Positions 1 to 64,000 of a DNA stretch of 64,000 bases are shown piece by piece (position 1 is the stretch's first letter; every line of letters begins with the position of its first letter). The notes under the pieces were generated by a model. The model searched no databases, was not told where the DNA came from, and was given only the letters and a program-made list of their open reading frames with translations. The position numbers and the translations under genes are program-made. The stretch comes from Flammeovirga sp. SJP92. GTDB taxonomy: Bacteria > Bacteroidota > Bacteroidia > Cytophagales > Flammeovirgaceae. The stretch spans positions 62,001 through 126,000 of the forward strand of contig NZ_LQAQ01000019.1 of the NCBI RefSeq assembly GCF_001583495.1. Direction: 5' to 3'.

Positions 1-84
1 ACGTTCCATCATCTCTGCTATCAGTATTTTGTCCCCTCCTGAAAAGGTTTCGAGGTAAGACAAATCTACCCTAGAATTTCCCAT
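1..84 (-). CDS. Hpt-domain phosphotransfer protein (N-terminal fragment)
   Basis: The ATG is at 84-82 and 28 codons are visible before the gene leaves the window. The start reads MGNSRVDLSYLETFSGGDK, the typical opening of a histidine phosphotransfer (Hpt) domain: a D-L-S-Y-L helix, a G-G-D turn, then an amphipathic helix with E-M-M-E. The phosphorylated His lies beyond the edge. It is 94 bases behind a sigma-54 response regulator on the same strand, so it could pass phosphate to that receiver (inference). Family assignment rests on a short segment only. Confidence 0.6.
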   Translation of the reverse strand, partial: MGNSRVDLSYLETFSGGDKILIAEMMER

Positions 85-178
85 GATTTTTAAATAAACA
101 CACTAATTAGCATTTTATCTACCTGCAAAAATGACATTAAGTTGAATAGGTGTCATGCAGTAGATTTTTAGATTGAAT

Positions 179-1534
179 TTAGCTATTTGTATCCATTTCC
201 TTCAAATAACGGTAAATGGTTACCTTACCAATATCTAACTTTTTTGCCACTGTAGCAACGTTGTCATGATATCGATCCATAAAACTACGAATAATTTCGA
301 AAGTATACTCCTTTAATGTAAGGTCTTTGTTCAATAAAGAGTTTACATCTTGGGATGAAGTGAACTGAATATCAGTATCTGAGATTGTATCATTCTCACA
401 CATTACGGCTGACAACTCTACAATTGCCTTCAATTCTCTGATGTTTCCAGGGAAATGATATTTGAGTAATTTCTCTTTCGCTTCCTTGGTAAAAGTGAGC
501 TTCTTCATACCATTTGAAGCAGTAAATTGATCTGCCAGAAACATTGCGATCAGAATCACATCATTTTCTCTTTCTCTCAACGGAGGTAAATGTATTGGCA
601 AACCTAACAATCTGTAATAAAGATCTTCTCTGAACAACTTTTCATTCATACGAAGGGAAAGATCTCTGTGCGTGGCTGTAATAATTCGCACATCTAATTT
701 GAGTGTCTTATTACCTCCAATACGTACTACTTCCCTTTCTTGAATTACCCTCAACAGCTTTGCCTGAAGGTTGATGTCCATTTCACCAATTTCATCCAGG
801 AATATTGTTCCGCCATTTGCTTCTTCAAATTTCCCGACTCTTTTAGCAATCGCCCCAGTAAAAGAACCTTTTTCGTGGCCAAATAATTCACTTTCCAATA
901 AAGATGTTGGAATTGCGGCGATATTGACAGCAACAAAAGGTTTATTTTTCCGGTTGGAATTATAATGAATTGCTTTCGCAATGACTTCTTTACCTGTACC
1001 TGTTTCTCCTGTAATAGAAACTGTGATATTATTATTTGTGGTTTTATGAAGCATCTGAAAAACTTTCTTCATTGGAGTACTATTACCAATGATTGAATTA
1101 TCAAATTCATATTTATTTGAAAGTTCCTGACGCAGTGTCTGCACCTCTTCTTCTAACGACTGCTTTGTTTTTATTTTATTCAAAGCATTCAGAAGCCGCT
1201 CTCTGATATCCTCTTCTTTTGTGATGTAATCATACACCCCCAGTTTAAAGAGACTGACAGCAGTTTGAATATCATTTTGACCAGAAATTACAATAATCGG
1301 AACTTGAGGTAATTTTGCTTTGATTTTATGAATCACCTCCTCTCCTGTCATGTCTGGCAAGGAATAGTCGACAGTGATCACCGATGGATTTTCATCCAAG
1401 GCATAGAGAAGGTCCCTACCATTAACAAACATCTTCACCTCATGTTCATCATCCATAGATAGGATATAATGAAGCATTTTGGAGAAAACGGCATTGTCCT
1501 CTAAAGCAAATATTTTCAGTTCAGATGAATTCAT
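179..1534 (-). CDS. NtrC-type sigma-54-dependent response regulator
   Basis: A 451-residue activator with three domains. Residues about 5-120 form a receiver domain with phospho-acceptor D56 (TVDYSLPD) and the acidic pair E12/D13. Residues about 147-380 form an AAA+ sigma-54 interaction domain with Walker A GETGTGK (176-182), the sigma-54 contact loop GSFTGA (223-228, a variant of the usual GAFTGA) and Walker B GGTIFLDEIGEM (241-252). Residues 405-451 form a Fis-type helix-turn-helix. It should activate sigma-54 promoters when phosphorylated; target genes cannot be read from here. It follows the TPR lipoprotein gene by 8 bases and precedes an Hpt gene, so the three probably form one signalling operon. 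Confidence 0.93.
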   Translation of the reverse strand: MNSSELKIFALEDNAVFSKMLHYILSMDDEHEVKMFVNGRDLLYALDENPSVITVDYSLPDMTGEEVIHKIKAKLPQVPIIVISGQNDIQTAVSLFKLGVYDYITKEEDIRERLLNALNKIKTKQSLEEEVQTLRQELSNKYEFDNSIIGNSTPMKKVFQMLHKTTNNNITVSITGETGTGKEVIAKAIHYNSNRKNKPFVAVNIAAIPTSLLESELFGHEKGSFTGAIAKRVGKFEEANGGTIFLDEIGEMDINLQAKLLRVIQEREVVRIGGNKTLKLDVRIITATHRDLSLRMNEKLFREDLYYRLLGLPIHLPPLRERENDVILIAMFLADQFTASNGMKKLTFTKEAKEKLLKYHFPGNIRELKAIVELSAVMCENDTISDTDIQFTSSQDVNSLLNKDLTLKEYTFEIIRSFMDRYHDNVATVAKKLDIGKVTIYRYLKEMDTNS

Positions 1535-1542
1535 ATAGTCAT

Positions 1543-2286
1543 TTATTCGCAGTATTTCTGCAGTGCAGCTGTAGCTTGTGCGTATCCTAATGCTTCTGAC
1601 ATTGAAAGCATTTTACATACCTGTTCGTCTGCTTTTCCTTTAGTTCCACTTAGTGCTAAGGCCTTATAGTAGAAAGCCTCCGCGTATTTATCGTCTAATT
1701 GTATAGCTTTATCCAAGTCTTGAATGGCATCATCAAAGTTCTCAGTAAGCATTAACACTCTAGCTTTATGTAAAAATACTCTTTTATCTTTACCTTCCGA
1801 CAAATTCACAGCTTTTTCGAAATCTTTTAATGCTGAAGACAGCCCAACAACCTCTACATTGACCAATGCTCTATTCAAATAAATATCATAAATGGTAGAG
1901 TCTAACTGAATGGCCTGTGTATAATCATTGACAGCACCTTCTTGATCTTTCAAGAAGCGTCTTACATTTCCTCTATTATAAAAATACTTATAAGCATCAG
2001 GAACATCTTCCTCTGTTTGTTTGTACAATTCAATAGCTAAAGTAAAATCATCATTGGCCTTGCTGTATTCTTCCAAAGCCATATGGGCATAACCTCTTGC
2101 GTTATAAGCATCCATATTATTGGCATCTTCTTTTATTGCGGCATCAAATAATGAAATGGCTTCCTTGAATTTATTGACAGAAAGTTTTTGTTTCCCTTGA
2201 TTAGTAAGCTCTGAAGAACTTGGTCCACATCCGATCATAAAAAAAGTGAGGATGGCGAAAAGTAGGTTTATTTGTTTGGTTTTCAT
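1543..2286 (-). CDS. TPR-repeat lipoprotein
   Basis: A 247-residue protein with a lipoprotein signal (hydrophobic segment 8-18, then FMIGC with lipidated Cys at about 20). It is followed by about five tetratricopeptide repeats, recognisable by recurring A-x-x-x-Y-x-x-R-G/N-x-A and D-A-I/D-Y-T-Q-A-I-x-L-D patterns. TPR arrays are protein-interaction scaffolds; the partner is unknown. It is the first gene of the apparent operon with the sigma-54 regulator. A TATTTTTG box matching the Bacteroidota -7 consensus lies at 2291-2298, very close to the ATG. That would give an almost leaderless transcript if used, so it may be coincidental. Confidence 0.85.
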   Translation of the reverse strand: MKTKQINLLFAILTFFMIGCGPSSSELTNQGKQKLSVNKFKEAISLFDAAIKEDANNMDAYNARGYAHMALEEYSKANDDFTLAIELYKQTEEDVPDAYKYFYNRGNVRRFLKDQEGAVNDYTQAIQLDSTIYDIYLNRALVNVEVVGLSSALKDFEKAVNLSEGKDKRVFLHKARVLMLTENFDDAIQDLDKAIQLDDKYAEAFYYKALALSGTKGKADEQVCKMLSMSEALGYAQATAALQKYCE

Positions 2287-2471
2287 GTCGCAAAAATAGA
2301 AAGAAATATTTATAAGCTTCAGATTACATGATTTATTTAGTGAAGTTACCTGAATTAAGTACTAGTAAAAATGCAATTGGGTGTTTTACGCATTGCCAAC
2401 TCAATTTTCTTCAATGCTGAATGACTATTTGGGGTTATTTCTCACAACTCAAAATTGAGGTAAAAATAGTA

Positions 2472-3440
2472 TTACTGTCTAAGCTTCAAGTATTGATAAT
2501 AAATTGGAAACACCTTCACTTTCAACTTTGATAAATAATAAAAAACAGATTCCATAAAAGAGGGTTTTGTTGTTTTTTTCAGTAGATAAAAATAAGCTTT
2601 CGCTAAATAAAAATTCTCTGTGTAATACGCCAACCTCAAGTGATACGCTACTGATTTTGACAGCGACAAATCCTCCATCTTATTTTGATTTAAACGTTTG
2701 GCTTTCAAACAAATTTTCAAGGTTGATTTCAAGAGTTCGTTTCCTCTTCTTTTATAAAAACGTTGAGACAATGAACTTTTCACTTTTCTTTTTTGTGTGT
2801 TGGCTTTATCATAAAAAGCAAATTGATATTTTCTTGAAAGCCGTATCCATATATCATAATCTTCATAGGCCAAAGTTTCATCATAACCTCCCAAAGCTTT
2901 GAGATAAGATGTTCTGTAGATAATACTTGGTGCACTAAATAATGGTGGATTTCTCAATACCCTTTCGTATACCTCTCCTTCTTGTACTTTTTCCAATAGT
3001 TTCCCATTACTGTCACGCTGATAATAGGAATCTGCTGTCTGCTTTCCCTGTTCATTAATAAATATTACATCGGAGAATACAGCACCATAGTTCTCCCCCC
3101 TGCTTTCAAAAGTGTTCACATCATCCGACACTCTGTTTTTCAACAACATATCATCTGCAGCAAGGTCAATTACATACTTCCCTTTTGCTTCTTTAAGACC
3201 AATATTAAAGGCTTTACAGTTCCCTATATTGTGAGGCAATGCAATAAATTGAGCTTGAAGATTGTATTTTTGTAATGAAGTAGTAATTTTATTTACTGAT
3301 TGATCCGTACTACCGTCATCAATAATAATCGTTTCAATATTTTGATAAAATTGATGGGCAATAGAGGCTATTGCGTCTTCAATAAAAGGTGCGTGATTAT
3401 AACTCAAACAGATAATAGTAACTAAAGGGGTATTCTGCAT
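2472..3440 (-). CDS. Family 2 glycosyltransferase
   Basis: GT-A fold glycosyltransferase of about 322 residues. The N-terminus reads TPLVTIICLSYNHAPF, then a nucleotide-binding IIIDDGSTD motif and an AADDML acidic motif in the place of the DxD metal site. The longer reading frame starts at 3503, but family members begin just before the P-L-V-T/S-I-I strand, so the ATG at 3440 is preferred. It probably adds a sugar to a polysaccharide or glycolipid; donor and acceptor cannot be predicted. The start lies only four bases from the oppositely oriented MscS gene, leaving no free promoter region between them. The C-terminal ~100 residues are Lys-rich and unassigned. Confidence 0.85.
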   Translation of the reverse strand: MQNTPLVTIICLSYNHAPFIEDAIASIAHQFYQNIETIIIDDGSTDQSVNKITTSLQKYNLQAQFIALPHNIGNCKAFNIGLKEAKGKYVIDLAADDMLLKNRVSDDVNTFESRGENYGAVFSDVIFINEQGKQTADSYYQRDSNGKLLEKVQEGEVYERVLRNPPLFSAPSIIYRTSYLKALGGYDETLAYEDYDIWIRLSRKYQFAFYDKANTQKRKVKSSLSQRFYKRRGNELLKSTLKICLKAKRLNQNKMEDLSLSKSVAYHLRLAYYTENFYLAKAYFYLLKKTTKPSFMESVFYYLSKLKVKVFPIYYQYLKLRQ

Positions 3441-3444
3441 ATAT

Positions 3445-5553
3445 ATGATATTCAAAAAGTCTAATAGTTGTTCGATAGTTTTAGGAATTGTATTCCTTCT
3501 CATGTTTTCTACTGTTTCGAATGCTCAATTTAATAATTTAAAATTCAGCACTAAAACACCCTACAGAACCATCGTTTCACACTTGGGTTACTTAAGTCCT
3601 TCCTCAGGGTCTTATAATCCGGAAGTGGCGGCCAAAACGCTAGGTGGTGAGGACTATACTATTGAACAAAAAATAGGTTTAGCCATAAAATTAAAACAAA
3701 TCTACGACAAACATGGAGATTTGGACCTGAGTGATATATCGAATAGGAGAAATTATAAAAACGAAGATGATGATCAGATCTACACTATCTTTGAGGATAT
3801 ACCAGAAATCTATTTGATCAAAGAGGGATCCAGCTGGCTTTATTCTCCTAAATCTGTTAGAGAAATCAATACTGTATTTAGAAGGTATTACCCTGCCGCT
3901 ATTCCCCCAAAAAGACCTCAAAGAGACAAACCAGATAGTGTTGACGTAACCTCCAAAGACTCCACTGGAAAGGAAGTTACCATTAGAAAACCTTCTCCCA
4001 AAAAAGAAACTCCAATTGTTCAAAAACCGAATATCAAATTCAATATCAGCACTCCTAAAGACGCTGTTACTACTTTCTTTGGTTTTCAGCAAGACAATAA
4101 TTATCACCCCGAAATTGCTGCCAAAGTTTTTGAAAGTATTGAGCTTTCTTTAGAAGAACGCATCACTTTGGCTATTAAACTAAAGCAAATTTATGATGGT
4201 TTAGGACTTTGGATTGAAATTGAAGATATTCCTGAAGATGCCAATTACAGAGACTCTACGCGTCATAATAAAGAAATATATGTGCTAGATAAGCAGCTTC
4301 CTGATTTTTACCTTGAAAATTTCAAAGGAAAGTGGATGTTTTCTGAATCCAGTATTGAACTGATTGAAAACAAGCATAGACAAGTATTTCCGATTGGCAA
4401 AGAAGGCCTTGAAACAGTGGGCAGCATACTGCGAAAACCATTAGGGAACTACGCTAGAGAAGAAATTTTAGGGCTAGAATTGTGGCAAATTACAAGTATG
4501 GTGGCCATGATTATTGCCGCTTGGCTTGCGGTTATGCTTATTTCATCCGCCATCATGTGGGTGGTCTCCTGGATTCCAAAATCAAAAGACGAAAGCAGGT
4601 ACATTCAAAACTTGATCAAGTCAGGTATGATGATAATTATACTTTATTATTATCGCCTTATTTCTCCAAGTTTGGAGCTTACTATCCAAGAATTGCAATA
4701 TGTCATTATAGCACTGAAAGTATACAGCATCTATCAGGTGATCCGTTTCTTCTATAATATGATTGACCTTTGGGTACAGCTTTGGTTGAGAAAAGCTAAT
4801 GAAAGGGACGATCAAATTCAGAGAGGTTTTGCCCCATTCTTTGGTATGACTGCCAAACTTCTTGTGATCTTAATTGGATTGATTTTCACGGTCAGCGCCT
4901 TAGGATATGATATTTCAGGTCTATTGACGGGGCTTTCAATTGGTGGTGTTGCTGTAGCCTTAGCCGCTCAAGATACCATCAAAAACCTGTTCGGTTCCAT
5001 TATGATCTTTATGGACCGACCTTTTGTAATTGGTGATTGGGTTAAAACCGATGGCGTCAGTGGTTCTGTTGAGCAAATTGGTCTTCGATCAACTCGAATC
5101 AGGACTTTCGAAAACTCAGTTGTCTCAATTCCGAACAGTCGTATGGCTGACTTTACAATTGACAACATGGGCATGAGAATTTTCAGAAGATATAAAACGT
5201 ATTTGAGGGTCAGTTATGAAACCAAACCAGATCAGCTGGATGAATTTGTGGAGAGATTAAAAGAAGTCGTCAGAAATCACCCTCATACTCGTAAGGACTT
5301 TTTTGTGGTCAACCTCAACAACATAGGGCTTTATTCTTATGATATTTTGTTCTATATTTTCTTTGAAGCACCCACATGGAGTGATGAGTTGCATTTTAGA
5401 CATGAAATCATCAGAAGCATCATAAAAATAGCGAATGACTTGGATGTTGAATTTGCAATTCCACCTTCAGGGTTGGATTATATGATGGAAAATACGGCCA
5501 CTAAACCCGCTTCTAAGAAGAGTTCTTCCAATAAACCATTCGGATTTATGTAA
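3445..5553 (+). CDS. MscS-family mechanosensitive channel with duplicated N-terminal domain
   Basis: 702 residues. A signal peptide (1-28, ending SNAQ) is followed by two related periplasmic segments, residues ~38-150 and ~203-316. Both contain the pattern Y/H-N/H-P-E-x-A-A-K, then I-x-L-A-I-K-L-K-Q-I-Y-D, then D-I/L-P-x-F/I-Y-L and W-x-x-S. Transmembrane helices occupy roughly 347-372, 390-406, 415-437 and 468-488. The pore-lining helix GLLTGLSIGGVAVALAAQD (492-510) and the FGSIMIFMDRPFVIGDWV beta-domain entry are the MscS signature. It should release solutes on hypo-osmotic shock; the duplicated domain may sense something else. It overlaps the next gene by one base (TAATG), implying translational coupling. 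Confidence 0.93.
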   Translation: MIFKKSNSCSIVLGIVFLLMFSTVSNAQFNNLKFSTKTPYRTIVSHLGYLSPSSGSYNPEVAAKTLGGEDYTIEQKIGLAIKLKQIYDKHGDLDLSDISNRRNYKNEDDDQIYTIFEDIPEIYLIKEGSSWLYSPKSVREINTVFRRYYPAAIPPKRPQRDKPDSVDVTSKDSTGKEVTIRKPSPKKETPIVQKPNIKFNISTPKDAVTTFFGFQQDNNYHPEIAAKVFESIELSLEERITLAIKLKQIYDGLGLWIEIEDIPEDANYRDSTRHNKEIYVLDKQLPDFYLENFKGKWMFSESSIELIENKHRQVFPIGKEGLETVGSILRKPLGNYAREEILGLELWQITSMVAMIIAAWLAVMLISSAIMWVVSWIPKSKDESRYIQNLIKSGMMIIILYYYRLISPSLELTIQELQYVIIALKVYSIYQVIRFFYNMIDLWVQLWLRKANERDDQIQRGFAPFFGMTAKLLVILIGLIFTVSALGYDISGLLTGLSIGGVAVALAAQDTIKNLFGSIMIFMDRPFVIGDWVKTDGVSGSVEQIGLRSTRIRTFENSVVSIPNSRMADFTIDNMGMRIFRRYKTYLRVSYETKPDQLDEFVERLKEVVRNHPHTRKDFFVVNLNNIGLYSYDILFYIFFEAPTWSDELHFRHEIIRSIIKIANDLDVEFAIPPSGLDYMMENTATKPASKKSSSNKPFGFM

Positions 5554-6077
5554 TGCGAAAGATAGTAATAAATAGTATTCTGGTTTTATGCCTTATTTGT
5601 GCTTTTGGAAGTATTTCTTTTGGGCAAGAACTCTACAAAAAATCAGTTGATTTCACCTTGAAAAAATATGAATACGGTAGAGTATCCAAAGAAGATTTCT
5701 ATGGAAAAGTGGTGCTAATCATTATTACAGCTTCATGGGATTTAGAATTCAACAACGACCTCAATAAAGTAAAAGAACTGCAGCGTTTATTCTCTTCAAA
5801 AAATGTAGAATTTATGTATATCGTTGGAGACCTTCCTGAACGTTGGACATCTTTTGCAGAGAGTAAAGGGCTTAAAGGAAAATTTTATTATCTTCCCTCT
5901 ATGAGCAAGGGGTGTAATAACTGCTTTTTATCAGCTCATTTTGATGAAACAGCAATTACTTCTTACTATATTATAGCAAAAGACGGCAGTTTATTGGACA
6001 GTTATCTTCCAAGTCCTGCAAAAAGTAACGGAATTGAGAAACTCTTAGCCGGGGCAATCGTTTTAGAAATAAACTAG
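5553..6077 (+). CDS. Secreted thioredoxin-fold protein lacking the CxxC motif
   Basis: 174 residues with a signal peptide (1-24, ending FGQ). The order of elements fits a TlpA/ResA/AhpC-like fold: a DFTLKKYEYGRVSKEDFYGK entry, a buried VVLIIITASWD strand, and a late strand SYYIIAKDGSLLDSYLP. At the position where redox-active members have W-C-x-x-C the sequence reads ASWDLEF, so the active-site cysteines are absent. A distant C-x-x-C (KGCNNCF, ~113-118) is at a non-canonical place. It is translationally coupled to the MscS gene, so it may be an accessory or regulator of that channel rather than an oxidoreductase (inference). Confidence 0.7.
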   Translation: MRKIVINSILVLCLICAFGSISFGQELYKKSVDFTLKKYEYGRVSKEDFYGKVVLIIITASWDLEFNNDLNKVKELQRLFSSKNVEFMYIVGDLPERWTSFAESKGLKGKFYYLPSMSKGCNNCFLSAHFDETAITSYYIIAKDGSLLDSYLPSPAKSNGIEKLLAGAIVLEIN

Positions 6078-6100
6078 TATTAAATTAATTATTATTCAAT

Positions 6101-6343
6101 ATGGAGGTGCTAATCATTCCTATTATGGCATTATCAATCCCAATCATTGCCATTTTAACCAAAGGGAGAACAAGTAAAAAAGAGACTCAAAAAATTTATA
6201 AGGAAATAGAGGCTTTAAGAGTAGAGAATTTACAATTAAAACAACGTTTAGAGAATATTGAAACGATTGTAACGGAGCCGGATTATGATATCAATAAAAC
6301 TTTGAAGGCACCAAATGAGTCAAAACACCGACTTTTGGACTAA
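6101..6343 (+). CDS. Small membrane protein with coiled coil
   Basis: 80 residues: one N-terminal transmembrane helix (3-20), a Lys-rich cytoplasmic boundary (KGRTSKK), then a leucine-heptad coiled coil (residues ~28-56, EALRVENLQLKQRLENIE) and a polar tail. The architecture resembles PspB-like or other small Bacteroidota envelope proteins; no specific function is recognised. It lies 23 bases behind the thioredoxin-fold gene and may be the last gene of that operon. Confidence 0.65.
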   Translation: MEVLIIPIMALSIPIIAILTKGRTSKKETQKIYKEIEALRVENLQLKQRLENIETIVTEPDYDINKTLKAPNESKHRLLD

Positions 6344-6460
6344 AAAAGAACGTAAATCGTACACTTAGCCTTAAAAGTGTTCAAATTCGCACAAATTGAA
6401 ACTTTTTATTTACTTTTTAAGTATATGATTATGTGCAAGTTACAACATTAGGCTTTAATT

Positions 6461-6582
6461 TGGCATAACTAAACACAAAAAGATATATACCGCAGAACCT
6501 TACGAAGGTCTCGCGTAAAGATAAAGTTTAAATAATTGAATTGGTTGGAAAAGGCAAATATCAGATGATGTTTGCTTTTTTG
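6461..6582 (+). ncRNA. Candidate structured small RNA in the 6344-6762 spacer
   Basis: The 419-base gap between the small membrane protein and upp contains no open frame. It holds a compact hairpin at 6491-6514 (CGC-AGA-CCTT paired with AAGG-TCT-GCG around an ACG loop) and, further on, a strong intrinsic terminator (6551-6581). A loose promoter-like TTAATTTG precedes it at about 6455. This could be a ~120-base RNA, or just the leader-less tail of the upstream operon. No known RNA family was recognised. Confidence 0.3.
6551..6581 (+). terminator. Intrinsic terminator
   Basis: GCAAATATC (6554-6562) pairs with GATGTTTGC (6567-6575) around an AGAT loop, with one G-U pair, followed by six T. It ends the 3445-6343 operon or the candidate RNA. 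Confidence 0.8.
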
Positions 6583-6762
6583 TATTATAAGCCCTCTTAA
6601 TTTTTTTAAATACCCTCCAAAATCAGCTGTATTGTCCTTTGTTAAAAGGTATTCACCTAAAATTTTATCATTTCCACTAAAAGATACCTAGATTTCTGAT
6701 ATATTAGAGAGATAGACCCCAACGAGGCGTAAATCTGATACTTACCATATTTAATAGATACA

Positions 6763-7416
6763 ATGTCAAATTTATTTATTTTGAATAAAGAGGCCAATGT
6801 TGCTTCAAATTACATCAATGAACTAAGAGATCCATCTATCCAGACAGATAGAGCTCGATTCAGAAGAAATCTTGAAAGACTTGGAGAGCTATTGAGCTAC
6901 GAAATCAGTAAGACATTAGATTATAAAGACATAGATGTACAAACACCACTTGGTGTTTCTCCTTCAAGAACAATCACTGATGAACTTGTTGTTACCACTA
7001 TTTTGAGAGCAGGATTGCCAATGTACCAAGGCGTACTGAACGTTTTCGACCACGCTGACAGTGGCTTTGTGGCTTCTTATAGATCCAATGCTCCTGGAAA
7101 TGATGTTGAAATCAATATGGAGTATGTTGCTTCAGGCAATTTAGATGGAAAAGTGGTCATTTTAGCAGATCCTATGCTTGCTACAGGTAAATCATTATTA
7201 TTGGCGTTGGAAGGTTTACTGAAAAATGGAACACCGAAACACGTGCATATTATGGCGGCAATTGCCAGTGAAGAAGGTGTAAAATACATTCAGGAAAATA
7301 TTAAAGTGCCTGCTTCGTTATGGATGGCGGCTGTGGATCCTGAGCTAAATTCAAAATCATACATCATTCCTGGTTTGGGTGATGCTGGTGATTTATGCTT
7401 CGGAGAGAAACTATAA
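6763..7416 (+). CDS. upp: Uracil phosphoribosyltransferase
   Basis: 217 residues, full length for the family. It converts uracil and PRPP to UMP in pyrimidine salvage (cytosol). The PRPP-binding loop is ADPMLATGKS (~135-144) and the uracil-binding C-terminal motif is PGLGDAGDLCFGEK (~203-216). TTILRAGLPMYQG is the conserved strand-loop preceding the flexible hood. It is a single gene flanked by terminators on both sides. Confidence 0.96.
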   Translation: MSNLFILNKEANVASNYINELRDPSIQTDRARFRRNLERLGELLSYEISKTLDYKDIDVQTPLGVSPSRTITDELVVTTILRAGLPMYQGVLNVFDHADSGFVASYRSNAPGNDVEINMEYVASGNLDGKVVILADPMLATGKSLLLALEGLLKNGTPKHVHIMAAIASEEGVKYIQENIKVPASLWMAAVDPELNSKSYIIPGLGDAGDLCFGEKL

Positions 7417-7445
7417 AGTCTATTCAAAGATTTAGATAAAAATCA

Positions 7446-7479
7446 GGCCGTTGAAACCTTACATTCAACGGCCTTTTTT
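7446..7479 (+). terminator. Intrinsic terminator of upp
   Basis: A perfect 10-base-pair stem, GGCCGTTGAA (7446-7455) with TTCAACGGCC (7464-7473), eight-base loop, then six T. Confidence 0.92.
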
Positions 7480-7533
7480 ATGAAAAACGAATAATATGAT
7501 TATAAGCCTTTCATCACTCTAACAAAACTAAAC

Positions 7534-8829
7534 TTAGTTAATACTACTATACTTTACATTGTATTCTTCCAACGGCAATCCTCCTGGATGTGAAGGTGCT
7601 GTTTTTATATTGATAAACTCATTGTCAAACGTTACAATAATCCATAGATTCGTAACAGGAACTTCTTTTGATACTGCTTTGCACACTGGATATTTATTGA
7701 ATACACCACCCCAGTCAATACCATCTACAGTTTTTCCTTTTAAATAATTAGAAATCATAGTGTAACGCGCATTTGAATCTTCATTATTCCTCCAGTATTC
7801 TTTAGGCAAGTGCTCTACGTCCACTTTTTTGATATTGTAATGTGCTTTTACAGATTCCTTTAAATCATCATTTGCTCTGATGTCATTGGCTATCGCAAAA
7901 TAGTGCTCCTTATTTTGAATCTTTACTTTCTTCTCTCCACTCAGCTCATAAGCTGTAACTCCCTCTTTATCAGTAATCACATAACCAATCCCCACAGCAA
8001 TAGGCAACTTTTCTAATTTCGCACAAGCCTCTGCCTTACTTTTGCTTTCCAGTACTTCTCTTGCAAAAAAAACTGAAGGCAATCCTCCATCAATATTCGC
8101 TTTCAAATCAAACTTAGAATGAGCGTTCAATGAAAAACCGTTTTCAAGATGCACACCTTGTATCCCCACTGTTCCAACATATCCGGTCAGCAATAATACG
8201 TCACCATCCACATTGTATTTCATCAAGCATTGTGCTCCTTCAAACATTTTTGCCCAATCTAATGAATAACAAACCGAAGCACTTTTTTCATTCCATATTG
8301 CACCTGCACTACAATGACCACTCAGATTGTTACCTTCTACAAAAGCTGGATTTTTACCACTCATTTCTTCCATTACAGCAAACAGCTCATCAAAGGAAAT
8401 ATTAAAACAAAGTAGATCATCTAAAGACAAATCACTGCCTTCTGCTATACCTTTTAATTCGTCATGCAATTGAGGTGTGTATTTTTGAATAGCTTCAAGC
8501 ATACCGGTCTTATGAAGGCAAAAACTTTTATAGTTTTCATAATTAGGAGCTAACTCCACACTCATCATCATAGGTTCCACTAATTCATACTTGAAACGGT
8601 TTAGCATATAACGAATTTCTTTTTTAAACTTTTTACCGTGTTCGTAGCCCACAGCATAATGTGAACCTTCAGCCTCAATTACATAGTAATTAGAACTTTC
8701 ATTGAGTTCAATTTGATAGTAAACAGGAGGTATACCTGCCACTGACGCATTTAATGTAAACATCACGATACTGAACCACACTGCCAAAACAGCGATTACT
8801 TTCATTCTTACTTTATTGATTTCGCTCAT
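7534..8829 (-). CDS. C45-type Ntn hydrolase / acyltransferase, secreted
   Basis: 431 residues, signal segment ~9-30. The AEGSHYAVGYEHGKKF segment near the N-terminus and the GHCSAGAIW motif in mid-protein, followed by YSLDWAKMF, match the C45 (acyl-CoA:6-aminopenicillanate acyltransferase-like) family. In that family a Cys becomes the N-terminal nucleophile after self-cleavage. Substrate is unknown; likely an amide or acyl-amide in the periplasm. It is a distant relative of the three hydrolases at 21559-26317. The small lipoprotein gene 86 bases upstream is probably co-transcribed. Confidence 0.8.
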   Translation of the reverse strand: MSEINKVRMKVIAVLAVWFSIVMFTLNASVAGIPPVYYQIELNESSNYYVIEAEGSHYAVGYEHGKKFKKEIRYMLNRFKYELVEPMMMSVELAPNYENYKSFCLHKTGMLEAIQKYTPQLHDELKGIAEGSDLSLDDLLCFNISFDELFAVMEEMSGKNPAFVEGNNLSGHCSAGAIWNEKSASVCYSLDWAKMFEGAQCLMKYNVDGDVLLLTGYVGTVGIQGVHLENGFSLNAHSKFDLKANIDGGLPSVFFAREVLESKSKAEACAKLEKLPIAVGIGYVITDKEGVTAYELSGEKKVKIQNKEHYFAIANDIRANDDLKESVKAHYNIKKVDVEHLPKEYWRNNEDSNARYTMISNYLKGKTVDGIDWGGVFNKYPVCKAVSKEVPVTNLWIIVTFDNEFINIKTAPSHPGGLPLEEYNVKYSSIN

Positions 8830-8915
8830 AACTGTAATATTATTTTTTTGATTTCTTTAGTTTAATGCTATTGTATATTGTTGATTCCTCCACTTTAAGA
8901 CCTTTGAAAGGGCCT

Positions 8916-9131
8916 TTAAGAATGAAAACCTACTCTGCTATTTTGCTCTTGAGAAGGAGATGAAATGGTCATTTTCACTTTTTTCTTCATTAGAGCAGTA
9001 ATTGAAATTGCTTCTGCTTTTTGAGATGCTGATTCCTCATTTCTTGAACAAGAAGAAAACGACCCGAAGAATAATGTCATAGAAGCAGTAAAAATGAGAT
9101 AAAGGATTTTTGTTGTTATTTTACTTTTCAT
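8916..9131 (-). CDS. Small lipoprotein
   Basis: 71 residues. KSKITTKILYLIFTASM leads into a hydrophobic stretch and a lipobox-like GSFSSC (Cys ~28), with a short polar mature part (S, E, K rich). No family recognised. It lies directly upstream of the C45-type hydrolase on the same strand. The lipoprotein signal is clear; function is unknown. Confidence 0.6.
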   Translation of the reverse strand: MKSKITTKILYLIFTASMTLFFGSFSSCSRNEESASQKAEAISITALMKKKVKMTISSPSQEQNSRVGFHS

Positions 9132-9219
9132 ATCAATTGTTGTGTGATTAATAAATGATTATTTAGAAAGTTTAGCGACCTGAACTGATTGAAATCAGAT
9201 TGTATTCATGAAAAAAAAA

Positions 9220-9248
9220 TTTTAATTTTATGTACATTAAAATTAAAA
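9220..9248. promoter_or_regulatory. Perfect AT-rich inverted repeat, possible operator
   Basis: TTTTAATTTTA (9220-9230) and TAAAATTAAAA (9238-9248) are exact reverse complements around TGTACAT. The site is ~90 bases upstream of the lipoprotein/C45 unit. It could bind a dimeric regulator; nothing else in the 9132-9473 gap looks coding. Confidence 0.35.
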
Positions 9249-9353
9249 CTTTTTGTGTTTCATTTTTGATATTTTTGTAACGCTTTTAAAAATTAAAAAG
9301 TTACACATGTATACTGATTTTAACTTATTTTCGTCTTTTAGATTTTTAGGCAT

Positions 9354-9382
9354 AAAAAAAGCCTTTCTTTAAAAAGGCTTTC
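9354..9382 (-). terminator. Intrinsic terminator
   Basis: On the minus strand AAGCCTTT pairs with AAAGGCTT and is followed by seven T. It lies downstream of the 9474-9863 gene. Confidence 0.8.
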
Positions 9383-9473
9383 ATCTAATGTCATAATTTT
9401 GACTTCGGAGTATTTTTTACGAGGTGATAACGCAATACATTCGATCTAAAAAAATAGAAAGGAAGCTACTGTT

Positions 9474-9863
9474 TTATGATTTATTTTCAATTTGAGAAAC
9501 AATTACTGGAATAACCTCATTGAAAGGTTTTCCACTCAGTTTTGCCATTGTAGTACACATATCAAAGATATCCTTTCCTCGTTGGCTTTTCATTAATTCC
9601 AAAGCAGAAACGTAATCATAATTTTCATTCTCCTGTGCAAGATTCAAAACAATCCGGCTAAACTTCATCAGTTTTGTTTCTTCAAAACCACCTTCAAACT
9701 CAGGAATTTCCTGTAGAATGGTACTGATCATCAACAAGTCATAATTATCAGGAATTGATTGCTCATATCCTTTCATTGTTTTTTTGTATTCATCGTGCAG
9801 TTCTTTATTCACTCTGATCGATGAAGACTGATTCTTTAGACTTCCTTTATTTTTACTTGCCAT
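9474..9863 (-). CDS. Hypothetical protein, possible N-terminal DNA-binding segment
   Basis: 129 residues, soluble, no signal. The N-terminus is basic (MASKNKGSLKNQSSSIRVNK) and reminiscent of ribbon-helix-helix openings (SSIRVNKELHDEY). The rest is helical, with an acidic centre (QEIPEFEGGFEETK) and a hydrophobic C-terminal helix (FNEVIPVIVSQIE). No family recognised. It stands alone between a terminator and an apparently empty spacer. Confidence 0.55.
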   Translation of the reverse strand: MASKNKGSLKNQSSSIRVNKELHDEYKKTMKGYEQSIPDNYDLLMISTILQEIPEFEGGFEETKLMKFSRIVLNLAQENENYDYVSALELMKSQRGKDIFDMCTTMAKLSGKPFNEVIPVIVSQIENKS

Positions 9864-10169
9864 ACTTTTTCATAATTAATGCAACACGAAAATACACAAT
9901 TGCAATTATTTATAAAACTCAGAGCTCTACTCACTTTCTTCTTTTTCAATTTATTGGATCAATTTAAAAATGATAAAAATGAATAGAACCATTCCCAATA
10001 TTACATTTCTACACGCTACATTATTGAAAATGTTGTTGTATATTACTTTAAACTTGTTGTCTAAAGTAAGGATAAATGTGCGTCGATTGAGTTGACAACT
10101 CCACTTTTTATGCTCTTCAAATGGTAAAATTACCAATCATCAAAAATGCTACATATTGAATAAAGTACT
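9864..10169. other. Intergenic, no supported gene
   Basis: 306 bases between the hypothetical gene and the antiporter. A minus-strand frame of 61 codons (9951-10136) exists, but its composition and position do not convince. No terminator or clear promoter box was found. Confidence 0.5.
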
Positions 10170-11147
10170 ATGGAGAATAAACTAATTATTAATATTCTAG
10201 AATTAATAGGGGGTCTAATTGTCTTGATAGGTGGGGGTGAGTTTTTAGTAAATGGAGCAACAAACATTGCGTTACGTCTAAAAATTCCACCAATTATAGT
10301 AGGCCTTACTATTGTTGCGTTTGGTACTTCCGCTCCTGAGCTTTTTATTAGTTTACATTCTGCCTTAGCAGGAAATGCAGACTTGGCTATTGGTAATGTG
10401 GTGGGGTCGAATATCTGTAATCTAGGAATGGTATTGGGCATTACTGCTATCATTTATCCCATTAAAGTAAGTGATACCACTCTAAAATTTGATTGGCCTG
10501 TAGCAATGGGCTCTTCTCTTCTACTGTTTCTCCTCACTTTTGACAATGTTATTTCTCCCACAGAAGGGGCCATTTTCTTTACATTACTTATTCTTTACCT
10601 TTTTATTCTTTTCAGAAGAACAAAATCGGATATTGAACTTCAAAAAACTACTAATGAAGAGTTTCAATTGGATGAAAGTGAAAAATTCAAAAGTCCTGTA
10701 ACGCTTTGGGTTAAAGATATTGCATTTCTAGTGACAGGGATTGTGGCGTTGAAGTTTGGCGCGGAATGGTTTATAGAAGGTGCAAAATCCATCTGTTTGG
10801 AACAGCTTGGTTTAGAAGAAAGAATTGTTGGCATTTTGGTATTAGCCATTGGCACAAGTTTACCTGAACTGGTCACTTCTGCAGTGGCCGCTTTTAAGAA
10901 AGAAACCGATTTAGCTTTAGGCAACTTAATGGGTTCTAATATATTCAATGTACTTTCTATATTAGGTATCACAAGTATGGTCATTCCTATTAATGTAAGC
11001 GAAATCATGCATAATTATGATATGGTTTGGATGCTCGTCATCACATTACTGACTATTCCTTTAATGATATTAGGACGCGATTTAAATCGTTGGGAAGGAT
11101 TAGTCATGCTAAGTGCATATTGCATTTATATTTATACCATATTTTAA
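10170..11147 (+). CDS. CaCA-family cation antiporter (YrbG-like Ca2+/Na+ exchanger)
   Basis: 325 residues, ten predicted membrane helices in two homologous halves separated by a charged cytosolic loop (~150-175). The alpha-1 repeat is TIVAFGTSAPELFISLHSAL followed by GNADLAIGNVVGSNICN. The alpha-2 repeat is LAIGTSLPELVTSAVAAFKK followed by DLALGNLMGSNIFN. These are the ion-binding signatures of the superfamily. It exchanges Ca2+ (or K+) for Na+/H+ at the inner membrane. It appears monocistronic. Confidence 0.95.
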   Translation: MENKLIINILELIGGLIVLIGGGEFLVNGATNIALRLKIPPIIVGLTIVAFGTSAPELFISLHSALAGNADLAIGNVVGSNICNLGMVLGITAIIYPIKVSDTTLKFDWPVAMGSSLLLFLLTFDNVISPTEGAIFFTLLILYLFILFRRTKSDIELQKTTNEEFQLDESEKFKSPVTLWVKDIAFLVTGIVALKFGAEWFIEGAKSICLEQLGLEERIVGILVLAIGTSLPELVTSAVAAFKKETDLALGNLMGSNIFNVLSILGITSMVIPINVSEIMHNYDMVWMLVITLLTIPLMILGRDLNRWEGLVMLSAYCIYIYTIF

Positions 11148-11187
11148 TTTTTGAATAAAATACATAGTATATGTCCTCATAAACGGT

Positions 11188-11219
11188 AAAAAACTCCTAC
11201 TCAAAAAAGTAGAAGTTTT
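11188..11219 (-). terminator. Probable bidirectional terminator
   Basis: AAAACTCCTAC and GTAGAAGTTTT pair with one mismatch on the plus strand and only a G-U pair on the minus strand, with T-rich sequence on the minus side. It sits between convergent genes (antiporter and AraC regulator). Confidence 0.6.
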
Positions 11220-11303
11220 ACTCTCACTAATAAATATTTTGTATTCTCTAAAATACAGTGTTGGTTTTCTCCCTTTTAACTAATTACAAACTGTGTTATC
11301 TTA

Positions 11304-12152
11304 TTATATCATTTCTTTTTTTCTGAAACTTGAAGGGGAAAAACCATAATGCTGATGGAATACTTTGGAGAAGTATCCCACATCATTAAACCCGCAATCG
11401 TAACAAATTTCGGAAATTCTGTCTGTGGTTTGGATCAATAATTCTGATGCTTTTTGAATCCTTTTTTTATTGATGTACTGCTTGGGGCTTTCATTAAAAG
11501 TCAATCGGAATTTTCTTTTGAATGTCGACAAACTATGTCCCGTTAAAATAGCAATATCTTCAATGGATAAATCTTCATATAAATGACTATGTATGATCTT
11601 CTTGAACTGTGTTTCTTCAGGTTGAAATAATGAACTTAACAATGCCTTGACGTTATTGCCTTCCTTAGCATTAGAGAGTAATAAAATGAGTTCTTTCACC
11701 TTCAGTTTTATCAATTCCTCATTGACCATTGCGGGATTATTGAAGTAAAAAAGTAAACTGTCAATATAAGTTGTGATCATTTCATCCAATGGAATTTTCT
11801 CTACATTGTGAGTGACTTTCCGAGGGTATTTCAATACTTCCGGCAACCCTTCATCATAGACATACTTTAATGTATCTGGATAAAAATGAATTAAAATTGC
11901 TTCATAGGGTTGCTCTGCCTGCTCCCCAACCCAATGATTGATATAATTGCCGCATTTCATCAAAAAACTATCCGAAGAAGTAAAAGTATATTGCTCATTG
12001 GTGGCATAAAGCATTGTTTTTCCTTGAAGAACATGAATAAAACACGCCTCATTATTCATGGTTGCATCTTTCTTTAGTGGAGGGTTGAAACTTGCTTTTT
12101 CAAAAACAGGTTTTCCATTGAGCATAAAATGATCATAACTTAACAAACTCAT
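11304..12152 (-). CDS. AraC-family transcriptional regulator
   Basis: 282 residues. The N-terminal ~160 residues form a cupin-like ligand-binding region (ACFIHVLQGKTMLYATNEQY, then SFLMKCGNYINHW). The C-terminal ~100 residues are two helix-turn-helix motifs (SIEDIAILTGHSLSTFKRKF and ISEICYDCGFNDVGYFSKVF, then the closing F/Y-G-F-S-P-S-S-F-R). It is clearly paralogous to the regulator at 12842-13690, with the same length and the same motifs throughout. It is 9 bases downstream of the SRPBCC gene and so probably in one operon with it. Confidence 0.92.
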   Translation of the reverse strand: MSLLSYDHFMLNGKPVFEKASFNPPLKKDATMNNEACFIHVLQGKTMLYATNEQYTFTSSDSFLMKCGNYINHWVGEQAEQPYEAILIHFYPDTLKYVYDEGLPEVLKYPRKVTHNVEKIPLDEMITTYIDSLLFYFNNPAMVNEELIKLKVKELILLLSNAKEGNNVKALLSSLFQPEETQFKKIIHSHLYEDLSIEDIAILTGHSLSTFKRKFRLTFNESPKQYINKKRIQKASELLIQTTDRISEICYDCGFNDVGYFSKVFHQHYGFSPSSFRKKEMI

Positions 12153-12161
12153 AAAAAGGCC

Positions 12162-12740
12162 TTATCTAGTTTCGTATTGTTTCTTGATAGCATCAAAATT
12201 ATCAGCATTCACTTCCTCACCTGTAGTCACATAATGCTCCACGGCTAGCATATAATTACTCAATTGTTTTTTAAATTTCCCTTTAGCAAGACCTCCCATA
12301 AATGCAGGTTTTGTTCTGTAATTGAATTCAAATACCAGTTTACTTGTATTTTCATCAAGAGGCACTACTTTGTAAGTAGCATATGAATATTCTGGAACTA
12401 ATGGAATACCTTGTGTAGTCGTAATCTGCACCTTAAAAGAATAATTTTCAGGATCATAATTCACCTGTGTTTCTTTCACATATTTAGAACCGTCTGTATT
12501 CAAATTACAAACTCTCTCTGCTCCTTCACAGCCTTGATGCTGATTATTTGTATAACTAGAACTAACGACAAGGGGATGTGATTTATGAATATCACCAAAC
12601 TCCTCACCTACTACTTTCCAAACTGCTGAAGCTGGAGCTTTCATTGTTCTTTCTACCGTAATAAATTGGGTTTTCTTTTGAGCAAAAAGACTTACAGAAA
12701 AAAGTAAAAAGTAGAATGTAAAATAGACCGCATTTTTCAT
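12162..12740 (-). CDS. Secreted SRPBCC (START-like) domain protein
   Basis: 192 residues with a signal peptide (1-20, ending LFAQ). The mature part begins FITVERTMKAPASAVWKVVG and contains CNLNTDGSKYVKE and SKLVFEFNYRTKPAFMG. This is the helix-grip pattern of SRPBCC polyketide-cyclase/START-like proteins that bind hydrophobic ligands. It lies between two paralogous AraC regulators. The upstream strand carries ATATTTGTAATGT (minus strand, ~12781-12793), the same promoter-like core found in the C45 array further on. Confidence 0.8.
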   Translation of the reverse strand: MKNAVYFTFYFLLFSVSLFAQKKTQFITVERTMKAPASAVWKVVGEEFGDIHKSHPLVVSSSYTNNQHQGCEGAERVCNLNTDGSKYVKETQVNYDPENYSFKVQITTTQGIPLVPEYSYATYKVVPLDENTSKLVFEFNYRTKPAFMGGLAKGKFKKQLSNYMLAVEHYVTTGEEVNADNFDAIKKQYETR

Positions 12741-12841
12741 AGTGTAATGTATTTAAAAGCTATAATTGTTTTTGTTGACATTACAAATATGGCGGGTCTA
12801 CGAGTGGTTTATAGTGACAAAAAGTTCAATGATTTGGAAAA

Positions 12842-13690
12842 TTAGACCAATGACTTTTTATAGTCGGAAGGCGATACTTGATAGGCCGATTTAAAGAGTT
12901 TAGAGAAATAGCCAATGTCATTAAATCCACAATCATATGCTATTTCAGAGATGCGCTGATCTGTGGTTTGAAGTAAACTGACGGCCTTTTCCAGTCTTTT
13001 TGATTTGATGTACTGTGTGGGGCTGGTATTGAAGACGGTTTTGAATTTTCTTTTAAAAGTGGATAGACTGAGTCCTGTAAAAAAAGCCAAATCCTGCAAA
13101 CTTAAATCTTCATATAGGTGAGCATGAATAATTTCCTTAAAGTCATAAGCGTTGGCTTTGAATAAGTCACTGAACATATTTTTAATAACACCTGACTGAT
13201 CAGAATTCAACATCACTTGAATCAATTCTCTTACCTTTAGCTTGATTAATTCATCATTCATCAAAGAAGGATTCTGGAAATAAAATTCTAAGCTTTTGAT
13301 ATAATTTATCAGCATCTCATTGGTCTTTATCTTCGCCACTGGCCCATGTGGTTTTACCTCAGAAGATTTAAACACATCTGGAATATTATTATCATAAATA
13401 TGTTTTAAAACATCAGGATAAAAATGCATCACCATCACCTGACTTTTTTCATCATCTTCATTCTTTTCCCAAATATTCACAAAGTTGTCACATTTCATTA
13501 AAAAAGAATCTGAAGTTTCTAACGAAAGTGTATCGTTTGGAACATAAAGGTTTGATTTTCCTTTGATGATAAAAACGAAACGGGCTTCATCTACAAAAGA
13601 CGAATTGGCTTTGAAAGGGGGCTCAAAAACTGCTTTTCCAAAAATAGGTTTGTCTAATAGTTCGAAGTGTGTAAGGTCAAATGAAGCCAT
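12842..13690 (-). CDS. AraC-family transcriptional regulator (paralogue)
   Basis: 282 residues, same architecture as the protein at 11304-12152: cupin-like N-terminus (ARFVFIIKGKSNLYVPND, SFLMKCDNFVNIW), then two HTH motifs (SLQDLAFFTGLSLSTFKRKF and ISEIAYDCGFNDIGYFSKLF). The two frame an SRPBCC gene, suggesting a duplication around a ligand-binding partner. A small hairpin GAGGGT/ACCCTC (13739-13756) lies ~50 bases upstream of its start and could be an operator. Confidence 0.92.
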   Translation of the reverse strand: MASFDLTHFELLDKPIFGKAVFEPPFKANSSFVDEARFVFIIKGKSNLYVPNDTLSLETSDSFLMKCDNFVNIWEKNEDDEKSQVMVMHFYPDVLKHIYDNNIPDVFKSSEVKPHGPVAKIKTNEMLINYIKSLEFYFQNPSLMNDELIKLKVRELIQVMLNSDQSGVIKNMFSDLFKANAYDFKEIIHAHLYEDLSLQDLAFFTGLSLSTFKRKFKTVFNTSPTQYIKSKRLEKAVSLLQTTDQRISEIAYDCGFNDIGYFSKLFKSAYQVSPSDYKKSLV

Positions 13691-13867
13691 AAAACGAGGT
13701 GTTTACCCTAAATGGTGGATTGATGGTTTATTAAAAAAGAGGGTGAATATACCCTCAAAAAATAAAGGATTTATATTCTAATTAATTAATTTTTATGAAA
13801 ATGAACAAATAAACCGAAATTGCACTTTAGTTAATGCTAAAAAAATATGTTATGACAAGAAGATCTT

Positions 13868-13875
13868 TATCTTTG
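13868..13875 (+). promoter_or_regulatory. Bacteroidota -7 box for the MlaE/MlaF operon
   Basis: TATCTTTG matches TAnnTTTG exactly and lies 77 bases upstream of the permease ATG. No convincing -33 TTG is seen at the usual distance. Confidence 0.5.
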
Positions 13876-13952
13876 TAGGGTGGAAATCTGACAGGATGTT
13901 TTGATCATCCTAATTAAAGATTTCTAATTTTTTTAGAAATAAGACTAATCAC

Positions 13953-14684
13953 ATGAGACGCTTAGGCGAATATATTCTCTTTTTAAAAAAGATGTTCTCC
14001 AACAGGGAGCCTCTTACCACTTACGTTCGTTTATTTTTTCAGGAGTGTATCAATATAGGTATCAATTCCCTCTTTTTAGTAGGATTCGTATCTCTTTTTG
14101 TAGGAGCTGTAATTGCGTTGCAAATGGCTTACAATATTGTTAGTCCATTATTACCAAAGTATATTATTGGTTTGGCTACAAGAGAAATGATGATTCTAGA
14201 AATGGCACCTACTTTATCGGCCATTGTATTTGCAGGCAAAGTAGGTTCACAGATTGCAGGTGGAATTGGTACAATGCGTATCACTGAGCAAATTGATGCT
14301 TTGGAAGTCATGGGTATAAATTCAGCTTCTTATTTGGTACTACCTAAAATTTTGGCAGGAATGACCATGTTGCCGCTGTTAGCTATACTATCTGCCGCTT
14401 TAGGAATCTGGGGTGGTTACTTGGCTACAATTTTCGGTAATTTATCTCCTACTGAGGATTATATATATGGTATTCAAAATACTTTTGTACCTTTTGAAGT
14501 ACCTTTTGCCATTATCAAAGCATTTGTTTTCGGTTTTATCGTAACTTCGATTTCTGCTTTTAAAGGCTATAATGTCAAAGGTGGTGCTTTAGAAGTAGGT
14601 AAAGCAAGTACTGACGCCGTTACCGCTTCTTGTATTGCTATTCTTGCAGCAGACTTTATTCTAGCAGACACTTTACTTTCGTAG
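13953..14684 (+). CDS. mlaE: MlaE-family ABC transporter permease
   Basis: 243 residues, about five membrane helices. Signature stretches include SLFVGAVIALQMAYNI, APTLSAIVFAGKVGSQIAGGIGTM and ITEQIDALEVMGINS (the family's EQ-loop). MlaE permeases move phospholipids between inner and outer membrane with the MlaF ATPase. The ATPase follows after three bases. The MCE-domain (MlaD) partner is not in the window on this strand, so it is encoded elsewhere or the pair is incomplete here. Confidence 0.92.
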   Translation: MRRLGEYILFLKKMFSNREPLTTYVRLFFQECINIGINSLFLVGFVSLFVGAVIALQMAYNIVSPLLPKYIIGLATREMMILEMAPTLSAIVFAGKVGSQIAGGIGTMRITEQIDALEVMGINSASYLVLPKILAGMTMLPLLAILSAALGIWGGYLATIFGNLSPTEDYIYGIQNTFVPFEVPFAIIKAFVFGFIVTSISAFKGYNVKGGALEVGKASTDAVTASCIAILAADFILADTLLS

Positions 14685-14687
14685 ACA

Positions 14688-15437
14688 ATGATTGAGATTA
14701 AAAACGTAGGAAAATCTTTCCAAGGAAAGGAAGTACTGATGGATATTAGTGCCACTTTTGAGAAAGGAAAAACGAATATGATCATCGGTGCATCTGGTAC
14801 TGGTAAAAGTGTATTGTTGAAAACCATTGTAGGGCTTTTCTCTCCAGACAAAGGGTCTGTGTTATATGACGGTAGAGATTTCCACCGTTCCAGCATCAAA
14901 GAGCAGAAAATTATCCGTGGTGAAATTGGTATGCTTTTCCAAGGCAGTGCTTTATTTGACTCATTGACAGTAGCTGAAAACGTACGCTTCCCATTGAACA
15001 TCCACTCTGACCTGTCAGAAAGTGAAAAAGATGACAAAGTGAATTTTTACTTAAAAAGAGTGGGCTTGGAAAATGCTGCTCATAAAATGCCTTCAGAAAT
15101 TAGTGGTGGTATGCAAAAAAGGGTCGGTATTGCCAGAGCAATTGTTATGAACTCTCAGTACTTATTCTGTGATGAACCCAACTCTGGTCTAGATCCGCAA
15201 ACAGCATGGATGATTGACCAATTGATTCATGAAATTACACAAGAGTATAACCTTACAACTGTCATTGTATCACATGATATGAACTCTGTAATGGAGATTG
15301 GAGAATACATCATGTTTATGTATAGAGGACTGAAAATATGGGAAGGTACTAAGGATGAAATCTTGGATGCTGAACCAAAAGAACTTCAGGATTTCTTATT
15401 CTCAAACAAATTAGTAAGAACTTTTAAAGGAATATAG
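14688..15437 (+). CDS. mlaF: MlaF-type ABC transporter ATP-binding protein
   Basis: 249 residues. Walker A is GASGTGKS (~34-41), signature ISGGMQKRVGIARAI (~139-153), Walker B LFCDEPNSGLD (~160-170), H-loop VSHD (~195). It powers the permease encoded just upstream; inner-membrane phospholipid trafficking is the known role of the family. A strong terminator follows. Confidence 0.94.
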   Translation: MIEIKNVGKSFQGKEVLMDISATFEKGKTNMIIGASGTGKSVLLKTIVGLFSPDKGSVLYDGRDFHRSSIKEQKIIRGEIGMLFQGSALFDSLTVAENVRFPLNIHSDLSESEKDDKVNFYLKRVGLENAAHKMPSEISGGMQKRVGIARAIVMNSQYLFCDEPNSGLDPQTAWMIDQLIHEITQEYNLTTVIVSHDMNSVMEIGEYIMFMYRGLKIWEGTKDEILDAEPKELQDFLFSNKLVRTFKGI

Positions 15438-15504
15438 TGAGGGAAGAATGAAGATGGAAATGTCTCCAGTTCATTTTGGCATTGACCTTTTCCCAAAAAT
15501 ATAC

Positions 15505-15544
15505 AACGAGCATCAAGATTGATTTTTCTTGATGCTCGTTTTTT
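15505..15544 (+). terminator. Intrinsic terminator of the MlaE/F operon
   Basis: A perfect 14-base-pair stem, AACGAGCATCAAGA (15505-15518) with TCTTGATGCTCGTT (15527-15540), followed by T4. Confidence 0.92.
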
Positions 15545-15548
15545 ATTG

Positions 15549-15942
15549 GTACCACCTGTAGAAGCGTAGCCTGCTACGCAAAAACGATGAAGGTATTTCA
15601 AATAAGTACAAATTCAAAATTATATAATTCTATTTGTTGTTTTGCGATTACTTCCTTCAAAAAACTTTTAATTGAACCACCAATATTACGTTTTTTAGCG
15701 TTGTACTCACAAAAAATAAATTAGAATTAACTATGATTTATTTTTGATTTAGTACTTAATGAAATTTAATTATAACGAAAAACGCAATCTTTGATTTTTT
15801 AAGGAAGATACCTTTGATTACTACTTTTTGAACAAACACGCAGCAAAGCTACGTGGCTACAGGTGGATACCAACTAGTGAATTGTTATTGACTATAATCT
15901 TCTCTTATTGGGTGAGTTGTGTAGCAGGACTACGCTTCTACG
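15549..15942. repeat. Inverted-repeat spacer with three copies of a GTAG-CTAC hairpin motif
   Basis: Copy 1 (15549-15579) holds CACCTGTAGAAGCGTAG followed by CCTGCTACGC, itself a hairpin (GCGTAG-CCTG-CTACGC). Copy 2 (15837-15871) is its diverged inverse (ending GCTACAGGTGG), so copies 1 and 2 bracket a ~260-base AT-rich core. Copy 3 (15921-15942) is another inverse copy (GTAGCAGGACTACGCTTCTAC). No reading frame of note lies inside. It could be a degraded MITE or palindromic intergenic repeat family. Confidence 0.6.
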
Positions 15943-15955
15943 AAAGGATTATATC

Positions 15956-16795
15956 TTAACGGGCATTATTACTTTCCGCTTCTACCCCAAAAGATTCTAA
16001 TAATAAATCATTCATGGCTTCGCTATTAAAAATAGTATTGATTTTACCTTTTACATCCCTTGGGTGAATTGCATCTCCATACCATTTCACTTGTATTTTA
16101 GCTCTTTTTCCATCTAAATATTTTTTACCTTCTTCCATATCCCTGCGTTTGATGGGTTTCAATAATTGATAAGGAAAACCGTAAGTATATTCCTCATAAA
16201 CATAGGTTTGTTTTTCTGAAATAGAAGCCTCAGAAGCTTGTTTGAAACGACCTGGAGTGGCTGAATCTCTTGTATTTCTCGACATTCTGATAGCAATCTG
16301 TACACTATCTACTCCTTTGATGGGTACATTATGAATAGTGATACGCTCGTATTTCTCTACTCCTTTATTGGAAGTATAGGAAGATAAAAACAAAGAAATA
16401 CTAAAAACCAACGTCAATATTTTGGCACCGATGATCAATAGTCTACTATTTTTATGTTTGCTTTCTAATACTACTTGCTCCACCTGAAAACCATCCATAT
16501 TGACTTTATGCACCGCCAATGTTTTATCGGGTATTGAGTAAGGTAACAGAAGAGAAAGCACAATCATAAATAGAACAGTAAAGTAAAATGGCTCCTTAAA
16601 ACCTACAGTCTGATTAAAGGTAACCTCTAATGTTCCATTTAATAATAATGCAAATCCAACAATCAAAAGCGTATAAACTACTGACAATAGGTATGGACGA
16701 TACTTAAAGGGAATATTGGAAACAGTTTTATGGACTCTATTTGATTTACCTCTCTCTTCACTGTCATATTTAGAGTTAGTCGTCACTTTAAACAT
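15956..16795 (-). CDS. Hypothetical integral membrane protein
   Basis: 279 residues. About three N-terminal helices (roughly 34-54, 67-87, 121-139), then a ~140-residue soluble domain beginning GVEKYERITIHNVPIKGVDS with a YVYEEYTYGFPYQLLKPIKRRD segment. No family recognised. It is separated from the endonuclease V gene by ~100 bases and may be monocistronic. Confidence 0.65.
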   Translation of the reverse strand: MFKVTTNSKYDSEERGKSNRVHKTVSNIPFKYRPYLLSVVYTLLIVGFALLLNGTLEVTFNQTVGFKEPFYFTVLFMIVLSLLLPYSIPDKTLAVHKVNMDGFQVEQVVLESKHKNSRLLIIGAKILTLVFSISLFLSSYTSNKGVEKYERITIHNVPIKGVDSVQIAIRMSRNTRDSATPGRFKQASEASISEKQTYVYEEYTYGFPYQLLKPIKRRDMEEGKKYLDGKRAKIQVKWYGDAIHPRDVKGKINTIFNSEAMNDLLLESFGVEAESNNAR

Positions 16796-16900
16796 AATTC
16801 AATCTTTCTTTCGGGTTTATCTAATTTAATATCAAACAAATATACGTATAGACATCCCAAAGGATTATGAATTATCGTTAATTGTATTTAATGACCTTAC

Positions 16901-17593
16901 TCAGGAAATCAATTCAAAATCACCAGTTTCTCCTTTAGAAGCTCTTCTCACAGCTTGATCGGCTCTTCGTACTGGCTCAAAGATTCTGTACTCTCCATGG
17001 TACTTTTTAATGATATGAATAGTGTTTTCGATACTAATTAAGTGACCTGGACTGATAAAAATGGGCTTCACACCTGTATTACTTCTCAAAGCCACTCCTA
17101 CCACTTCATCATCTAAAAGCATTGGTGATATACTTCCTTTTTGTGTCCCTAACTCTCTTTCATATTTAATCAGCGGTTTCTTGGCACAGCCAATTGTAGG
17201 AATGTTCAACTTTAAACCAAGCCAGCTTGCTATTCCAAATCTTCTTGGGTGAGCAATTCCATGACCATCAACAATGATCAATGCAGGTTTTAATTTTAAT
17301 TCAGATGCTAATTGTTCTAGGCATTCTACTAATAAAGGACCTTCATAATAGGCAAAATACCCTGAGGTATATGGAGTAGTAGGTAAGGGATGAATGGTCA
17401 CAAAGGTATTGACCCACTCTCCTGTTTTTCCTCTCATGATATCACAAGATACAAATGCACAATCTTCTGTATAAGCCACATCCATTGTACATACTGCATC
17501 TTCCAGTCCCAATTCCAGTCTAGGAGTATCGTCAGGGTGAATAATCACTTTCTTTGCTAACTCCTCTTGTTCTTTATCTTTAATTTTATCCAT
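16901..17593 (-). CDS. nfi: Endonuclease V (deoxyinosine 3' endonuclease)
   Basis: Family motifs are TMDVAYTED (metal-binding Asp), YFAYYEGPLLVECLEQL, and LIIVDGHGIAHPRRFGIASW with the catalytic Asp, then IGCAKKPL. It nicks DNA at the second phosphodiester 3' of deoxyinosine to start its repair. An upstream in-frame ATG at 17638 would add 15 residues, but those codons are the hairpin of a terminator (17604-17635). The start at 17593 (MDKIKDKEQEE, 230 residues) is therefore preferred. Expression needs read-through from mltG or a promoter inside it. Confidence 0.93.
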   Translation of the reverse strand: MDKIKDKEQEELAKKVIIHPDDTPRLELGLEDAVCTMDVAYTEDCAFVSCDIMRGKTGEWVNTFVTIHPLPTTPYTSGYFAYYEGPLLVECLEQLASELKLKPALIIVDGHGIAHPRRFGIASWLGLKLNIPTIGCAKKPLIKYERELGTQKGSISPMLLDDEVVGVALRSNTGVKPIFISPGHLISIENTIHIIKKYHGEYRIFEPVRRADQAVRRASKGETGDFELIS

Positions 17594-17603
17594 AAATGGA
17601 AAT

Positions 17604-17635
17604 AAAAAAGACGTTACAATACCATTGTAACGTCT
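17604..17635 (-). terminator. Terminator between mltG and endonuclease V
   Basis: On the minus strand AGACGTTACAAT pairs perfectly (12 bp) with ATTGTAACGTCT around a three-base loop, followed by six T. It lies just after the mltG stop and inside the longest reading of the endonuclease V frame. Confidence 0.88.
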
Positions 17636-17641
17636 CATTTG

Positions 17642-18697
17642 TTATTTATATACTCGTTTTTTATTTAAAGCATTCTGATAGATTCTTGCGTATCTGTTAT
17701 GCTCTGTCAATGTCTTTGAGAAGTGATGGTAACCTGAAAAATCAGCGTCCGCCACCATATACATGTATTTGTGCTTCTCTGCATTCAATACTGCATTAAT
17801 TGCAGTTGTAGATGGTATTCTGATCGGTCCCGGAGGCAAACCAGAATACTTATAAGTATTGTAAGGAGAATCCACCTCCAAGTGCTTATTCAATACTCTT
17901 TTTACATCTGTAAATTCTTTTACCATACCTACTTGAACTGCCGCATAAACTACAGTGGGATCAGATTGCAATGCCCAATTTCTATTTAAACGATTGACAT
18001 ACAAGCCTGCTACTTTCGGCATTTCATCTGGCTTTATGGTCTCTGATTCCACAATTGAAGCTAATGTTGACACTTGAAAAGGTGTCAATCCAATTGCTTC
18101 TGCTTTCACTTTGCGGTCTTTGTTCCAAAAACGATCATATTCTTTTTTCAATCTTCTCATCAATTGTTTTGGAGAGATTGTCCAATACACTTCATAAGTG
18201 TTTGGTAAGAATAATGCTTTTACAGTTAATGAATCTAGTCCTAACTCTTTCAATAATGCTGGATCAGTAGCAGCATCATAAAATTGGTCTGCTGTCATTT
18301 CCAGACGAGGTGTAATTCTTTCTGCTACATCTTCAATCGTTCTAGCATTATTGAAAGTGATTTTAATAGGAGTTTGTGCTCCTGATCTCAGATAACGTAC
18401 TGCCTCCAAATTGGTCATATCGGGTTGTAGTACATACAAACCAGGCTTTACATTCTCATTATATTTTAATGCTTTACTTACAAAACGAAACGGCACTAAT
18501 TCTGAAAGAATGTCATACTTCTGTAATGTATCCGATACATTTTCGATGGTTGCTCCGTGTGGAATTCTGATGACTGCAGGTTCTTTGTCAACTTGTATGT
18601 TAGCCGTGTAAAAAACTTGATAGATATAGACTAATATCGAAATTGTAAAGACTGAAAACCCTACAAATAAAAAAATACGTAAATTACTTTTTACCAT
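17642..18697 (-). CDS. mltG: Endolytic peptidoglycan transglycosylase MltG
   Basis: 351 residues. One N-terminal membrane anchor (~8-28) is followed by a LysM-like region (IRIPHGATIENVSDTLQKY) and the YceG catalytic domain with ASIVESETIKPDEMPKVAGL (catalytic Glu in VESET) and the closing GLPPGPIRIPS motif. It cleaves nascent glycan strands and sets their length at the outer face of the inner membrane. It follows the M16 peptidase gene by 37 bases. Confidence 0.95.
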   Translation of the reverse strand: MVKSNLRIFLFVGFSVFTISILVYIYQVFYTANIQVDKEPAVIRIPHGATIENVSDTLQKYDILSELVPFRFVSKALKYNENVKPGLYVLQPDMTNLEAVRYLRSGAQTPIKITFNNARTIEDVAERITPRLEMTADQFYDAATDPALLKELGLDSLTVKALFLPNTYEVYWTISPKQLMRRLKKEYDRFWNKDRKVKAEAIGLTPFQVSTLASIVESETIKPDEMPKVAGLYVNRLNRNWALQSDPTVVYAAVQVGMVKEFTDVKRVLNKHLEVDSPYNTYKYSGLPPGPIRIPSTTAINAVLNAEKHKYMYMVADADFSGYHHFSKTLTEHNRYARIYQNALNKKRVYK

Positions 18698-18734
18698 TGT
18701 TGTTTAATTTTCGCACTTCAAAGATTTAGGTGTT

Positions 18735-19985
18735 CTAAGAGTGACTTTTTAATTCTGGATGGTAAATTAAAGTACTCATCCTTTCTTCTGCAAACATTTC
18801 ATTGGCAACTTCAAGTAAATCTTCAGCACTGATAGCTTTGATCTGCTGGAAGACTTCCTCAATTGTTTCAAATTTCTCCTTGTCTAACAGTGCCTTACCC
18901 ATTCCTAACATAATAGACAAGTTACTTTCACCCGACATGGCAATTTGTCCCATGATTTGTTGCTTTACACTTCTCAGTTGCTGTACGCCTAATTTCTTAT
19001 CTCTCAACTTCGATAATTCATTATGTACCAACTTCAAGCATTTACTCAAACTTTTATCTTCTGTAGCGAAGTAAATACTGAATTGTCCTGAATCAAGATA
19101 CGACGTTGACCCTGCCGAAATATCATAAACATAACCGTACTTCTCTCTTATTCCCAAATTCAATCTTGAGTTCATGGCTGGTCCGCCCAAGAGATTGGTC
19201 AGCAAGAAAAAAGTTAAACGTTTAGGGTGATGCATTTCAAAAGCATCCGACCCTATCATAACATGTGCAGAATTGATTGGTTTATATCTTTCGACAAACT
19301 GTGGTTTATATCCCGTGAATATTTCTCTTTTGCGGTCCTTCTTGGCTTCCTTTATTCCTCCAAAATACTTCTCCACCAATTTCACCACTTTTTCAAAAGG
19401 CAAGTTGGAAATAGAAGAAATCACCACTTGATGCGTATCCACATTCTGCTCTAAGAAATTAAAGAAGTCTTTTTGCTGAAAACTATTCACACTGTCTACT
19501 GTACCCAAGATGTTTCTTCCAAGAGGGTGATTGGGGAAGATAATTTCATCAAACTCATCGCCAATGGCATCAGTAGGATCATCTTTGTACATAGACATTT
19601 CTTCCAAGATAACCGAACGCTCTTTCTCTATTTCCTTTTCAGGGAAGTTAGAATTGAACGTTAAATCGGAAAGGATATCAACGGACTTTTCAAAATGTTC
19701 TACTAAAGTGGAGGTATAAAAAGTGATTTTTTCTTTAGAGGTATAAGCATTTAACTCTCCTCCCACAGAATCAATACTATTAAGGATATGATACGTTTTT
19801 CTCTTGTTCGTACCCTTAAAAGCCATATGTTCCCAAAAGTGAGCAATGCCTTGCTGTTCTAAAGTTTCGTCCCTACTCCCTACATTCAAAACAACACCGC
19901 AGTGTGCTAGTTTAGTTGTTTTTACTTGTCTGTGTATTAGTCGAATTCCGTTCGCTAAACGGTGAATCTGATAATTTTTATCCAT
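18735..19985 (-). CDS. M16-family zinc metallopeptidase (pitrilysin/MPP-like)
   Basis: 416 residues. The inverted zinc motif HFWEH (H-x-x-E-H, ~46-50) is followed by the second metal-ligand Glu region ERSVILEEMSMYKDDP. The C-terminal homologous half has LLGGPAMNSRLNLGIREKYGYVYDISAG. No signal peptide, so probably cytoplasmic. It heads an apparent operon with mltG. A TAAATTTG -7 box lies 55 bases upstream (20040-20047). Confidence 0.93.
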   Translation of the reverse strand: MDKNYQIHRLANGIRLIHRQVKTTKLAHCGVVLNVGSRDETLEQQGIAHFWEHMAFKGTNKRKTYHILNSIDSVGGELNAYTSKEKITFYTSTLVEHFEKSVDILSDLTFNSNFPEKEIEKERSVILEEMSMYKDDPTDAIGDEFDEIIFPNHPLGRNILGTVDSVNSFQQKDFFNFLEQNVDTHQVVISSISNLPFEKVVKLVEKYFGGIKEAKKDRKREIFTGYKPQFVERYKPINSAHVMIGSDAFEMHHPKRLTFFLLTNLLGGPAMNSRLNLGIREKYGYVYDISAGSTSYLDSGQFSIYFATEDKSLSKCLKLVHNELSKLRDKKLGVQQLRSVKQQIMGQIAMSGESNLSIMLGMGKALLDKEKFETIEEVFQQIKAISAEDLLEVANEMFAEERMSTLIYHPELKSHS

Positions 19986-20335
19986 TGACTATTTGTTTCC
20001 CACAAAATTGAACCTCATTTCCTCACAAAAATGAGCCTGCAAATTTACTGATTATCATTCACTCTTTTACCTAATGCTGTTAAAAAATAAGGCTGTTAGA
20101 TAGATTTATTAATAAAAAGAGGTAAAATATTGATTTTCAAGTAGGAGATATTTTCTATTTGTAGAGGGTACCGCTACAAATGTTGTTCAATGATACCCCA
20201 ACAAACGGATATGAAACCTTAGATTATAAACTTTAATAAGTTAGAAAACATACCAAAAAAACTGAAAATACAAATTGCGGTTATCCGGTATACTTAAAAC
20301 ACAAAACACTTATAAACAGACAGTTAAAAACTAAA
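19986..20335. other. Spacer with M16 promoter and a small hairpin
   Basis: 350 bases between the M16 gene and the AraC gene (both minus). It holds the -7 box at 20040-20047 and a perfect 8-base-pair hairpin, ATTTGTAG (20157-20164) with CTACAAAT (20174-20181). No coding potential and no clear terminator for the AraC gene were seen. Confidence 0.5.
20040..20047 (-). promoter_or_regulatory. -7 box upstream of the M16/mltG operon
   Basis: The minus strand reads TAAATTTG, an exact TAnnTTTG match, giving a leader of about 45-50 bases. Confidence 0.5.
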
Positions 20336-21319
20336 TTAAGCATATATTTGCTTGTTTTTATCTCTCAATTCTGATGGAGCATGTCCATAGTGTTTTTTAA
20401 ATACTTTACTCATATGAGCGATGTGACTAAAATTAAGATCAAAGGCGATTTCTGTAAGGCTTTTATCACTGTAGGTAATTTGTCTGTGTGCCTCTTCTAC
20501 TTTCTGTTGATTATAAAATTGAAGAACGGGTTGATCGAAAATAGATTTAAAAATTCGGTTGAGTTTAGAGACACTCATTCCGTATTCTTCACTTAATTCA
20601 GTAAGGTTGGGTTGTTCAGAAAAATCAGAGAGATAAGTATCTTTTAATTGCACCATAGCTTTGAGGTCATCCGGGTGAATGTTCGTTTTGGCCTTAGAAG
20701 ATTGCTGTTCCATTTTTTCTATGATCGCCCCCATTATATCCGCAGACTTACTAAAGAATGTAATATGTCTACGCTTTACTTTATCAAGATTGGCTATAAG
20801 GGTTTTGACATAGCTTTCAATTTCTACATCAAGTGAAAAATATTGGAACCAAGGTGATCTATCATCAAAAAGTGTTTTGAGTTTATAATTCGGGTTGGGG
20901 GTATTGAAGCTATTGAATAAGTCGATTGAAAAACGTAAAGTGATCCATTGACACTGAGCATTCACTGGAAATTCTATTTCAAAAGGCTGGCTCGAATTAT
21001 AGATAAAGATGCCAAAGCTATCAAAGCTTTTCGTTTCCTCTTTACTGTAGAATGAACCTGTAAAACCAATTCTTACAATAATATAATGTTTTTCTTCATC
21101 AGGTACGTATTTCACCACAATAGGCTTTTTGGCATACATACTAAAAATATCCACATACATATCTTCTAAGAAGCAGATTGAATTAGTTCGAATATCACAC
21201 CAACTATTATTGATCAATAATTCTTCACCATCCCAAGTACCACCCAAATCTTTGGCTATTTTCTCGTATCCTTTATGATGTGCTGTATCACTAGCAGTAA
21301 TAGTATATTTATCTTCCAT
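20336..21319 (-). CDS. AraC-family regulator, likely controls the C45 hydrolase array
   Basis: 327 residues. The N-terminal ~200 residues are a sensor region without a recognisable family, followed by the two-HTH AraC domain (NLTELSEEYGMSVSKLNRIF and SLTEIAFDLNFSHIAHMSKVF, closing KKHYGHAPSELR). It is divergent from the first C45-type gene, and the 239-base gap carries the first copy of a conserved module that precedes all three hydrolase genes. That makes this regulator the natural candidate to bind the module (inference). It differs from the cupin-type AraC pair at 11304-13690. Confidence 0.9.
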   Translation of the reverse strand: MEDKYTITASDTAHHKGYEKIAKDLGGTWDGEELLINNSWCDIRTNSICFLEDMYVDIFSMYAKKPIVVKYVPDEEKHYIIVRIGFTGSFYSKEETKSFDSFGIFIYNSSQPFEIEFPVNAQCQWITLRFSIDLFNSFNTPNPNYKLKTLFDDRSPWFQYFSLDVEIESYVKTLIANLDKVKRRHITFFSKSADIMGAIIEKMEQQSSKAKTNIHPDDLKAMVQLKDTYLSDFSEQPNLTELSEEYGMSVSKLNRIFKSIFDQPVLQFYNQQKVEEAHRQITYSDKSLTEIAFDLNFSHIAHMSKVFKKHYGHAPSELRDKNKQIYA

Positions 21320-21405
21320 ATCTCTTAATTGAAATCCTTTATCTAATATAACATTCTCACTTTCTAAATCATATCAAATATGATGAAATAGCACTTTTTT
21401 GAAGT

Positions 21406-21495
21406 TGACGATTTTTGACAACTGCTTAAAGAATTCGTACAAATCATTGCCCTATAAAACCTAGACATTTGTAATGTAATCAATCGGGAATAATA
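21406..21495 (+). promoter_or_regulatory. Conserved regulatory module, copy R1 (before hydrolase 1)
   Basis: Core elements shared with R2-R5: TTGACAACTGCTTAAAGAA, then GTACAAATCATTG, then GACATTTG (21464-21471, resembling the -7 box with a different first base) followed by TAATGTAATCAATCGGGAA. The TTTG ends 88 bases before the ATG, and that distance is nearly constant (86-89) in R1, R3 and R5. The first element is a plausible activator site. Confidence 0.75.
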
Positions 21496-21558
21496 CTTAA
21501 ATCTCTTCTCCCGAAGACATTACAATAATTATTTTATCATTGTTTAAAAAAATTAAAA

Positions 21559-22806
21559 ATGAAAAACTTTAAAAATTACTTCTCCATTATTCTAGGTTTT
21601 ATTTTCTCATTTAGTGCAGTGGCACAAAATAATATTGATGTTGAAAACAACCTTAGTAATTTAAACTTAAAGAAAGAATACAAAGGCGGTAAATTATATG
21701 AAGCCAACGGATTCTTAGTTCCTGTGATTGAAGGATCAAACGAAGAAATGGGTGAGCAATATGGTGCTTTACTGAAAGATGAAATGCAAAAAACATATGA
21801 CATCTTAGTAAAACCAGAAATTAAAGAAGGAAAATTAGATCAAGAAACAATTCAATTCTGGGCAGATAGAGCTTATGGATCTGGCTCACTAAGAACGAAA
21901 CAATTTTATGAAGGTGTTGCAAAAGGAACGGGATGGCCACTTAGCGATGTAGTTTTCTTAGACCAAATAATGGAATATGGTATCTATTATGGTAAACTTC
22001 ATTCTTTTGCAGGTTGTACTTCAATCGCTGCATGGGGTGAAAATACTAAAGATGGTGAAATGTACATCGGTCGTAATATGGACTGGAGTGAAACTTTCTT
22101 GAAGTTCCCTACTATCATGACAGTAAGAAAACCTAATGACGGTTCTTACAAATTGGCAACTACTGGATGGCCTGGAATGTATGCAACTTTCACTGCCATG
22201 AACGAAAAAGGTGTTTATATGGATGTGCATGACGGTACTAGTATGGGTGGTTCTGTTGTTTACAAAGAAAGACCTTCTATCCTTAACTCAATCATTGATA
22301 TCGTAAGTGAGTCAGCTTCACTAGATGCTGTAAAAGCAAGATTTAATGGTATCAACAACAGTGTGTCTGTAATTTTCACAATCGCTGATAGCAAAAGCGC
22401 TGCTTCTGTAGAGTCTTCTTCTTTAGCGGGTAACAGAATTCGTTTACCAAAAGGTGATTCGTTTACTGTAGTGAATACATTCTTAGTAGAAGATTGGGGA
22501 TTAGGTACAAGAGAAACTGTAAGTAACTCTATGAGAAGATTTGCTAATATGGAAGACCGTTTAGCAGAAACTAAAGGACAAGTGGATGCTCAGCTTACTA
22601 TAGATTTAATGGACATGAAATTATTCAATGAAGATGGTTCATTCAAAGAAAATGGTGGTTCTACTAAACCCCTAAAACAAGATGCTGACATCACAGTTTA
22701 CCAAACAGTTTTTGATATTCATAATCAAAAAGCATATTTAAAAATTCCAGTTGCTGAATACTTCGCTGACTGGACTGAGATTGACTTGAATGAGTTATGG
22801 AAATAA
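21559..22806 (+). CDS. C45-type Ntn hydrolase 1, secreted
   Basis: 415 residues with a signal peptide (1-23, ending AVAQ). GSNEEMGEQYGALLKDEMQ and FAGCTSIAAWGE with C153 as the presumed autoproteolytic N-terminal nucleophile, then MYIGRNMDWSE, place it in the C45/penicillin-acylase-like Ntn family (linear amide or acyl transfer). TVRKPNDGSYKLATTGWPGM and GVYMDVHDGTSMGG are conserved in all three tandem paralogues. Substrate unknown. It carries its own promoter module and terminator, so it is one of five repeated transcription units. Confidence 0.85.
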   Translation: MKNFKNYFSIILGFIFSFSAVAQNNIDVENNLSNLNLKKEYKGGKLYEANGFLVPVIEGSNEEMGEQYGALLKDEMQKTYDILVKPEIKEGKLDQETIQFWADRAYGSGSLRTKQFYEGVAKGTGWPLSDVVFLDQIMEYGIYYGKLHSFAGCTSIAAWGENTKDGEMYIGRNMDWSETFLKFPTIMTVRKPNDGSYKLATTGWPGMYATFTAMNEKGVYMDVHDGTSMGGSVVYKERPSILNSIIDIVSESASLDAVKARFNGINNSVSVIFTIADSKSAASVESSSLAGNRIRLPKGDSFTVVNTFLVEDWGLGTRETVSNSMRRFANMEDRLAETKGQVDAQLTIDLMDMKLFNEDGSFKENGGSTKPLKQDADITVYQTVFDIHNQKAYLKIPVAEYFADWTEIDLNELWK

Positions 22807-22833
22807 TCTAGTTTCAGATATAGTAATGATGTA

Positions 22834-22863
22834 CGGGTTCTATTCAGTTAGGACCCGTTTTTT
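22834..22863 (+). terminator. Terminator T1 of the hydrolase array
   Basis: CGGGTTCTA (22834-22842) pairs with TAGGACCCG (22849-22857, one G-U), then six T. Homologous to T2, T3 and T4. Confidence 0.88.
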
Positions 22864-22882
22864 GTGCTCTCTACTTTCTTAT

Positions 22883-23046
22883 TAAGCAGTTGTACAATTA
22901 AAATCGGAAGTTCTGAATTTTCTTTTTTAGCCTACTCTGCGTTAGAATATCATCACGTAGCTTCGGCTATGCTCTTCTATTCCGCCTTGATTAGACTAAA
23001 AAAATAATAATCCAACTTCTACCAATTTCAAATGTGCAACTGCTTA
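22883..23046. repeat. Palindromic element, copy A (~164 bp)
   Basis: The whole segment folds back on itself. The left end TAAGCAGTTGTACA mirrors the right end TGTGCAACTGCTTA. Inner TTTTTTAG mirrors CTAAAAAA, and the tip is CGTAGC-TTCG-GCTATG, a classic UUCG-type tetraloop. A second copy with the same layout lies at 37665-37827. It contains no open frame and sits between terminator T1 and module R2. Confidence 0.75.
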
Positions 23047-23050
23047 GATC

Positions 23051-23140
23051 TGATCATTTTAGATAACTACTTGAAGATTTTCTGCAAATCATTCCTTTTC
23101 AAAAGGCTGATCTTTGTAAGGTAATCAAGAGTAATAGATA
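23051..23140 (+). promoter_or_regulatory. Regulatory module copy R2 (no gene follows)
   Basis: A diverged copy: AGATAACTACTTGAAGA, CTGCAAATCATT, then GATCTTTG (23109-23116) and TAAGGTAATCAAGAG. Only ~60 bases separate its -7-like box from terminator T2, with no reading frame. It would produce a short RNA of about 85 bases if active, or it is the scar of a deleted unit. Confidence 0.65.
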
Positions 23141-23174
23141 ATGATAAACAGTAATTTAGATTGATATTGTTAAA

Positions 23175-23204
23175 ACGGGTTCCATTTTGGGATCCGTTTT
23201 TTTT
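23175..23204 (+). terminator. Terminator T2 (behind the empty unit R2)
   Basis: ACGGGTTCC and GGATCCGT form a slightly bulged stem, followed by eight T. The sequence is related to T1, T3 and T4. Confidence 0.8.
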
Positions 23205-23263
23205 GTGTCCCATGATACTATGATAGAATAACTAAACAACCTCATTCTTCATTCAAAATATAC

Positions 23264-23355
23264 TTAACGATTTTGGACAACCGCTTAAAGAAAACGTACA
23301 AATATTTCCTTCAGAATACCCCGACATTTGTAATGTAATCAATCGGGAATAACAA
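23264..23355 (+). promoter_or_regulatory. Regulatory module copy R3 (before hydrolase 2)
   Basis: GGACAACCGCTTAAAGAA, ACGTACAAATATT, GACATTTG (23323-23330), TAATGTAATCAATCGGGAA. The leader up to the ATG (TTTATCATTGTTAAAAAG) is also shared with R1. Confidence 0.75.
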
Positions 23356-23416
23356 TTAAATCTCTTCACCTGAGAACGTTACATTAATTATTTATCATTG
23401 TTAAAAAGAAAAGAAA

Positions 23417-24562
23417 ATGAAATTAGTAAAAGAATTCAAAGCGGGTAAACTTTATACAGAAAATAACTTTTTAGTGCCAGTATTAGAAGGTTCAAACCTT
23501 GAAATGGGAGAACAATATGGTGCGTTAATGTTAGATACAATGCAACCTACTTTTGATCTATTAGTTAAACCAGAAATTGATAACGGAGATTTAGACAAAG
23601 AAGCAATCAGCCTTTGGGTCAATAGAGCATATGGTTCAGGTTCGATCAGAACGAAAGAATTTTATGATGGTGTGGCGTTAGGTACTGGTTGGCCATTAGA
23701 ACATGTAGTTCTTTTAGATCAAATCATGGAATATGGTATCTATAAAGAAAAGATTCATTCGTTTGCGGGTTGTACCTCTATTGTTTCATATGGTGAGCAA
23801 TCAAAAGATGGAGGCATGTACATTGGACGCACTTTAGACTGGAGCCCAGCTTTCAATAAATTCCCTACAGTATTTACAGTGAGAAAACCGAATGATGGTT
23901 CTTATAAAATGGCTACTGCTGGCTGGCCTGGTATGTATGCTGCTTTTACAGCTGTAAACGAACATGGTGTTTACCTTGATATTCATGATGGTACTAGTAT
24001 GGGTGGTTCTTTGGTGTTCTTAGAGAGACCTTCATTATTAAATACCCTTACTGATTTTATGAGTGAATCAGCTGACCTACAATCTTTAAAAAATAGATTC
24101 AATGGTACATTAAACAGTGTTTCAATCATTTTCACTATAGCAGATAAAAAGAATGCTGCATCTGCAGAGTGTTCTTCGCTGAATGGTAATAGAATCCGTA
24201 TTGCAGAAGATGATGCTTTTGTAGTGGTAAATTCATTCTTAAATAAAGACTGGGGATTAGGGAAAAGAGAAACTGTAAGTAACTCTTTAAGACGTTTTTC
24301 TAACATGACTGACAGATTAGCTGAAAAACGTGGTGAAGTTGATGCTAAAATGACTCGTGAATTGATGGATATTCGTTTATTCAACGAAGATGGTACTTTC
24401 AAAGAAAATGGTGGATGTCTTAAACCTACAAAACAAGACGCTGACCTTACAAATTACCAAACAGTATTTGATATCAATGATCAAAAAGTATGGATCAAAA
24501 TCCCAGTGCCAGAATATTTCGCAGACTGGACTGAGATTGATCTTAAAACACTTTGGAAATAA
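23417..24562 (+). CDS. C45-type Ntn hydrolase 2, signal peptide missing
   Basis: 381 residues. It aligns with its neighbours from KLVKEFKAGKLYTENNF onward, including FAGCTSIVSYGE (nucleophile Cys), MYIGRTLDWSP and GVYLDIHDGTSMGG. Its ATG falls where the others have already passed the secretion signal (residue ~36). An in-frame TAA shortly upstream rules out an N-terminal extension, and the 5' leader matches that of hydrolase 1 right up to the ATG. The signal peptide has thus been cleanly lost, and the product should be cytoplasmic (inference). Confidence 0.85.
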   Translation: MKLVKEFKAGKLYTENNFLVPVLEGSNLEMGEQYGALMLDTMQPTFDLLVKPEIDNGDLDKEAISLWVNRAYGSGSIRTKEFYDGVALGTGWPLEHVVLLDQIMEYGIYKEKIHSFAGCTSIVSYGEQSKDGGMYIGRTLDWSPAFNKFPTVFTVRKPNDGSYKMATAGWPGMYAAFTAVNEHGVYLDIHDGTSMGGSLVFLERPSLLNTLTDFMSESADLQSLKNRFNGTLNSVSIIFTIADKKNAASAECSSLNGNRIRIAEDDAFVVVNSFLNKDWGLGKRETVSNSLRRFSNMTDRLAEKRGEVDAKMTRELMDIRLFNEDGTFKENGGCLKPTKQDADLTNYQTVFDINDQKVWIKIPVPEYFADWTEIDLKTLWK

Positions 24563-24594
24563 AAGAATTTAGTTTTTTGATTTATTATAGAAAG

Positions 24595-24621
24595 CGGATT
24601 TCAGTTTGAAATCCGTTTTTT
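24595..24621 (+). terminator. Terminator T3 of hydrolase 2
   Basis: CGGATTTC (24595-24602) with GAAATCCG (24608-24615), then six T. Confidence 0.9.
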
Positions 24622-24657
24622 GTGTTTGTCCACACCCCACCAATAACACATTGTAGT

Positions 24658-24750
24658 TTAACGATTTTACATAACTAGATGATCAGATCTTACAACTCAT
24701 TGCTATCTAAAATCAAGATATTTGTAATGTAATCAAAAGGGAAATATCTC
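24658..24750 (+). promoter_or_regulatory. Regulatory module copy R4 (no gene follows)
   Basis: The upstream element is decayed (TACATAACTAGATGATCAG). The promoter-like core is intact: CATTGCTATC, GATATTTG (24717-24724), TAATGTAATCAAAAGGGAA. About 130 bases later comes terminator T4, with a 3'-UTR-like tail (AGTTTTTGATTTAATAGA) closely resembling that of hydrolase 2 but no coding sequence. Confidence 0.65.
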
Positions 24751-24856
24751 AATGGTTACAAAACAGAGTTGAAATTCAATCACTTTCTTTCAATCCCAGA
24801 TTGGTTTCACTCCACTATAATTTTAGAAATAATAGTTTTTGATTTAATAGATAAAA

Positions 24857-24885
24857 CGGATTCCAGATTGGAGTCCGTTTTTTTT
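24857..24885 (+). terminator. Terminator T4 (behind the empty unit R4)
   Basis: CGGATTCC (24857-24864) with GGAGTCCG (24870-24877, one G-U), then eight T. Confidence 0.85.
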
Positions 24886-24920
24886 GTTATACAACAAAAA
24901 AATTAGCCTTCATTTCAATC

Positions 24921-25015
24921 TGACGATTATTGACAACCGCTTGAAGAATTCATACAAATCATTGCCTAACAAAACACTGATATTTGTAATGTAATCAATC
25001 GGAAAGAGGCATTAA
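24921..25015 (+). promoter_or_regulatory. Regulatory module copy R5 (before hydrolase 3)
   Basis: TTGACAACCGCTTGAAGAA, CATACAAATCATTG, GATATTTG (24979-24986), TAATGTAATCAATCGG. It is very close to R1 over its whole length. Confidence 0.75.
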
Positions 25016-25075
25016 AACACTCTTTAAGTGAAGATTATAAAAATTTATTTCATCATAATATAATTCAAAAAACAA

Positions 25076-26317
25076 ATGAAAAATTTTAAAAATTACTTGT
25101 CAGTTATTCTAGGTTTTATTTTATCAGTTAATGCTTTTGCACAAAAAAATATTGAAAATACCCTTACCAATTTACACCTTCAAAAAGAATACAAAGGAGG
25201 TAAATTATATGAAGCTAACGGTTTCTTAATTCCTGTTCTTGAAGGCTCTAATGAAGAAATGGGCGAACAATATGGAGCATTGATGAAAGATGAAATGCAA
25301 AAAATATATGACGCTCTAGTAAAGAAAGAAATTGAAGAAGGAAAAATTGATCAAGAAACGATTCAATTCTGGGCTGACAGAGCTTACGGATCTGGTTCTG
25401 TAAGAACGAAACAATTCTATGAAGGTGTTGCAAAAGGTGCTGAGTGGTCATTGAATGATGTTATTTTCCTTGATCAAGTAATGGAATTTGGTATCTACTA
25501 TGGTAAACTTCACTCATTCGCAGGTTGTACTTCAATCGCTTCTTGGGGTGAGCAATCTAAAGATGGGGAAATGTACATCGGTCGTAACATGGACTGGTCA
25601 GAAGCTTTCTTAAACTTCCCTACTATCATGACGGTAAGAAAACCAAATGACGGTTCGTACAAAATGGCTACTACTGGATGGGCTGGTATGTATGCTGCTT
25701 TTACTGCCATGAACGAAAAAGGTGTGTATGTAGATGTTCATGATGGTACAAGTATGGGTGGTTCATTAGTTTACAAAGAAAGACCTTCTATCCTAAATAC
25801 TTTAGTCGATATTGTTAGTGAATCTCCATCTATTGAGGCTGTAAAAGCTAGATTCAACGGAATCAACAATAGTGTTTCTATCATTTTCACAGTAGCTGAC
25901 AGTAAAAGTGCAGCATCAGTTGAAGCTTCTTCTTTAGCGGGCAACAGAGTTCGTTTGCCAAAAGGTGATGCACTTACTGTAGTAAATACTTTCTTAGCGG
26001 ATGACTGGGGATTAGGTACTAGAGAGACAGTTAGTAACTCTTTAAGAAGATATTCAAATATGGAGGATCGTTTAGCGGAAACTAAAGGTCAGGTAGATGC
26101 TCAAATGACAAAGGATTTAATGGATATCCGTTTATTCAACGAAGATGATTCATTCAAAGAAAATGGTGGCTGTACTAAGCCTGAATTGCAAGATGCTGAC
26201 ATCACAGTTTACCAAACAGTATTTGATATTCATAATCAAAAAGTGTATTTGAAAATACCAGTTGCAAAGTACTTCGCAGACTGGACTGAGATCAACTTAA
26301 ATGAATTGTGGAAATAA
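25076..26317 (+). CDS. C45-type Ntn hydrolase 3, secreted
   Basis: 413 residues, signal peptide 1-22 (ending AFAQ). Very similar to hydrolase 1 over the full length, including GSNEEMGEQYGALMKDEMQ, the nucleophile region FAGCTSIASWGEQ, MYIGRNMDWSE and TVRKPNDGSYKMATTGW. Differences are scattered, for example an E-W-S in place of G-W-P before the LDQ motif. It probably acts in the periplasm on the same substrate class as hydrolase 1. Its terminator has a sequence unrelated to T1-T4. Confidence 0.85.
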   Translation: MKNFKNYLSVILGFILSVNAFAQKNIENTLTNLHLQKEYKGGKLYEANGFLIPVLEGSNEEMGEQYGALMKDEMQKIYDALVKKEIEEGKIDQETIQFWADRAYGSGSVRTKQFYEGVAKGAEWSLNDVIFLDQVMEFGIYYGKLHSFAGCTSIASWGEQSKDGEMYIGRNMDWSEAFLNFPTIMTVRKPNDGSYKMATTGWAGMYAAFTAMNEKGVYVDVHDGTSMGGSLVYKERPSILNTLVDIVSESPSIEAVKARFNGINNSVSIIFTVADSKSAASVEASSLAGNRVRLPKGDALTVVNTFLADDWGLGTRETVSNSLRRYSNMEDRLAETKGQVDAQMTKDLMDIRLFNEDDSFKENGGCTKPELQDADITVYQTVFDIHNQKVYLKIPVAKYFADWTEINLNELWK

Positions 26318-26341
26318 AAAATTAAGAATTTGAAAGTAAGA

Positions 26342-26374
26342 GGAAGAGTAGATAATGTTTCTACTCTTCCTTTC
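26342..26374 (+). terminator. Terminator of hydrolase 3
   Basis: GGAAGAGTAGA (26342-26352) pairs perfectly with TCTACTCTTCC (26360-26370), followed by a T/C-rich tail. Confidence 0.75.
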
Positions 26375-26423
26375 TCTCCTATAGTTCTACACTCAAAAGG
26401 CACCTCTATTCATCTCCTACTAA

Positions 26424-27545
26424 ATGTTTATCATCATGAGAAAAATTATTCTATTTCACTTTACTTTCCTACTGTTTTTGACGAGTGCTTTCGGGGCAGA
26501 TAATGATCCAAAACAGGATAGTTTAAAACATGCATGGCAAGGAGTTCAAAAAAATTTAAGTTTTACTTTAGACAGCCGATTAGATTTCAGACATATTGGT
26601 TATAAAAATCAGTTGGATGATTTCACAAATGATCAGCGCTTTCTATTTTCAGATTTTAGAATTGGTCTAGAAGGAAAATTCAATAAAAATATTGGTTTTG
26701 AATTTCTCTACTCACCTAATGATTCTAGAGTGGCTATCAATAAGATTTCAGGCAATATTCTAAAAGCTAATGTGACATACCGTACTCAGAATAACCATTG
26801 GTTTTTTCAGGCTGGTCGAAACTTTATGAAAGTAGGTACTATTGAACAAAGCTACAATCCGAATGATGTATATACTTACTCAATTATTGGTAATAATTTA
26901 GATATTTTCAAGACAGGTGTCACCGCACAATACAGCACTTCAAGCGGACAGCAATTTGGTCTACAAGTTGTCAATGCCAATGAAGATTCATTAGGCAATC
27001 AACTCAACTTGCAATACAACTTTTATTGGTATGGCTTTATCAAAAAAGATAAGATCAAAACCTATGTCAGTTATACTTATATTAATGACAGATCGGGGTT
27101 ATCTACCAACACTCCTTATGCAATCAACATTGGTATTCAATGGAAGTATGGACAATGGATCATAGATACTGATTATGCGTATGCTTTAAACATGCCTAAT
27201 TTTCAAGACAACGCTTTCTATAGATCAATACCAATAAAAGTGATGTATAATGGTCAGAAATTTAAACCTTATATCAAATATATCTATGATCAGATTGATT
27301 TAATTGGCAGTACTATAGGAGATGAGGTTATTGCTCCTGAAACAACAAAAGCACATACAGTACAATTTGCCTTGCAATATTATCCTATTGCTGATAAAAA
27401 CTTAAGATTTCACTTAGTCGGCAGTTATTCTTCAGATGGAAATTTCCATAATAGCAACCCCTCACATGGAGATGAGCGATACTTCAACAAGATGACTATT
27501 ATGGCGGGAGTTAGAGTTGGGTTTGATATTTTGAAAGGGTGGTAA
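26424..27545 (+). CDS. Outer-membrane porin (OprO/OprP-like)
   Basis: 373 residues; a second in-frame ATG at 26436 (MRKIILFHFTF) gives the more typical signal peptide. The mature part alternates polar and aromatic residues in beta-strands (WFFQAGRNFMKVGTIEQ, FYWYGFIKKDKIKTYVSYTY) and ends in a hydrophobic strand with terminal GW. This fits a 16-stranded phosphate-selective-porin-type barrel. It could admit the substrate or release the product of the hydrolases, but a terminator separates them. Confidence 0.78.
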   Translation: MFIIMRKIILFHFTFLLFLTSAFGADNDPKQDSLKHAWQGVQKNLSFTLDSRLDFRHIGYKNQLDDFTNDQRFLFSDFRIGLEGKFNKNIGFEFLYSPNDSRVAINKISGNILKANVTYRTQNNHWFFQAGRNFMKVGTIEQSYNPNDVYTYSIIGNNLDIFKTGVTAQYSTSSGQQFGLQVVNANEDSLGNQLNLQYNFYWYGFIKKDKIKTYVSYTYINDRSGLSTNTPYAINIGIQWKYGQWIIDTDYAYALNMPNFQDNAFYRSIPIKVMYNGQKFKPYIKYIYDQIDLIGSTIGDEVIAPETTKAHTVQFALQYYPIADKNLRFHLVGSYSSDGNFHNSNPSHGDERYFNKMTIMAGVRVGFDILKGW

Positions 27546-27630
27546 TGAATAAGGTAGTAAAATGAGAATATGAAATTTCATTGTATTACAACGTTCACCC
27601 AATCCACTGTTAACAATCAATTTTTAGGCA

Positions 27631-27666
27631 AAAAAAAGACCTCTATCCGCAATGCAAATAAAGGTC
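27631..27666 (-). terminator. Terminator of the M1 peptidase/FtsB-like operon
   Basis: On the minus strand GACCTTTAT pairs with ATAGAGGTC (one G-U) and is followed by eight T. Confidence 0.8.
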
Positions 27667-27684
27667 AGTGTATATAGCTAATAT

Positions 27685-28020
27685 TTAATCTTCTTTAGAA
27701 AGGTCTTTTATCACATAGACATCTTCTCCTTTTTTATGGAAGATATATTTTTCTCGTGAAAATTTTTCCAACTCTTGATTGTTGGTATGCAACTCCCTCA
27801 TTTTTTCCTGAAGGTCAACAATCTCCTTCTCATAAAAAGCCTCCTGACTTTTCAATTCAAATTCCTTCTCCTTTTGGTTTCTTCTTCGTATGAAGTTGTC
27901 ACTATCAAAGAATAACATCCACACTAAGAACAATGTACCTACAAGTACATAAAAATTTTTAAAATAATTAAGCCAATCCGGATAATTTGTTGAATTAAGT
28001 TGCTTATTTTCTCTCATCAC
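27685..28020 (-). CDS. FtsB/DivIC-type septum formation protein
   Basis: 111 residues: a short cytoplasmic N-terminus, one membrane helix (~24-42), a periplasmic coiled coil (~50-85, EKEIVDLQEKMRELHTNNQEL), then the family's ending FSREKYIFHKKGEDVYVIKD. FtsB/DivIC links early and late divisome components. It lies 8 bases behind the M1 peptidase gene. Bacteroidota homologues have the same size and closing motif. Confidence 0.85.
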   Translation of the reverse strand: MMRENKQLNSTNYPDWLNYFKNFYVLVGTLFLVWMLFFDSDNFIRRRNQKEKEFELKSQEAFYEKEIVDLQEKMRELHTNNQELEKFSREKYIFHKKGEDVYVIKDLSKED

Positions 28021-28028
28021 TTAAAATT

Positions 28029-29873
28029 CTATAGACCTGCACCTTCTTCTACAAGATAAGATACCTCTAAGATGTTGTTTCCTCTATCAATATCCGCCAC
28101 TTTGCCCGAAGGATCTATTTCTACTCTCTTCAATTTAGCACCTTTTGTTGGAATAGCAATAGTATATGTTGGATGTGTCCACGGCCAATCCTCTAATTGC
28201 ACCCATTTTCCTGCAATTTCAGATTTTTTCGCACCACGCATCAAACGTAATGGCATATAATAAGTGGTTTCATCATCATTATCCAATGTTACTTTCACTT
28301 CCATTGGCATTGGCATTTTACCAATTCTTTCCACAGTGATATAAGTTGTATCTCCTTCGGTAAAAGTATTTTTCACTCCATAATCAATTGTCTTGATTGA
28401 GTTGACAAAATACTGCTTATACCATTGTAATTGAAGGCCTGATTCTTTTTCCATGATACGCATGAAATCGTTGACATTTGGATGCTTGAACTTCCACTCT
28501 TCATAATATCTTTTAAAGGCTCTGTCAAATGTCTCCTGCCCCATAATGTAGCTCAACTGGTGCAAGAATACAGCTCCTTTTGAATAAGAGGCAATAGAAT
28601 ACGCCGCATTTTTCTCAAAGTGATCTGCATGTGTGCTTAATGGCTCTTCAATTCCTCTTTTTATCACATAGAAATAAGAGTTATATGACCCGCCATGAGC
28701 ATCTTGCTTGCCATTTACATGTGCTTCAATCTCGTTGCCAATATAAGAGTTAAACCCTTCATCCATCCAAGCGTAAAGGCTTTCATTCGTTGCCAATACA
28801 AATTGGAACCAGCTATGCAACATTTCATGGATTGTTACTCCTACCAAGCTGTTCAAACTTCTTTTACCGGTAATCAAAGTCAACATGCCGTATTCCATAC
28901 CACCGTCACCACCTTGTACCACACTGTACACCTTATATGGATATTTCCCAACTCGTTTGTTAGTATAATAAATGGCCTGCTCTAAATAAGCTGGAAGCTT
29001 GTTCCATACCTCATCAATACCTTGATCTTTTTTCCAGAAAAAATGCAACTCTGGACCATTTTCCATAGGAACAATTTTATGCTGAAAATCAGGATCTGCT
29101 GCAAATGTAAAATCATGTACGTTTGGTGCTACAAAATGCCAAGTCAATTTTCCATTTTTGGGCTGTCCTTTTTTGATGCCTTCATAACCGTGACCTACTT
29201 CTTTTGCATTTTGAAGATAACCCGTGGCTGCAACCATATACTTTTCATCCAAAGTAAGTTTTACATCAAAGTCACCCCAAATACCATAAAACTCTCTACC
29301 AACATAAGGGTCTGGATGCCAGCCTTCATAATCATATTCAGCCAACTTAGGGAACCATTGTGCCATAGAGTAAGCAACGCCTTCTTTGTTATCTCTACCT
29401 GTTCTTCTAATCTGAATAGGCACTTGAGCATCAAACTCCATTGCAAAGACGGTTTTGGTTTCTGGAAGAATTGGTTTACTCAATTCTACTTCCAAAATTG
29501 TCCCAACCGTTTTATACTTTAGTGGTTTGCCGTTTTGCTTTAAAGACGTTATTTTTTGATAACCAATTTCATTTGGCTTCAATTTTGAAATTCTGTCTTT
29601 TACTCTACCGTCAGGATCTTCAATTGTTCTTGAACGTACATCCATCATACTTCCGGGCTGGAAAGCATTCAAATACAAGTGATAGTATACTTTATGAAGT
29701 GTATCAGGGGAGTTATTATAATACTCCAATCTTTGTGTCCCTCCAAACTTGTGTGTTTTCACATCAAGTTCAATCTCCATTTCGTAATCTGCTTTTTGTT
29801 GCCACCTATCAGATTGTGCAAATGTACCCAAAGCAAAAAGGCACATTAACAACATTAGAAAATACGTTTTCAT
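28029..29873 (-). CDS. M1-family zinc aminopeptidase, secreted
   Basis: About 614 residues from the ATG at 29873. The longer frame from 29915 adds 14 polar residues before an obvious signal peptide (KTYFLMLLMCLFALGTFAQ) and is disfavoured. The catalytic site is TIHEMLHSWFQF (H-E-x-x-H) with the third zinc ligand in AWMDEGFNSYIGNE. An exopeptidase-type GGMEYGMLTLI motif precedes it (G-x-M-E-N in classical members, here GGMEYG). It is predicted to trim peptides in the periplasm or on the cell surface. Confidence 0.92.
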   Translation of the reverse strand: MKTYFLMLLMCLFALGTFAQSDRWQQKADYEMEIELDVKTHKFGGTQRLEYYNNSPDTLHKVYYHLYLNAFQPGSMMDVRSRTIEDPDGRVKDRISKLKPNEIGYQKITSLKQNGKPLKYKTVGTILEVELSKPILPETKTVFAMEFDAQVPIQIRRTGRDNKEGVAYSMAQWFPKLAEYDYEGWHPDPYVGREFYGIWGDFDVKLTLDEKYMVAATGYLQNAKEVGHGYEGIKKGQPKNGKLTWHFVAPNVHDFTFAADPDFQHKIVPMENGPELHFFWKKDQGIDEVWNKLPAYLEQAIYYTNKRVGKYPYKVYSVVQGGDGGMEYGMLTLITGKRSLNSLVGVTIHEMLHSWFQFVLATNESLYAWMDEGFNSYIGNEIEAHVNGKQDAHGGSYNSYFYVIKRGIEEPLSTHADHFEKNAAYSIASYSKGAVFLHQLSYIMGQETFDRAFKRYYEEWKFKHPNVNDFMRIMEKESGLQLQWYKQYFVNSIKTIDYGVKNTFTEGDTTYITVERIGKMPMPMEVKVTLDNDDETTYYMPLRLMRGAKKSEIAGKWVQLEDWPWTHPTYTIAIPTKGAKLKRVEIDPSGKVADIDRGNNILEVSYLVEEGAGL

Positions 29874-30086
29874 TAAAAGATCCTCTCTGTTTGTTCTATA
29901 CTGTCTTATGAGCATGTTTGCATCTCTTTAAAAAGGAAATTTCTTCAAGATATAAAGCGAAGAGAAGTCCTTTTCTAAAAATTAGAATACAAACATGATC
30001 TTACTATGATCACGCAAATTACAAAAGAATTAGGTTGAAAATAGCGTTTCTCGATAAAAATTAAGAACAGTAAATCTGAAGAAAAG

Positions 30087-31418
30087 TTAATTCAATTGCT
30101 CTACATCTTTCAGAACGTCCTCAGAAGCAGGAATTAATGGATAACTACTCCAAAACGGATCATCAAAAGCATCACTTAATTCAACAAGCGAATCTTCTTT
30201 TTTCAATCTGTTTTCCTCGGCTATTTCATCAATTTCTTCTGTGTTGACATCTGTAATAAAGAAGTCTGCTTTGATACCAATATCTGCTACAATATTGATC
30301 TTCTCTCTGGGGTATTTCACCTTCAGGAAAAAGGAGAAGTCGCCATTTTTGTATTTGGGGTACCATTTATTATCCACAAATTGGTACGACTCGCTCCCTC
30401 TGATATGATTGATATGAAAATTAAAGGTCAATCCGCCAAAAAACTTTAAAGCTCCAATCATAAGACCTTTTCCAATTCCTCTTATAGGAACTATGTATTT
30501 CAGAAATGATTTTGGAACATTGTAATCTACATGACAAAAAGCCTTAGTATCCTCATCCAGAATAATTCTTCCTTCAAACATTCCCAGGTCCATTTTCCAC
30601 CTTGGTTTATAATCAATCACCATTGCAGAACGGCCTTGGTAAGTGGTCATTTTGACAAACTCAAATGAGTAATAGTCCATCGTTTTATCATTCAAAAACA
30701 TCACAAATCTTGATGTCATTTCTTCATCATCACCAAATAAATTACCATTGTCTTTCACAAGGTCAGACTCCAGCATTTCATGGGCCATTCCGGTCATATC
30801 CATGTCCATATCTGCAGAATCATCATCAAACGAAAAACTCTCCCAAGCTGTAGAGTCGGTGACACTTCTTGCTTTCACCAACTCCAATTGATTTTTCTTT
30901 TTATCCTCTCGAATTCCCTGAAGGTAAATATCCATTGCCGCTTCTATATAACTTGATGTCTGTTCATTCAACAGTGTTCTATTTCTATAAAAGCCATGTA
31001 CTTTAGCAGGTTCCAAGGCATAGTTTTCAGGTATTTTACGAAGGGCTTCACGAAGAATTTCTCTCATATCCTTTGGTGTGATCACCACTTCATCCAGTTC
31101 CGTCACAAAAGATTTCAAAGTGATTTTGTTTTTCTTTTTGGAAGAAAGAGCTGAAATATTGACTCTGACCATTTCAAAACCTGTAGCAGAAATCTGTAAT
31201 TGCTGCTCTGCATATTTTTCTGAAATAGTAATAGAAAAAGCACCTTCTAGATTAGAGAATGTTCCTTTTGATGAATTGGAAATCAAAATATGAGCATATG
31301 GAATAGAATTACCATCATTATCCATTACTATGCCTTTGATTTCTTTAGAAGATTGTGCGTATACAGTTCCTGTTATACTTAACAACAGAAGTATACTAAG
31401 GAGTAATTTTGAATTCAT
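30087..31418 (-). CDS. CarboxypepD_reg-like domain outer-envelope protein
   Basis: 443 residues, signal peptide 1-21. Residues ~25-105 are a carboxypeptidase-regulatory-like/TonB-receptor plug-preceding beta-sandwich (EIKGIVMDNDGNSIPYAHIL, SNLEGAFSI), then LDEVVITPKD. The remainder is the large Bacteroidota-specific domain that accompanies it (REALRKIPENYALEPAKVHGFYRN). Function unknown; no barrel is predicted, so it is not a TonB receptor. Confidence 0.8.
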   Translation of the reverse strand: MNSKLLLSILLLLSITGTVYAQSSKEIKGIVMDNDGNSIPYAHILISNSSKGTFSNLEGAFSITISEKYAEQQLQISATGFEMVRVNISALSSKKKNKITLKSFVTELDEVVITPKDMREILREALRKIPENYALEPAKVHGFYRNRTLLNEQTSSYIEAAMDIYLQGIREDKKKNQLELVKARSVTDSTAWESFSFDDDSADMDMDMTGMAHEMLESDLVKDNGNLFGDDEEMTSRFVMFLNDKTMDYYSFEFVKMTTYQGRSAMVIDYKPRWKMDLGMFEGRIILDEDTKAFCHVDYNVPKSFLKYIVPIRGIGKGLMIGALKFFGGLTFNFHINHIRGSESYQFVDNKWYPKYKNGDFSFFLKVKYPREKINIVADIGIKADFFITDVNTEEIDEIAEENRLKKEDSLVELSDAFDDPFWSSYPLIPASEDVLKDVEQLN

Positions 31419-31613
31419 AGTTTTTGTAAGTTTTCTTTAATTAATATTTGACACTATAGTTATGGTAAAATAAGCGAATTGATAAAGTAATAGCAATAGA
31501 CATCTCAAAAAATCATACACTTAACACTCCAACTTCATCAAAAATTTTCCACCGAATAACTACTCATAAAAGGAATAATTACGTAAATTAAGTTCAAACC
31601 AAAACCTACTATC

Positions 31614-32456
31614 ATGTTCAAAAACTTATTAACTACGCTATTTCTAAGTATAGCCTTTTATTCATGTATCAATCAAGACCCCTATGGAATTCAAGGGCTC
31701 CAAAAATTATCTCTTCAAGAAGCCTTTGAAATTACAGTCAAAAATGCTGGTAAAGAGCATAAAAGGATCATTTACAGGTACCATAATGGCAAAGTAGCTC
31801 CTTTGGATACGATTCGTCAGTACAGCCCTTTGAAGTGGGGATATGACTATTATGCCAATATGAATAATGAAATTCAGGTAGTTATACTCAGAAAGCCAAC
31901 CAAGGAAGATACTCTTTTCCAAAGAAAATTAGCGTTTGCAATTGAGCAGAAAAAACGTCCCAAGATTGAACTTGTGGACATTGATTGTCATGCTATTGAT
32001 AAAATGCTGGCTAGAATTCTTTTTATGAATCAAGAAAATAAAGCAAGTGATAGAATTGATGAGGAAATTGATTTTGAAAACCTCACAAAGGTAGTCAGTA
32101 TTCTTGAAAAATGTGGAATGCCTACTGTAGAAGAGGTCGGCAAAAATGGCGTCAATACGTTGTGGCTGATCATTCAGCATGCAGATCCTTTATACCGTTC
32201 TAAATATTACCCTCTTTTTGTGAAGGCAGTAGAAAGAGGTGATTTACAACCTGGGAAAATTGCTGTAATGGAAGATAGAATGCATCAAGACAGTGGAGAA
32301 CCCCAAGAATATGGATCTCAGATTATCTACAATGAAAACACTGGTCAAATGGAAGTTTATACGCTCCAAGATCCCAAAAATGTCAATAAAAGAAGGGCTA
32401 GAGTCGGATTAGAACCTATGGAAGTATATGTAAAACAGTTCGGTATTGATTACTAA
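31614..32456 (+). CDS. DUF6624-type lipoprotein
   Basis: 280 residues, lipobox AFYSC (Cys ~18). The C-terminal half carries the pattern CGMPTVEEVG, LWLIIQHADPLYRSKYYP, MEDRMHQDSGEPQEYGSQI and RRARVGLEPMEVY, matching the DUF6624 family of Bacteroidota (function unknown). Its stop codon abuts the stop of the convergent gene at 32457 with no intervening base. Confidence 0.75.
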   Translation: MFKNLLTTLFLSIAFYSCINQDPYGIQGLQKLSLQEAFEITVKNAGKEHKRIIYRYHNGKVAPLDTIRQYSPLKWGYDYYANMNNEIQVVILRKPTKEDTLFQRKLAFAIEQKKRPKIELVDIDCHAIDKMLARILFMNQENKASDRIDEEIDFENLTKVVSILEKCGMPTVEEVGKNGVNTLWLIIQHADPLYRSKYYPLFVKAVERGDLQPGKIAVMEDRMHQDSGEPQEYGSQIIYNENTGQMEVYTLQDPKNVNKRRARVGLEPMEVYVKQFGIDY

Positions 32457-32849
32457 CTACTGCTTCTGAATAAGCGATTGTAATTCGGTTAGCTTCTGTT
32501 GTCTTACAAATGAAAAAGTCATCAGGTCTTTTTGTTCTATTTCAGATAAAATTTTGTAAGCGGCACTAAGGTATTTTTTGTCTTGGGTGAATTTTCCTTT
32601 ATAAATCAAAACATCGGTCAGGAGTTCTAATTCTTTGAAGTCTGTTTTGGAAGAGAGGTCCATCATTTTTAATGTTATTTCTTCTTCTGAATCAGACTCA
32701 TTTACTTTTAGTACCTCCACTAGGTATTTATCAATGGTCAATGCCATTTCCTCAAAATGAAGTTCGAGGTCCAAACCTGTAAACTTGAGCATTACCTTTT
32801 CAAGGTTACGGATCATTCTTTGTAGAAAATCTCTTTTATCTTGTATCAT
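32457..32849 (-). CDS. Hypothetical protein, resembles DUF6483
   Basis: 130 residues, all-helical and soluble. The opening QDKRDFLQRMIRNLEKVMLKF resembles the Y/Q-D-x-I-x-R-M-I-x-Q/N-L start of DUF6483 proteins; the rest is acidic and Leu-rich. Located 9 bases behind the GtrA gene on the same strand, so co-transcribed. Weak family assignment. Confidence 0.55.
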   Translation of the reverse strand: MIQDKRDFLQRMIRNLEKVMLKFTGLDLELHFEEMALTIDKYLVEVLKVNESDSEEEITLKMMDLSSKTDFKELELLTDVLIYKGKFTQDKKYLSAAYKILSEIEQKDLMTFSFVRQQKLTELQSLIQKQ

Positions 32850-32858
32850 AATAACTTG

Positions 32859-33248
32859 CTATTCAACGAATGTGAACATTAAGTTAGCAAAGAAATTCCA
32901 GATCATTACTACACCAACCGCTATAATTTTGGCTATGTAGAAGTTCATTTTAAAGCGTTCATGTAGTAACCATATGATCGCATTACTGAAGAATAGTCCA
33001 ATAATTGAGACACCAAAAAATTTGATGTATTGAAGGCCAATATTAGCATCTTGACTTTCAAATGTCCAATTTCTGTTGAGAATGTAGTTGCTTGTTGCTG
33101 CAAAAATAAAACCAAGACTATTGGCTAAATATTTATGCCCTTTCAGTTTTTCCTTGACTAAGTATGTCGTTCCAAAATCGACAAACAGACCCGAAAAACC
33201 AACCACACCAAACTTTAGAAACTTATAGAATAAGACTTCCCAATTCAT
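32859..33248 (-). CDS. GtrA-family membrane protein
   Basis: 129 residues with four membrane helices. Signature segments are KFGVVGFSGLFVDFGTTYL, NSLGFIFAATSNYILNRNWTF and a closing IWNFFANLMFTFVE. GtrA proteins are thought to help translocate lipid-linked sugars for cell-surface glycosylation. It precedes the DUF6483-like gene. Confidence 0.88.
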   Translation of the reverse strand: MNWEVLFYKFLKFGVVGFSGLFVDFGTTYLVKEKLKGHKYLANSLGFIFAATSNYILNRNWTFESQDANIGLQYIKFFGVSIIGLFFSNAIIWLLHERFKMNFYIAKIIAVGVVMIWNFFANLMFTFVE

Positions 33249-33282
33249 TTTGCTTGTTATATTCTAGTATTGAGTTGAAAGT

Positions 33283-33322
33283 AAAAAGAAGGCCCTATTT
33301 CGAAAAATAATGACCTTCTTTT
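33283..33322 (-). terminator. Terminator of the DEAD-box helicase gene
   Basis: On the minus strand AAGAAGGTC pairs with GGCCTTCTT (one mismatch or G-U) and is followed by T5. Confidence 0.65.
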
Positions 33323-33342
33323 AATATTAATGACAAAGATGA

Positions 33343-35148
33343 TTAATCCTTGTGACTTTCTCTGTTGCTGTTTCTACGTCTGTTTCCACCGCCACTGTTA
33401 CGACGATCTCCACCTCCGTATCCATTTCTTCGGCGATCTCCTCCGCCACCATTGTAGCGACGACGATCTCCGCCTCCGCCACCACGGCGTCCACCACCAC
33501 GACGACGGTCTCCGCCTCCGCCGGTAGCGTTCGATACTTCTACATCAATTTTTCTACCATTGAATTCCAAAGTACCCATTCCTTTGATCACATCATCCTC
33601 TCTACCTTGAGCTACCTCAAAGAACGAGAAGTTTTGTTTCAAGTCAATTCTTCCGATATCGATACGGTCACCACGAACACCTTTGTTAATCAAATCAATA
33701 AGGTCTCTTGGAGATACTTCATCACGCTTACCTAAGTTGATAAAGAAACGAGTGAAACCTGACTCTGCGTTACGTCTGAAGTTTTCACCTCTTTCACGAG
33801 AGTTAGAATTATCTCTGCGGTCGTGAACATTAAGATCTCTTGCACCTCTATAGTATTCTAAGAAACGGTTGAATTCTAAAGCAACGAAACGGTTGATGAT
33901 TTCCTCACGGCTTAGATCCTCTAATTTCTCATATACTTTTGGCAAGTACTCTTCAATTTCCTCTTCCACCATTTCCACACTGTGCATACGGTCTACTAAA
34001 TGGAATAGCTGACGCTCACAGATTTGAGGACCTGAAGGAATTGGATCCATGATGAATGATTGCTTCAATACACGCTCGATAGCTCTCAAACGGTGCTTTT
34101 CGCGCATGTGAATGATCGCAATTGAAGTACCATCTCTACCTGCTCTACCCGTACGGCCAGAACGGTGATTGTACGTTTCAATATCATCCGGCAAATTGTA
34201 GTTGATTACGTGAGATAAATCGTTAACGTCCAAACCACGTGCAGCAACGTCAGTAGCTACAAGTAATTGTAAAGTACGCTGACGGAATTTACCCATCACA
34301 TAATCACGTTGCGCTTGTGATAAATCACCATGCAAAGCATCAGCATTGTAACCGTCTTGCATCAAGCGTTCCGCAACGTCTTTTGTTTCCTGTCTTGTAC
34401 GGCAGAAAACAATACCATATATATTTGGATTGTAATCCACTACACGTTTTAAGGCCTCATATCTATCTTGAGCTCTTACAGTGTAGCAGTAGTGTTTTAC
34501 GTTTTTGTTACCTGTATTCTTCGTACCAACTGTTACCTCTTTTGGTTCAGTCATGTAGTTCGAAGCAATACGAGCTACTTCTCTTGGCATAGTTGCTGAG
34601 AACAACCATACATTTTTGTCTTCTGGAGTTTCTTCAAGAATTGCATCAAGCTCGTCTTTGAAACCCATTTTCAACATTTCATCCGCTTCGTCAAGTACCA
34701 CAGTCTCTACTTCAGAGATGTTTACTTTATTTCTACGAATTAAATCATGCATACGTCCTGGAGTAGCCACGATCACGTGAGCACCTTTGTTCAACTGACG
34801 GATTTGTTGGTCAATTGGAGCACCTCCATAAACGGCAACGATTTTTAAACCTTTAAGTTTTGTAGAGAAGTTTTCAAGATCTTTTGCAATCTGAAGTCCA
34901 AGTTCACGAACTGGACATAGAATTAACCCTTGTACCTTTTTGTTTGAGACATCAACACGGTGTAGGAGTGGAAGGCCGAATGCTGCAGTTTTACCCGTTC
35001 CTGTTTGTGCTAAACCTACTAAATCAAGTTCTTCTGTTAATAAAGTTGGGATTACTTCTTCTTGTATTGGTGTAGGTTGTTCAAAACCGAGCTCTGCTAC
35101 TGCTTCTTGCAATTCTTCTTTAAGCCCTAATTCACTAAATTTTGTCAT
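33343..35148 (-). CDS. DEAD-box ATP-dependent RNA helicase with RGG tail
   Basis: 601 residues, DeaD/CsdA type. Q-motif FEQPTPIQ, Walker A AQTGTGKTAAF (~50-60), DEAD motif VVLDEADEM (~150-158), SAT FSATMPREVARIA, and motif VI YNHRSGRTGRAGRDG. A DbpA-like RNA-binding domain covers ~460-545. The last ~55 residues are Gly/Arg/Asn-rich (GGGDRRRGGGRRGGGGGDRR), which binds RNA and can promote condensation. It unwinds RNA in ribosome assembly or cold adaptation. A long leader (~140 bases from the -7 box at 35295-35302) fits cold-shock control (inference). Confidence 0.95.
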   Translation of the reverse strand: MTKFSELGLKEELQEAVAELGFEQPTPIQEEVIPTLLTEELDLVGLAQTGTGKTAAFGLPLLHRVDVSNKKVQGLILCPVRELGLQIAKDLENFSTKLKGLKIVAVYGGAPIDQQIRQLNKGAHVIVATPGRMHDLIRRNKVNISEVETVVLDEADEMLKMGFKDELDAILEETPEDKNVWLFSATMPREVARIASNYMTEPKEVTVGTKNTGNKNVKHYCYTVRAQDRYEALKRVVDYNPNIYGIVFCRTRQETKDVAERLMQDGYNADALHGDLSQAQRDYVMGKFRQRTLQLLVATDVAARGLDVNDLSHVINYNLPDDIETYNHRSGRTGRAGRDGTSIAIIHMREKHRLRAIERVLKQSFIMDPIPSGPQICERQLFHLVDRMHSVEMVEEEIEEYLPKVYEKLEDLSREEIINRFVALEFNRFLEYYRGARDLNVHDRRDNSNSRERGENFRRNAESGFTRFFINLGKRDEVSPRDLIDLINKGVRGDRIDIGRIDLKQNFSFFEVAQGREDDVIKGMGTLEFNGRKIDVEVSNATGGGGDRRRGGGRRGGGGGDRRRYNGGGGDRRRNGYGGGDRRNSGGGNRRRNSNRESHKD

Positions 35149-35294
35149 TTTTTGTTTTTTAAGACGCTTCCTTCCATACTACTTTAAGTACTAGATTGAA
35201 TATTACTTCTCCCTAAGTTCTTATTTTATTGTCGGCGGACAACCAACAGTTATGATGATGCGGACAAAAGCGCTACAGTTTCCTAATTGAACCG

Positions 35295-35302
35295 CAAAGG
35301 TA
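35295..35302 (-). promoter_or_regulatory. -7 box of the DEAD-box helicase gene
   Basis: The minus strand reads TACCTTTG, an exact TAnnTTTG match. It leaves a long untranslated leader of ~140 bases before the ATG at 35148. A TTGAC lies 26 bases further up. Confidence 0.6.
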
Positions 35303-35387
35303 GTCTATTTATTTTTGGTTTTGCTAGTCAACGCGATAAACGTTTATAAATGAGGGCAATTATTTTCACATTTTTTCCATCATTAAC

Positions 35388-35414
35388 AAAAAAAGAGCTT
35401 ATTTCAAGCTCTTT
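35388..35414 (-). terminator. Terminator of the 35458-36033 gene
   Basis: On the minus strand AAAGAGCTT pairs with AAGCTCTTT around GAAAT, followed by a T-run. Confidence 0.88.
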
Positions 35415-35457
35415 TCGTAAATATCTCTTTTCAAAAAACACCTCCTTATAAGTGTCT

Positions 35458-36033
35458 CTAATACACCAAGTTACCTTCTACAGTGTAATGCTTATCACCT
35501 AAAAAGACGATGGTTTGAATGCCCTGAATTGCATAACTTTTTAACTTTTGACCTTCTGAAAAGACCAATTGCCCTTCTTTTTCTGTTGCATATAAAGAAT
35601 TATCTGTCAGCATTTTAAAAGCTATTTTCAAAAGCTCTCCATCTGAATTCTTCTCCACTTCTACCCAACGTACTAATTCTCTAGGACCACTTGCTTCAAA
35701 GCGTGTAAGCGTGCTTCCATCGGATTTGTTGAGTGTAGATTTTTCATAACTGTTTTTTAAGATAGGTTTGTTGATGTCAGCATCTTCAAAAACTTCCAAC
35801 TCTTCTTCCCAATTTATTTCAGAAGAAGCTACAGTATTTTCCACTCCATCATAAAAAACTTTTTTTTCAACGGAGGGTGCTCTTTTACTTAAATCTTTGA
35901 CGGCTGAGTCTACGACACTTGTTAAATCAAAATTATAAACTTCTTCAGTGTCTTGAATTTTGTCTAATTGGGCACAGCTAAATAAAGAATTAAGTGTAAA
36001 GTAAATAATGGTAATCTGAACGAACAATTTCAT
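35458..36033 (-). CDS. Hypothetical lipoprotein
   Basis: 191 residues, lipobox SLFSC (Cys ~20). The mature part has an acidic, probably flexible first half and a beta-rich second half with LTRFEASGPRELVRWVEVEK and QGIQTIVFLGDKHYTVEGNLVY. No family recognised. It lies 47 bases behind the S8 peptidase gene on the same strand and may be its operon partner. Confidence 0.65.
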   Translation of the reverse strand: MKLFVQITIIYFTLNSLFSCAQLDKIQDTEEVYNFDLTSVVDSAVKDLSKRAPSVEKKVFYDGVENTVASSEINWEEELEVFEDADINKPILKNSYEKSTLNKSDGSTLTRFEASGPRELVRWVEVEKNSDGELLKIAFKMLTDNSLYATEKEGQLVFSEGQKLKSYAIQGIQTIVFLGDKHYTVEGNLVY

Positions 36034-36080
36034 GCTATTTAGTTAAATATGATAGTAGAGAAGTACATAAGTACTCAAAG

Positions 36081-37622
36081 TTATTTCCAAAAAATTTCTA
36101 TATGACGGTCTCCCGTCCATAAAGTAGTGCTGATGGATTTTTTTATTTTTTTAACTTTCCATGCATCGTTATTCAAATATATGAATTCTTGCTTAATAAC
36201 AACAGTTTCTGACATTTTATGATAAGCAATTAACAAAGTGCCTTCTCCAGCTTGAGGTTTGATTTCGATGTTCTTGGCTTTCTTCACATGTATAATCTCT
36301 GCATCGTTTTCGTGAGGCTGTCCTTTTAAAATAGCCACTGCTTTGCCAGCATTAGGAACTCCATAACCTACATAGTTGTTGCCGTAAGGATAAAACCATG
36401 AAGATTGAATAATTGCACCTCTTATTTCTTTTGCGGAAGCTTCAGGTTTCAACTGCCACAAACACGCCGCTAGACCTGTAATTACTGGAGCTGAAAAAGA
36501 TGTTCCAAATAGTGAATAACAAGATACTTCAGGTTTTACATAATCCAGAAAATCAGGACCTAAACTACTGTAACTCGCCTTCACACCTGATTTTGTTGTA
36601 GCACCGACACTCAATACTCCTTTTGCATCTGCTGGCGCACTTATGATTTCCCATTTTGAATCTCCTTCATTTCCTGCGGAGACAATCAGTAATACATCTT
36701 TTTCCTGCGTTGCAATTTCTGCCGCTTTTGTCACCATAGAAGTTTTCCCATCCATCTGTGACGGAAGGTAATCCTCTTCTTTCAAATCAAAGCCACTGGA
36801 ATACCCCAAAGAACTATTGATTAATTTAATACCTAATGAATCTACCATCCATTCCAATGCCATCACCCAGTTTTCTTCTTCACTCCTTGTCTCTTTGTCA
36901 CCATGATCAGTTCTAGCCAAATAAAACTCACTTTTATCCGCTAAACCATAACGCATATTGCCTTCATGCCCAGCAATCATTCTCAGCACTGTTGTACCAT
37001 GACTATCTGAACCTGTTCTTTTCTGTCCGAAAAAAGTTTGACTGGAAGTTTCTGGTCCTGATAAATAATCTTTAAAACCTAAAATGCGATCTTCATCAAA
37101 AAGGTGTTTTAAATAATCATTTTTGGGTGCATTGAAATATCCTGCATCAATTACACCAACCGTCACACCACTGCCATCTAGGTTTAAATCATAAATACTT
37201 TCTGGCTGTAATTGTTTCACGGAGTAAGAGGACTGTTTAAAATCTTTATCTTGACGAATTCCCGCTAGTTTCCAATTACGATTAACGGGTTTGATTTCTT
37301 TAATAAACGGAAGGTTGGAGAGTTGTTCCAATTCTTGTTTTGAAGCAACATCTACTGTTACAGCATTGAGCCAATTGGATTTTGTTTGAGCAGAAAAACC
37401 TTGCTGATGTAACGCTTCAGTATATTCCCGGCAGATAGATTGGTTAAAAATATCTAAATCTTCATTATTACACTTATCTACAAAAACTACCCAAAAGCGT
37501 TGATTTTCGGTTGCGAAAACTGGAAAAACAGTAAAAAGGATGAAAAAATAGCCTAGGAATACCTTTCTAAGCCGTCTTTCTCCTGAAAAAAAAACAGAAT
37601 AATTATCCAGTCTTATTGTCAT
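36081..37622 (-). CDS. S8-family subtilisin-like serine protease, secreted
   Basis: 513 residues, membrane/signal segment ~19-37. The N-terminal ~100 residues form an inhibitor-I9-like propeptide region. Catalytic triad: Asp in GVTVGVIDAGYF, His in SDSHGTTVLRMIAGH, Ser in GTSFSAPVITGLAA, with the oxyanion Asn in VSAGNEGDS. Residues after ~420 form a small C-terminal beta domain. It is expected to degrade proteins outside the inner membrane. Confidence 0.93.
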   Translation of the reverse strand: MTIRLDNYSVFFSGERRLRKVFLGYFFILFTVFPVFATENQRFWVVFVDKCNNEDLDIFNQSICREYTEALHQQGFSAQTKSNWLNAVTVDVASKQELEQLSNLPFIKEIKPVNRNWKLAGIRQDKDFKQSSYSVKQLQPESIYDLNLDGSGVTVGVIDAGYFNAPKNDYLKHLFDEDRILGFKDYLSGPETSSQTFFGQKRTGSDSHGTTVLRMIAGHEGNMRYGLADKSEFYLARTDHGDKETRSEEENWVMALEWMVDSLGIKLINSSLGYSSGFDLKEEDYLPSQMDGKTSMVTKAAEIATQEKDVLLIVSAGNEGDSKWEIISAPADAKGVLSVGATTKSGVKASYSSLGPDFLDYVKPEVSCYSLFGTSFSAPVITGLAACLWQLKPEASAKEIRGAIIQSSWFYPYGNNYVGYGVPNAGKAVAILKGQPHENDAEIIHVKKAKNIEIKPQAGEGTLLIAYHKMSETVVIKQEFIYLNNDAWKVKKIKKSISTTLWTGDRHIEIFWK

Positions 37623-37664
37623 CTAGTTTTGAAAATTCAATGGAAGAAGTAAATTCGAATTAAG

Positions 37665-37827
37665 TAAGTACTAGTACAAAAATAAACGGACATTTTATCT
37701 TATCTTTTTTATCCTACTCTTCGTTAGATTTTTATCGCGTAACTAAGGCTATGCTCTGTAAATCTGCCTTGATTAGAATAAAAAATATAAACTTAAAAGT
37801 GCCCCTTTACTTCTGTCCTAGTACTTA
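37665..37827. repeat. Palindromic element, copy B (~163 bp)
   Basis: Same layout as 22883-23046: left end TAAGTACTAGTACA mirrors the right end CTAGTACTTA, inner TTTTTTAT mirrors ATAAAAAA, and the central hairpin is CGTAAC-TAAG-GCTATG. The ~75-base centre aligns with copy A without gaps (for example CCTACTCTTCGTTAGA against CCTACTCTGCGTTAGA). It sits between the divergent S8 protease and aminopeptidase P genes. Confidence 0.75.
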
Positions 37828-37901
37828 GCAGTACAAGCGTCCTGCCGCTTAACTTGACGAAAAGTTAATCATAAATATTAATATATACACATAGATCAAT
37901 C

Positions 37902-39194
37902 ATGAGATACGAAAAAATCGACTCGACATTGTTCATTGAGAACCGTAAGCGTCTAGTAGAGAGATTAAAACCAAATTCAGTTGCTGTATTCAATTCAAGC
38001 GACATCATGCCTACTAGTGCTGACGGTACAATGCCATTTATTCAGCAAACTGACATCTTTTATTTAAGTGGTATTGATCAAGAAAAGAGTATTCTTGTGA
38101 TCAATCCTGACGCCAAAGATCCTGCTCACAGAGAAATGCTTTTCTTGATTGAAACGAATGAGGAAATTGCAATCTGGGAAGGAGCAAAATTGACAAAAGA
38201 ACAGGCTACTGAAGTTTCTGGAATCGAGTCGGTTTACTGGTTATCTGATTTCGATACGGTATTCAAAACGGTTGTTTTCGATTCAGAACACATCTACTTG
38301 AATACAAACGAGCACCTTCGTGCTGACACTACTGTTGAAACGCCGGATGATAGATTTAGAGTGGAATGCATGAAAAACTTCCCTCTTCATAAATACGAGC
38401 GTATTTCACCAATCATGCACGACTTACGTACTGTAAAGTCACAAATTGAGATTGATGTAATGCAAAAAGCTTGTAACATCACTGAGAAAGGTTTCAGAAG
38501 AGTATTAGAATTTACTAAGCCAGGTGTGAAGGAGTATGAAATCGAAGCAGAAATCACTCACGAGTTTGTTCGCAATGGCTCAAGAAGACATGCTTACACG
38601 CCAATCATCGCTTCAGGTTTCAATGCTTGTGTATTGCACTACATCGACAACGATCAAGTTTGTCAAGATGGTGACTTGTTATTAATGGACTTCGGTTGTG
38701 AGTACGGTAACTACGCTTCTGACTTAACACGTACCATCCCAGTAAATGGTAAGTTTACAGAACGTCAAGCGGCAGTTTACAGCGCTGTATTGAGAGTACA
38801 CAAAGCAGCAGCTAAAATGCTTGTTCCGGGCAACAACTTGATGGACTACCATGTGGAAGTTGGTAAATTGATGACAGAAGAATTAGTCGATTTAGGTTTG
38901 ATCACTCGTGAAGATATTGCGAACGAAGATCCAAAATGGCCTGCTTACAAGAAATACTTTATGCACGGTACTTCTCACCACATTGGCGTAGACGTTCATG
39001 ACTATGGCAACAGATATAAAACTTTTGAAGCTGGAATGGTATTTACAGTGGAGCCAGGTATTTATATCAGAGAGGAAAACATGGGTATCAGAATTGAAAA
39101 CGACTTCGTTATCCAAGAATCAGGTGAGCCATTTGACTTGATGAAAAATATTCCAATCGAGATTGAGGAGATTGAAAGCATTATGGCGAAGTAA
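37902..39194 (+). CDS. pepP: Xaa-Pro aminopeptidase (aminopeptidase P)
   Basis: 430 residues, M24B family, cytoplasmic. The N-terminal domain (1-~170) is the AMP_N fold. The catalytic pita-bread domain has the dinuclear metal ligands in LLMDFGCEYGNYASDLTRTIP (two Asp), GTSHHIGVDVHD (His), FTVEPGIYI (Glu) and GIRIENDFVI (Glu). It removes N-terminal residues preceding proline. A diverged copy of its last 23 codons lies at 39324-39392. Confidence 0.95.
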   Translation: MRYEKIDSTLFIENRKRLVERLKPNSVAVFNSSDIMPTSADGTMPFIQQTDIFYLSGIDQEKSILVINPDAKDPAHREMLFLIETNEEIAIWEGAKLTKEQATEVSGIESVYWLSDFDTVFKTVVFDSEHIYLNTNEHLRADTTVETPDDRFRVECMKNFPLHKYERISPIMHDLRTVKSQIEIDVMQKACNITEKGFRRVLEFTKPGVKEYEIEAEITHEFVRNGSRRHAYTPIIASGFNACVLHYIDNDQVCQDGDLLLMDFGCEYGNYASDLTRTIPVNGKFTERQAAVYSAVLRVHKAAAKMLVPGNNLMDYHVEVGKLMTEELVDLGLITREDIANEDPKWPAYKKYFMHGTSHHIGVDVHDYGNRYKTFEAGMVFTVEPGIYIREENMGIRIENDFVIQESGEPFDLMKNIPIEIEEIESIMAK

Positions 39195-39222
39195 TTCACT
39201 TTAGAGCTTTAATATATTATTG

Positions 39223-39265
39223 CACCCTAGTTTGATGTGAGACATTGAGCTAGGGTGTTTTTTTT
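39223..39265 (+). terminator. Intrinsic terminator of pepP
   Basis: CACCCTAG (39223-39230) with CTAGGGTG (39250-39257), followed by eight T. Confidence 0.9.
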
Positions 39266-39323
39266 ATTAACACAAATATTCATAGGAAATGCTATTGTTA
39301 AGATTAGATCTAATGTATTAGAC

Positions 39324-39392
39324 AATCCATTTGAATCGATAAAAAATAGTCCAATCAAGATGAAGGAGATCAAAAGCATTATGGTGAAATAA
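39324..39392 (+). pseudogene. Duplicated 3' end of pepP
   Basis: 69 bases align without gaps to 39126-39194, the last 23 codons of pepP including the stop, with 56 identical positions. The translation reads NPFESIKNSPIKMKEIKSIM against EPFDLMKNIPIEIEEIESIM. It lies between two terminators and has no start. It is a relic of a tandem duplication or of a recombination event at this site. Confidence 0.8.
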
Positions 39393-39410
39393 AAAAATAA
39401 ACTAACTTAG

Positions 39411-39440
39411 AGTTGTCAATCAGCTAATTGACAACTTTTT
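39411..39440 (+). terminator. Terminator behind the pepP fragment
   Basis: AGTTGTCAAT (39411-39420) pairs perfectly with ATTGACAACT (39427-39436), then T-run. It ends 27 bases before the next ATG. The TTG inside its 3' arm, followed 16 bases later by TAACTTTT, could double as promoter of the 39468 gene. Confidence 0.8.
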
Positions 39441-39467
39441 CTGACTTAACTTTTTACTAAACTAATT

Positions 39468-42224
39468 ATGCAAACTAAAAATCAACAGTTTCCTTTTACT
39501 ATATCATTACTAATAATGATGCTAATCTGTAATCTCAACTTTGCTAATAATAAAGATACACTACAAAATGAGAATACAACGAGTCACCCCTTAATGAGAA
39601 ACGATTCAATGAATAGTACATTGAATTACACATTAATCTTCAACAATTCAACAAAAGACACATCGAAAGAAACATCAACAATCGATAATTCAACGAAAGA
39701 TACAATTAATAATTTATCAGTTTGTTCTTTTGTCATCCTACTAATTCTGTTTGTCACCCTACTAATTCTAGCCAAAAGAATATGGAAATTTAATGATCAA
39801 AATTACCTCTACTTTAACTTATTATATTTCTTGACTACAATTTTCACATCAATTATTGCATTATCTATTCATTTTATATGGATAATAGATTATGATGTTA
39901 CAAAGGTAGACTATAAAGTTATTTTAGGAATATTCACTTTCTCTTTAGTCTTTTACAAATTTATTGCAGAGCCTAAGTTAAAAGAACAAAGGGAAAAAAA
40001 AGAAAAAGAGAAAAATGAAGGAGAAACAAAAAAAAGAATAATTGAAAGTTTAAAGGATGGAAGAAGGCATTCGATAGTAGGTATTGAAACGTTATTTACT
40101 ATTTATGATGATTTTTTGATAAGGAAAAAACTTCCACAAAGTATATATTTCCAAAAACTAGAAATACCTAAAGATTCCTTCTTTTTCAATGAGGATAATT
40201 ACAAATCAATCAACTCAGATTATTTAAAGTTATTGCATGATATGAGAGCTAAAATTAGGAATGCAAACTTAGAATTCGAGGACTTTGTCAAACTTTATGA
40301 TACAAATCAATTAGATGATTACTCAATAAAACGTAATATTGAAAATCTTATCAGGAAAACTGTATATGCTGGAAATGTTTTTAATGATGTTATCGAGAAA
40401 TTGAGTGATAAAAAGGAAGAGTTTATAATAGATTACAAATTAAACACAAAAAATTCACCGCTAAATAAATTATATAGTCTAGGAAAATTAAAGGCTTCAA
40501 TAACAAAGAAACCTCTCACTTCTTATAAATATGAAGATCTTAATAAATTTATTGTTTCGTCAAAAAATTTAGAAGAAATACTAAAAAAATTAATATTACA
40601 TATAAATTATTTTTACTTACTAGAGCAAAAAGAAAAACTCACACATAGCTATAAACTATTTAAAAAATTAAAAGTAGTAAAAGACACAAAAGAACTTAAA
40701 GAAATACTAATAAAGATAAAAACAGATAATTGCAAGAATAAAATTATTAATAAATCTGATAAAAGTATTAATATATTGTTATTAATTATAAATGACTATA
40801 AAAGTGAAAAAAAAATTAATCCTAAGGTTAATGTACAGGATATTGTAATAGAACTATATACAAAATTATATCAATTTTTAATTCATTTAAAAGAATTAAA
40901 CGATCAAGAAGACAACAATGATCAAGTAATCAACAACAATGATCAAGTAATCAACAATGATCAAGTAATCAACAACAATCAAGTAATCAACAACAATGAT
41001 CAAGTAATCAACAACAATGATCAAGTAATCAACAACAATCAAGAAATATACAACAATAACATAAAAATATTAACAGAATCTTTAGAGGATTTTAAAAAGA
41101 AAAAAACACTTCATCAGGTAATGGATTATTTAATTTATATAATTAAATTAAAGACAGTATTAATAAAAATAAAATGTTCTAATTTAAAATATTCATATTT
41201 TTTTTTAATTAAATATCCTTATAAGAATATAAAGTATAAATGCGTAAAAAAAATTGATAATTTAAAATCAAAAGGTATCAATGAAATAAAAGATGAAAAA
41301 AATAAATATCTCGAAAATTTTGAGAAAAAACCAAACTCTTTAGAAGAGTACAATATATTTAATGATTTAATCAAAAAGATTAAAATAGAAATTAAATTTG
41401 AAAAGGATAATGTATTTAATGATTTAATCAAAAAAATTAAATCAAAAAAGAATAATATGACTGATTTAATTGAACTAAATAATTCAATAGAAATATCATT
41501 ATCAACAATAAATGATTTGTATAAAGATAAAGTATGTAAATATATAGAATACAAGTACAAGGAAAAGGAAAAAGAAAAGGAAAAAGAAAAGGAAAAAGAA
41601 AAAGAAAAGGAAAAAGAAAAGGAAAAAGAAAAGGAAAAAGAAAAGGAAAAAGAAAAAGAAAAGGAAAAAGAAAAGGAAAAAGAAAAAGAAAAGGAAAAAG
41701 AAAAGGAAAAGGAAAAGGATCTATATAATTTAATTGATTTAATTGAGATAAAAGAAGTTATACTAAATAACAAAACAGTTTTTGAAAAAGAACCACCTAA
41801 AAACGATGATTGTTTCATTCATTTTTCTGACACAAACTATGATAAAGAACACCCATTATATTATCAACTCTTAGAGTTATCAGAAAAAATAAAGACTCTT
41901 CTACAAGAAGATAATAAACCTTATTATAAAGAAGGTGGATTTTATAACGAAATAGAATCTAAAGAAGGTGATGATGAATATTTACAAGACGGAATTAGAA
42001 TAATAAAACTTAAAGATGAAGATGTAATCAAGGACTATTTTTATAATGGTAGAGAAATAATTAAAATTGATCCAGAAAGAAGGTGGATAACCACCAATGA
42101 AAAAGTTAATTTTGACACGAAAGTCAATGCCCGTTATGAGAAATCCTTAAGTTTTATCAAGTCAAAATACGGCTATAAACATAGAGATGGTATAATATAT
42201 AAAAACAATGATGAATCAAATTAA
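39468..42224 (+). CDS. Large membrane protein with Asn-rich and EK tandem repeats
   Basis: 918 residues, no family recognised. N-terminal signal or helix (~10-26), a polar Ser/Thr/Asn segment (~27-80), and three membrane helices (~84-104, 115-141, 149-166), then a long cytoplasmic Lys-rich region. Residues ~484-525 repeat D-Q-V-I-N-N-N (21- and 18-base DNA units, 40919-41043). Residues 699-750 are 26 consecutive E-K pairs (41562-41717), a likely rigid single alpha-helix. The C-terminal ~150 residues are ordinary in composition (DGIRIIKLKDEDVIKDYF, RRWITTNEKVNFDTK). It is much more AT-rich than its neighbours. It overlaps the kinase gene by 17 bases, so the two are co-translated. Confidence 0.8.
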   Translation: MQTKNQQFPFTISLLIMMLICNLNFANNKDTLQNENTTSHPLMRNDSMNSTLNYTLIFNNSTKDTSKETSTIDNSTKDTINNLSVCSFVILLILFVTLLILAKRIWKFNDQNYLYFNLLYFLTTIFTSIIALSIHFIWIIDYDVTKVDYKVILGIFTFSLVFYKFIAEPKLKEQREKKEKEKNEGETKKRIIESLKDGRRHSIVGIETLFTIYDDFLIRKKLPQSIYFQKLEIPKDSFFFNEDNYKSINSDYLKLLHDMRAKIRNANLEFEDFVKLYDTNQLDDYSIKRNIENLIRKTVYAGNVFNDVIEKLSDKKEEFIIDYKLNTKNSPLNKLYSLGKLKASITKKPLTSYKYEDLNKFIVSSKNLEEILKKLILHINYFYLLEQKEKLTHSYKLFKKLKVVKDTKELKEILIKIKTDNCKNKIINKSDKSINILLLIINDYKSEKKINPKVNVQDIVIELYTKLYQFLIHLKELNDQEDNNDQVINNNDQVINNDQVINNNQVINNNDQVINNNDQVINNNQEIYNNNIKILTESLEDFKKKKTLHQVMDYLIYIIKLKTVLIKIKCSNLKYSYFFLIKYPYKNIKYKCVKKIDNLKSKGINEIKDEKNKYLENFEKKPNSLEEYNIFNDLIKKIKIEIKFEKDNVFNDLIKKIKSKKNNMTDLIELNNSIEISLSTINDLYKDKVCKYIEYKYKEKEKEKEKEKEKEKEKEKEKEKEKEKEKEKEKEKEKEKEKEKEKEKEKEKEKDLYNLIDLIEIKEVILNNKTVFEKEPPKNDDCFIHFSDTNYDKEHPLYYQLLELSEKIKTLLQEDNKPYYKEGGFYNEIESKEGDDEYLQDGIRIIKLKDEDVIKDYFYNGREIIKIDPERRWITTNEKVNFDTKVNARYEKSLSFIKSKYGYKHRDGIIYKNNDESN
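40919..41043 (+). repeat. In-frame 21/18-base tandem repeat
   Basis: Unit GATCAAGTAATCAACAACAA(T), with shortened units lacking three bases, about seven copies. All lengths are multiples of three, so copy-number change alters protein length, not frame. Confidence 0.9.
41562..41717 (+). repeat. Hexanucleotide repeat coding for (Glu-Lys)26
   Basis: 156 bases of GAAAAG/GAAAAA units, purine-only on this strand, encoding 26 E-K dipeptides. It should be prone to slippage in steps of two residues. Confidence 0.95.
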
Positions 42225-42873
42225 TAGCATAGTATCAAAGTTTTCTGATATTAGTTATCAAGAAATCCAAAAATCACTTCCTAAAGATTTCAATGAAATT
42301 GACAATGTTTTGGTTGAACTTGAAGAGATCAAAAAATCTTTTCTTGATAATATTGCTATACGTGATAAAAAAATCTTCATACATATGGCGGGGTTACCTG
42401 GAAGTGGTAAAACAACCTATTGTAAAGAAAATATCTTAAAAGAATATGACACTGAAGAAATTGTCTACTTAGGATTTGATGATGTAATGGAGAAAATATC
42501 TTACTATCAAATTGATAAAGAAATAAATACTACAATAGCTTTTTCAAATTGGGAAATTCCTGCCAGAATCTTAGGATATGAAATTTTAGCAGAAGCTTAT
42601 GAAAAAGGTTTATCCGTTATTCTTGATAATGGTGGTGCTAATCCAAAACATGTTGAGATCATCAATGCTTTCAAAGAAAGTGGCTATACAACTAAAATGT
42701 TTTACCTCAATGGTAAACCTGAAGAGTTGATTGACAGAATAAAAGAAAGAGAAAAAGTAACAAAAAGAGCCTTCCCTATTGAAAGACTTGGTCCTAGATA
42801 TGAAAGTTTACTTGAAAATATCAATATTTATAAAAATACAGTAGATGAATTTGTTGAAGTTTCCAATACATAA
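42208..42873 (+). CDS. Zeta-toxin-like P-loop kinase
   Basis: 221 residues. A helical N-terminus (1-50) is followed by HMAGLPGSGKTTYCKENIL (Walker A, ~62-69), YLGFDDVMEKI with the DD of zeta-type kinases, an ARILGYEILAEAYEKGLSV helix, ILDNGGANPKH, and a C-terminal lid Arg region (REKVTKRAFPIERLGPRY). Zeta/PezT proteins phosphorylate UDP-amino sugars, and related AAA_33 proteins phosphorylate other small molecules or RNA ends; the exact substrate is unknown. No small epsilon-type antitoxin gene is adjacent. Instead the gene overlaps the repeat-rich membrane protein by 17 bases. Start at 42208 or 42211 (ATGATG). Confidence 0.82.
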   Translation: MMNQINSIVSKFSDISYQEIQKSLPKDFNEIDNVLVELEEIKKSFLDNIAIRDKKIFIHMAGLPGSGKTTYCKENILKEYDTEEIVYLGFDDVMEKISYYQIDKEINTTIAFSNWEIPARILGYEILAEAYEKGLSVILDNGGANPKHVEIINAFKESGYTTKMFYLNGKPEELIDRIKEREKVTKRAFPIERLGPRYESLLENINIYKNTVDEFVEVSNT

Positions 42874-42898
42874 AATACTTGAATAAATAATCGAAAGA

Positions 42899-42941
42899 CA
42901 CCTTGACTTATGCTATCAACATTAAGTCAAGGTGTTTTTTT
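42899..42941 (+). terminator. Terminator of the membrane protein/kinase unit
   Basis: CACCTTGACTTA (42899-42910) pairs perfectly with TAAGTCAAGGTG (42923-42934), followed by seven T. Confidence 0.93.
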
Positions 42942-43079
42942 GCTCAAAAAATGCAAAAAATCATAAAAGAACGATGTACACAATTCTTTTCCTTAACTAA
43001 TATTAATCACTATTGAATACTAGGAAATAATTGCTGAAATTAGCTATTCAACGATCAAACTCGCAACTTATTAACTAGC

Positions 43080-45638
43080 ATGACAACTAAATTCAGAAAC
43101 CTGATTTTATCCTTATTATTTGTAATAACTCTACCAATTCAGCAATTAAACGCACAGCACATTAGTAGAAAAAATTTACATGCTTGGCCCGCCAGTTCAC
43201 CACCAAAAATCGATGGAGTGCTGGATGATCAACTATGGAAAGATCCTTTACAAATCAATAAGCTGACGGCCAGTACCAGAAATGTCATTTACTTTGAGGA
43301 CACACCAAGTAAATACGTTTCAGAAGGTTACTTTATCCAAAATTCACCGAATAACCTTCAAAAGTCATCTCAAAAAACCAAAGTGCAGGTGGCTTATGAT
43401 AATTATGCCATTTATATCAGTGCTCAACTGTATGATACTGCCCCCGATTCTATCCGAACCAATATGGGAGAAAGAGATTCTGGCGGTAATGGTGGCGACT
43501 TCTTTATCGTTTCTTTTGATACCTACAACACACAACAAGATACGTATGAATTTGTGGTCAGTGCATCAGGTGTGCAGAGTGATCGTATACAAGGTACTTC
43601 TGGATGGGATGGCAACTGGAATGAGATATGGAACAGTGCTGTGAAGGTCAATGAAGAAGGTTGGGCTGTGGAAATGGAAATTCCTTACAGGGCTTTGAGA
43701 ATGCCGAATGGAAAGGAGCAGATCTGGGGTTTGAACTTTGGTCGTGTGATTGCCCGTTCGGGTGAGACTTCTTACTGGAATGCGATTGATGCGAATAAAC
43801 AAGGATATGTGAATCAATTTGGTACCTTGAGAGGTATTTATGATGTAAACCCTCCACTTCGACTTTCGTTGACACCTTATATTAGTAATGTCTCCGCTGG
43901 TCAACAAGGCGGTCCTTATGCTCATACTTTTTCAGGTGGAGCTGATATTAAGGTCGGTTTGGGACAGAGTTTTACTTTGGATGTGAGTTTAATTCCTGAC
44001 TTTTCACAAGTACAGGCCGATAATCAGGTACTCAACCTTTCTGCTTATGAAGTGCAATTTGGAGAATTCAGAGATTTCTTCACCCAAGGCACGACAATCT
44101 TCAACCGATGGGATCAGTTTTATTCGAGAAGGATCGGGCAGAACCATAACAACCCAAGTGATAATATATTGAGAGAGCACGAAGCTTTTATTTATAAACC
44201 TACTGATGCTCCTATTCTAAATAACACAAAACTTACCGGTATTACTGAAAAAGGTCTTGGTGTGGGTATTCTGAATTCCATCACTAATGAAACGTATGCT
44301 ATTATAGAAGATAGCACTACGGGTGAAAGAAGAGAAGAATTAGCAGATCCTGTGACCAATTTTAATATTATCGCCCTTGAGCAGGCTCTACCCAACAACT
44401 CTAAAATTGGGTTTATGAATTCGAATGTCTATCGAGGCGAAGGATTCAAATCTTCCAATGTCACTTCAACCGATTTCAATTTCTTTGACCGCTCCAATAC
44501 TTATCAAGTGAGAGGTTTTGGAGCATTGAGTCAGGAGTTTTTTCCTTCCGAAGAAACTGAATCTGCACAAAAAGCCGGCTATACACAACTTGGCCATAGG
44601 ATTGATATAGGTGGTGGTAAAGTGAGTGGTAAATGGCGTTATTGGGCTTCTTCCAACATTGAATCAGATACGTATAACCCGAATGATATGGGCTATAATA
44701 GTGCGGTCAATAAGATTGGGTTTTATACTAATGCCTCTTACAATCAATTTGAAGCAGGCCCGTTATTTCAGCGTTATTGGCTGAGAGCAGGTTATGATGA
44801 AAATTGGTTGTATAACCCTCGAACTTTTACGAGTAGAAAGGTATGGGCAGACAGTTATTTTCAATTCAATAACTTCTGGAGTATGAATTTAGATAGTTAT
44901 ATCCATCCAGGTATTTCCTATGATTACTTTGGGCCAAGGGAACAAGGTTATTATTTTAAAGAATATATGTCGCATGGAGGTGGCTTTACTTTGAATTCTG
45001 ATAGTAGAAGTCTTTACACTGGTAGCTTAAGAGTCTCTTATTGGGCAAGACCTGAATTCTCTCAGCTGGATAATTTTATTTCTTATAATCAAACCTATCG
45101 TGCTACAGACCGCTTTGACTTGACACATTCCATTTCTTGGAATAATCAAAGAGATGAAAAAGGATATGTAACCACACTTCATGATGAAGACGGAGAGGTC
45201 GAAAGTGTTATTTATGGCAATAGAGATGTGAAAACGCTAGAAAACAACTTCACTTCCAAGTATTATTTCAATCCTAAAATGTCAATGAAACTTCGTTTAA
45301 GACATTATTGGAGAAGAGTAGATTATGATGAGTTTTTCGATTTATCTTCTACGGGTGACTTGCTCACAACAGATTACACTGACCTGAATGAAAAAGGTGA
45401 ACATACTCAAAATACCAATTACAATACTTTTGATATGGAGCTTTCTTACAGTTGGGAATTTCTCCCAGGAAGCTTCTTAACAGCAATGTGGAGAAATGAA
45501 TTAGCGTCATCTAATCATAATTCAGACATCAATTTTTCTAATAATATGAAGGAACTGTGGGAAGAACCTCAAATGAATACTGTTTCCATCCGATTAAGTT
45601 ATTTCTTGGATTATGGGCAGGTAAAGAGAATGTTTTAA
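43080..45638 (+). CDS. DUF5916 protein with CBM9-like N-terminal domain
   Basis: 852 residues, signal peptide 1-24 (ending NAQ). Residues ~35-245 form a carbohydrate-binding family 9-like beta-sandwich (PKIDGVLDDQLWKD, then VQVAYDNYAIYISAQLYD). The rest is the DUF5916 region, a predicted outer-membrane beta-barrel with PDFSQVQADNQVLNLSAYE near its start and a terminal aromatic-rich strand. Such proteins are common in Bacteroidota; role unknown, perhaps glycan or peptide handling at the outer membrane. It appears monocistronic. Confidence 0.88.
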   Translation: MTTKFRNLILSLLFVITLPIQQLNAQHISRKNLHAWPASSPPKIDGVLDDQLWKDPLQINKLTASTRNVIYFEDTPSKYVSEGYFIQNSPNNLQKSSQKTKVQVAYDNYAIYISAQLYDTAPDSIRTNMGERDSGGNGGDFFIVSFDTYNTQQDTYEFVVSASGVQSDRIQGTSGWDGNWNEIWNSAVKVNEEGWAVEMEIPYRALRMPNGKEQIWGLNFGRVIARSGETSYWNAIDANKQGYVNQFGTLRGIYDVNPPLRLSLTPYISNVSAGQQGGPYAHTFSGGADIKVGLGQSFTLDVSLIPDFSQVQADNQVLNLSAYEVQFGEFRDFFTQGTTIFNRWDQFYSRRIGQNHNNPSDNILREHEAFIYKPTDAPILNNTKLTGITEKGLGVGILNSITNETYAIIEDSTTGERREELADPVTNFNIIALEQALPNNSKIGFMNSNVYRGEGFKSSNVTSTDFNFFDRSNTYQVRGFGALSQEFFPSEETESAQKAGYTQLGHRIDIGGGKVSGKWRYWASSNIESDTYNPNDMGYNSAVNKIGFYTNASYNQFEAGPLFQRYWLRAGYDENWLYNPRTFTSRKVWADSYFQFNNFWSMNLDSYIHPGISYDYFGPREQGYYFKEYMSHGGGFTLNSDSRSLYTGSLRVSYWARPEFSQLDNFISYNQTYRATDRFDLTHSISWNNQRDEKGYVTTLHDEDGEVESVIYGNRDVKTLENNFTSKYYFNPKMSMKLRLRHYWRRVDYDEFFDLSSTGDLLTTDYTDLNEKGEHTQNTNYNTFDMELSYSWEFLPGSFLTAMWRNELASSNHNSDINFSNNMKELWEEPQMNTVSIRLSYFLDYGQVKRMF

Positions 45639-45642
45639 ACAC

Positions 45643-45681
45643 AATAAGCCACTTCACTTGTAGTAAGCGAAGTGGCTTATT
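45643..45681. terminator. Bidirectional hairpin between convergent genes
   Basis: AATAAGCCACTTC (45643-45655) is the exact complement of GAAGTGGCTTATT (45669-45681). It serves the DUF5916 gene and the NfuA-like gene. Confidence 0.8.
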
Positions 45682-45705
45682 CATGAAAAGAACAGTCAAA
45701 AAGTC

Positions 45706-45957
45706 CTAAGACTCTACTGTCATATTGATAGCCTCAACCTTTGTAACTTCAGGCACTGCATTAATTATAGCTTGTTCAATCCCTGCCTTCAATGTCATTG
45801 CAGACATAGGGCAATCACCACAAGCACCCAACAACTCCACTTTAGCTATACCATCCTCAGTAACTTCCACTACTTTGGCATTTCCACCATCCGCTTCCAA
45901 ATAAGGACGGATTGTTTCTAAGGCTTTTTCTACTTCATTAATTAATGTTTCACTCAT
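45706..45957 (-). CDS. NfuA/NifU C-terminal-type Fe-S scaffold protein
   Basis: 83 residues, a single NifU C-terminal domain. IRPYLEADGGNAKVVEV is the family entry and LLGACGDCPMS holds the C-x-x-C that bridges a 4Fe-4S cluster in a dimer. It acts in Fe-S cluster delivery in the cytosol. It lies 32 bases behind the Mrp gene, a common pairing of cluster-carrier proteins. Confidence 0.93.
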   Translation of the reverse strand: MSETLINEVEKALETIRPYLEADGGNAKVVEVTEDGIAKVELLGACGDCPMSAMTLKAGIEQAIINAVPEVTKVEAINMTVES

Positions 45958-45989
45958 ATATGTAATCCAATTAAGGCGTTTATATCAAA

Positions 45990-47093
45990 TTATTCCCAAG
46001 TCTTGATTTCAACTCGGTCTGTTTCAGGTAAATCTGCATTTCTGATGGCTACACTCCTTGCCAATGACTCTGCGATACTTACAAAAGCATCACCGGCAGG
46101 ATTTCCTTCTTCCATCACTACTGGCACTCCGTCATCACCACCTTCTCTTACGCTCTGTACCAATGGCACCTCACCTAAGAATGGTAACTCATATCTTCTA
46201 GCAAATGTTTTAGCTCCATCTTGCCCAAACAGATAATACTTATTCTCAGGCAATTCTGCAGGAGTAAAGTAAGCCATATTCTCAACTACTCCAAGGATTG
46301 GAACATTCACATCTTTAGAAGCAAACATTTTATATCCTCTCACAGCATCTGCTAAAGCTACTTTTTGTGGTGTTGATACAATCACCGCACCCGTTACTTT
46401 TGCAGTTTGTACTAATGATAAATGAATATCACCTGTACCTGGAGGTAAGTCTATCAATAAGTAGTCCAATTCGCCCCAATCTGTATCCATAAAGAACTGA
46501 CGAATAGCAGAACTTGCCATTGGTCCTCTCCAAACTACAGCGTTATCTGAAGGAGTTAAGAACCCGATCGATAATAACTTTACTCCGTATTTTTCGATAG
46601 GAATAATGACGTTTTTCTCTCCTCTCTGTACAACCCCCGGCTGTGCATTTTCACAGTTGAACATTGTTGGGATTGAAGGTCCATAAACATCAGCATCCAT
46701 CACACCTACTTTTGCACCAGACTCAGCAAGTGCTAAAGCAAGGTTTGCAGTCACTGTAGATTTACCTACACCACCCTTACCAGATGAAACTGCAATCACG
46801 TTTTTTACGCCCGGCAATACCGGTCCACGTTGTTGAAGAGAAGTCACTTCGGCCGTCATATTAACCGTAATTTCCAAATCTTCAGCAACATCTCTATGTA
46901 TAGCGTCTTCACAACGCTGTCTTATTAACTCTTTCAATGGACATGCTGGAGTAGTCAATACTACCGTAAAAGATACTTTATTACCTTCTACTTCCACATC
47001 CTTAATCATATTTAAAGAAACTAAATCCTTCTTTAAATCTGGCTCTTCTACAGTTGATAAAGCCTTTATAATATCATCTTGCGTATATGCCAT
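45990..47093 (-). CDS. mrp: Mrp/NBP35-family Fe-S cluster carrier ATPase
   Basis: 367 residues from the ATG at 47093 (MAYTQDDIIKALSTVEEPDL). The open frame runs further up to 47219, but that extension is low-complexity and crosses a TATTTTTG promoter box (47129-47136). Residues 1-~90 are a MIP18/DUF59 domain. The ATPase domain has the deviant Walker A SSGKGGVGKST, the Switch I region MDADVYGPSIP, and LIDLPPGTGD. It binds and transfers 4Fe-4S clusters. Co-transcribed with the NfuA-like gene. Confidence 0.95.
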   Translation of the reverse strand: MAYTQDDIIKALSTVEEPDLKKDLVSLNMIKDVEVEGNKVSFTVVLTTPACPLKELIRQRCEDAIHRDVAEDLEITVNMTAEVTSLQQRGPVLPGVKNVIAVSSGKGGVGKSTVTANLALALAESGAKVGVMDADVYGPSIPTMFNCENAQPGVVQRGEKNVIIPIEKYGVKLLSIGFLTPSDNAVVWRGPMASSAIRQFFMDTDWGELDYLLIDLPPGTGDIHLSLVQTAKVTGAVIVSTPQKVALADAVRGYKMFASKDVNVPILGVVENMAYFTPAELPENKYYLFGQDGAKTFARRYELPFLGEVPLVQSVREGGDDGVPVVMEEGNPAGDAFVSIAESLARSVAIRNADLPETDRVEIKTWE

Positions 47094-47128
47094 ACTTGTC
47101 TTTTCCTCGATTTGGATATTTGTTGGCA

Positions 47129-47136
47129 CAAAAATA
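47129..47136 (-). promoter_or_regulatory. -7 box of the mrp operon
   Basis: The minus strand reads TATTTTTG (TAnnTTTG), 35 bases upstream of the preferred ATG, which supports that start. Confidence 0.5.
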
Positions 47137-47273
47137 ATACAAAAGATGTTGTAAACCTTATTCTTATTTAGATTAATTATAAATATAATAGAATAAACAT
47201 TGGGAACTAAATTTTTCAAGATTAATATTCCTCAATAAATCATTTAATTATAAAAAATTAACTTATTTCAAGG

Positions 47274-49151
47274 CTATACTAAACTCTTTGAAGCTGAAAA
47301 ATATTGTGTTGGAGTTTTTAGTTTTTCTTTCTTAAATGCCCTGTTAAAGGCTGTTTTTGAGTTAAATCCAACATTATAGGCATGTCCTAAGTAAGTTAAC
47401 TCTTGTTGCTTATCATTATTAACTTCTTCTATAAATGCGTTAATTCTATACCCATTGATAAAATCATAAAAATTCTTTTGATAGCCATCATTTATCACCT
47501 TCGAGATGTCATGCGTACTGGTTTTGAGATGATGAGCAAGTTCCGGTAAAGTCAGTCTTGAATTGGTATATAATTTATGCTCATTCATTTCCTGAGCTAG
47601 TTTTTCTTTCAATTGAAGTTGCTCATCTGTAAGGCCTTGCTGTGCTTTTTCTTCCACCTCTACCTCTACAGTTGCTTCCACTATTTTTTTCAATTCCTCT
47701 TCCTCTGCCACTCTTAATATCTCTGGCTGATTCATTGCATAGTAACCCATAATGAATGAAATACATGCAATAATTAACCATAACGTATCCGTCAGCATGT
47801 TAATGATATCTTGAGGATCATAGTTGAAAATCATAGCGCCGGCTCCCACTATATACATCAAAAACCAAATGATCAGGCACGTGGCATAGACCAACATTAC
47901 ACCATTGAGGTAATTAATATTACGTTCCTCTGAAAGGATATTCATGCTATGCTGATGTTGATAATTTAAGAACAACTTACATTTCCACCAATAATAGGCA
48001 CTGAAAGCCAATCCTACTCCACCAACTATGTTGAAAAATAAGCTGTAATGCAGGTTTAAAACCCCATGTTCAAACTCATCATTAGACAGGGCAAACATTG
48101 GCAAGTAACACAACACTTGAATGCCAAATGGAATCAATCGAAAAAATATTTCTTTTGATTTTGATTCAGACTCTGTGAGTTGCTTAATGTAAATAAAAAA
48201 CAAAGGTCCATAAATCAATAATATCATCTCTGGAATGAGATAGATCTTTGGAAAGAGCTGAAAAATATCTCTGTAGTACATTGCCACTCTTGACATTAGA
48301 GCAATGGATGTAAATAAAATCAATACCGCTAAAACCACATTGGCTCTTCTATTATTTTCTTGAATACCAAAAATAGAGAAAATCAGAAGTAACCCCTGAA
48401 AGGCTCCTAACAGTAATAAAAACATATACGGAGTAGTGGTGCTCCCAGACAAATCTTCCCAAGAACTTATTTTTATTGTTTTCTTCCAACCGTCTTTTTC
48501 TACATCATATACACGGTTAGGAATTGCTCTACCGTTATCTCTTCCCTCTACTGATCCCCATGAACCTCTGGTTATTTTATATTCAAACTTTTTCAAGTCT
48601 TTCGGCAAAGTCAAATAATAAAATCCATCCGCATGTTTGACCATTTTACTTTCCAAATCCAACGGTTTCCAATTATTAAAATCGCCCACCACAAAGAGAC
48701 TCGCATCATAAGGTGTTTCTTTTGGCAACTCTGTGACGATCAACTGAATTCTCTGATCCATTTCATCTGCTAAATCTTGCCAAGAGTAGATTTGAACTTC
48801 TATCAATGAAGGACTTTCGGGATCATAATAACGATTTCCTTTGAGGTTACCATTTTCGTTGGCTTCCACAGTGGCCCAAGACCCTCTTGTAAATTTATAC
48901 TGAAAAGGCTCCTTAATTTTTGGAATTTTGAGGTAATAATACCCGTCATGACTTCTTTTTAACCGAAACCGCTCGTCATTGGGTGACCATTCATTCAATG
49001 ATGATGCTAAATAAATTTCAGAGGAGTCAGGTGTGAACTCAGGAAGGTAAATGACTTTAAAAACCATTTCTCCATTTTCCGAATTGGAGTATCCTGAAAA
49101 ATTCAAAAAAGTCAGAAAAAAGTAAAATAGTAGTAGTGTTTTGTAATTCAT
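47274..49151 (-). CDS. Membrane-bound AraC-type regulator with two glycan-binding-like domains
   Basis: 625 residues. After a signal peptide (1-22) come two related beta-sandwich domains (~28-125 and ~130-225). Each has the pattern S-L/D-F-N-x-W-x-P, then G-Y/F-Y-Y-L-K/T-x-P-K, then F-x-Y-K-F/I-T-R-G-S-W and E-x-x-x-N-G, resembling CBM20/CBM48-type or AMPK-like E-set folds. About eight membrane helices follow (~240-480). The cytoplasmic C-terminus is an AraC HTH pair (LTLPELAHHLKTSTHDISKV, LTYLGHAYNVGFNSKTAFNRAF, KTPTQYF). It could sense a sugar or other ligand outside and act on DNA directly (inference). Confidence 0.85.
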   Translation of the reverse strand: MNYKTLLLFYFFLTFLNFSGYSNSENGEMVFKVIYLPEFTPDSSEIYLASSLNEWSPNDERFRLKRSHDGYYYLKIPKIKEPFQYKFTRGSWATVEANENGNLKGNRYYDPESPSLIEVQIYSWQDLADEMDQRIQLIVTELPKETPYDASLFVVGDFNNWKPLDLESKMVKHADGFYYLTLPKDLKKFEYKITRGSWGSVEGRDNGRAIPNRVYDVEKDGWKKTIKISSWEDLSGSTTTPYMFLLLLGAFQGLLLIFSIFGIQENNRRANVVLAVLILFTSIALMSRVAMYYRDIFQLFPKIYLIPEMILLIYGPLFFIYIKQLTESESKSKEIFFRLIPFGIQVLCYLPMFALSNDEFEHGVLNLHYSLFFNIVGGVGLAFSAYYWWKCKLFLNYQHQHSMNILSEERNINYLNGVMLVYATCLIIWFLMYIVGAGAMIFNYDPQDIINMLTDTLWLIIACISFIMGYYAMNQPEILRVAEEEELKKIVEATVEVEVEEKAQQGLTDEQLQLKEKLAQEMNEHKLYTNSRLTLPELAHHLKTSTHDISKVINDGYQKNFYDFINGYRINAFIEEVNNDKQQELTYLGHAYNVGFNSKTAFNRAFKKEKLKTPTQYFSASKSLV

Positions 49152-49385
49152 CCTATTTCATGCTAGTCGATGGTATTGAAAACTTATTTAAGTCTAATCA
49201 ATTAACGCGGTTAGATAATTATTGAGTGGTTTTAAAATACTCTCATTTTTAAAACAACTTGAAATTAAAAATAACCCATGAAAGATTACATTTTTTCTTC
49301 AATTAATTTCAACATTACATGACTTTCTATTCAGAATTGTAGATTATCCCCTATCAAAACTAAATTTCTTACCTCCTACCATTAT
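49152..49385. other. Spacer without recognisable feature
   Basis: AT-rich sequence between the eda pseudogene and the membrane-bound AraC gene. No terminator, palindrome or -7 match was found; the promoter of the AraC-type gene should lie here. Confidence 0.5.
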
Positions 49386-49740
49386 TTATTGTTGGATATC
49401 TCTAAAGTCATTAATGGCTTGTGCTGTCTAAGTTTTTATTTCATTATAATCGATATTGTTTCTATCATCTTTTACCATCAAATTGGAACTAATTCCTACG
49501 AAATATACTCCTGCATTGAATCATGAAGCAAGATTTCCCTTCTCTATCTCTTCCCTTCCTGGTGACATAATACTCGATCACAGACATGGTTTACCAAACC
49601 TGATTCTCTAACTTGTGCTACAGGAAATACTTTGACTAATTCCACTTTCAACTCTTCAGCTTGTCCTATTTCTGAGACTGGATCACACCCCAGACTTACA
49701 GCTACTTTTCTTCCATTACAAATCTTTATTAGCTCCTCAT
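49386..49740 (-). pseudogene. eda: KDPG aldolase (eda) remnant, C-terminal half
   Basis: Reading the minus strand from the end of uxaC gives CNGRKVAVSLGCDP, VSEIGQAEELKVELVKVFP and VAQV. After a frameshift near 49546-49575 it gives SPGREEIEKGNLAS-stop-F, NAGVYFVGISSNLMVK, DDRNNIDYNEIKT-stop, TAQAINDFRDIQQ. This order matches the second half of bifunctional 4-hydroxy-2-oxoglutarate/KDPG aldolases (VSEIGxAxELGxExVKxFP, then ENLxxWFxAGVxxVGxGSNL). Stops lie at 49521-49523 (TGA in place of a Trp codon) and 49428-49430 (TAG). The N-terminal half is gone. Eda would cleave KDPG to pyruvate and glyceraldehyde 3-phosphate, the last step of this pathway. Confidence 0.85.
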
Positions 49741-51161
49741 GTACTAGTACTAAGCTCTAAATCAGAGAATGCATATTCTTTGATATTGTTATAGCAAATA
49801 TCTTGTACTAATCCACCTACCCATTTCATATCATTTGGAATCAGTCCTTTTTCAATATCATTTCCTAATAAGTTACACAGTGTTCTTCTGAAATATTCGT
49901 GTCTTGGAAAAGATAAAAAGCTTCTGGAATCGGTGAGCATCCCCACAAATCGGCTTAATAGACCAATATTGGACAGGGTGTTGATTTGCCATTCCATGGC
50001 TTCTTTTTGATCTAAGAACCACCAACCTGAACCCAATTGAATTTTACCTGGAGTGATGCCGTCCTGGAAGTTTCCAACCAACGTACCCATGGGATAATTA
50101 TCCGCGGGATTGAGATTGTAAATGATAGTTTTAGGCAATTGACCTTTCAAGTCCATATCACTTAAAATCTTTGAAAGTGGAATAACATGGTTGACATCTG
50201 AAATAGAATCAAAACCGGTGTCTGGACCTAAGTTTTTAAACTGTCTTTCAGAATTATTTCTTAAAGCACCAACGTGTAACTGCATCGCCCAACCTAAATG
50301 GTGGTACTCTTTCCCCATCTCAATCAAAAGGTGCTTCTTATAAGCATTTTGTTCTGCTTTAGTCAATATTTCACCTTTTAACGCTCTTTTAAAAATACCT
50401 TCTACTTCTTCAATTTCAGCATCTCCTACAGGTACTTCTGATAGACTATGATCTGACATTTTACATCCCACAGTATCGAAATAAGCCATTCTTTCTTTCA
50501 GCACTTCCAATAAAATCTCATAGGAAGTAATTTCTTTATTGGCCACTTCTGCCAGGAGACTTACATAGTTTAAAAAATCTTGTCCTTTGTCGATCCCCAA
50601 TATATTATCAGGTCTCCAAGTCGGGCAAACCATCGTTGCCTTATTCTCTCTATTATTTTTTTGATGATCTTCTAATGTGTCTGTTGGATCATCTGTAGTC
50701 CCTACTAGCTTTACATTTTTTTGAGCTAACAAATTTCTACAACTGTTTTCTTCAAGCTGTAATAGTTGTGATGTTTGCTCATAAATCTCTTCTGCTGAAG
50801 AAGGAGATAATAAAGTATTGATATTGAAATAAGTCGATAACTCTAAATGTGTCCAGTGAAATAATGGATTTCTTAAAGTATGAGGGACCGTCGCCGCCCA
50901 TTTCAAAAACTTTTCTTTTTCTGACTTATTTCCTGTAATGTAATCTTCGCTGACACCATTCGCCCTCATCGCTCTCCACTTGTAGTGATCTCCTTCCAGC
51001 CATGCTTGCGTGATATTCTGATATTGTCTATCATCCGCAATATCTTTTGTAGAGAGATGATTATGGTAGTCTATGATAGGCATATCCTTCGCATAATCGT
51101 GGAAAAGTTGTTTAGCGTATTGATTATCGAGAATAAAATCCTCGTGTATAAATGGTTTCAT
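49737..51161 (-). CDS. uxaC: Glucuronate/galacturonate isomerase
   Basis: 474 residues, full length. Converts D-glucuronate to D-fructuronate and D-galacturonate to D-tagaturonate. Recognisable by PIIDYHNHLSTKDIADD (metal-binding H-x-H), HLELSTYFNI, LVGTTDDPTDTLEDH, KMSDHSLSE, MQLHVGALRNNSERQF, GWWFLDQKEAMEWQINTLSN, and the ending DICYNNIKEYAF. The last residues (SDLELSTST) look like an added tail where the gene runs into the eda remnant. The preceding LacI gene ends 237 bases upstream, so it may have its own promoter. Confidence 0.95.
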   Translation of the reverse strand: MKPFIHEDFILDNQYAKQLFHDYAKDMPIIDYHNHLSTKDIADDRQYQNITQAWLEGDHYKWRAMRANGVSEDYITGNKSEKEKFLKWAATVPHTLRNPLFHWTHLELSTYFNINTLLSPSSAEEIYEQTSQLLQLEENSCRNLLAQKNVKLVGTTDDPTDTLEDHQKNNRENKATMVCPTWRPDNILGIDKGQDFLNYVSLLAEVANKEITSYEILLEVLKERMAYFDTVGCKMSDHSLSEVPVGDAEIEEVEGIFKRALKGEILTKAEQNAYKKHLLIEMGKEYHHLGWAMQLHVGALRNNSERQFKNLGPDTGFDSISDVNHVIPLSKILSDMDLKGQLPKTIIYNLNPADNYPMGTLVGNFQDGITPGKIQLGSGWWFLDQKEAMEWQINTLSNIGLLSRFVGMLTDSRSFLSFPRHEYFRRTLCNLLGNDIEKGLIPNDMKWVGGLVQDICYNNIKEYAFSDLELSTST

Positions 51162-51361
51162 GTTAGTATTTTATAATACGACACGAACATTTTTTTGAGT
51201 GAAGAATTAAGAATGAAGAAAGTGGATCGTGTTGTGGTTCGGAAGTTGTATTGCCAAGTCTGTACGAACCACCTTAACTCTTAACTCAAAAAAAGATCAG
51301 TATCTGAAAATAGAATACACCGCACAACACCATTGTGTAAGTACGCTCTTTGCTTCATCAC

Positions 51362-51387
51362 CAGCCCACGACTTAAGTCGTGGGCTG
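51362..51387. repeat. Perfect 26-base palindrome
   Basis: CAGCCCACGACTT followed directly by its reverse complement AAGTCGTGGGCTG, no loop. It lies 12 bases past the LacI stop, so it may terminate transcription or be a dispersed palindromic repeat. Confidence 0.7.
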
Positions 51388-51398
51388 ATGATGAAGAT

Positions 51399-52418
51399 TT
51401 AGCTATTCTCCTTTGTCACTAATGATGGAGGCAATAGTGTTTCTATTTTCTTATGTTGTTTACTTTTTAATATTTTGTAGAGATTTTCCAGTACTTCTCT
51501 TCCCTGCCTTACAGAGTCTTGAGTGATTAGAAAATCGATTTTCTCTGATTTCAAAAGTGCTTTATTTTCTTCCAATAAATCATGACCTATAAAAACAGTG
51601 TCTTGATCATCAAAATGCTGTACTTCTTTGATCAGAGCATAGGATTCCGCTACTCTGGAATTTGTAACATAGATTGCCTTTGGTTTTGCCTTACCTTCAA
51701 AAATAGAAGATGCCTTTTCGTCTTTTAGTGGAAGGTCAATAATCACAATATTGGATCTATCCTGTCCTCTTTTTGTAAGGAAGTTCACCACTGCTCTTTC
51801 TCTTTGGAAAGAGATCGGCAAACGTTCATCATGGTAAGGGTTCACCACCCAAATATCCTCTTTTTCTCTGGTAGAAATCTCAATTAATCTTCCTACCAAT
51901 GCACCACATGCTTCGATGTTCTGACCAATAAAATAATCAGGCGCAATCTCCGTAATATTTGAATTGATAAAAGCCAGTTTCATTTCTTCCTGCTCCGCTT
52001 TTCGAATCAACTCAAAAGTGGCCTCTTTATATTTGGGGTGGACAATCATCCCCTCCAGCTTCTCATTCAATAGCAGATGACCCTTTTCTAAATAGTCTGT
52101 TTCACTGTTGTAATCAAAAAGTTGAAGGTGGATGGATAAGCCTGTATCGTTCAAAAGATCAGCAGCTTGTACTATACCTTCCAATGGTTTTTCCCAGTAC
52201 GAATTGGTTTTCGGATCAGGGAGTAAAACACCAATGGCCATTTTCCTATCAAGGGTTTTAGGAACGGCGTAGCCTAACTCGGCGGCGATTTTCATAATAA
52301 CGTCCTTTGTTTTCTGTGCCACTCTTCCTCTGTCATGAAGCGCACGGTCCACGGTACCTACTGAAACACCTGCCTTTTCTGCGATCTCTTGAATTCTTAT
52401 AGACTTTCTTCTATGCAC
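51399..52418 (-). CDS. LacI-family regulator 1
   Basis: 339 residues. [23 protein letters not shown], hinge, then a periplasmic-binding-protein-like effector domain ([20 protein letters not shown]). It begins with GTG at 52418 inside the end of uxuA (22-base overlap); no ATG is available before the HTH, so the GTG is well supported. Translational coupling to uxuA is likely. It probably responds to a uronate pathway intermediate and may bind the ATGATGTA-T-TACATCAT site ahead of this operon (inference). Confidence 0.92.
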
Positions 52419-53620
52419 AATACTTCTTTTTGTTCAGATAAAATTATTCCATGCATCAGTCCTCTCAACTCCGCCAATCCTCTCAGTCTACCAATACCAG
52501 AATAACCTGGATTTGTCTTTTTCACCAAATCATCCAACATTTTATGTCCATGATCAGGGCGCATTGGCATTCTCACTTCTCCTTTCCCTTCGTTTATTCT
52601 TCTGGATTGTTCTTCTAAAAGTGCTTTCATCACACCAAACATATCCACATCTCCTTCTAAGTGATTGGCTTCGTAGAAGTTACCGATATCATCTCTTTTT
52701 GTGCTTCTAAGATGGATAAAATTGATTCTATCAGCAAATTGTTTCACCATTTCCACCAAATCATTATCTGATCTCACACCAAAAGAACCTGTACAGAAAG
52801 TCAAGCCATTATGTAATGATGGCACTTGCTCAAACAACCAAGCCACATCCTCCGCTATACTGACCACTCTTGGCAATCCCAAAATTTGATAAGGAGGGTC
52901 GTCAGGGTGAATGGTTAAGTACACGCCTTGCTCTTCGGCTACTGGAACAATTTCAGCCAAGAAATCCCTTAAATTCTCTCTTAATTTCTGAGCATCAATG
53001 CCGTTATAACTGTCCAATACAGATTGGAATTGTTCTAAAGTATATCCTTCTTCTGCACCTGGAAGACCTGCAATGATGTTTTTCACCAACTCTGCTTTTT
53101 TACCTTCTGACATCTGATCAAAAACAGCTTTTGCTTTCTCTTGATCTTCTGCTGAATACACTTCCTCTGCTCCTGCTCTTTTTAATAAGAATAACTCAAA
53201 AGCGGCAAATTCATACACATCAAAACGCAATGCTTCCGAACCATCTTCTACTTTATAAGACAAATCTGTTCTTGTCCAGTCTAAAACCGGCATAAAGTTG
53301 TAGCAAACCGTATCGATACCACAAGCCGATAAGTTCTTGATCGACTGTTTATAGTTTTCGATATACAATTTGTAATCTCCCGTCTGCTTCTTAATGTCTT
53401 CATGAACAGGTACACTTTCTACCACTGACCAAGTCAACCCCACTGCCTCAATCACTTCCTTTCTCTTTATGATTTCCTCTACTGTCCAAACCTCTCCATT
53501 AGGGATATGATGCAATGCAGAAACAATACCCGTGGCACCTACCTGCTTAATGTCCAATAACGATACAGGATCATTTGGCCCGTACCATCTCCATGTTTGT
53601 TCTAATCCTAAATTTTTCAT
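52397..53620 (-). CDS. uxuA: Mannonate dehydratase
   Basis: 407 residues, TIM-barrel enzyme that dehydrates D-mannonate to 2-keto-3-deoxy-D-gluconate. Signature stretches: [20 protein letters not shown] at the start, [36 protein letters not shown] (metal ligands), [25 protein letters not shown] and [14 protein letters not shown]. Its ATG overlaps the stop of the SDR gene by one base and it overlaps the LacI gene at its end, so SDR-uxuA-lacI form one operon. Confidence 0.96.
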
Positions 53621-54462
53621 TATACTCCACTATATGCGTTATAACCACCATCAATTGGAATGCATATTCCGGTCACGAAAGAAGAAATATCAGAGCATAA
53701 ATAAAGGACTGCTCCTTGAACATCTTCTGGTTCCCCAAACTTTGCCATTGGTGTTCCATTTACAATTTTCTGACCTCTTTCGGTATAAGAACCGTCCTCA
53801 TTGGTCACTAAAAATCTATTCTGATCCGTGATAAAGAAACCCGGTGCTATGGCATTGACTCTGATTTCCTGTGGCGCCAAGTGCATCGCCAACCATTCTG
53901 TGAAATTGTTGATCGACGATTTTGCTGCCGAGTAAGCTGGAATTTTTGTCAAAGGCTTATAAGCGTTCATCGAAGAAATATTCAATACCACACCTTTGTT
54001 TCCTTTCCCAATCATATCTTTAGTAAAGACCATAGAAGGAAGCAACGTACCTTTGAAGTTCAGGTCAAATACAAAATCAAAGCCTTCTAAATCTAGATCG
54101 TAGAATGTTCCCTCTTCATTATCTTCCACCATCTGCTCTACTTGTGTAGTTGCTTTAGGGTGATTTCCTCCAGCACCATTGACTAAAATATCAATACTTC
54201 CCAATTCATTATTAATAATATCTTTTGCGTCCAACAGCGATTGCTTATTCAATACATTGGCCGTCAAACCAATATTAACGTTCCCAAATTCCTCTCTAAT
54301 CTCCGCCGCCATTTTCTCAGCCTTCTCCTGATTAAGATCCACAATTGCCAATTTAGCTCCATGTGTTGCAAATGCTTTACAAATGCTTAATCCTAATACA
54401 CCTGCCCCTCCAGTCACAACCACAACTTTATCTTTTAAGTCAGTAAATGCTAGTTTTGCCAT
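53620..54462 (-). CDS. SDR-family D-mannonate oxidoreductase (UxuB role)
   Basis: 280 residues, Rossmann fold. [18 protein letters not shown] is the NAD(P) glycine motif, [12 protein letters not shown] follows, and [11 protein letters not shown] carries the catalytic Tyr and Lys (Y-x-x-x-K). Its placement directly ahead of uxuA indicates reduction of D-fructuronate to D-mannonate, the step done by the unrelated UxuB in E. coli; many Bacteroidota use an SDR here. The substrate is inferred from context. Confidence 0.87.
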
Positions 54463-54487
54463 TTTATGTGTTTTTAATTATACACAA

Positions 54488-54504
54488 ATGATGTATTACA
54501 TCAT
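54488..54504. promoter_or_regulatory. 17-base palindromic operator ahead of the SDR-uxuA-lacI operon
   Basis: ATGATGTA-T-TACATCAT, perfect 8-base arms, 25 bases upstream of the SDR ATG. A half-site TACATCAT recurs at 57117-57124 ahead of kduI. Candidate target of LacI regulator 1 (inference). Confidence 0.55.
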
Positions 54505-54614
54505 AAATATACAGAGCATTTTTATATTTAATCAAAATTTTAAATATTTTTCAAAGACAATTAGACAAAAAAGATGAATTACACGCTAAAATGAAGTAGT
54601 TTAATATATATAAC

Positions 54615-54664
54615 AAAAAAGCCTCTAACCCTTTTTCAATTTGACTTGAAATACGATTAGAGGC
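54615..54664 (-). terminator. Terminator of kdgK
   Basis: On the minus strand GCCTCTAA pairs with TTAGAGGC over a 28-base loop and is followed by six T. Confidence 0.7.
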
Positions 54665-54757
54665 TCATAAAACCCAGGGAAAGAACCTTAATTACATACA
54701 AACATTATAATAAAAACATAAATCGTGTTTTTTGACTTGATACATTTGAGCATCAAT

Positions 54758-55768
54758 TTACCTTGACACCAATCCTGCGTCTTTACCTCCCATTATACCT
54801 TCCACCTCACTTACTTTTGTCAAACTTGCATCACCATGAATTGTGTGCTTCAAACAAGACGCGGCGGCAGCAAAATCTATTATTTTCTGTGGATCATCAG
54901 TATAATTTATAAAGCCATAAATCAACCCTGCCATATACGCGTCTCCACCTCCCACTCTATCGATCATAAAAGGCATATCATATGCAGTGGAACGGAATTC
55001 TTCAATGCCATCGAATAAAACACCAGAAATATTGTTATGAGAGGCCGAATAAGACTTTCTCAAACTTGTAGCAACCATTTTCAAGTGAGGAAAATGTTCT
55101 TTGATTCTTCTCGGCGCACTATCGTATCCATCATTCTCCTCAAATTCAACACCCAGCATGATTCTCGCATCTTCTTTCCCTCCTAATACGATATCTGTCA
55201 GTTCAATCAATTGAGGCATAATTTCTTTTGGACCTTTGCCATACTTCCAAAGCTTACTTCTGTAATTCAAATCACATGAGACTGTAAGTCCTTTTTTCTT
55301 TGCTGCTGAAAGTGCCTCAAAACATACTTTTGCAGCCGTTGCTGATACGGCAGGAGAAATACCTGACCAGTGAAGCCACTCTGCTCCTTCAAATACTTTA
55401 ATCCAATCGATTGTATTTTCTTTTAAAGTAGCAAATCCAGAGTATGCCCTATCATATACCACCTGAGAAGTACGATGCATTACACCTATTTCAAGAAAGT
55501 AACTCCCTAGTCTTTCACCGCCTCTCACAATATTTTTTGTATCTACTCCATGTTTTCTCAATTGAGCAATAGCAGTATCACCCAATTGATTTTCGGGAAT
55601 TCTACTTACAAAAGAGACTGACTGATCAAAATGTGCTAATGATACAGCTACATTAGCCTCTGCACCACCATAAGTGGCATTGAAAGTATCAGCTTGTTCA
55701 ATTTTTTGATGATTTGGAGGGGATAACCTCAGCATTATTTCCCCAAAGCATATGATTTTGTTTTTCAT
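54758..55768 (-). CDS. kdgK: 2-keto-3-deoxygluconate kinase
   Basis: 336 residues, PfkB/ribokinase fold. Opening ICFGEIMLRLSPP, then ATYGGAEANVAVSLAHF (substrate loop), CDLNYRSKLWKYG, and RVGGGDAYMAGLIYG with the catalytic Asp and anion hole. It phosphorylates KDG to KDPG. It follows the second LacI gene by 60 bases and ends at its own terminator. Confidence 0.93.
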   Translation of the reverse strand: MKNKIICFGEIMLRLSPPNHQKIEQADTFNATYGGAEANVAVSLAHFDQSVSFVSRIPENQLGDTAIAQLRKHGVDTKNIVRGGERLGSYFLEIGVMHRTSQVVYDRAYSGFATLKENTIDWIKVFEGAEWLHWSGISPAVSATAAKVCFEALSAAKKKGLTVSCDLNYRSKLWKYGKGPKEIMPQLIELTDIVLGGKEDARIMLGVEFEENDGYDSAPRRIKEHFPHLKMVATSLRKSYSASHNNISGVLFDGIEEFRSTAYDMPFMIDRVGGGDAYMAGLIYGFINYTDDPQKIIDFAAAASCLKHTIHGDASLTKVSEVEGIMGGKDAGLVSR

Positions 55769-55828
55769 TATTAAAAAAATTAGTGTTGTTTATTTTTGAA
55801 AGGAGCCTTGCCGTAAATCTGTCTATCC

Positions 55829-56863
55829 TTATTTTTTTCTTAAGGTAGACTCCCTGATAATCAATTCACTATCCAAAACAGCAGTTTCAGACGCCAATAT
55901 ACTTTTATCGCTTTCTTGAATATGATTGATGATTTTCTTAGCGGCCAATTTTCCAATTTCAGCCGCAGGTTGATGCACTGTCGTAATTGGAGGGCTCACC
56001 AACTTGGCAATAGGTTCATTACTAAATCCAGCGACTAAAACATCCTCTGGGATTTTGAATCCTTTTTCCTGCAATGCTTTTTGTGCTCCAATTGCCGCCA
56101 TATCATTCATGGCAAATACAGCATCAAAATCTACTTTCTTTTCAACCCATTTATTGATGGCCTCATGTGCTTCATCAATGTCAAGTTTGATCTGCTGCAT
56201 AATCAACTTGCTCTCTGTATTTAAACCAGATTCTTTGAAAGCATCATAAATACCTTTTACTCTATTATCATAAATACTCACCTTTGTATCACCTGTGAGC
56301 ACCGCCAATTTTCTAATTCCCTGAGACAACAAGTGTAACGCCAACTCTTTAGAAGTGATACGGTCATCAGTAATGACCTTTGTGGTAGACACTTCTTTGA
56401 TGTATCGATCAAAAAAGAAAATCGGAATGTTACTTTCCATTGCTTTCTGTATATGATCAATAGTGGAGGTTTTGATCGCAGGCGACAACAAAATCCCGTC
56501 TACTCTACTGGAAAGTAATGTATTAATATTTTTCGCTTCCAAATCTTCAGAGTCTTTTGACTGACAGATAATAACATTATAACCCGCTTTGTGAGCCTCC
56601 TCTTCTATACCGCTGATTGCAGTTGAGAAAAAGTATTTCGTAATATGAGGGACAATAATTCCAATCGTATTAGACTTCTGAGTTCTAAGATTTGAGGCCA
56701 AAGTATTCGGTCTATAGTGCATTTCCTTTGCTTTATCCTGCACAATCTTTTTTGTTTTTGCAGATACTCTAGGATTGTTATTCAATGCTCTTGATACTGT
56801 AGAACTATCTATTTGCAATACTCTTGCGATGTCATGTATAGTGACCGATTTCTTATTCTCCAT
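55829..56863 (-). CDS. LacI-family regulator 2
   Basis: 344 residues from the ATG at 56863 (MENKKSVTIHDIARVL). The frame opens 14 codons earlier, but the HTH normally lies within the first residues. HTH: TIHDIARVLQIDSSTVSRAL; hinge YRPNTLASNLR; effector domain NTIGIIVPHITKYFFSTAIS. Two CG-centred palindromes (57051-57074, 57166-57179) in the divergent intergenic region with kduI are typical LacI operators, so autoregulation and control of kduI/kduD/exuT are likely. Confidence 0.93.
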   Translation of the reverse strand: MENKKSVTIHDIARVLQIDSSTVSRALNNNPRVSAKTKKIVQDKAKEMHYRPNTLASNLRTQKSNTIGIIVPHITKYFFSTAISGIEEEAHKAGYNVIICQSKDSEDLEAKNINTLLSSRVDGILLSPAIKTSTIDHIQKAMESNIPIFFFDRYIKEVSTTKVITDDRITSKELALHLLSQGIRKLAVLTGDTKVSIYDNRVKGIYDAFKESGLNTESKLIMQQIKLDIDEAHEAINKWVEKKVDFDAVFAMNDMAAIGAQKALQEKGFKIPEDVLVAGFSNEPIAKLVSPPITTVHQPAAEIGKLAAKKIINHIQESDKSILASETAVLDSELIIRESTLRKK

Positions 56864-57050
56864 AATTACTTGCTCTGTCCTTTTTGATGAAGTGTAAGTA
56901 CACAAAAAGTCTAGCTGTTTGACTTAATCTATTGACTAATGGTGATTTGTCAATCATTGACTTAAACTCCTCACAAAAATACTAATTAATAGAGTTTACA
57001 TAAGGTTTAAGAACAATAAATAACTTCAACAAAGATGAAATTAAATTCCG

Positions 57051-57074
57051 AAAAATACAATCGATTGTATTTTT
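57051..57074. promoter_or_regulatory. LacI-type operator O1
   Basis: A perfect 24-base palindrome with core TACAATCGATTGTA and A/T flanks, central CG as in LacI-family sites. It lies between the divergent lacI2 and kduI genes. Confidence 0.8.
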
Positions 57075-57149
57075 ATTGCCAAAAATTTGGAATTGTAAAA
57101 CAATCATTTGTAATATTACATCATCAAAGAAACCAAAAAGCATGGTTTT

Positions 57150-57157
57150 TTATTTTT
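57150..57157 (+). promoter_or_regulatory. -7 box of the kduI operon
   Basis: TATTTTTG matches TAnnTTTG; transcription would begin about where operator O2 lies. Confidence 0.55.
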
Positions 57158-57165
57158 GAATTATT

Positions 57166-57179
57166 GTACAATCGATTGT
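57166..57179. promoter_or_regulatory. LacI-type operator O2
   Basis: TACAATCGATTGTA, identical core to O1, placed just downstream of the -7 box, a position that would block transcription start. The O1-O2 centre distance is 110 bases, suitable for looping. Confidence 0.8.
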
Positions 57180-57204
57180 ATTTTTTTTTTTAAATAGCGA
57201 AGAC

Positions 57205-58041
57205 ATGAAGTATGAAAGTAGATATTCGGTACATCCTTCGGATGCCAAGAAATATGACACTCAACAATTAAGAGAGCATTTTTTAATTGAAAAGGTATTT
57301 GAAGAAGACAGTATAAAAATGACTTATTCTCATGAAGACAGATATATTGTTGGAGGAGCAAAGCCTGTCAATACAACATTGGAGCTACAACCAATCGATC
57401 CTTTGAAAGCAGACTATTTCTTGGAAAGAAGAGAGCTAGGTATTGTCAATGTGGGAGGCCAAGGAATTGTTATTGTAGACGGAGATGTTTACACTTTAAA
57501 CTTCAAAGAAGCACTTTATGTAGGAAGAGGCGTGAAAGAAGTGTCTTTTAAAAGTGTTGATACTGCACAACCTGCATCATTTTATTTAAACTCTACTCCT
57601 GCTCACAAAGCTTACCCCACAAAGAAAATCACACAGGAAGAAGCGGAAAAAGTAGAACTAGGTACTCCTGAAACTTCAAACCATAGAATCATCAATAAAT
57701 TATTGGTCAATTCTGTAGTAGATACATGTCAATTGCAAATGGGAATGACAGAGTTAAAGTCAGGCAGTGTTTGGAATACAATGCCAGGTCACGTACACGA
57801 TAGAAGAATGGAAGTTTATTTCTACTTCGAAGTACCAAAAGAGCAAGCAGTTTGTCACTTTATGGGACAAAAAGAAGAATCAAGACATATTTGGATGCAT
57901 AATGAGCAGGCGGTTATTTCGCCAGTTTGGTCAATGCATTCAGGAGCAGGAACTAGCAACTATACATTTATTTGGGGAATGGCAGGTGAAAACTTAGACT
58001 ACGACGACATGGATAAGTTTGCCATTACCGAATTAAAATAA
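57205..58041 (+). CDS. kduI: 5-keto-4-deoxyuronate isomerase
   Basis: 278 residues, double cupin. Converts 5-keto-4-deoxyuronate (from pectin, alginate or glycosaminoglycan lyases) to 3-deoxy-D-glycero-2,5-hexodiulosonate. Key stretches: RYIVGGAKPVN, FLERRELGIVNVGG, and the zinc site in TMPGHVHDRRMEVYFYFEV (His, His, Glu) with a further His in VWSMHSGAGTSNYTFIWGMAGEN. First gene of the operon under operator O2. Confidence 0.96.
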   Translation: MKYESRYSVHPSDAKKYDTQQLREHFLIEKVFEEDSIKMTYSHEDRYIVGGAKPVNTTLELQPIDPLKADYFLERRELGIVNVGGQGIVIVDGDVYTLNFKEALYVGRGVKEVSFKSVDTAQPASFYLNSTPAHKAYPTKKITQEEAEKVELGTPETSNHRIINKLLVNSVVDTCQLQMGMTELKSGSVWNTMPGHVHDRRMEVYFYFEVPKEQAVCHFMGQKEESRHIWMHNEQAVISPVWSMHSGAGTSNYTFIWGMAGENLDYDDMDKFAITELK

Positions 58042-58202
58042 TTACCCTAACTACTATTACTCTTTAGTTTAACAGAGAACAAAAAACAGTTAGTCTTTAT
58101 TATTAAGCCACAACAACATTACTAAACTAACAACAAGCTATGATCTTAAAATTATGGTTGTTGTGGCTTCTATTATTCTATCATCTACAAAACAATATTA
58201 TT

Positions 58203-58991
58203 ATGACACAAGCATTTAGTTTAGCAGGTAAAGTTGCCTTGGTAACAGGCGGTACACATGGCCTAGGGATGGCTATTGCAACAGGTTTAGCAAAATCAGG
58301 AGCGAGAATTGTAATCAACGATGTATTTGAAGACAAACTATCATCTGCAGTACAAGAATATTTAGCAAACGACATTGAAGTGGCAGCGTACGCATTTGAT
58401 GTTACTAAAGAAGAACAAGTAAAAGAAGGAATCGCAAAAATTGAAGCTGAAGTTGGAGGGATTGATATTTTGGTGAATAATGCGGGGATCATAAAGCGTA
58501 CTCCGGCATTGGAAATGGAAGTAAGCGACTTCAGACAAGTAATTGATATTGACCTTGTAGGTCCATTTATCATGTCAAAATATGTAGCGAAGGGAATGGT
58601 AGAAAGAGGACAAGGTAAAATTATCAATATGTGTTCAATGATGAGTGAGTTGGGAAGAAACAGTGTCAGTGCTTATGCTTCTGCTAAAGGTGGACTTAAA
58701 ATGTTGACAAGAAACCTTGCCACTGAATGGGCGAAATACAACATTCAAGTTAATGGAATTGGGCCAGGTTATTTTGCCACTTCACAAACAGCCCCAATCC
58801 GTGTAGATGGTCATCCTTTCAATGAATTTATTCTCAACAGAACACCTGCAGGAAAATGGGGTGATCCATCAGATCTAGCAGGTACGGCTGTATTCTTATC
58901 TTCTGCCGCATCCAACTTTGTCAATGGGCAAGTAATATATGTGGATGGAGGTATTTTAGCCACAATCGGTAAACCTCACGGAGAGGAATAA
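58203..58991 (+). CDS. kduD: 2-keto-3-deoxygluconate 5-dehydrogenase (SDR)
   Basis: 262 residues from the ATG at 58203 (MTQAFSLAGKVALVTGG). The longer frame from 58140 adds a spurious hydrophobic lead. NAD motif TGGTHGLGMAI, NNAGIIKRTP, catalytic YASAKGG, and GPGYFATSQT. Following kduI, it reduces the hexodiulosonate product to KDG. The gluconate 5-dehydrogenase reaction is a related alternative; context favours KduD. Confidence 0.9.
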   Translation: MTQAFSLAGKVALVTGGTHGLGMAIATGLAKSGARIVINDVFEDKLSSAVQEYLANDIEVAAYAFDVTKEEQVKEGIAKIEAEVGGIDILVNNAGIIKRTPALEMEVSDFRQVIDIDLVGPFIMSKYVAKGMVERGQGKIINMCSMMSELGRNSVSAYASAKGGLKMLTRNLATEWAKYNIQVNGIGPGYFATSQTAPIRVDGHPFNEFILNRTPAGKWGDPSDLAGTAVFLSSAASNFVNGQVIYVDGGILATIGKPHGEE

Positions 58992-59291
58992 GTCTCTCCC
59001 CTTACCTATTAAAGAACTTCATAAAGGGAGAATTGAAAATGGAATTGATTAAATCCATTTCTTATAACCTATTCCTAATCTGCTTTTCAATTCTCCTTAT
59101 CTCACTTCAAAAGTTTTACTTCCAAAAAAGGCCTATTGAGTCCATTTTATACCATGAAATGAATTCCTGATTCTATTCTAATAGGTAATTTTTGAGAGTG
59201 AAAAAGTAAAAAACATTACTGTATAGAATGATGTTTTTCACGCTCTTCTTTATTAAATCATAATTAATAACAACACAACACATATACTGCT
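58992..59291. other. Structured spacer between kduD and the transporter gene
   Basis: It contains a long-range 13-base-pair stem, GGAGAATTGAAAA (59027-59039) with TTTTCAATTCTCC (59084-59096). It also holds a competing inner hairpin (AAATGGA with TCCATTT, 59037-59060) and a later imperfect hairpin (59194-59246, GAGAGTGAAAAA with TTTTTCACGCTC). The last may terminate part of the kduI-kduD transcript. No frame of note. Confidence 0.5.
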
Positions 59292-60632
59292 ATGAATACC
59301 GAACAAGATATCATGGTTGAAAATAGTGTCAAAAAGCAAACTCCCGCTAAAAAAGGAAATTATAGATACCGAATTTTAGCTTTGCTTTTCATGGCCACCA
59401 CCATCAACTATATGGACCGAAGTATTATTGGTGTTTTGGCTCCTACATTAGAAAAGTTATTCAACTGGAGCAAAACAGATTATGCTACTATCAATATTGC
59501 CTTCAAAAGTGCTTATGCAATAGGTATGTTATCAATGGGAGGGATTATTGACAAATTCGGAACAAAAATCGGGTATACGTTATCAATTGCCATTTGGAGT
59601 ACATTTGGAATGCTTCATGCAGCATTACGACCTGCATTTGGTCTTATCGGATTCATTTTGGCAAGGTTTGGTTTAGGTATTGGTGAAGCTGGCAACTTTC
59701 CTGCCGCTGTAAAAACCGTAGCGGAATGGTTTCCTAAAAAGGACAGAGCATTTGCTACAGGTATTTTTAATGCTGGTTCAAATGTAGGTGCAATTTTAGC
59801 TCCTATAGCAGTTGCTGCTATCGTAATGGAAGACGGTACAAACTGGCAATATGCCTTTCTAGTAACAGGAGTGTTGAGTGCAATTTGGGTAGTACTTTGG
59901 CTGAAGGTATATAAGAAGCCTGAAGAAAATCCTCACGTAAATGCTGAAGAATTAGCTTACATACAGCAAGATGAACTCACTATGGACGAAGAAGAAAAAG
60001 CAGTCACAAAACTTCCTTGGAAAAAAGTGATTCAGCTGAAACAAACATGGGCATTTTCTATTGGTAAAATGACAGATGGAGTATGGTACTTCTTTATGTT
60101 CTGGTCAGGAATGTTCTTTACGGATCGATTTGGTGTTTCTATCAAAGAATTAGGTGCCGCATTGGTTATTGTATATGTTATGGCTGACTTAGGAAGTATT
60201 GGCGGTGGTTATCTGTCACGCTTCTTTATTGATAAGGGCTGGACACTGAATAAAGCCAGAAAAATTTCAATGTTAATTTGTGCATTGTGTATCCTTCCGG
60301 TGGTTTTTGCTACCACAACGGATAATCAATGGATAGCCGCTTGTTTAATCGCCTTAGCATCTGGAGGGCACCAAGCTTGGTCTGCTAATCTATTTTCAGT
60401 CGTTTCTGATACAATGCCAAAAGAAGCAACGGCCTCAGTAGTAGGTTTTGGTGGTATGGTTGGTGCTGTAACAGGGATGACCATCGATTTTATCTTAGGT
60501 CAAGTGTTAGATGGATCAGGTTCTGCAGCCTATTTCTGGATGTTTTTAATTGCAGGCTGTTCTTACCTTACAATTTTAGGAATTATTCATTTGATATTAC
60601 CTAAATTAGAAATGGCTAAAATCAATCAATAA
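59292..60632 (+). CDS. MFS hexuronate transporter (ExuT type)
   Basis: 446 residues, twelve membrane helices with a central cytosolic loop. Family stretches: TTINYMDRSIIGVLAPTLEK (helix 1), ARFGLGIGEAGNFPAAVKTV and EWFPKKDRAFATGIFNAGSN are hallmarks of the anion:cation symporter/ExuT group. It imports hexuronates or unsaturated uronates by proton symport. It sits between kduD and the DUF4861 gene. Confidence 0.92.
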   Translation: MNTEQDIMVENSVKKQTPAKKGNYRYRILALLFMATTINYMDRSIIGVLAPTLEKLFNWSKTDYATINIAFKSAYAIGMLSMGGIIDKFGTKIGYTLSIAIWSTFGMLHAALRPAFGLIGFILARFGLGIGEAGNFPAAVKTVAEWFPKKDRAFATGIFNAGSNVGAILAPIAVAAIVMEDGTNWQYAFLVTGVLSAIWVVLWLKVYKKPEENPHVNAEELAYIQQDELTMDEEEKAVTKLPWKKVIQLKQTWAFSIGKMTDGVWYFFMFWSGMFFTDRFGVSIKELGAALVIVYVMADLGSIGGGYLSRFFIDKGWTLNKARKISMLICALCILPVVFATTTDNQWIAACLIALASGGHQAWSANLFSVVSDTMPKEATASVVGFGGMVGAVTGMTIDFILGQVLDGSGSAAYFWMFLIAGCSYLTILGIIHLILPKLEMAKINQ

Positions 60633-60659
60633 AAACGACCATTTTTTTCCCATAACAAG

Positions 60660-61865
60660 ATGAAAAAGTTTATAAAATACTACGCTGTAATTACCACAGC
60701 CTTACTATCGAATCTTATAGGGTGTAATGAAAATCACGAGGTGATTGTAACTGTCAAAAACCCTATTGAAATGAATCGGGAATCAGAGACTATTGAACTG
60801 AATGCTCACGATTTCCAGGCTTTAATCCAACAGTATGGCTATGAAAAACTAGCAATTATCAATAAGAAAACAGGCAACTTATTAGTCAACCAATGGATAG
60901 ATTTGAACGGTGATGGGACACAAGACCAATGGCTGTTTCAGACTGATATCCATTCAATGGGACAACAGGAGTTTATTGTACGTCCTCTAAAAGAGGGAGA
61001 ATCTCAACCTCAATCATCAAAAATGACGTATTCTCGTTTTGTTCCGGAAAGAACGGATGATTATGCTTGGGAAAACGACCGCATTGCTTTCAGAACCTTC
61101 GGACCAGATGCCCAGAAAAGAATCGAAAATAATCAACCTGGCGGTACTCTTACTAGTGGTATTGATGCTTGGCTGAAACGTGTAGATTACCCTATTATTA
61201 ATAAGTGGTATAAAAATAATGAAGAGCAACAAGGATCTTATCATATTGATACAGGAGAAGGATATGATCCTTACCATGTAGGACCAAGCAGAGGAGTTGG
61301 GGGAATTGGTTTCTGGACTGCAGATTCACTGTATACTTCCAAAAACTTTTCTTCTTATAAAAAAATCACAGAAGGCCCTATCAGAACTGTTTTCATTCTT
61401 GAATACCAACCTTGGGATGTGAATGGGGTAAGTATTTCTGAAGAGAAATTAATCAGTCTTGATTTGGGAAGCAACATGTGTCATTTCCAATCCACTTTTA
61501 AAAGTGATGCAAAATTACCTCCTGTGGCCATTGGCATCAGTTTGCATGATAAATCAGGAAAAACGTATCTGAGTAATAAAGATGGAGTGTACAGTTATTG
61601 GGAAGAAATTGATAAAGATATGTTGGGACTTGGTATTGTTTTACCTAAAGAACAACTCAACGATGCTTTCGAAAGAAAGGTAGAACACAAAGATGCCAGT
61701 CATCTATTAGTGTTGGCTACACCTAATGAAGCTAAAGTAAATTATTACGCCGGTTATGGCTGGGAACGAAGCAAGCAATTTTCTTCTGACAAAGAATGGA
61801 ATCAGTACTTGGAACAGTTTGCCAAAAAGGTGCAAAAACCATTGCAAGTACATTTAGCTTTATAA
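60660..61865 (+). CDS. DUF4861 lipoprotein
   Basis: 401 residues, lipobox NLIGC (Cys ~22). The DUF4861 signature is visible: RFVPERTDDYAWENDRIAFR, FGPDAQKR, TSGIDAWLKRVDYPIINKWY, and GYDPYHVGPSRGVGGIGFW. Such proteins recur in polysaccharide-utilisation and uronate clusters of Bacteroidota; I know of no settled function. The conserved His, Asp and Trp residues suggest an enzyme or glycan-binding protein at the cell surface. It is 27 bases behind the transporter gene. Confidence 0.88.
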   Translation: MKKFIKYYAVITTALLSNLIGCNENHEVIVTVKNPIEMNRESETIELNAHDFQALIQQYGYEKLAIINKKTGNLLVNQWIDLNGDGTQDQWLFQTDIHSMGQQEFIVRPLKEGESQPQSSKMTYSRFVPERTDDYAWENDRIAFRTFGPDAQKRIENNQPGGTLTSGIDAWLKRVDYPIINKWYKNNEEQQGSYHIDTGEGYDPYHVGPSRGVGGIGFWTADSLYTSKNFSSYKKITEGPIRTVFILEYQPWDVNGVSISEEKLISLDLGSNMCHFQSTFKSDAKLPPVAIGISLHDKSGKTYLSNKDGVYSYWEEIDKDMLGLGIVLPKEQLNDAFERKVEHKDASHLLVLATPNEAKVNYYAGYGWERSKQFSSDKEWNQYLEQFAKKVQKPLQVHLAL

Positions 61866-62216
61866 GAAATTACTTCTATAATTTTGAGGACGAATAGCGA
61901 AAATATTAAGCTAATGTAAAAAACAATAAGACGAAAAATTAAACGAATCTAATGATTTAGAAATAGTGTTTTGTGAATCAAAAAAATAGCTAAAAACAAA
62001 AACTGATACAGTAGACAGTTATGCTATTAAGTACTAGGGCATAGATGGAGCTCTAGTACTTTCTTATTTTATAGAAGTAATAAGAAATGCAGGTTGAAAG
62101 ATGGAATTTACTTTCCTAATATGTATATTTCCTTGTAACAATACTTTTTGTGTAAAGAGCCTGATAAGAACATGCTCTTTTTTTAAAGCTCTTTTTAACA
62201 TCAACTAAAAACAACT
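61866..62216. other. Spacer with two hairpins
   Basis: A hairpin AAGTACTAG (62026-62034) with CTAGTACTT has the same end sequence as palindromic element B. A terminator-like AAAGAGC-GCTCTTTTTTT lies at about 62155-62182, shortly before the next ATG. No coding frame. Confidence 0.5.
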
Positions 62217-63074
62217 ATGAGTTTCCCCGAAATAAAACGTGTGAGCATCATTGGAGCAGGTTGGCTAGGTCTACCACTCATTTCTACTTTAATAAAAAAT
62301 GGTTTTGAAGTCAAAGCAAGCACGGGAACAAAATCTAAAGTCGCTTCCATTGAAGAATTAGGTGCGAAGGGTTATTATCTTCGTTTTGATCCTACATGTA
62401 ATGATACTGAAGACTTGATTGACCTTTTAGATACAGACGCAGTCATAATTTGCATGGCACCACGTTTCAGCCAACATAAAATGATGACTTTTCATGCAGA
62501 ACAGATCAAGGTGATTCGAGACGAAATCGAAAACCTTCCAGTCAATAAAGTGATCTACACCAGTTCAACAAGCGTTTATAAGGACGTTAATGATCATGTC
62601 AATGAAAATGGTGAAACTTCTGACAATCCACGTTCAAAATCAGTGTTATTAGCAGAAGAAGTATTAAGAATCAACACCGATCTTGATGCTACAATTCTCC
62701 GCTGTGGAGGCTTAATGGGTTACGATAGAATACCTGCAAAATATGTTGATGGCAAAAAAGATTTGATAACAGGAGACATTCCAGTGAACTATGTTTTCAG
62801 AGATGATGTTATAAGAGCGATCATGAAAGTAATTGAGGTAAACGACCACAATAGCTGGAATAAGGTATTCAACTTGGTGGCTCCTGAGCATCCTCCCAAA
62901 AGGACTGTTTATGAGTCTACTGCTAAATATGGAGAATATATTGTTCCTACTTTCATTTCACCTGCATCTGCTCCTCCTTTTAAAATTGTGGACAGTCAGA
63001 AAATTACAGATAAAATAGGCTTTACATTCTTGTATGAAAATCCAGTGGATTTCACTTACGATGAAATGAAATAA
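62217..63074 (+). CDS. NAD(P)-binding epimerase-like protein (extended SDR)
   Basis: 285 residues. Glycine motif SIIGAGWLGLPLISTL, VIICMAPRFSQ, TSSTSVYKDVND (the S-T-S/V-Y region of atypical SDRs), and YVFRDDVIRAIMKVIEV. It resembles YeeZ-like and other NAD-dependent epimerase/dehydratase-like proteins without an assigned substrate. It lacks the usual Y-x-x-x-K spacing, so catalysis is uncertain. It stands alone after a terminator-like hairpin. Confidence 0.8.
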   Translation: MSFPEIKRVSIIGAGWLGLPLISTLIKNGFEVKASTGTKSKVASIEELGAKGYYLRFDPTCNDTEDLIDLLDTDAVIICMAPRFSQHKMMTFHAEQIKVIRDEIENLPVNKVIYTSSTSVYKDVNDHVNENGETSDNPRSKSVLLAEEVLRINTDLDATILRCGGLMGYDRIPAKYVDGKKDLITGDIPVNYVFRDDVIRAIMKVIEVNDHNSWNKVFNLVAPEHPPKRTVYESTAKYGEYIVPTFISPASAPPFKIVDSQKITDKIGFTFLYENPVDFTYDEMK

Positions 63075-63095
63075 AACGAGAACGTGAGCTCTTAA

Positions 63096-63132
63096 CAAAA
63101 AAAAGAAACTCACTGCAAAACAGTGAGTTTCT
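63096..63132 (-). terminator. Terminator for the fructosamine-kinase-like gene
   Basis: AGAAACTCACTG (63104-63115) pairs perfectly with CAGTGAGTTTCT (63121-63132); on the minus strand it is followed by a run of eight T. Confidence 0.8.
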
Positions 63133-63232
63133 CTCCCCTTAACAATTAAACCAAATAATGTAATTAAATATCTATTCTGTATTGAAACAGGTGAGCTTTT
63201 AATTAAAACTCAAGACACTTAATCATTAAGTG

Positions 63233-63250
63233 TAATGTAAAATTACATTA
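63233..63250. promoter_or_regulatory. Palindrome in the spacer between convergent genes
   Basis: TAATGTAA-AA-TTACATTA, perfect 8-base arms. It lies ~70 bases past the fructosamine kinase-like stop and has no adjacent start codon, so its role is unclear. Confidence 0.3.
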
Positions 63251-63320
63251 TTAAATATTTACTTTCTTGTTATTTCGCCTAATGTGATTCTTTTTTCGAC
63301 AAACCCACTATTTCTTTCGA

Positions 63321-64000
63321 TTAATATCCTAAGGCTTTATCAATTCTCTTATAAATAGCATTGACTTGCTCCAAATATCCACCTCCAAATAGATTGGTAT
63401 GTACTAGAAGCGGGTAAATATTGTAGACTTCCAAACGCTCTTTAATCCCTTTTTCCCAAGGGAAAACCTCATTATAAACCTCAAAGAAAAGCTTATCAAA
63501 ACCACCGAACAAAGTGGTAAATGCCAATTCAGCTTCCCTATGTCCATAATATACAGCAGGGTCTACAATACAGGGTAAACCTTGGTTGTCATACATTGTA
63601 TTTCCACTCCACAAATCACCGTGTAACAATGCTGGTTTTTCTTCTGGAAAATAGTTTTCTAGCAATTGACGAAGTGCTTCAGTACTTTCAATATATTTTA
63701 AAGGAATTGTTCCATTTTTCACTCCCAAATTCACTTGAGGCAAAAGTCTTTCTTCAATAAAGAAATCCAACCAATTGTCCTTATCCTGATTGGACTGCGG
63801 AAGTTTTCCAATATAATTATCATTTACACCTCCAAATGTAGCATTACTCTTTTGATGCAGATCTGCTAACCTCACTCCCAATTCTTCCCAGTAATTTACA
63901 GATGTCCTCCTGCTATCAATGTACTCTATCAATATATATTGTAGTTCTTCAAAAGTACCCAGACCGATGGTGTTGGGGATCGTGAAACGGGATTTTTGAC
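63321..64000 (-). CDS. Fructosamine kinase family protein (3' part)
   Basis: At least 226 codons, open through the window edge; the frame above 63932 reads SRFTIPNTIGLGTFEELQYIL and then IEYID, so the start is outside. APH-fold motifs are LADLHQKSNATFGGVNDNYIG, HGDLWSGNTMYD (catalytic Asp) and IVDPAVYYGHREAELAFTTLFGG (metal-binding Asp), ending in the GGGYLEQVNAIYKR helix of the family. It phosphorylates ketoamines on glycated proteins for repair. The usual length is ~290 residues, so ~65 are missing. Confidence 0.92.
   Translation of the reverse strand, partial: QKSRFTIPNTIGLGTFEELQYILIEYIDSRRTSVNYWEELGVRLADLHQKSNATFGGVNDNYIGKLPQSNQDKDNWLDFFIEERLLPQVNLGVKNGTIPLKYIESTEALRQLLENYFPEEKPALLHGDLWSGNTMYDNQGLPCIVDPAVYYGHREAELAFTTLFGGFDKLFFEVYNEVFPWEKGIKERLEVYNIYPLLVHTNLFGGGYLEQVNAIYKRIDKALGY

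Follow-up and report, generated by a model that had tools for sequence, protein, structure and literature searches.

Our analysis indicates that a redundant aldolase gene is decaying in the uronate cluster of this genome, and that the remnant is real and biologically ordinary. It lies directly behind uxaC on the minus strand of the window, by which we mean the whole stretch of 64,000 nucleotides analysed here (C19:62001-126000, 34.9% G+C, from a draft assembly of 8,491,641 bases in 123 contigs). To judge from its sequence, it is very probably a pseudogene of the KDPG/KHG aldolase gene, eda, that follows uxaC in Flammeovirga sp. OC4 and EKP202. An earlier interpretation made from the letters alone (the sequence-only reading) had placed a decayed KDPG aldolase gene at 49386-49740 behind uxaC, and tblastn and a clade profile bear out both the coordinates and the nature of the gene. 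The remnant is not reported in the listed titles and abstract openings on Flammeovirga KDPG aldolase, alginate and glucuronate genomes, and pseudogenes. The remnant and its lesions are as follows.

About 49388 to 49747, minus strand: eda pseudogene, C-terminal remnant of a KDPG/KHG aldolase starting near residue 100 in EKP202 numbering (tblastn, clade profile, alignment to EKP202 and OC4)
49741 to 49754, minus strand: deletion junction, some 14 bp whose origin in uxaC or eda is not clear (alignment, positions)
Between 49591 and 49590, minus strand: 13-bp deletion causing a frameshift (pairwise alignment with EKP202 eda)
49578 to 49580, minus strand: in-register stop 1
49521 to 49523, minus strand: in-register stop 2
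49428 to 49430, minus strand: in-register stop 3

By sequence descent the remnant belongs to the aldolase family. When the intact EKP202 Eda was compared with the minus strand by tblastn, two collinear pieces were found (E 3e-30), the first covering residues 100-154 of the protein (67% identical, 71 bits) and the second residues 157-222 (50% identical, 62 bits). Of 200 dinucleotide shuffles of the remnant stretch, 56 produced at least one piece, and the top score was 23 bits. We also built a clade profile from 14 aldolases of the genus, the remnant excluded, and scanned it against the 2,456 stop-to-stop pieces of at least 15 residues in the whole window; two of these reached E<=1, and both lie in the remnant (E 8e-18 and 4e-7). 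Pfam-A gave no family at E<=1 for either remnant fragment searched separately, which is why the clade profile was needed. The profile search that the sequence-only reading had proposed for this region thus finds the aldolase family with the clade profile and misses it with Pfam-A on the fragments.

What remains falls far short of the complete open barrel of about 200-230 residues. Some 99 of the 234 codons (42%, relative to EKP202) are gone from the front, and the rest carries the 13-bp deletion and three in-register stops. The frameshift and the missing front had been recognised from the sequence, where two stops rather than three had been counted. PMC5334617 gives the key residues for the E. 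coli KDPG aldolase and FlAld, in E. coli numbers, as the catalytic Lys133 together with Glu45, Arg49, Thr73 (Ser), Pro94 and Phe135. Mapped by motif spacing, E46, R50, S78 and P99 of EKP202 Eda fall in the missing part, and what the remnant retains is the K and F of the K-x-F motif around the catalytic lysine (K138 in EKP202). With the front of the barrel and four of the six key residues gone, a working aldolase would not be expected from this stretch.

The comparison with relatives argues for decay in place. In both OC4 and EKP202 an orthologous uxaC is followed on the same strand by an intact eda of 234 codons, with a gap of 295 bp in EKP202, so the uxaC-eda order that the sequence-only reading had suggested comparing is indeed found in relatives. 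These intact genes (NCBIfam NF005499, PRK07114, bifunctional KHG/KDPG aldolase) share place, strand and gene order with the remnant and are 67-69% and 50% identical to it over the two pieces, but they are open throughout. Among solved structures, the intact EKP202 Eda is best matched by PDB 8di1, a complete chain of a KDPG and KHG aldolase (E 2e-72 over 222 residues). By its description in PMC5334617, FlAld of Flavobacterium sp. UMI-01 is a Bacteroidota KDPG aldolase, with activity shown and its gene beside a KDG kinase.

Among the matches listed, the uxaC of the window is closest to those of OC4 (91%), EKP202 (90%) and F. pacifica WPAGA1 (83%). Matches to uxaC occur in 18 of the 38 sampled genomes, this genome counted, and are absent from four of the eight other genomes of the genus (G001, G002, G004 and G006). 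We took 24 uxaC loci, two of them from this genome and some clipped by contig ends; an aldolase match (E<=1e-3, within 1.5-kb flanks on either side of uxaC) is present at 10 of the 22 from other genomes. F. pacifica has uxaC with no aldolase nearby, and hence no intact orthologue at this place. It was considered as a carrier of the same remnant and rejected, the best match there having E 1.1, and we found no second genome with this remnant.

Relative to EKP202, about 0.6 kb is absent by alignment, comprising the uxaC stop, the 295-bp spacer and the front codons of eda. Homology to uxaC ends at about 49755, while homology to eda is clear from 49740 and looser from 49747. Having lost its stop, uxaC is extended by four residues (STST) to a stop at 49739-49737 in the junction or eda DNA. 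The loss of the uxaC stop along with the rest is the pattern expected of one deletion, and a single deletion in place would have taken stop, spacer and eda front together. That a deletion had removed the front of eda was already proposed from the window, and the alignments with OC4 and EKP202 now make it visible; the deletion is known from one assembly of one strain. At the other end of the remnant, eda may originally have stopped at a further TAA, 49388-49386.

A tree of the remnant and 39 aldolases places it with the uxaC-linked genes of OC4 and EKP202, a gene on contig C4 of this genome and a gene of G004 (support 100/98). The remnant sits on a long branch, and the tree does not resolve the order inside this subclade. 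The input was 44 remnant-type aldolases (at least 47% identity to EKP202 Eda), from which we dropped five rows belonging to other families of the order; more distant classical-type rows are also left out, and two loci gave no protein. Between the remnant and EKP202, dN is 0.18 (51 codons) and 0.32 (52 codons) over the two pieces, whereas the same codons of the intact C4 gene give 0.017 and 0.165; dS is 2.0 and 1.6, against 1.47 for uxaC, these being pairwise values with synonymous sites near saturation. This raised amino-acid change beside ordinary synonymous change is compatible with lost constraint. The ratios dN/dS, 0.09 and 0.21 as pairwise counts subject to the same near saturation, are still below 1, and for this reason we suggest that the decay of eda came late, selection having probably acted on the gene during most of the period after the split.

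How would the KDPG of the cluster then be split? The sequence-only reading had called for an aldolase encoded elsewhere, and the genome search returned seven intact aldolase genes over the PF01081 cut-off, with an eighth match far below it. Four exceed the NF005499 cut-off of 275 bits (L004-L007, at 333, 288, 336 and 327 bits), and three exceed the TIGR01182 cut-off of 156 (L001-L003, at 180, 170 and 166). Since all seven are over NCBIfam cut-offs, no metabolic gap is predicted at the KDPG aldolase step, and loss of eda would have been tolerated. A KdgK-like kinase lies near three of the seven, adjacent on C119 and C15 and within 4 kb on C37. Six of the seven have orthologues in both OC4 and EKP202, at 84-99.6% identity. 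One or more of the seven would split the KDPG of the cluster, most plausibly the C4 copy from the remnant's own subclade or those near a KdgK-like kinase.

The C4 aldolase (G000:C4:3640-4314), which is intact, unlike the remnant, and is over the NF005499 cut-off, is the only one of the seven that lacks an ordinary orthologue in OC4 or EKP202; in those genomes it comes closest, at 79%, to the uxaC-linked gene of EKP202. It is 65% and 45% identical to the two remnant pieces, and by blastn the remnant matches it at 77% over 130 bp. A DNA search of the genome with the remnant missed this gene, so that search is not usable as evidence of absence. Positions 1-3323 of C4, where a GH29 fragment, an MFS gene and a DUF6250 gene lie, match G004:C211 at 97% identity. 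The last 107 bases of C4 are identical to the start of reversed C33, on which a LacI and a GH88 gene extend the collinearity, and at the point of the C4 aldolase G004, otherwise collinear over this stretch, has 119 bp and no aldolase. Thus a second uronate-type locus probably holds the C4 gene, between the DUF6250 gene and the LacI regulator and with a MITE copy upstream of it; the join of C4 to C33 is itself inferred because the 107-bp overlap also recurs at other places in the genome. The LacI gene of C33 has no close relative in OC4 or EKP202 (best 53%, at E<=1e-80).

The MITE-like repeat is about 160 bp long, with imperfect inverted ends (AGTAC...) and apparently flanked by TA, and copies lie at 15603-15758 of the window, at L066:4336-4443 and at L069:6654-6758. 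Its first 107 bp have at least 46 matches in the genome, self included (40 of 206 candidates scored), mostly at 94-100% identity, and 4 of 13 aligned copies are partly doubled in appearance. EKP202 carries an 82% copy between kduI and lacI2. Within the deletion junction, 49741-49754, a 9-mer is identical to one MITE end. Such a 9-mer occurs in 0.5% of the window's 20-bp stretches and the match was looked for post hoc; a MITE origin of the junction is retained only in the boldest of the readings below.

Could the broken gene be an artefact, or something other than a gene that decayed where it stood? The assembly is a draft in many contigs and the remnant was found in no other genome, as would be the case if a sequencing or assembly error had broken an eda that is intact in the organism. 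However, a loss of about 0.6 kb, a 13-bp deletion, three stops and divergence over both pieces do not look like base-calling errors, the frames of uxaC and the other neighbours are open, and we give this explanation almost no weight. It is highly improbable, too, that the remnant is an eda fragment brought in from another place and inserted behind uxaC: the sharp edge at the end of uxaC and its unassigned bases might suggest an insertion, but OC4 and EKP202 have the same gene at the same place and on the same strand, and the remnant is nearer to their genes (69% and 67%, and 50%) than to any copy in its own genome, the C4 gene included. Nor do we see more than a very slight chance that the remnant is retained for use, as a short protein or as an RNA at the tail of the uxaC transcript. 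In the first piece 70 codons run open, and both pieces have dN/dS below 1; yet there is no ATG, GTG or TTG close to the start of that open run, dN clearly exceeds the value for the intact C4 gene, and a low dN/dS is expected if selection lasted until recently.

A different question is what made the gene dispensable. The sequence-only reading had offered replacement by another copy, and the C4 gene, being of the lost gene's subclade, fits that description, though it could equally be an older paralogue. It is possible, and we put it forward tentatively, that the C4 aldolase arrived by transfer or duplication and so made the uxaC-linked eda dispensable, given its isolation among the seven with respect to OC4 and EKP202 and its position, downstream of a MITE copy, where G004 has no aldolase. 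Against this, the six other intact aldolases could equally cover the loss, the others may have lost an old paralogue that survives here as the C4 gene, and gain here or loss in G004 both fit, across a join that is inferred. A bolder version, in which the aldolase step itself moved, seems to us quite unlikely: here a MITE-linked change would have placed an eda of the same subclade in the fucosidase/GH88 locus behind LacI, an event at the old site would have left MITE-like bases in the junction, and glucuronate breakdown would now be under the control of the other locus.

The genes ahead of the remnant in the cluster are as follows.

49737 to 51161, minus strand: uxaC, glucuronate isomerase, 474 aa, ending four residues past the EKP202 and OC4 proteins (NF002794 over cut-off, PF02614)
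51399 to 52418, minus strand: LacI-family regulator (PF00356)
52397 to 53620, minus strand: uxuA, mannonate dehydratase (TIGR00695 over cut-off)
53620 to 54462, minus strand: SDR of the D-mannonate oxidoreductase family (NF006132 over cut-off)
54758 to 55768, minus strand: PfkB-family kinase, KdgK-like, named by similarity (Pfam PfkB cut-off only, no NCBIfam cut-off reached)
55829 to 56905, minus strand: second LacI-family regulator (PF00356)
57205 to 58041, plus strand: kduI, 5-dehydro-4-deoxy-D-glucuronate isomerase (NF002091 over cut-off)
58140 to 58991, plus strand: SDR, earlier called kduD (over the gluconate 5-dehydrogenase cut-off NF005488, under KduD TIGR01832)

The preceding steps had been described as intact, and near full-length family matches agree; of the genes called kduD and kdgK, the one passes NF005488 and not TIGR01832, the other the PfkB cut-off alone. 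The KdgK-like kinase scores highest, though below cut-off, against NF041633, a model of a KHG/KDPG aldolase-sugar kinase fusion, matching its kinase part. This kinase has an 89% orthologue in OC4, beside lacI2, kduI, a KduD-like SDR and an MFS gene, while EKP202, where the cluster runs lacI2-SDR-uxuA-lacI1-uxaC-eda, has only paralogues at 44-45%. Thus kinase and aldolase genes are gained and lost in the genomes compared, while uxuA, SDR and uxaC persist. The uxuA gene is unusually close to that of EKP202 (dS 0.29, against 1.47 for uxaC and 1.98 for kduI in the same cluster), which may reflect recombination or strong codon constraint. A second uxaC of the genome, 54% identical (L067, G000:C12:60000-75000), is followed by an MFS gene 71% identical to that of the window.

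More generally, these comparisons point to turnover in the final steps of hexuronate breakdown within a paralogue-rich genus of polysaccharide degraders: EKP202 has kept the uxaC-linked eda and has no close orthologue of the window kinase, whereas this genome has kept the kinase and lost the eda. For annotation this advises caution, since a broken gene in a pathway cluster does not necessarily mean a broken pathway.
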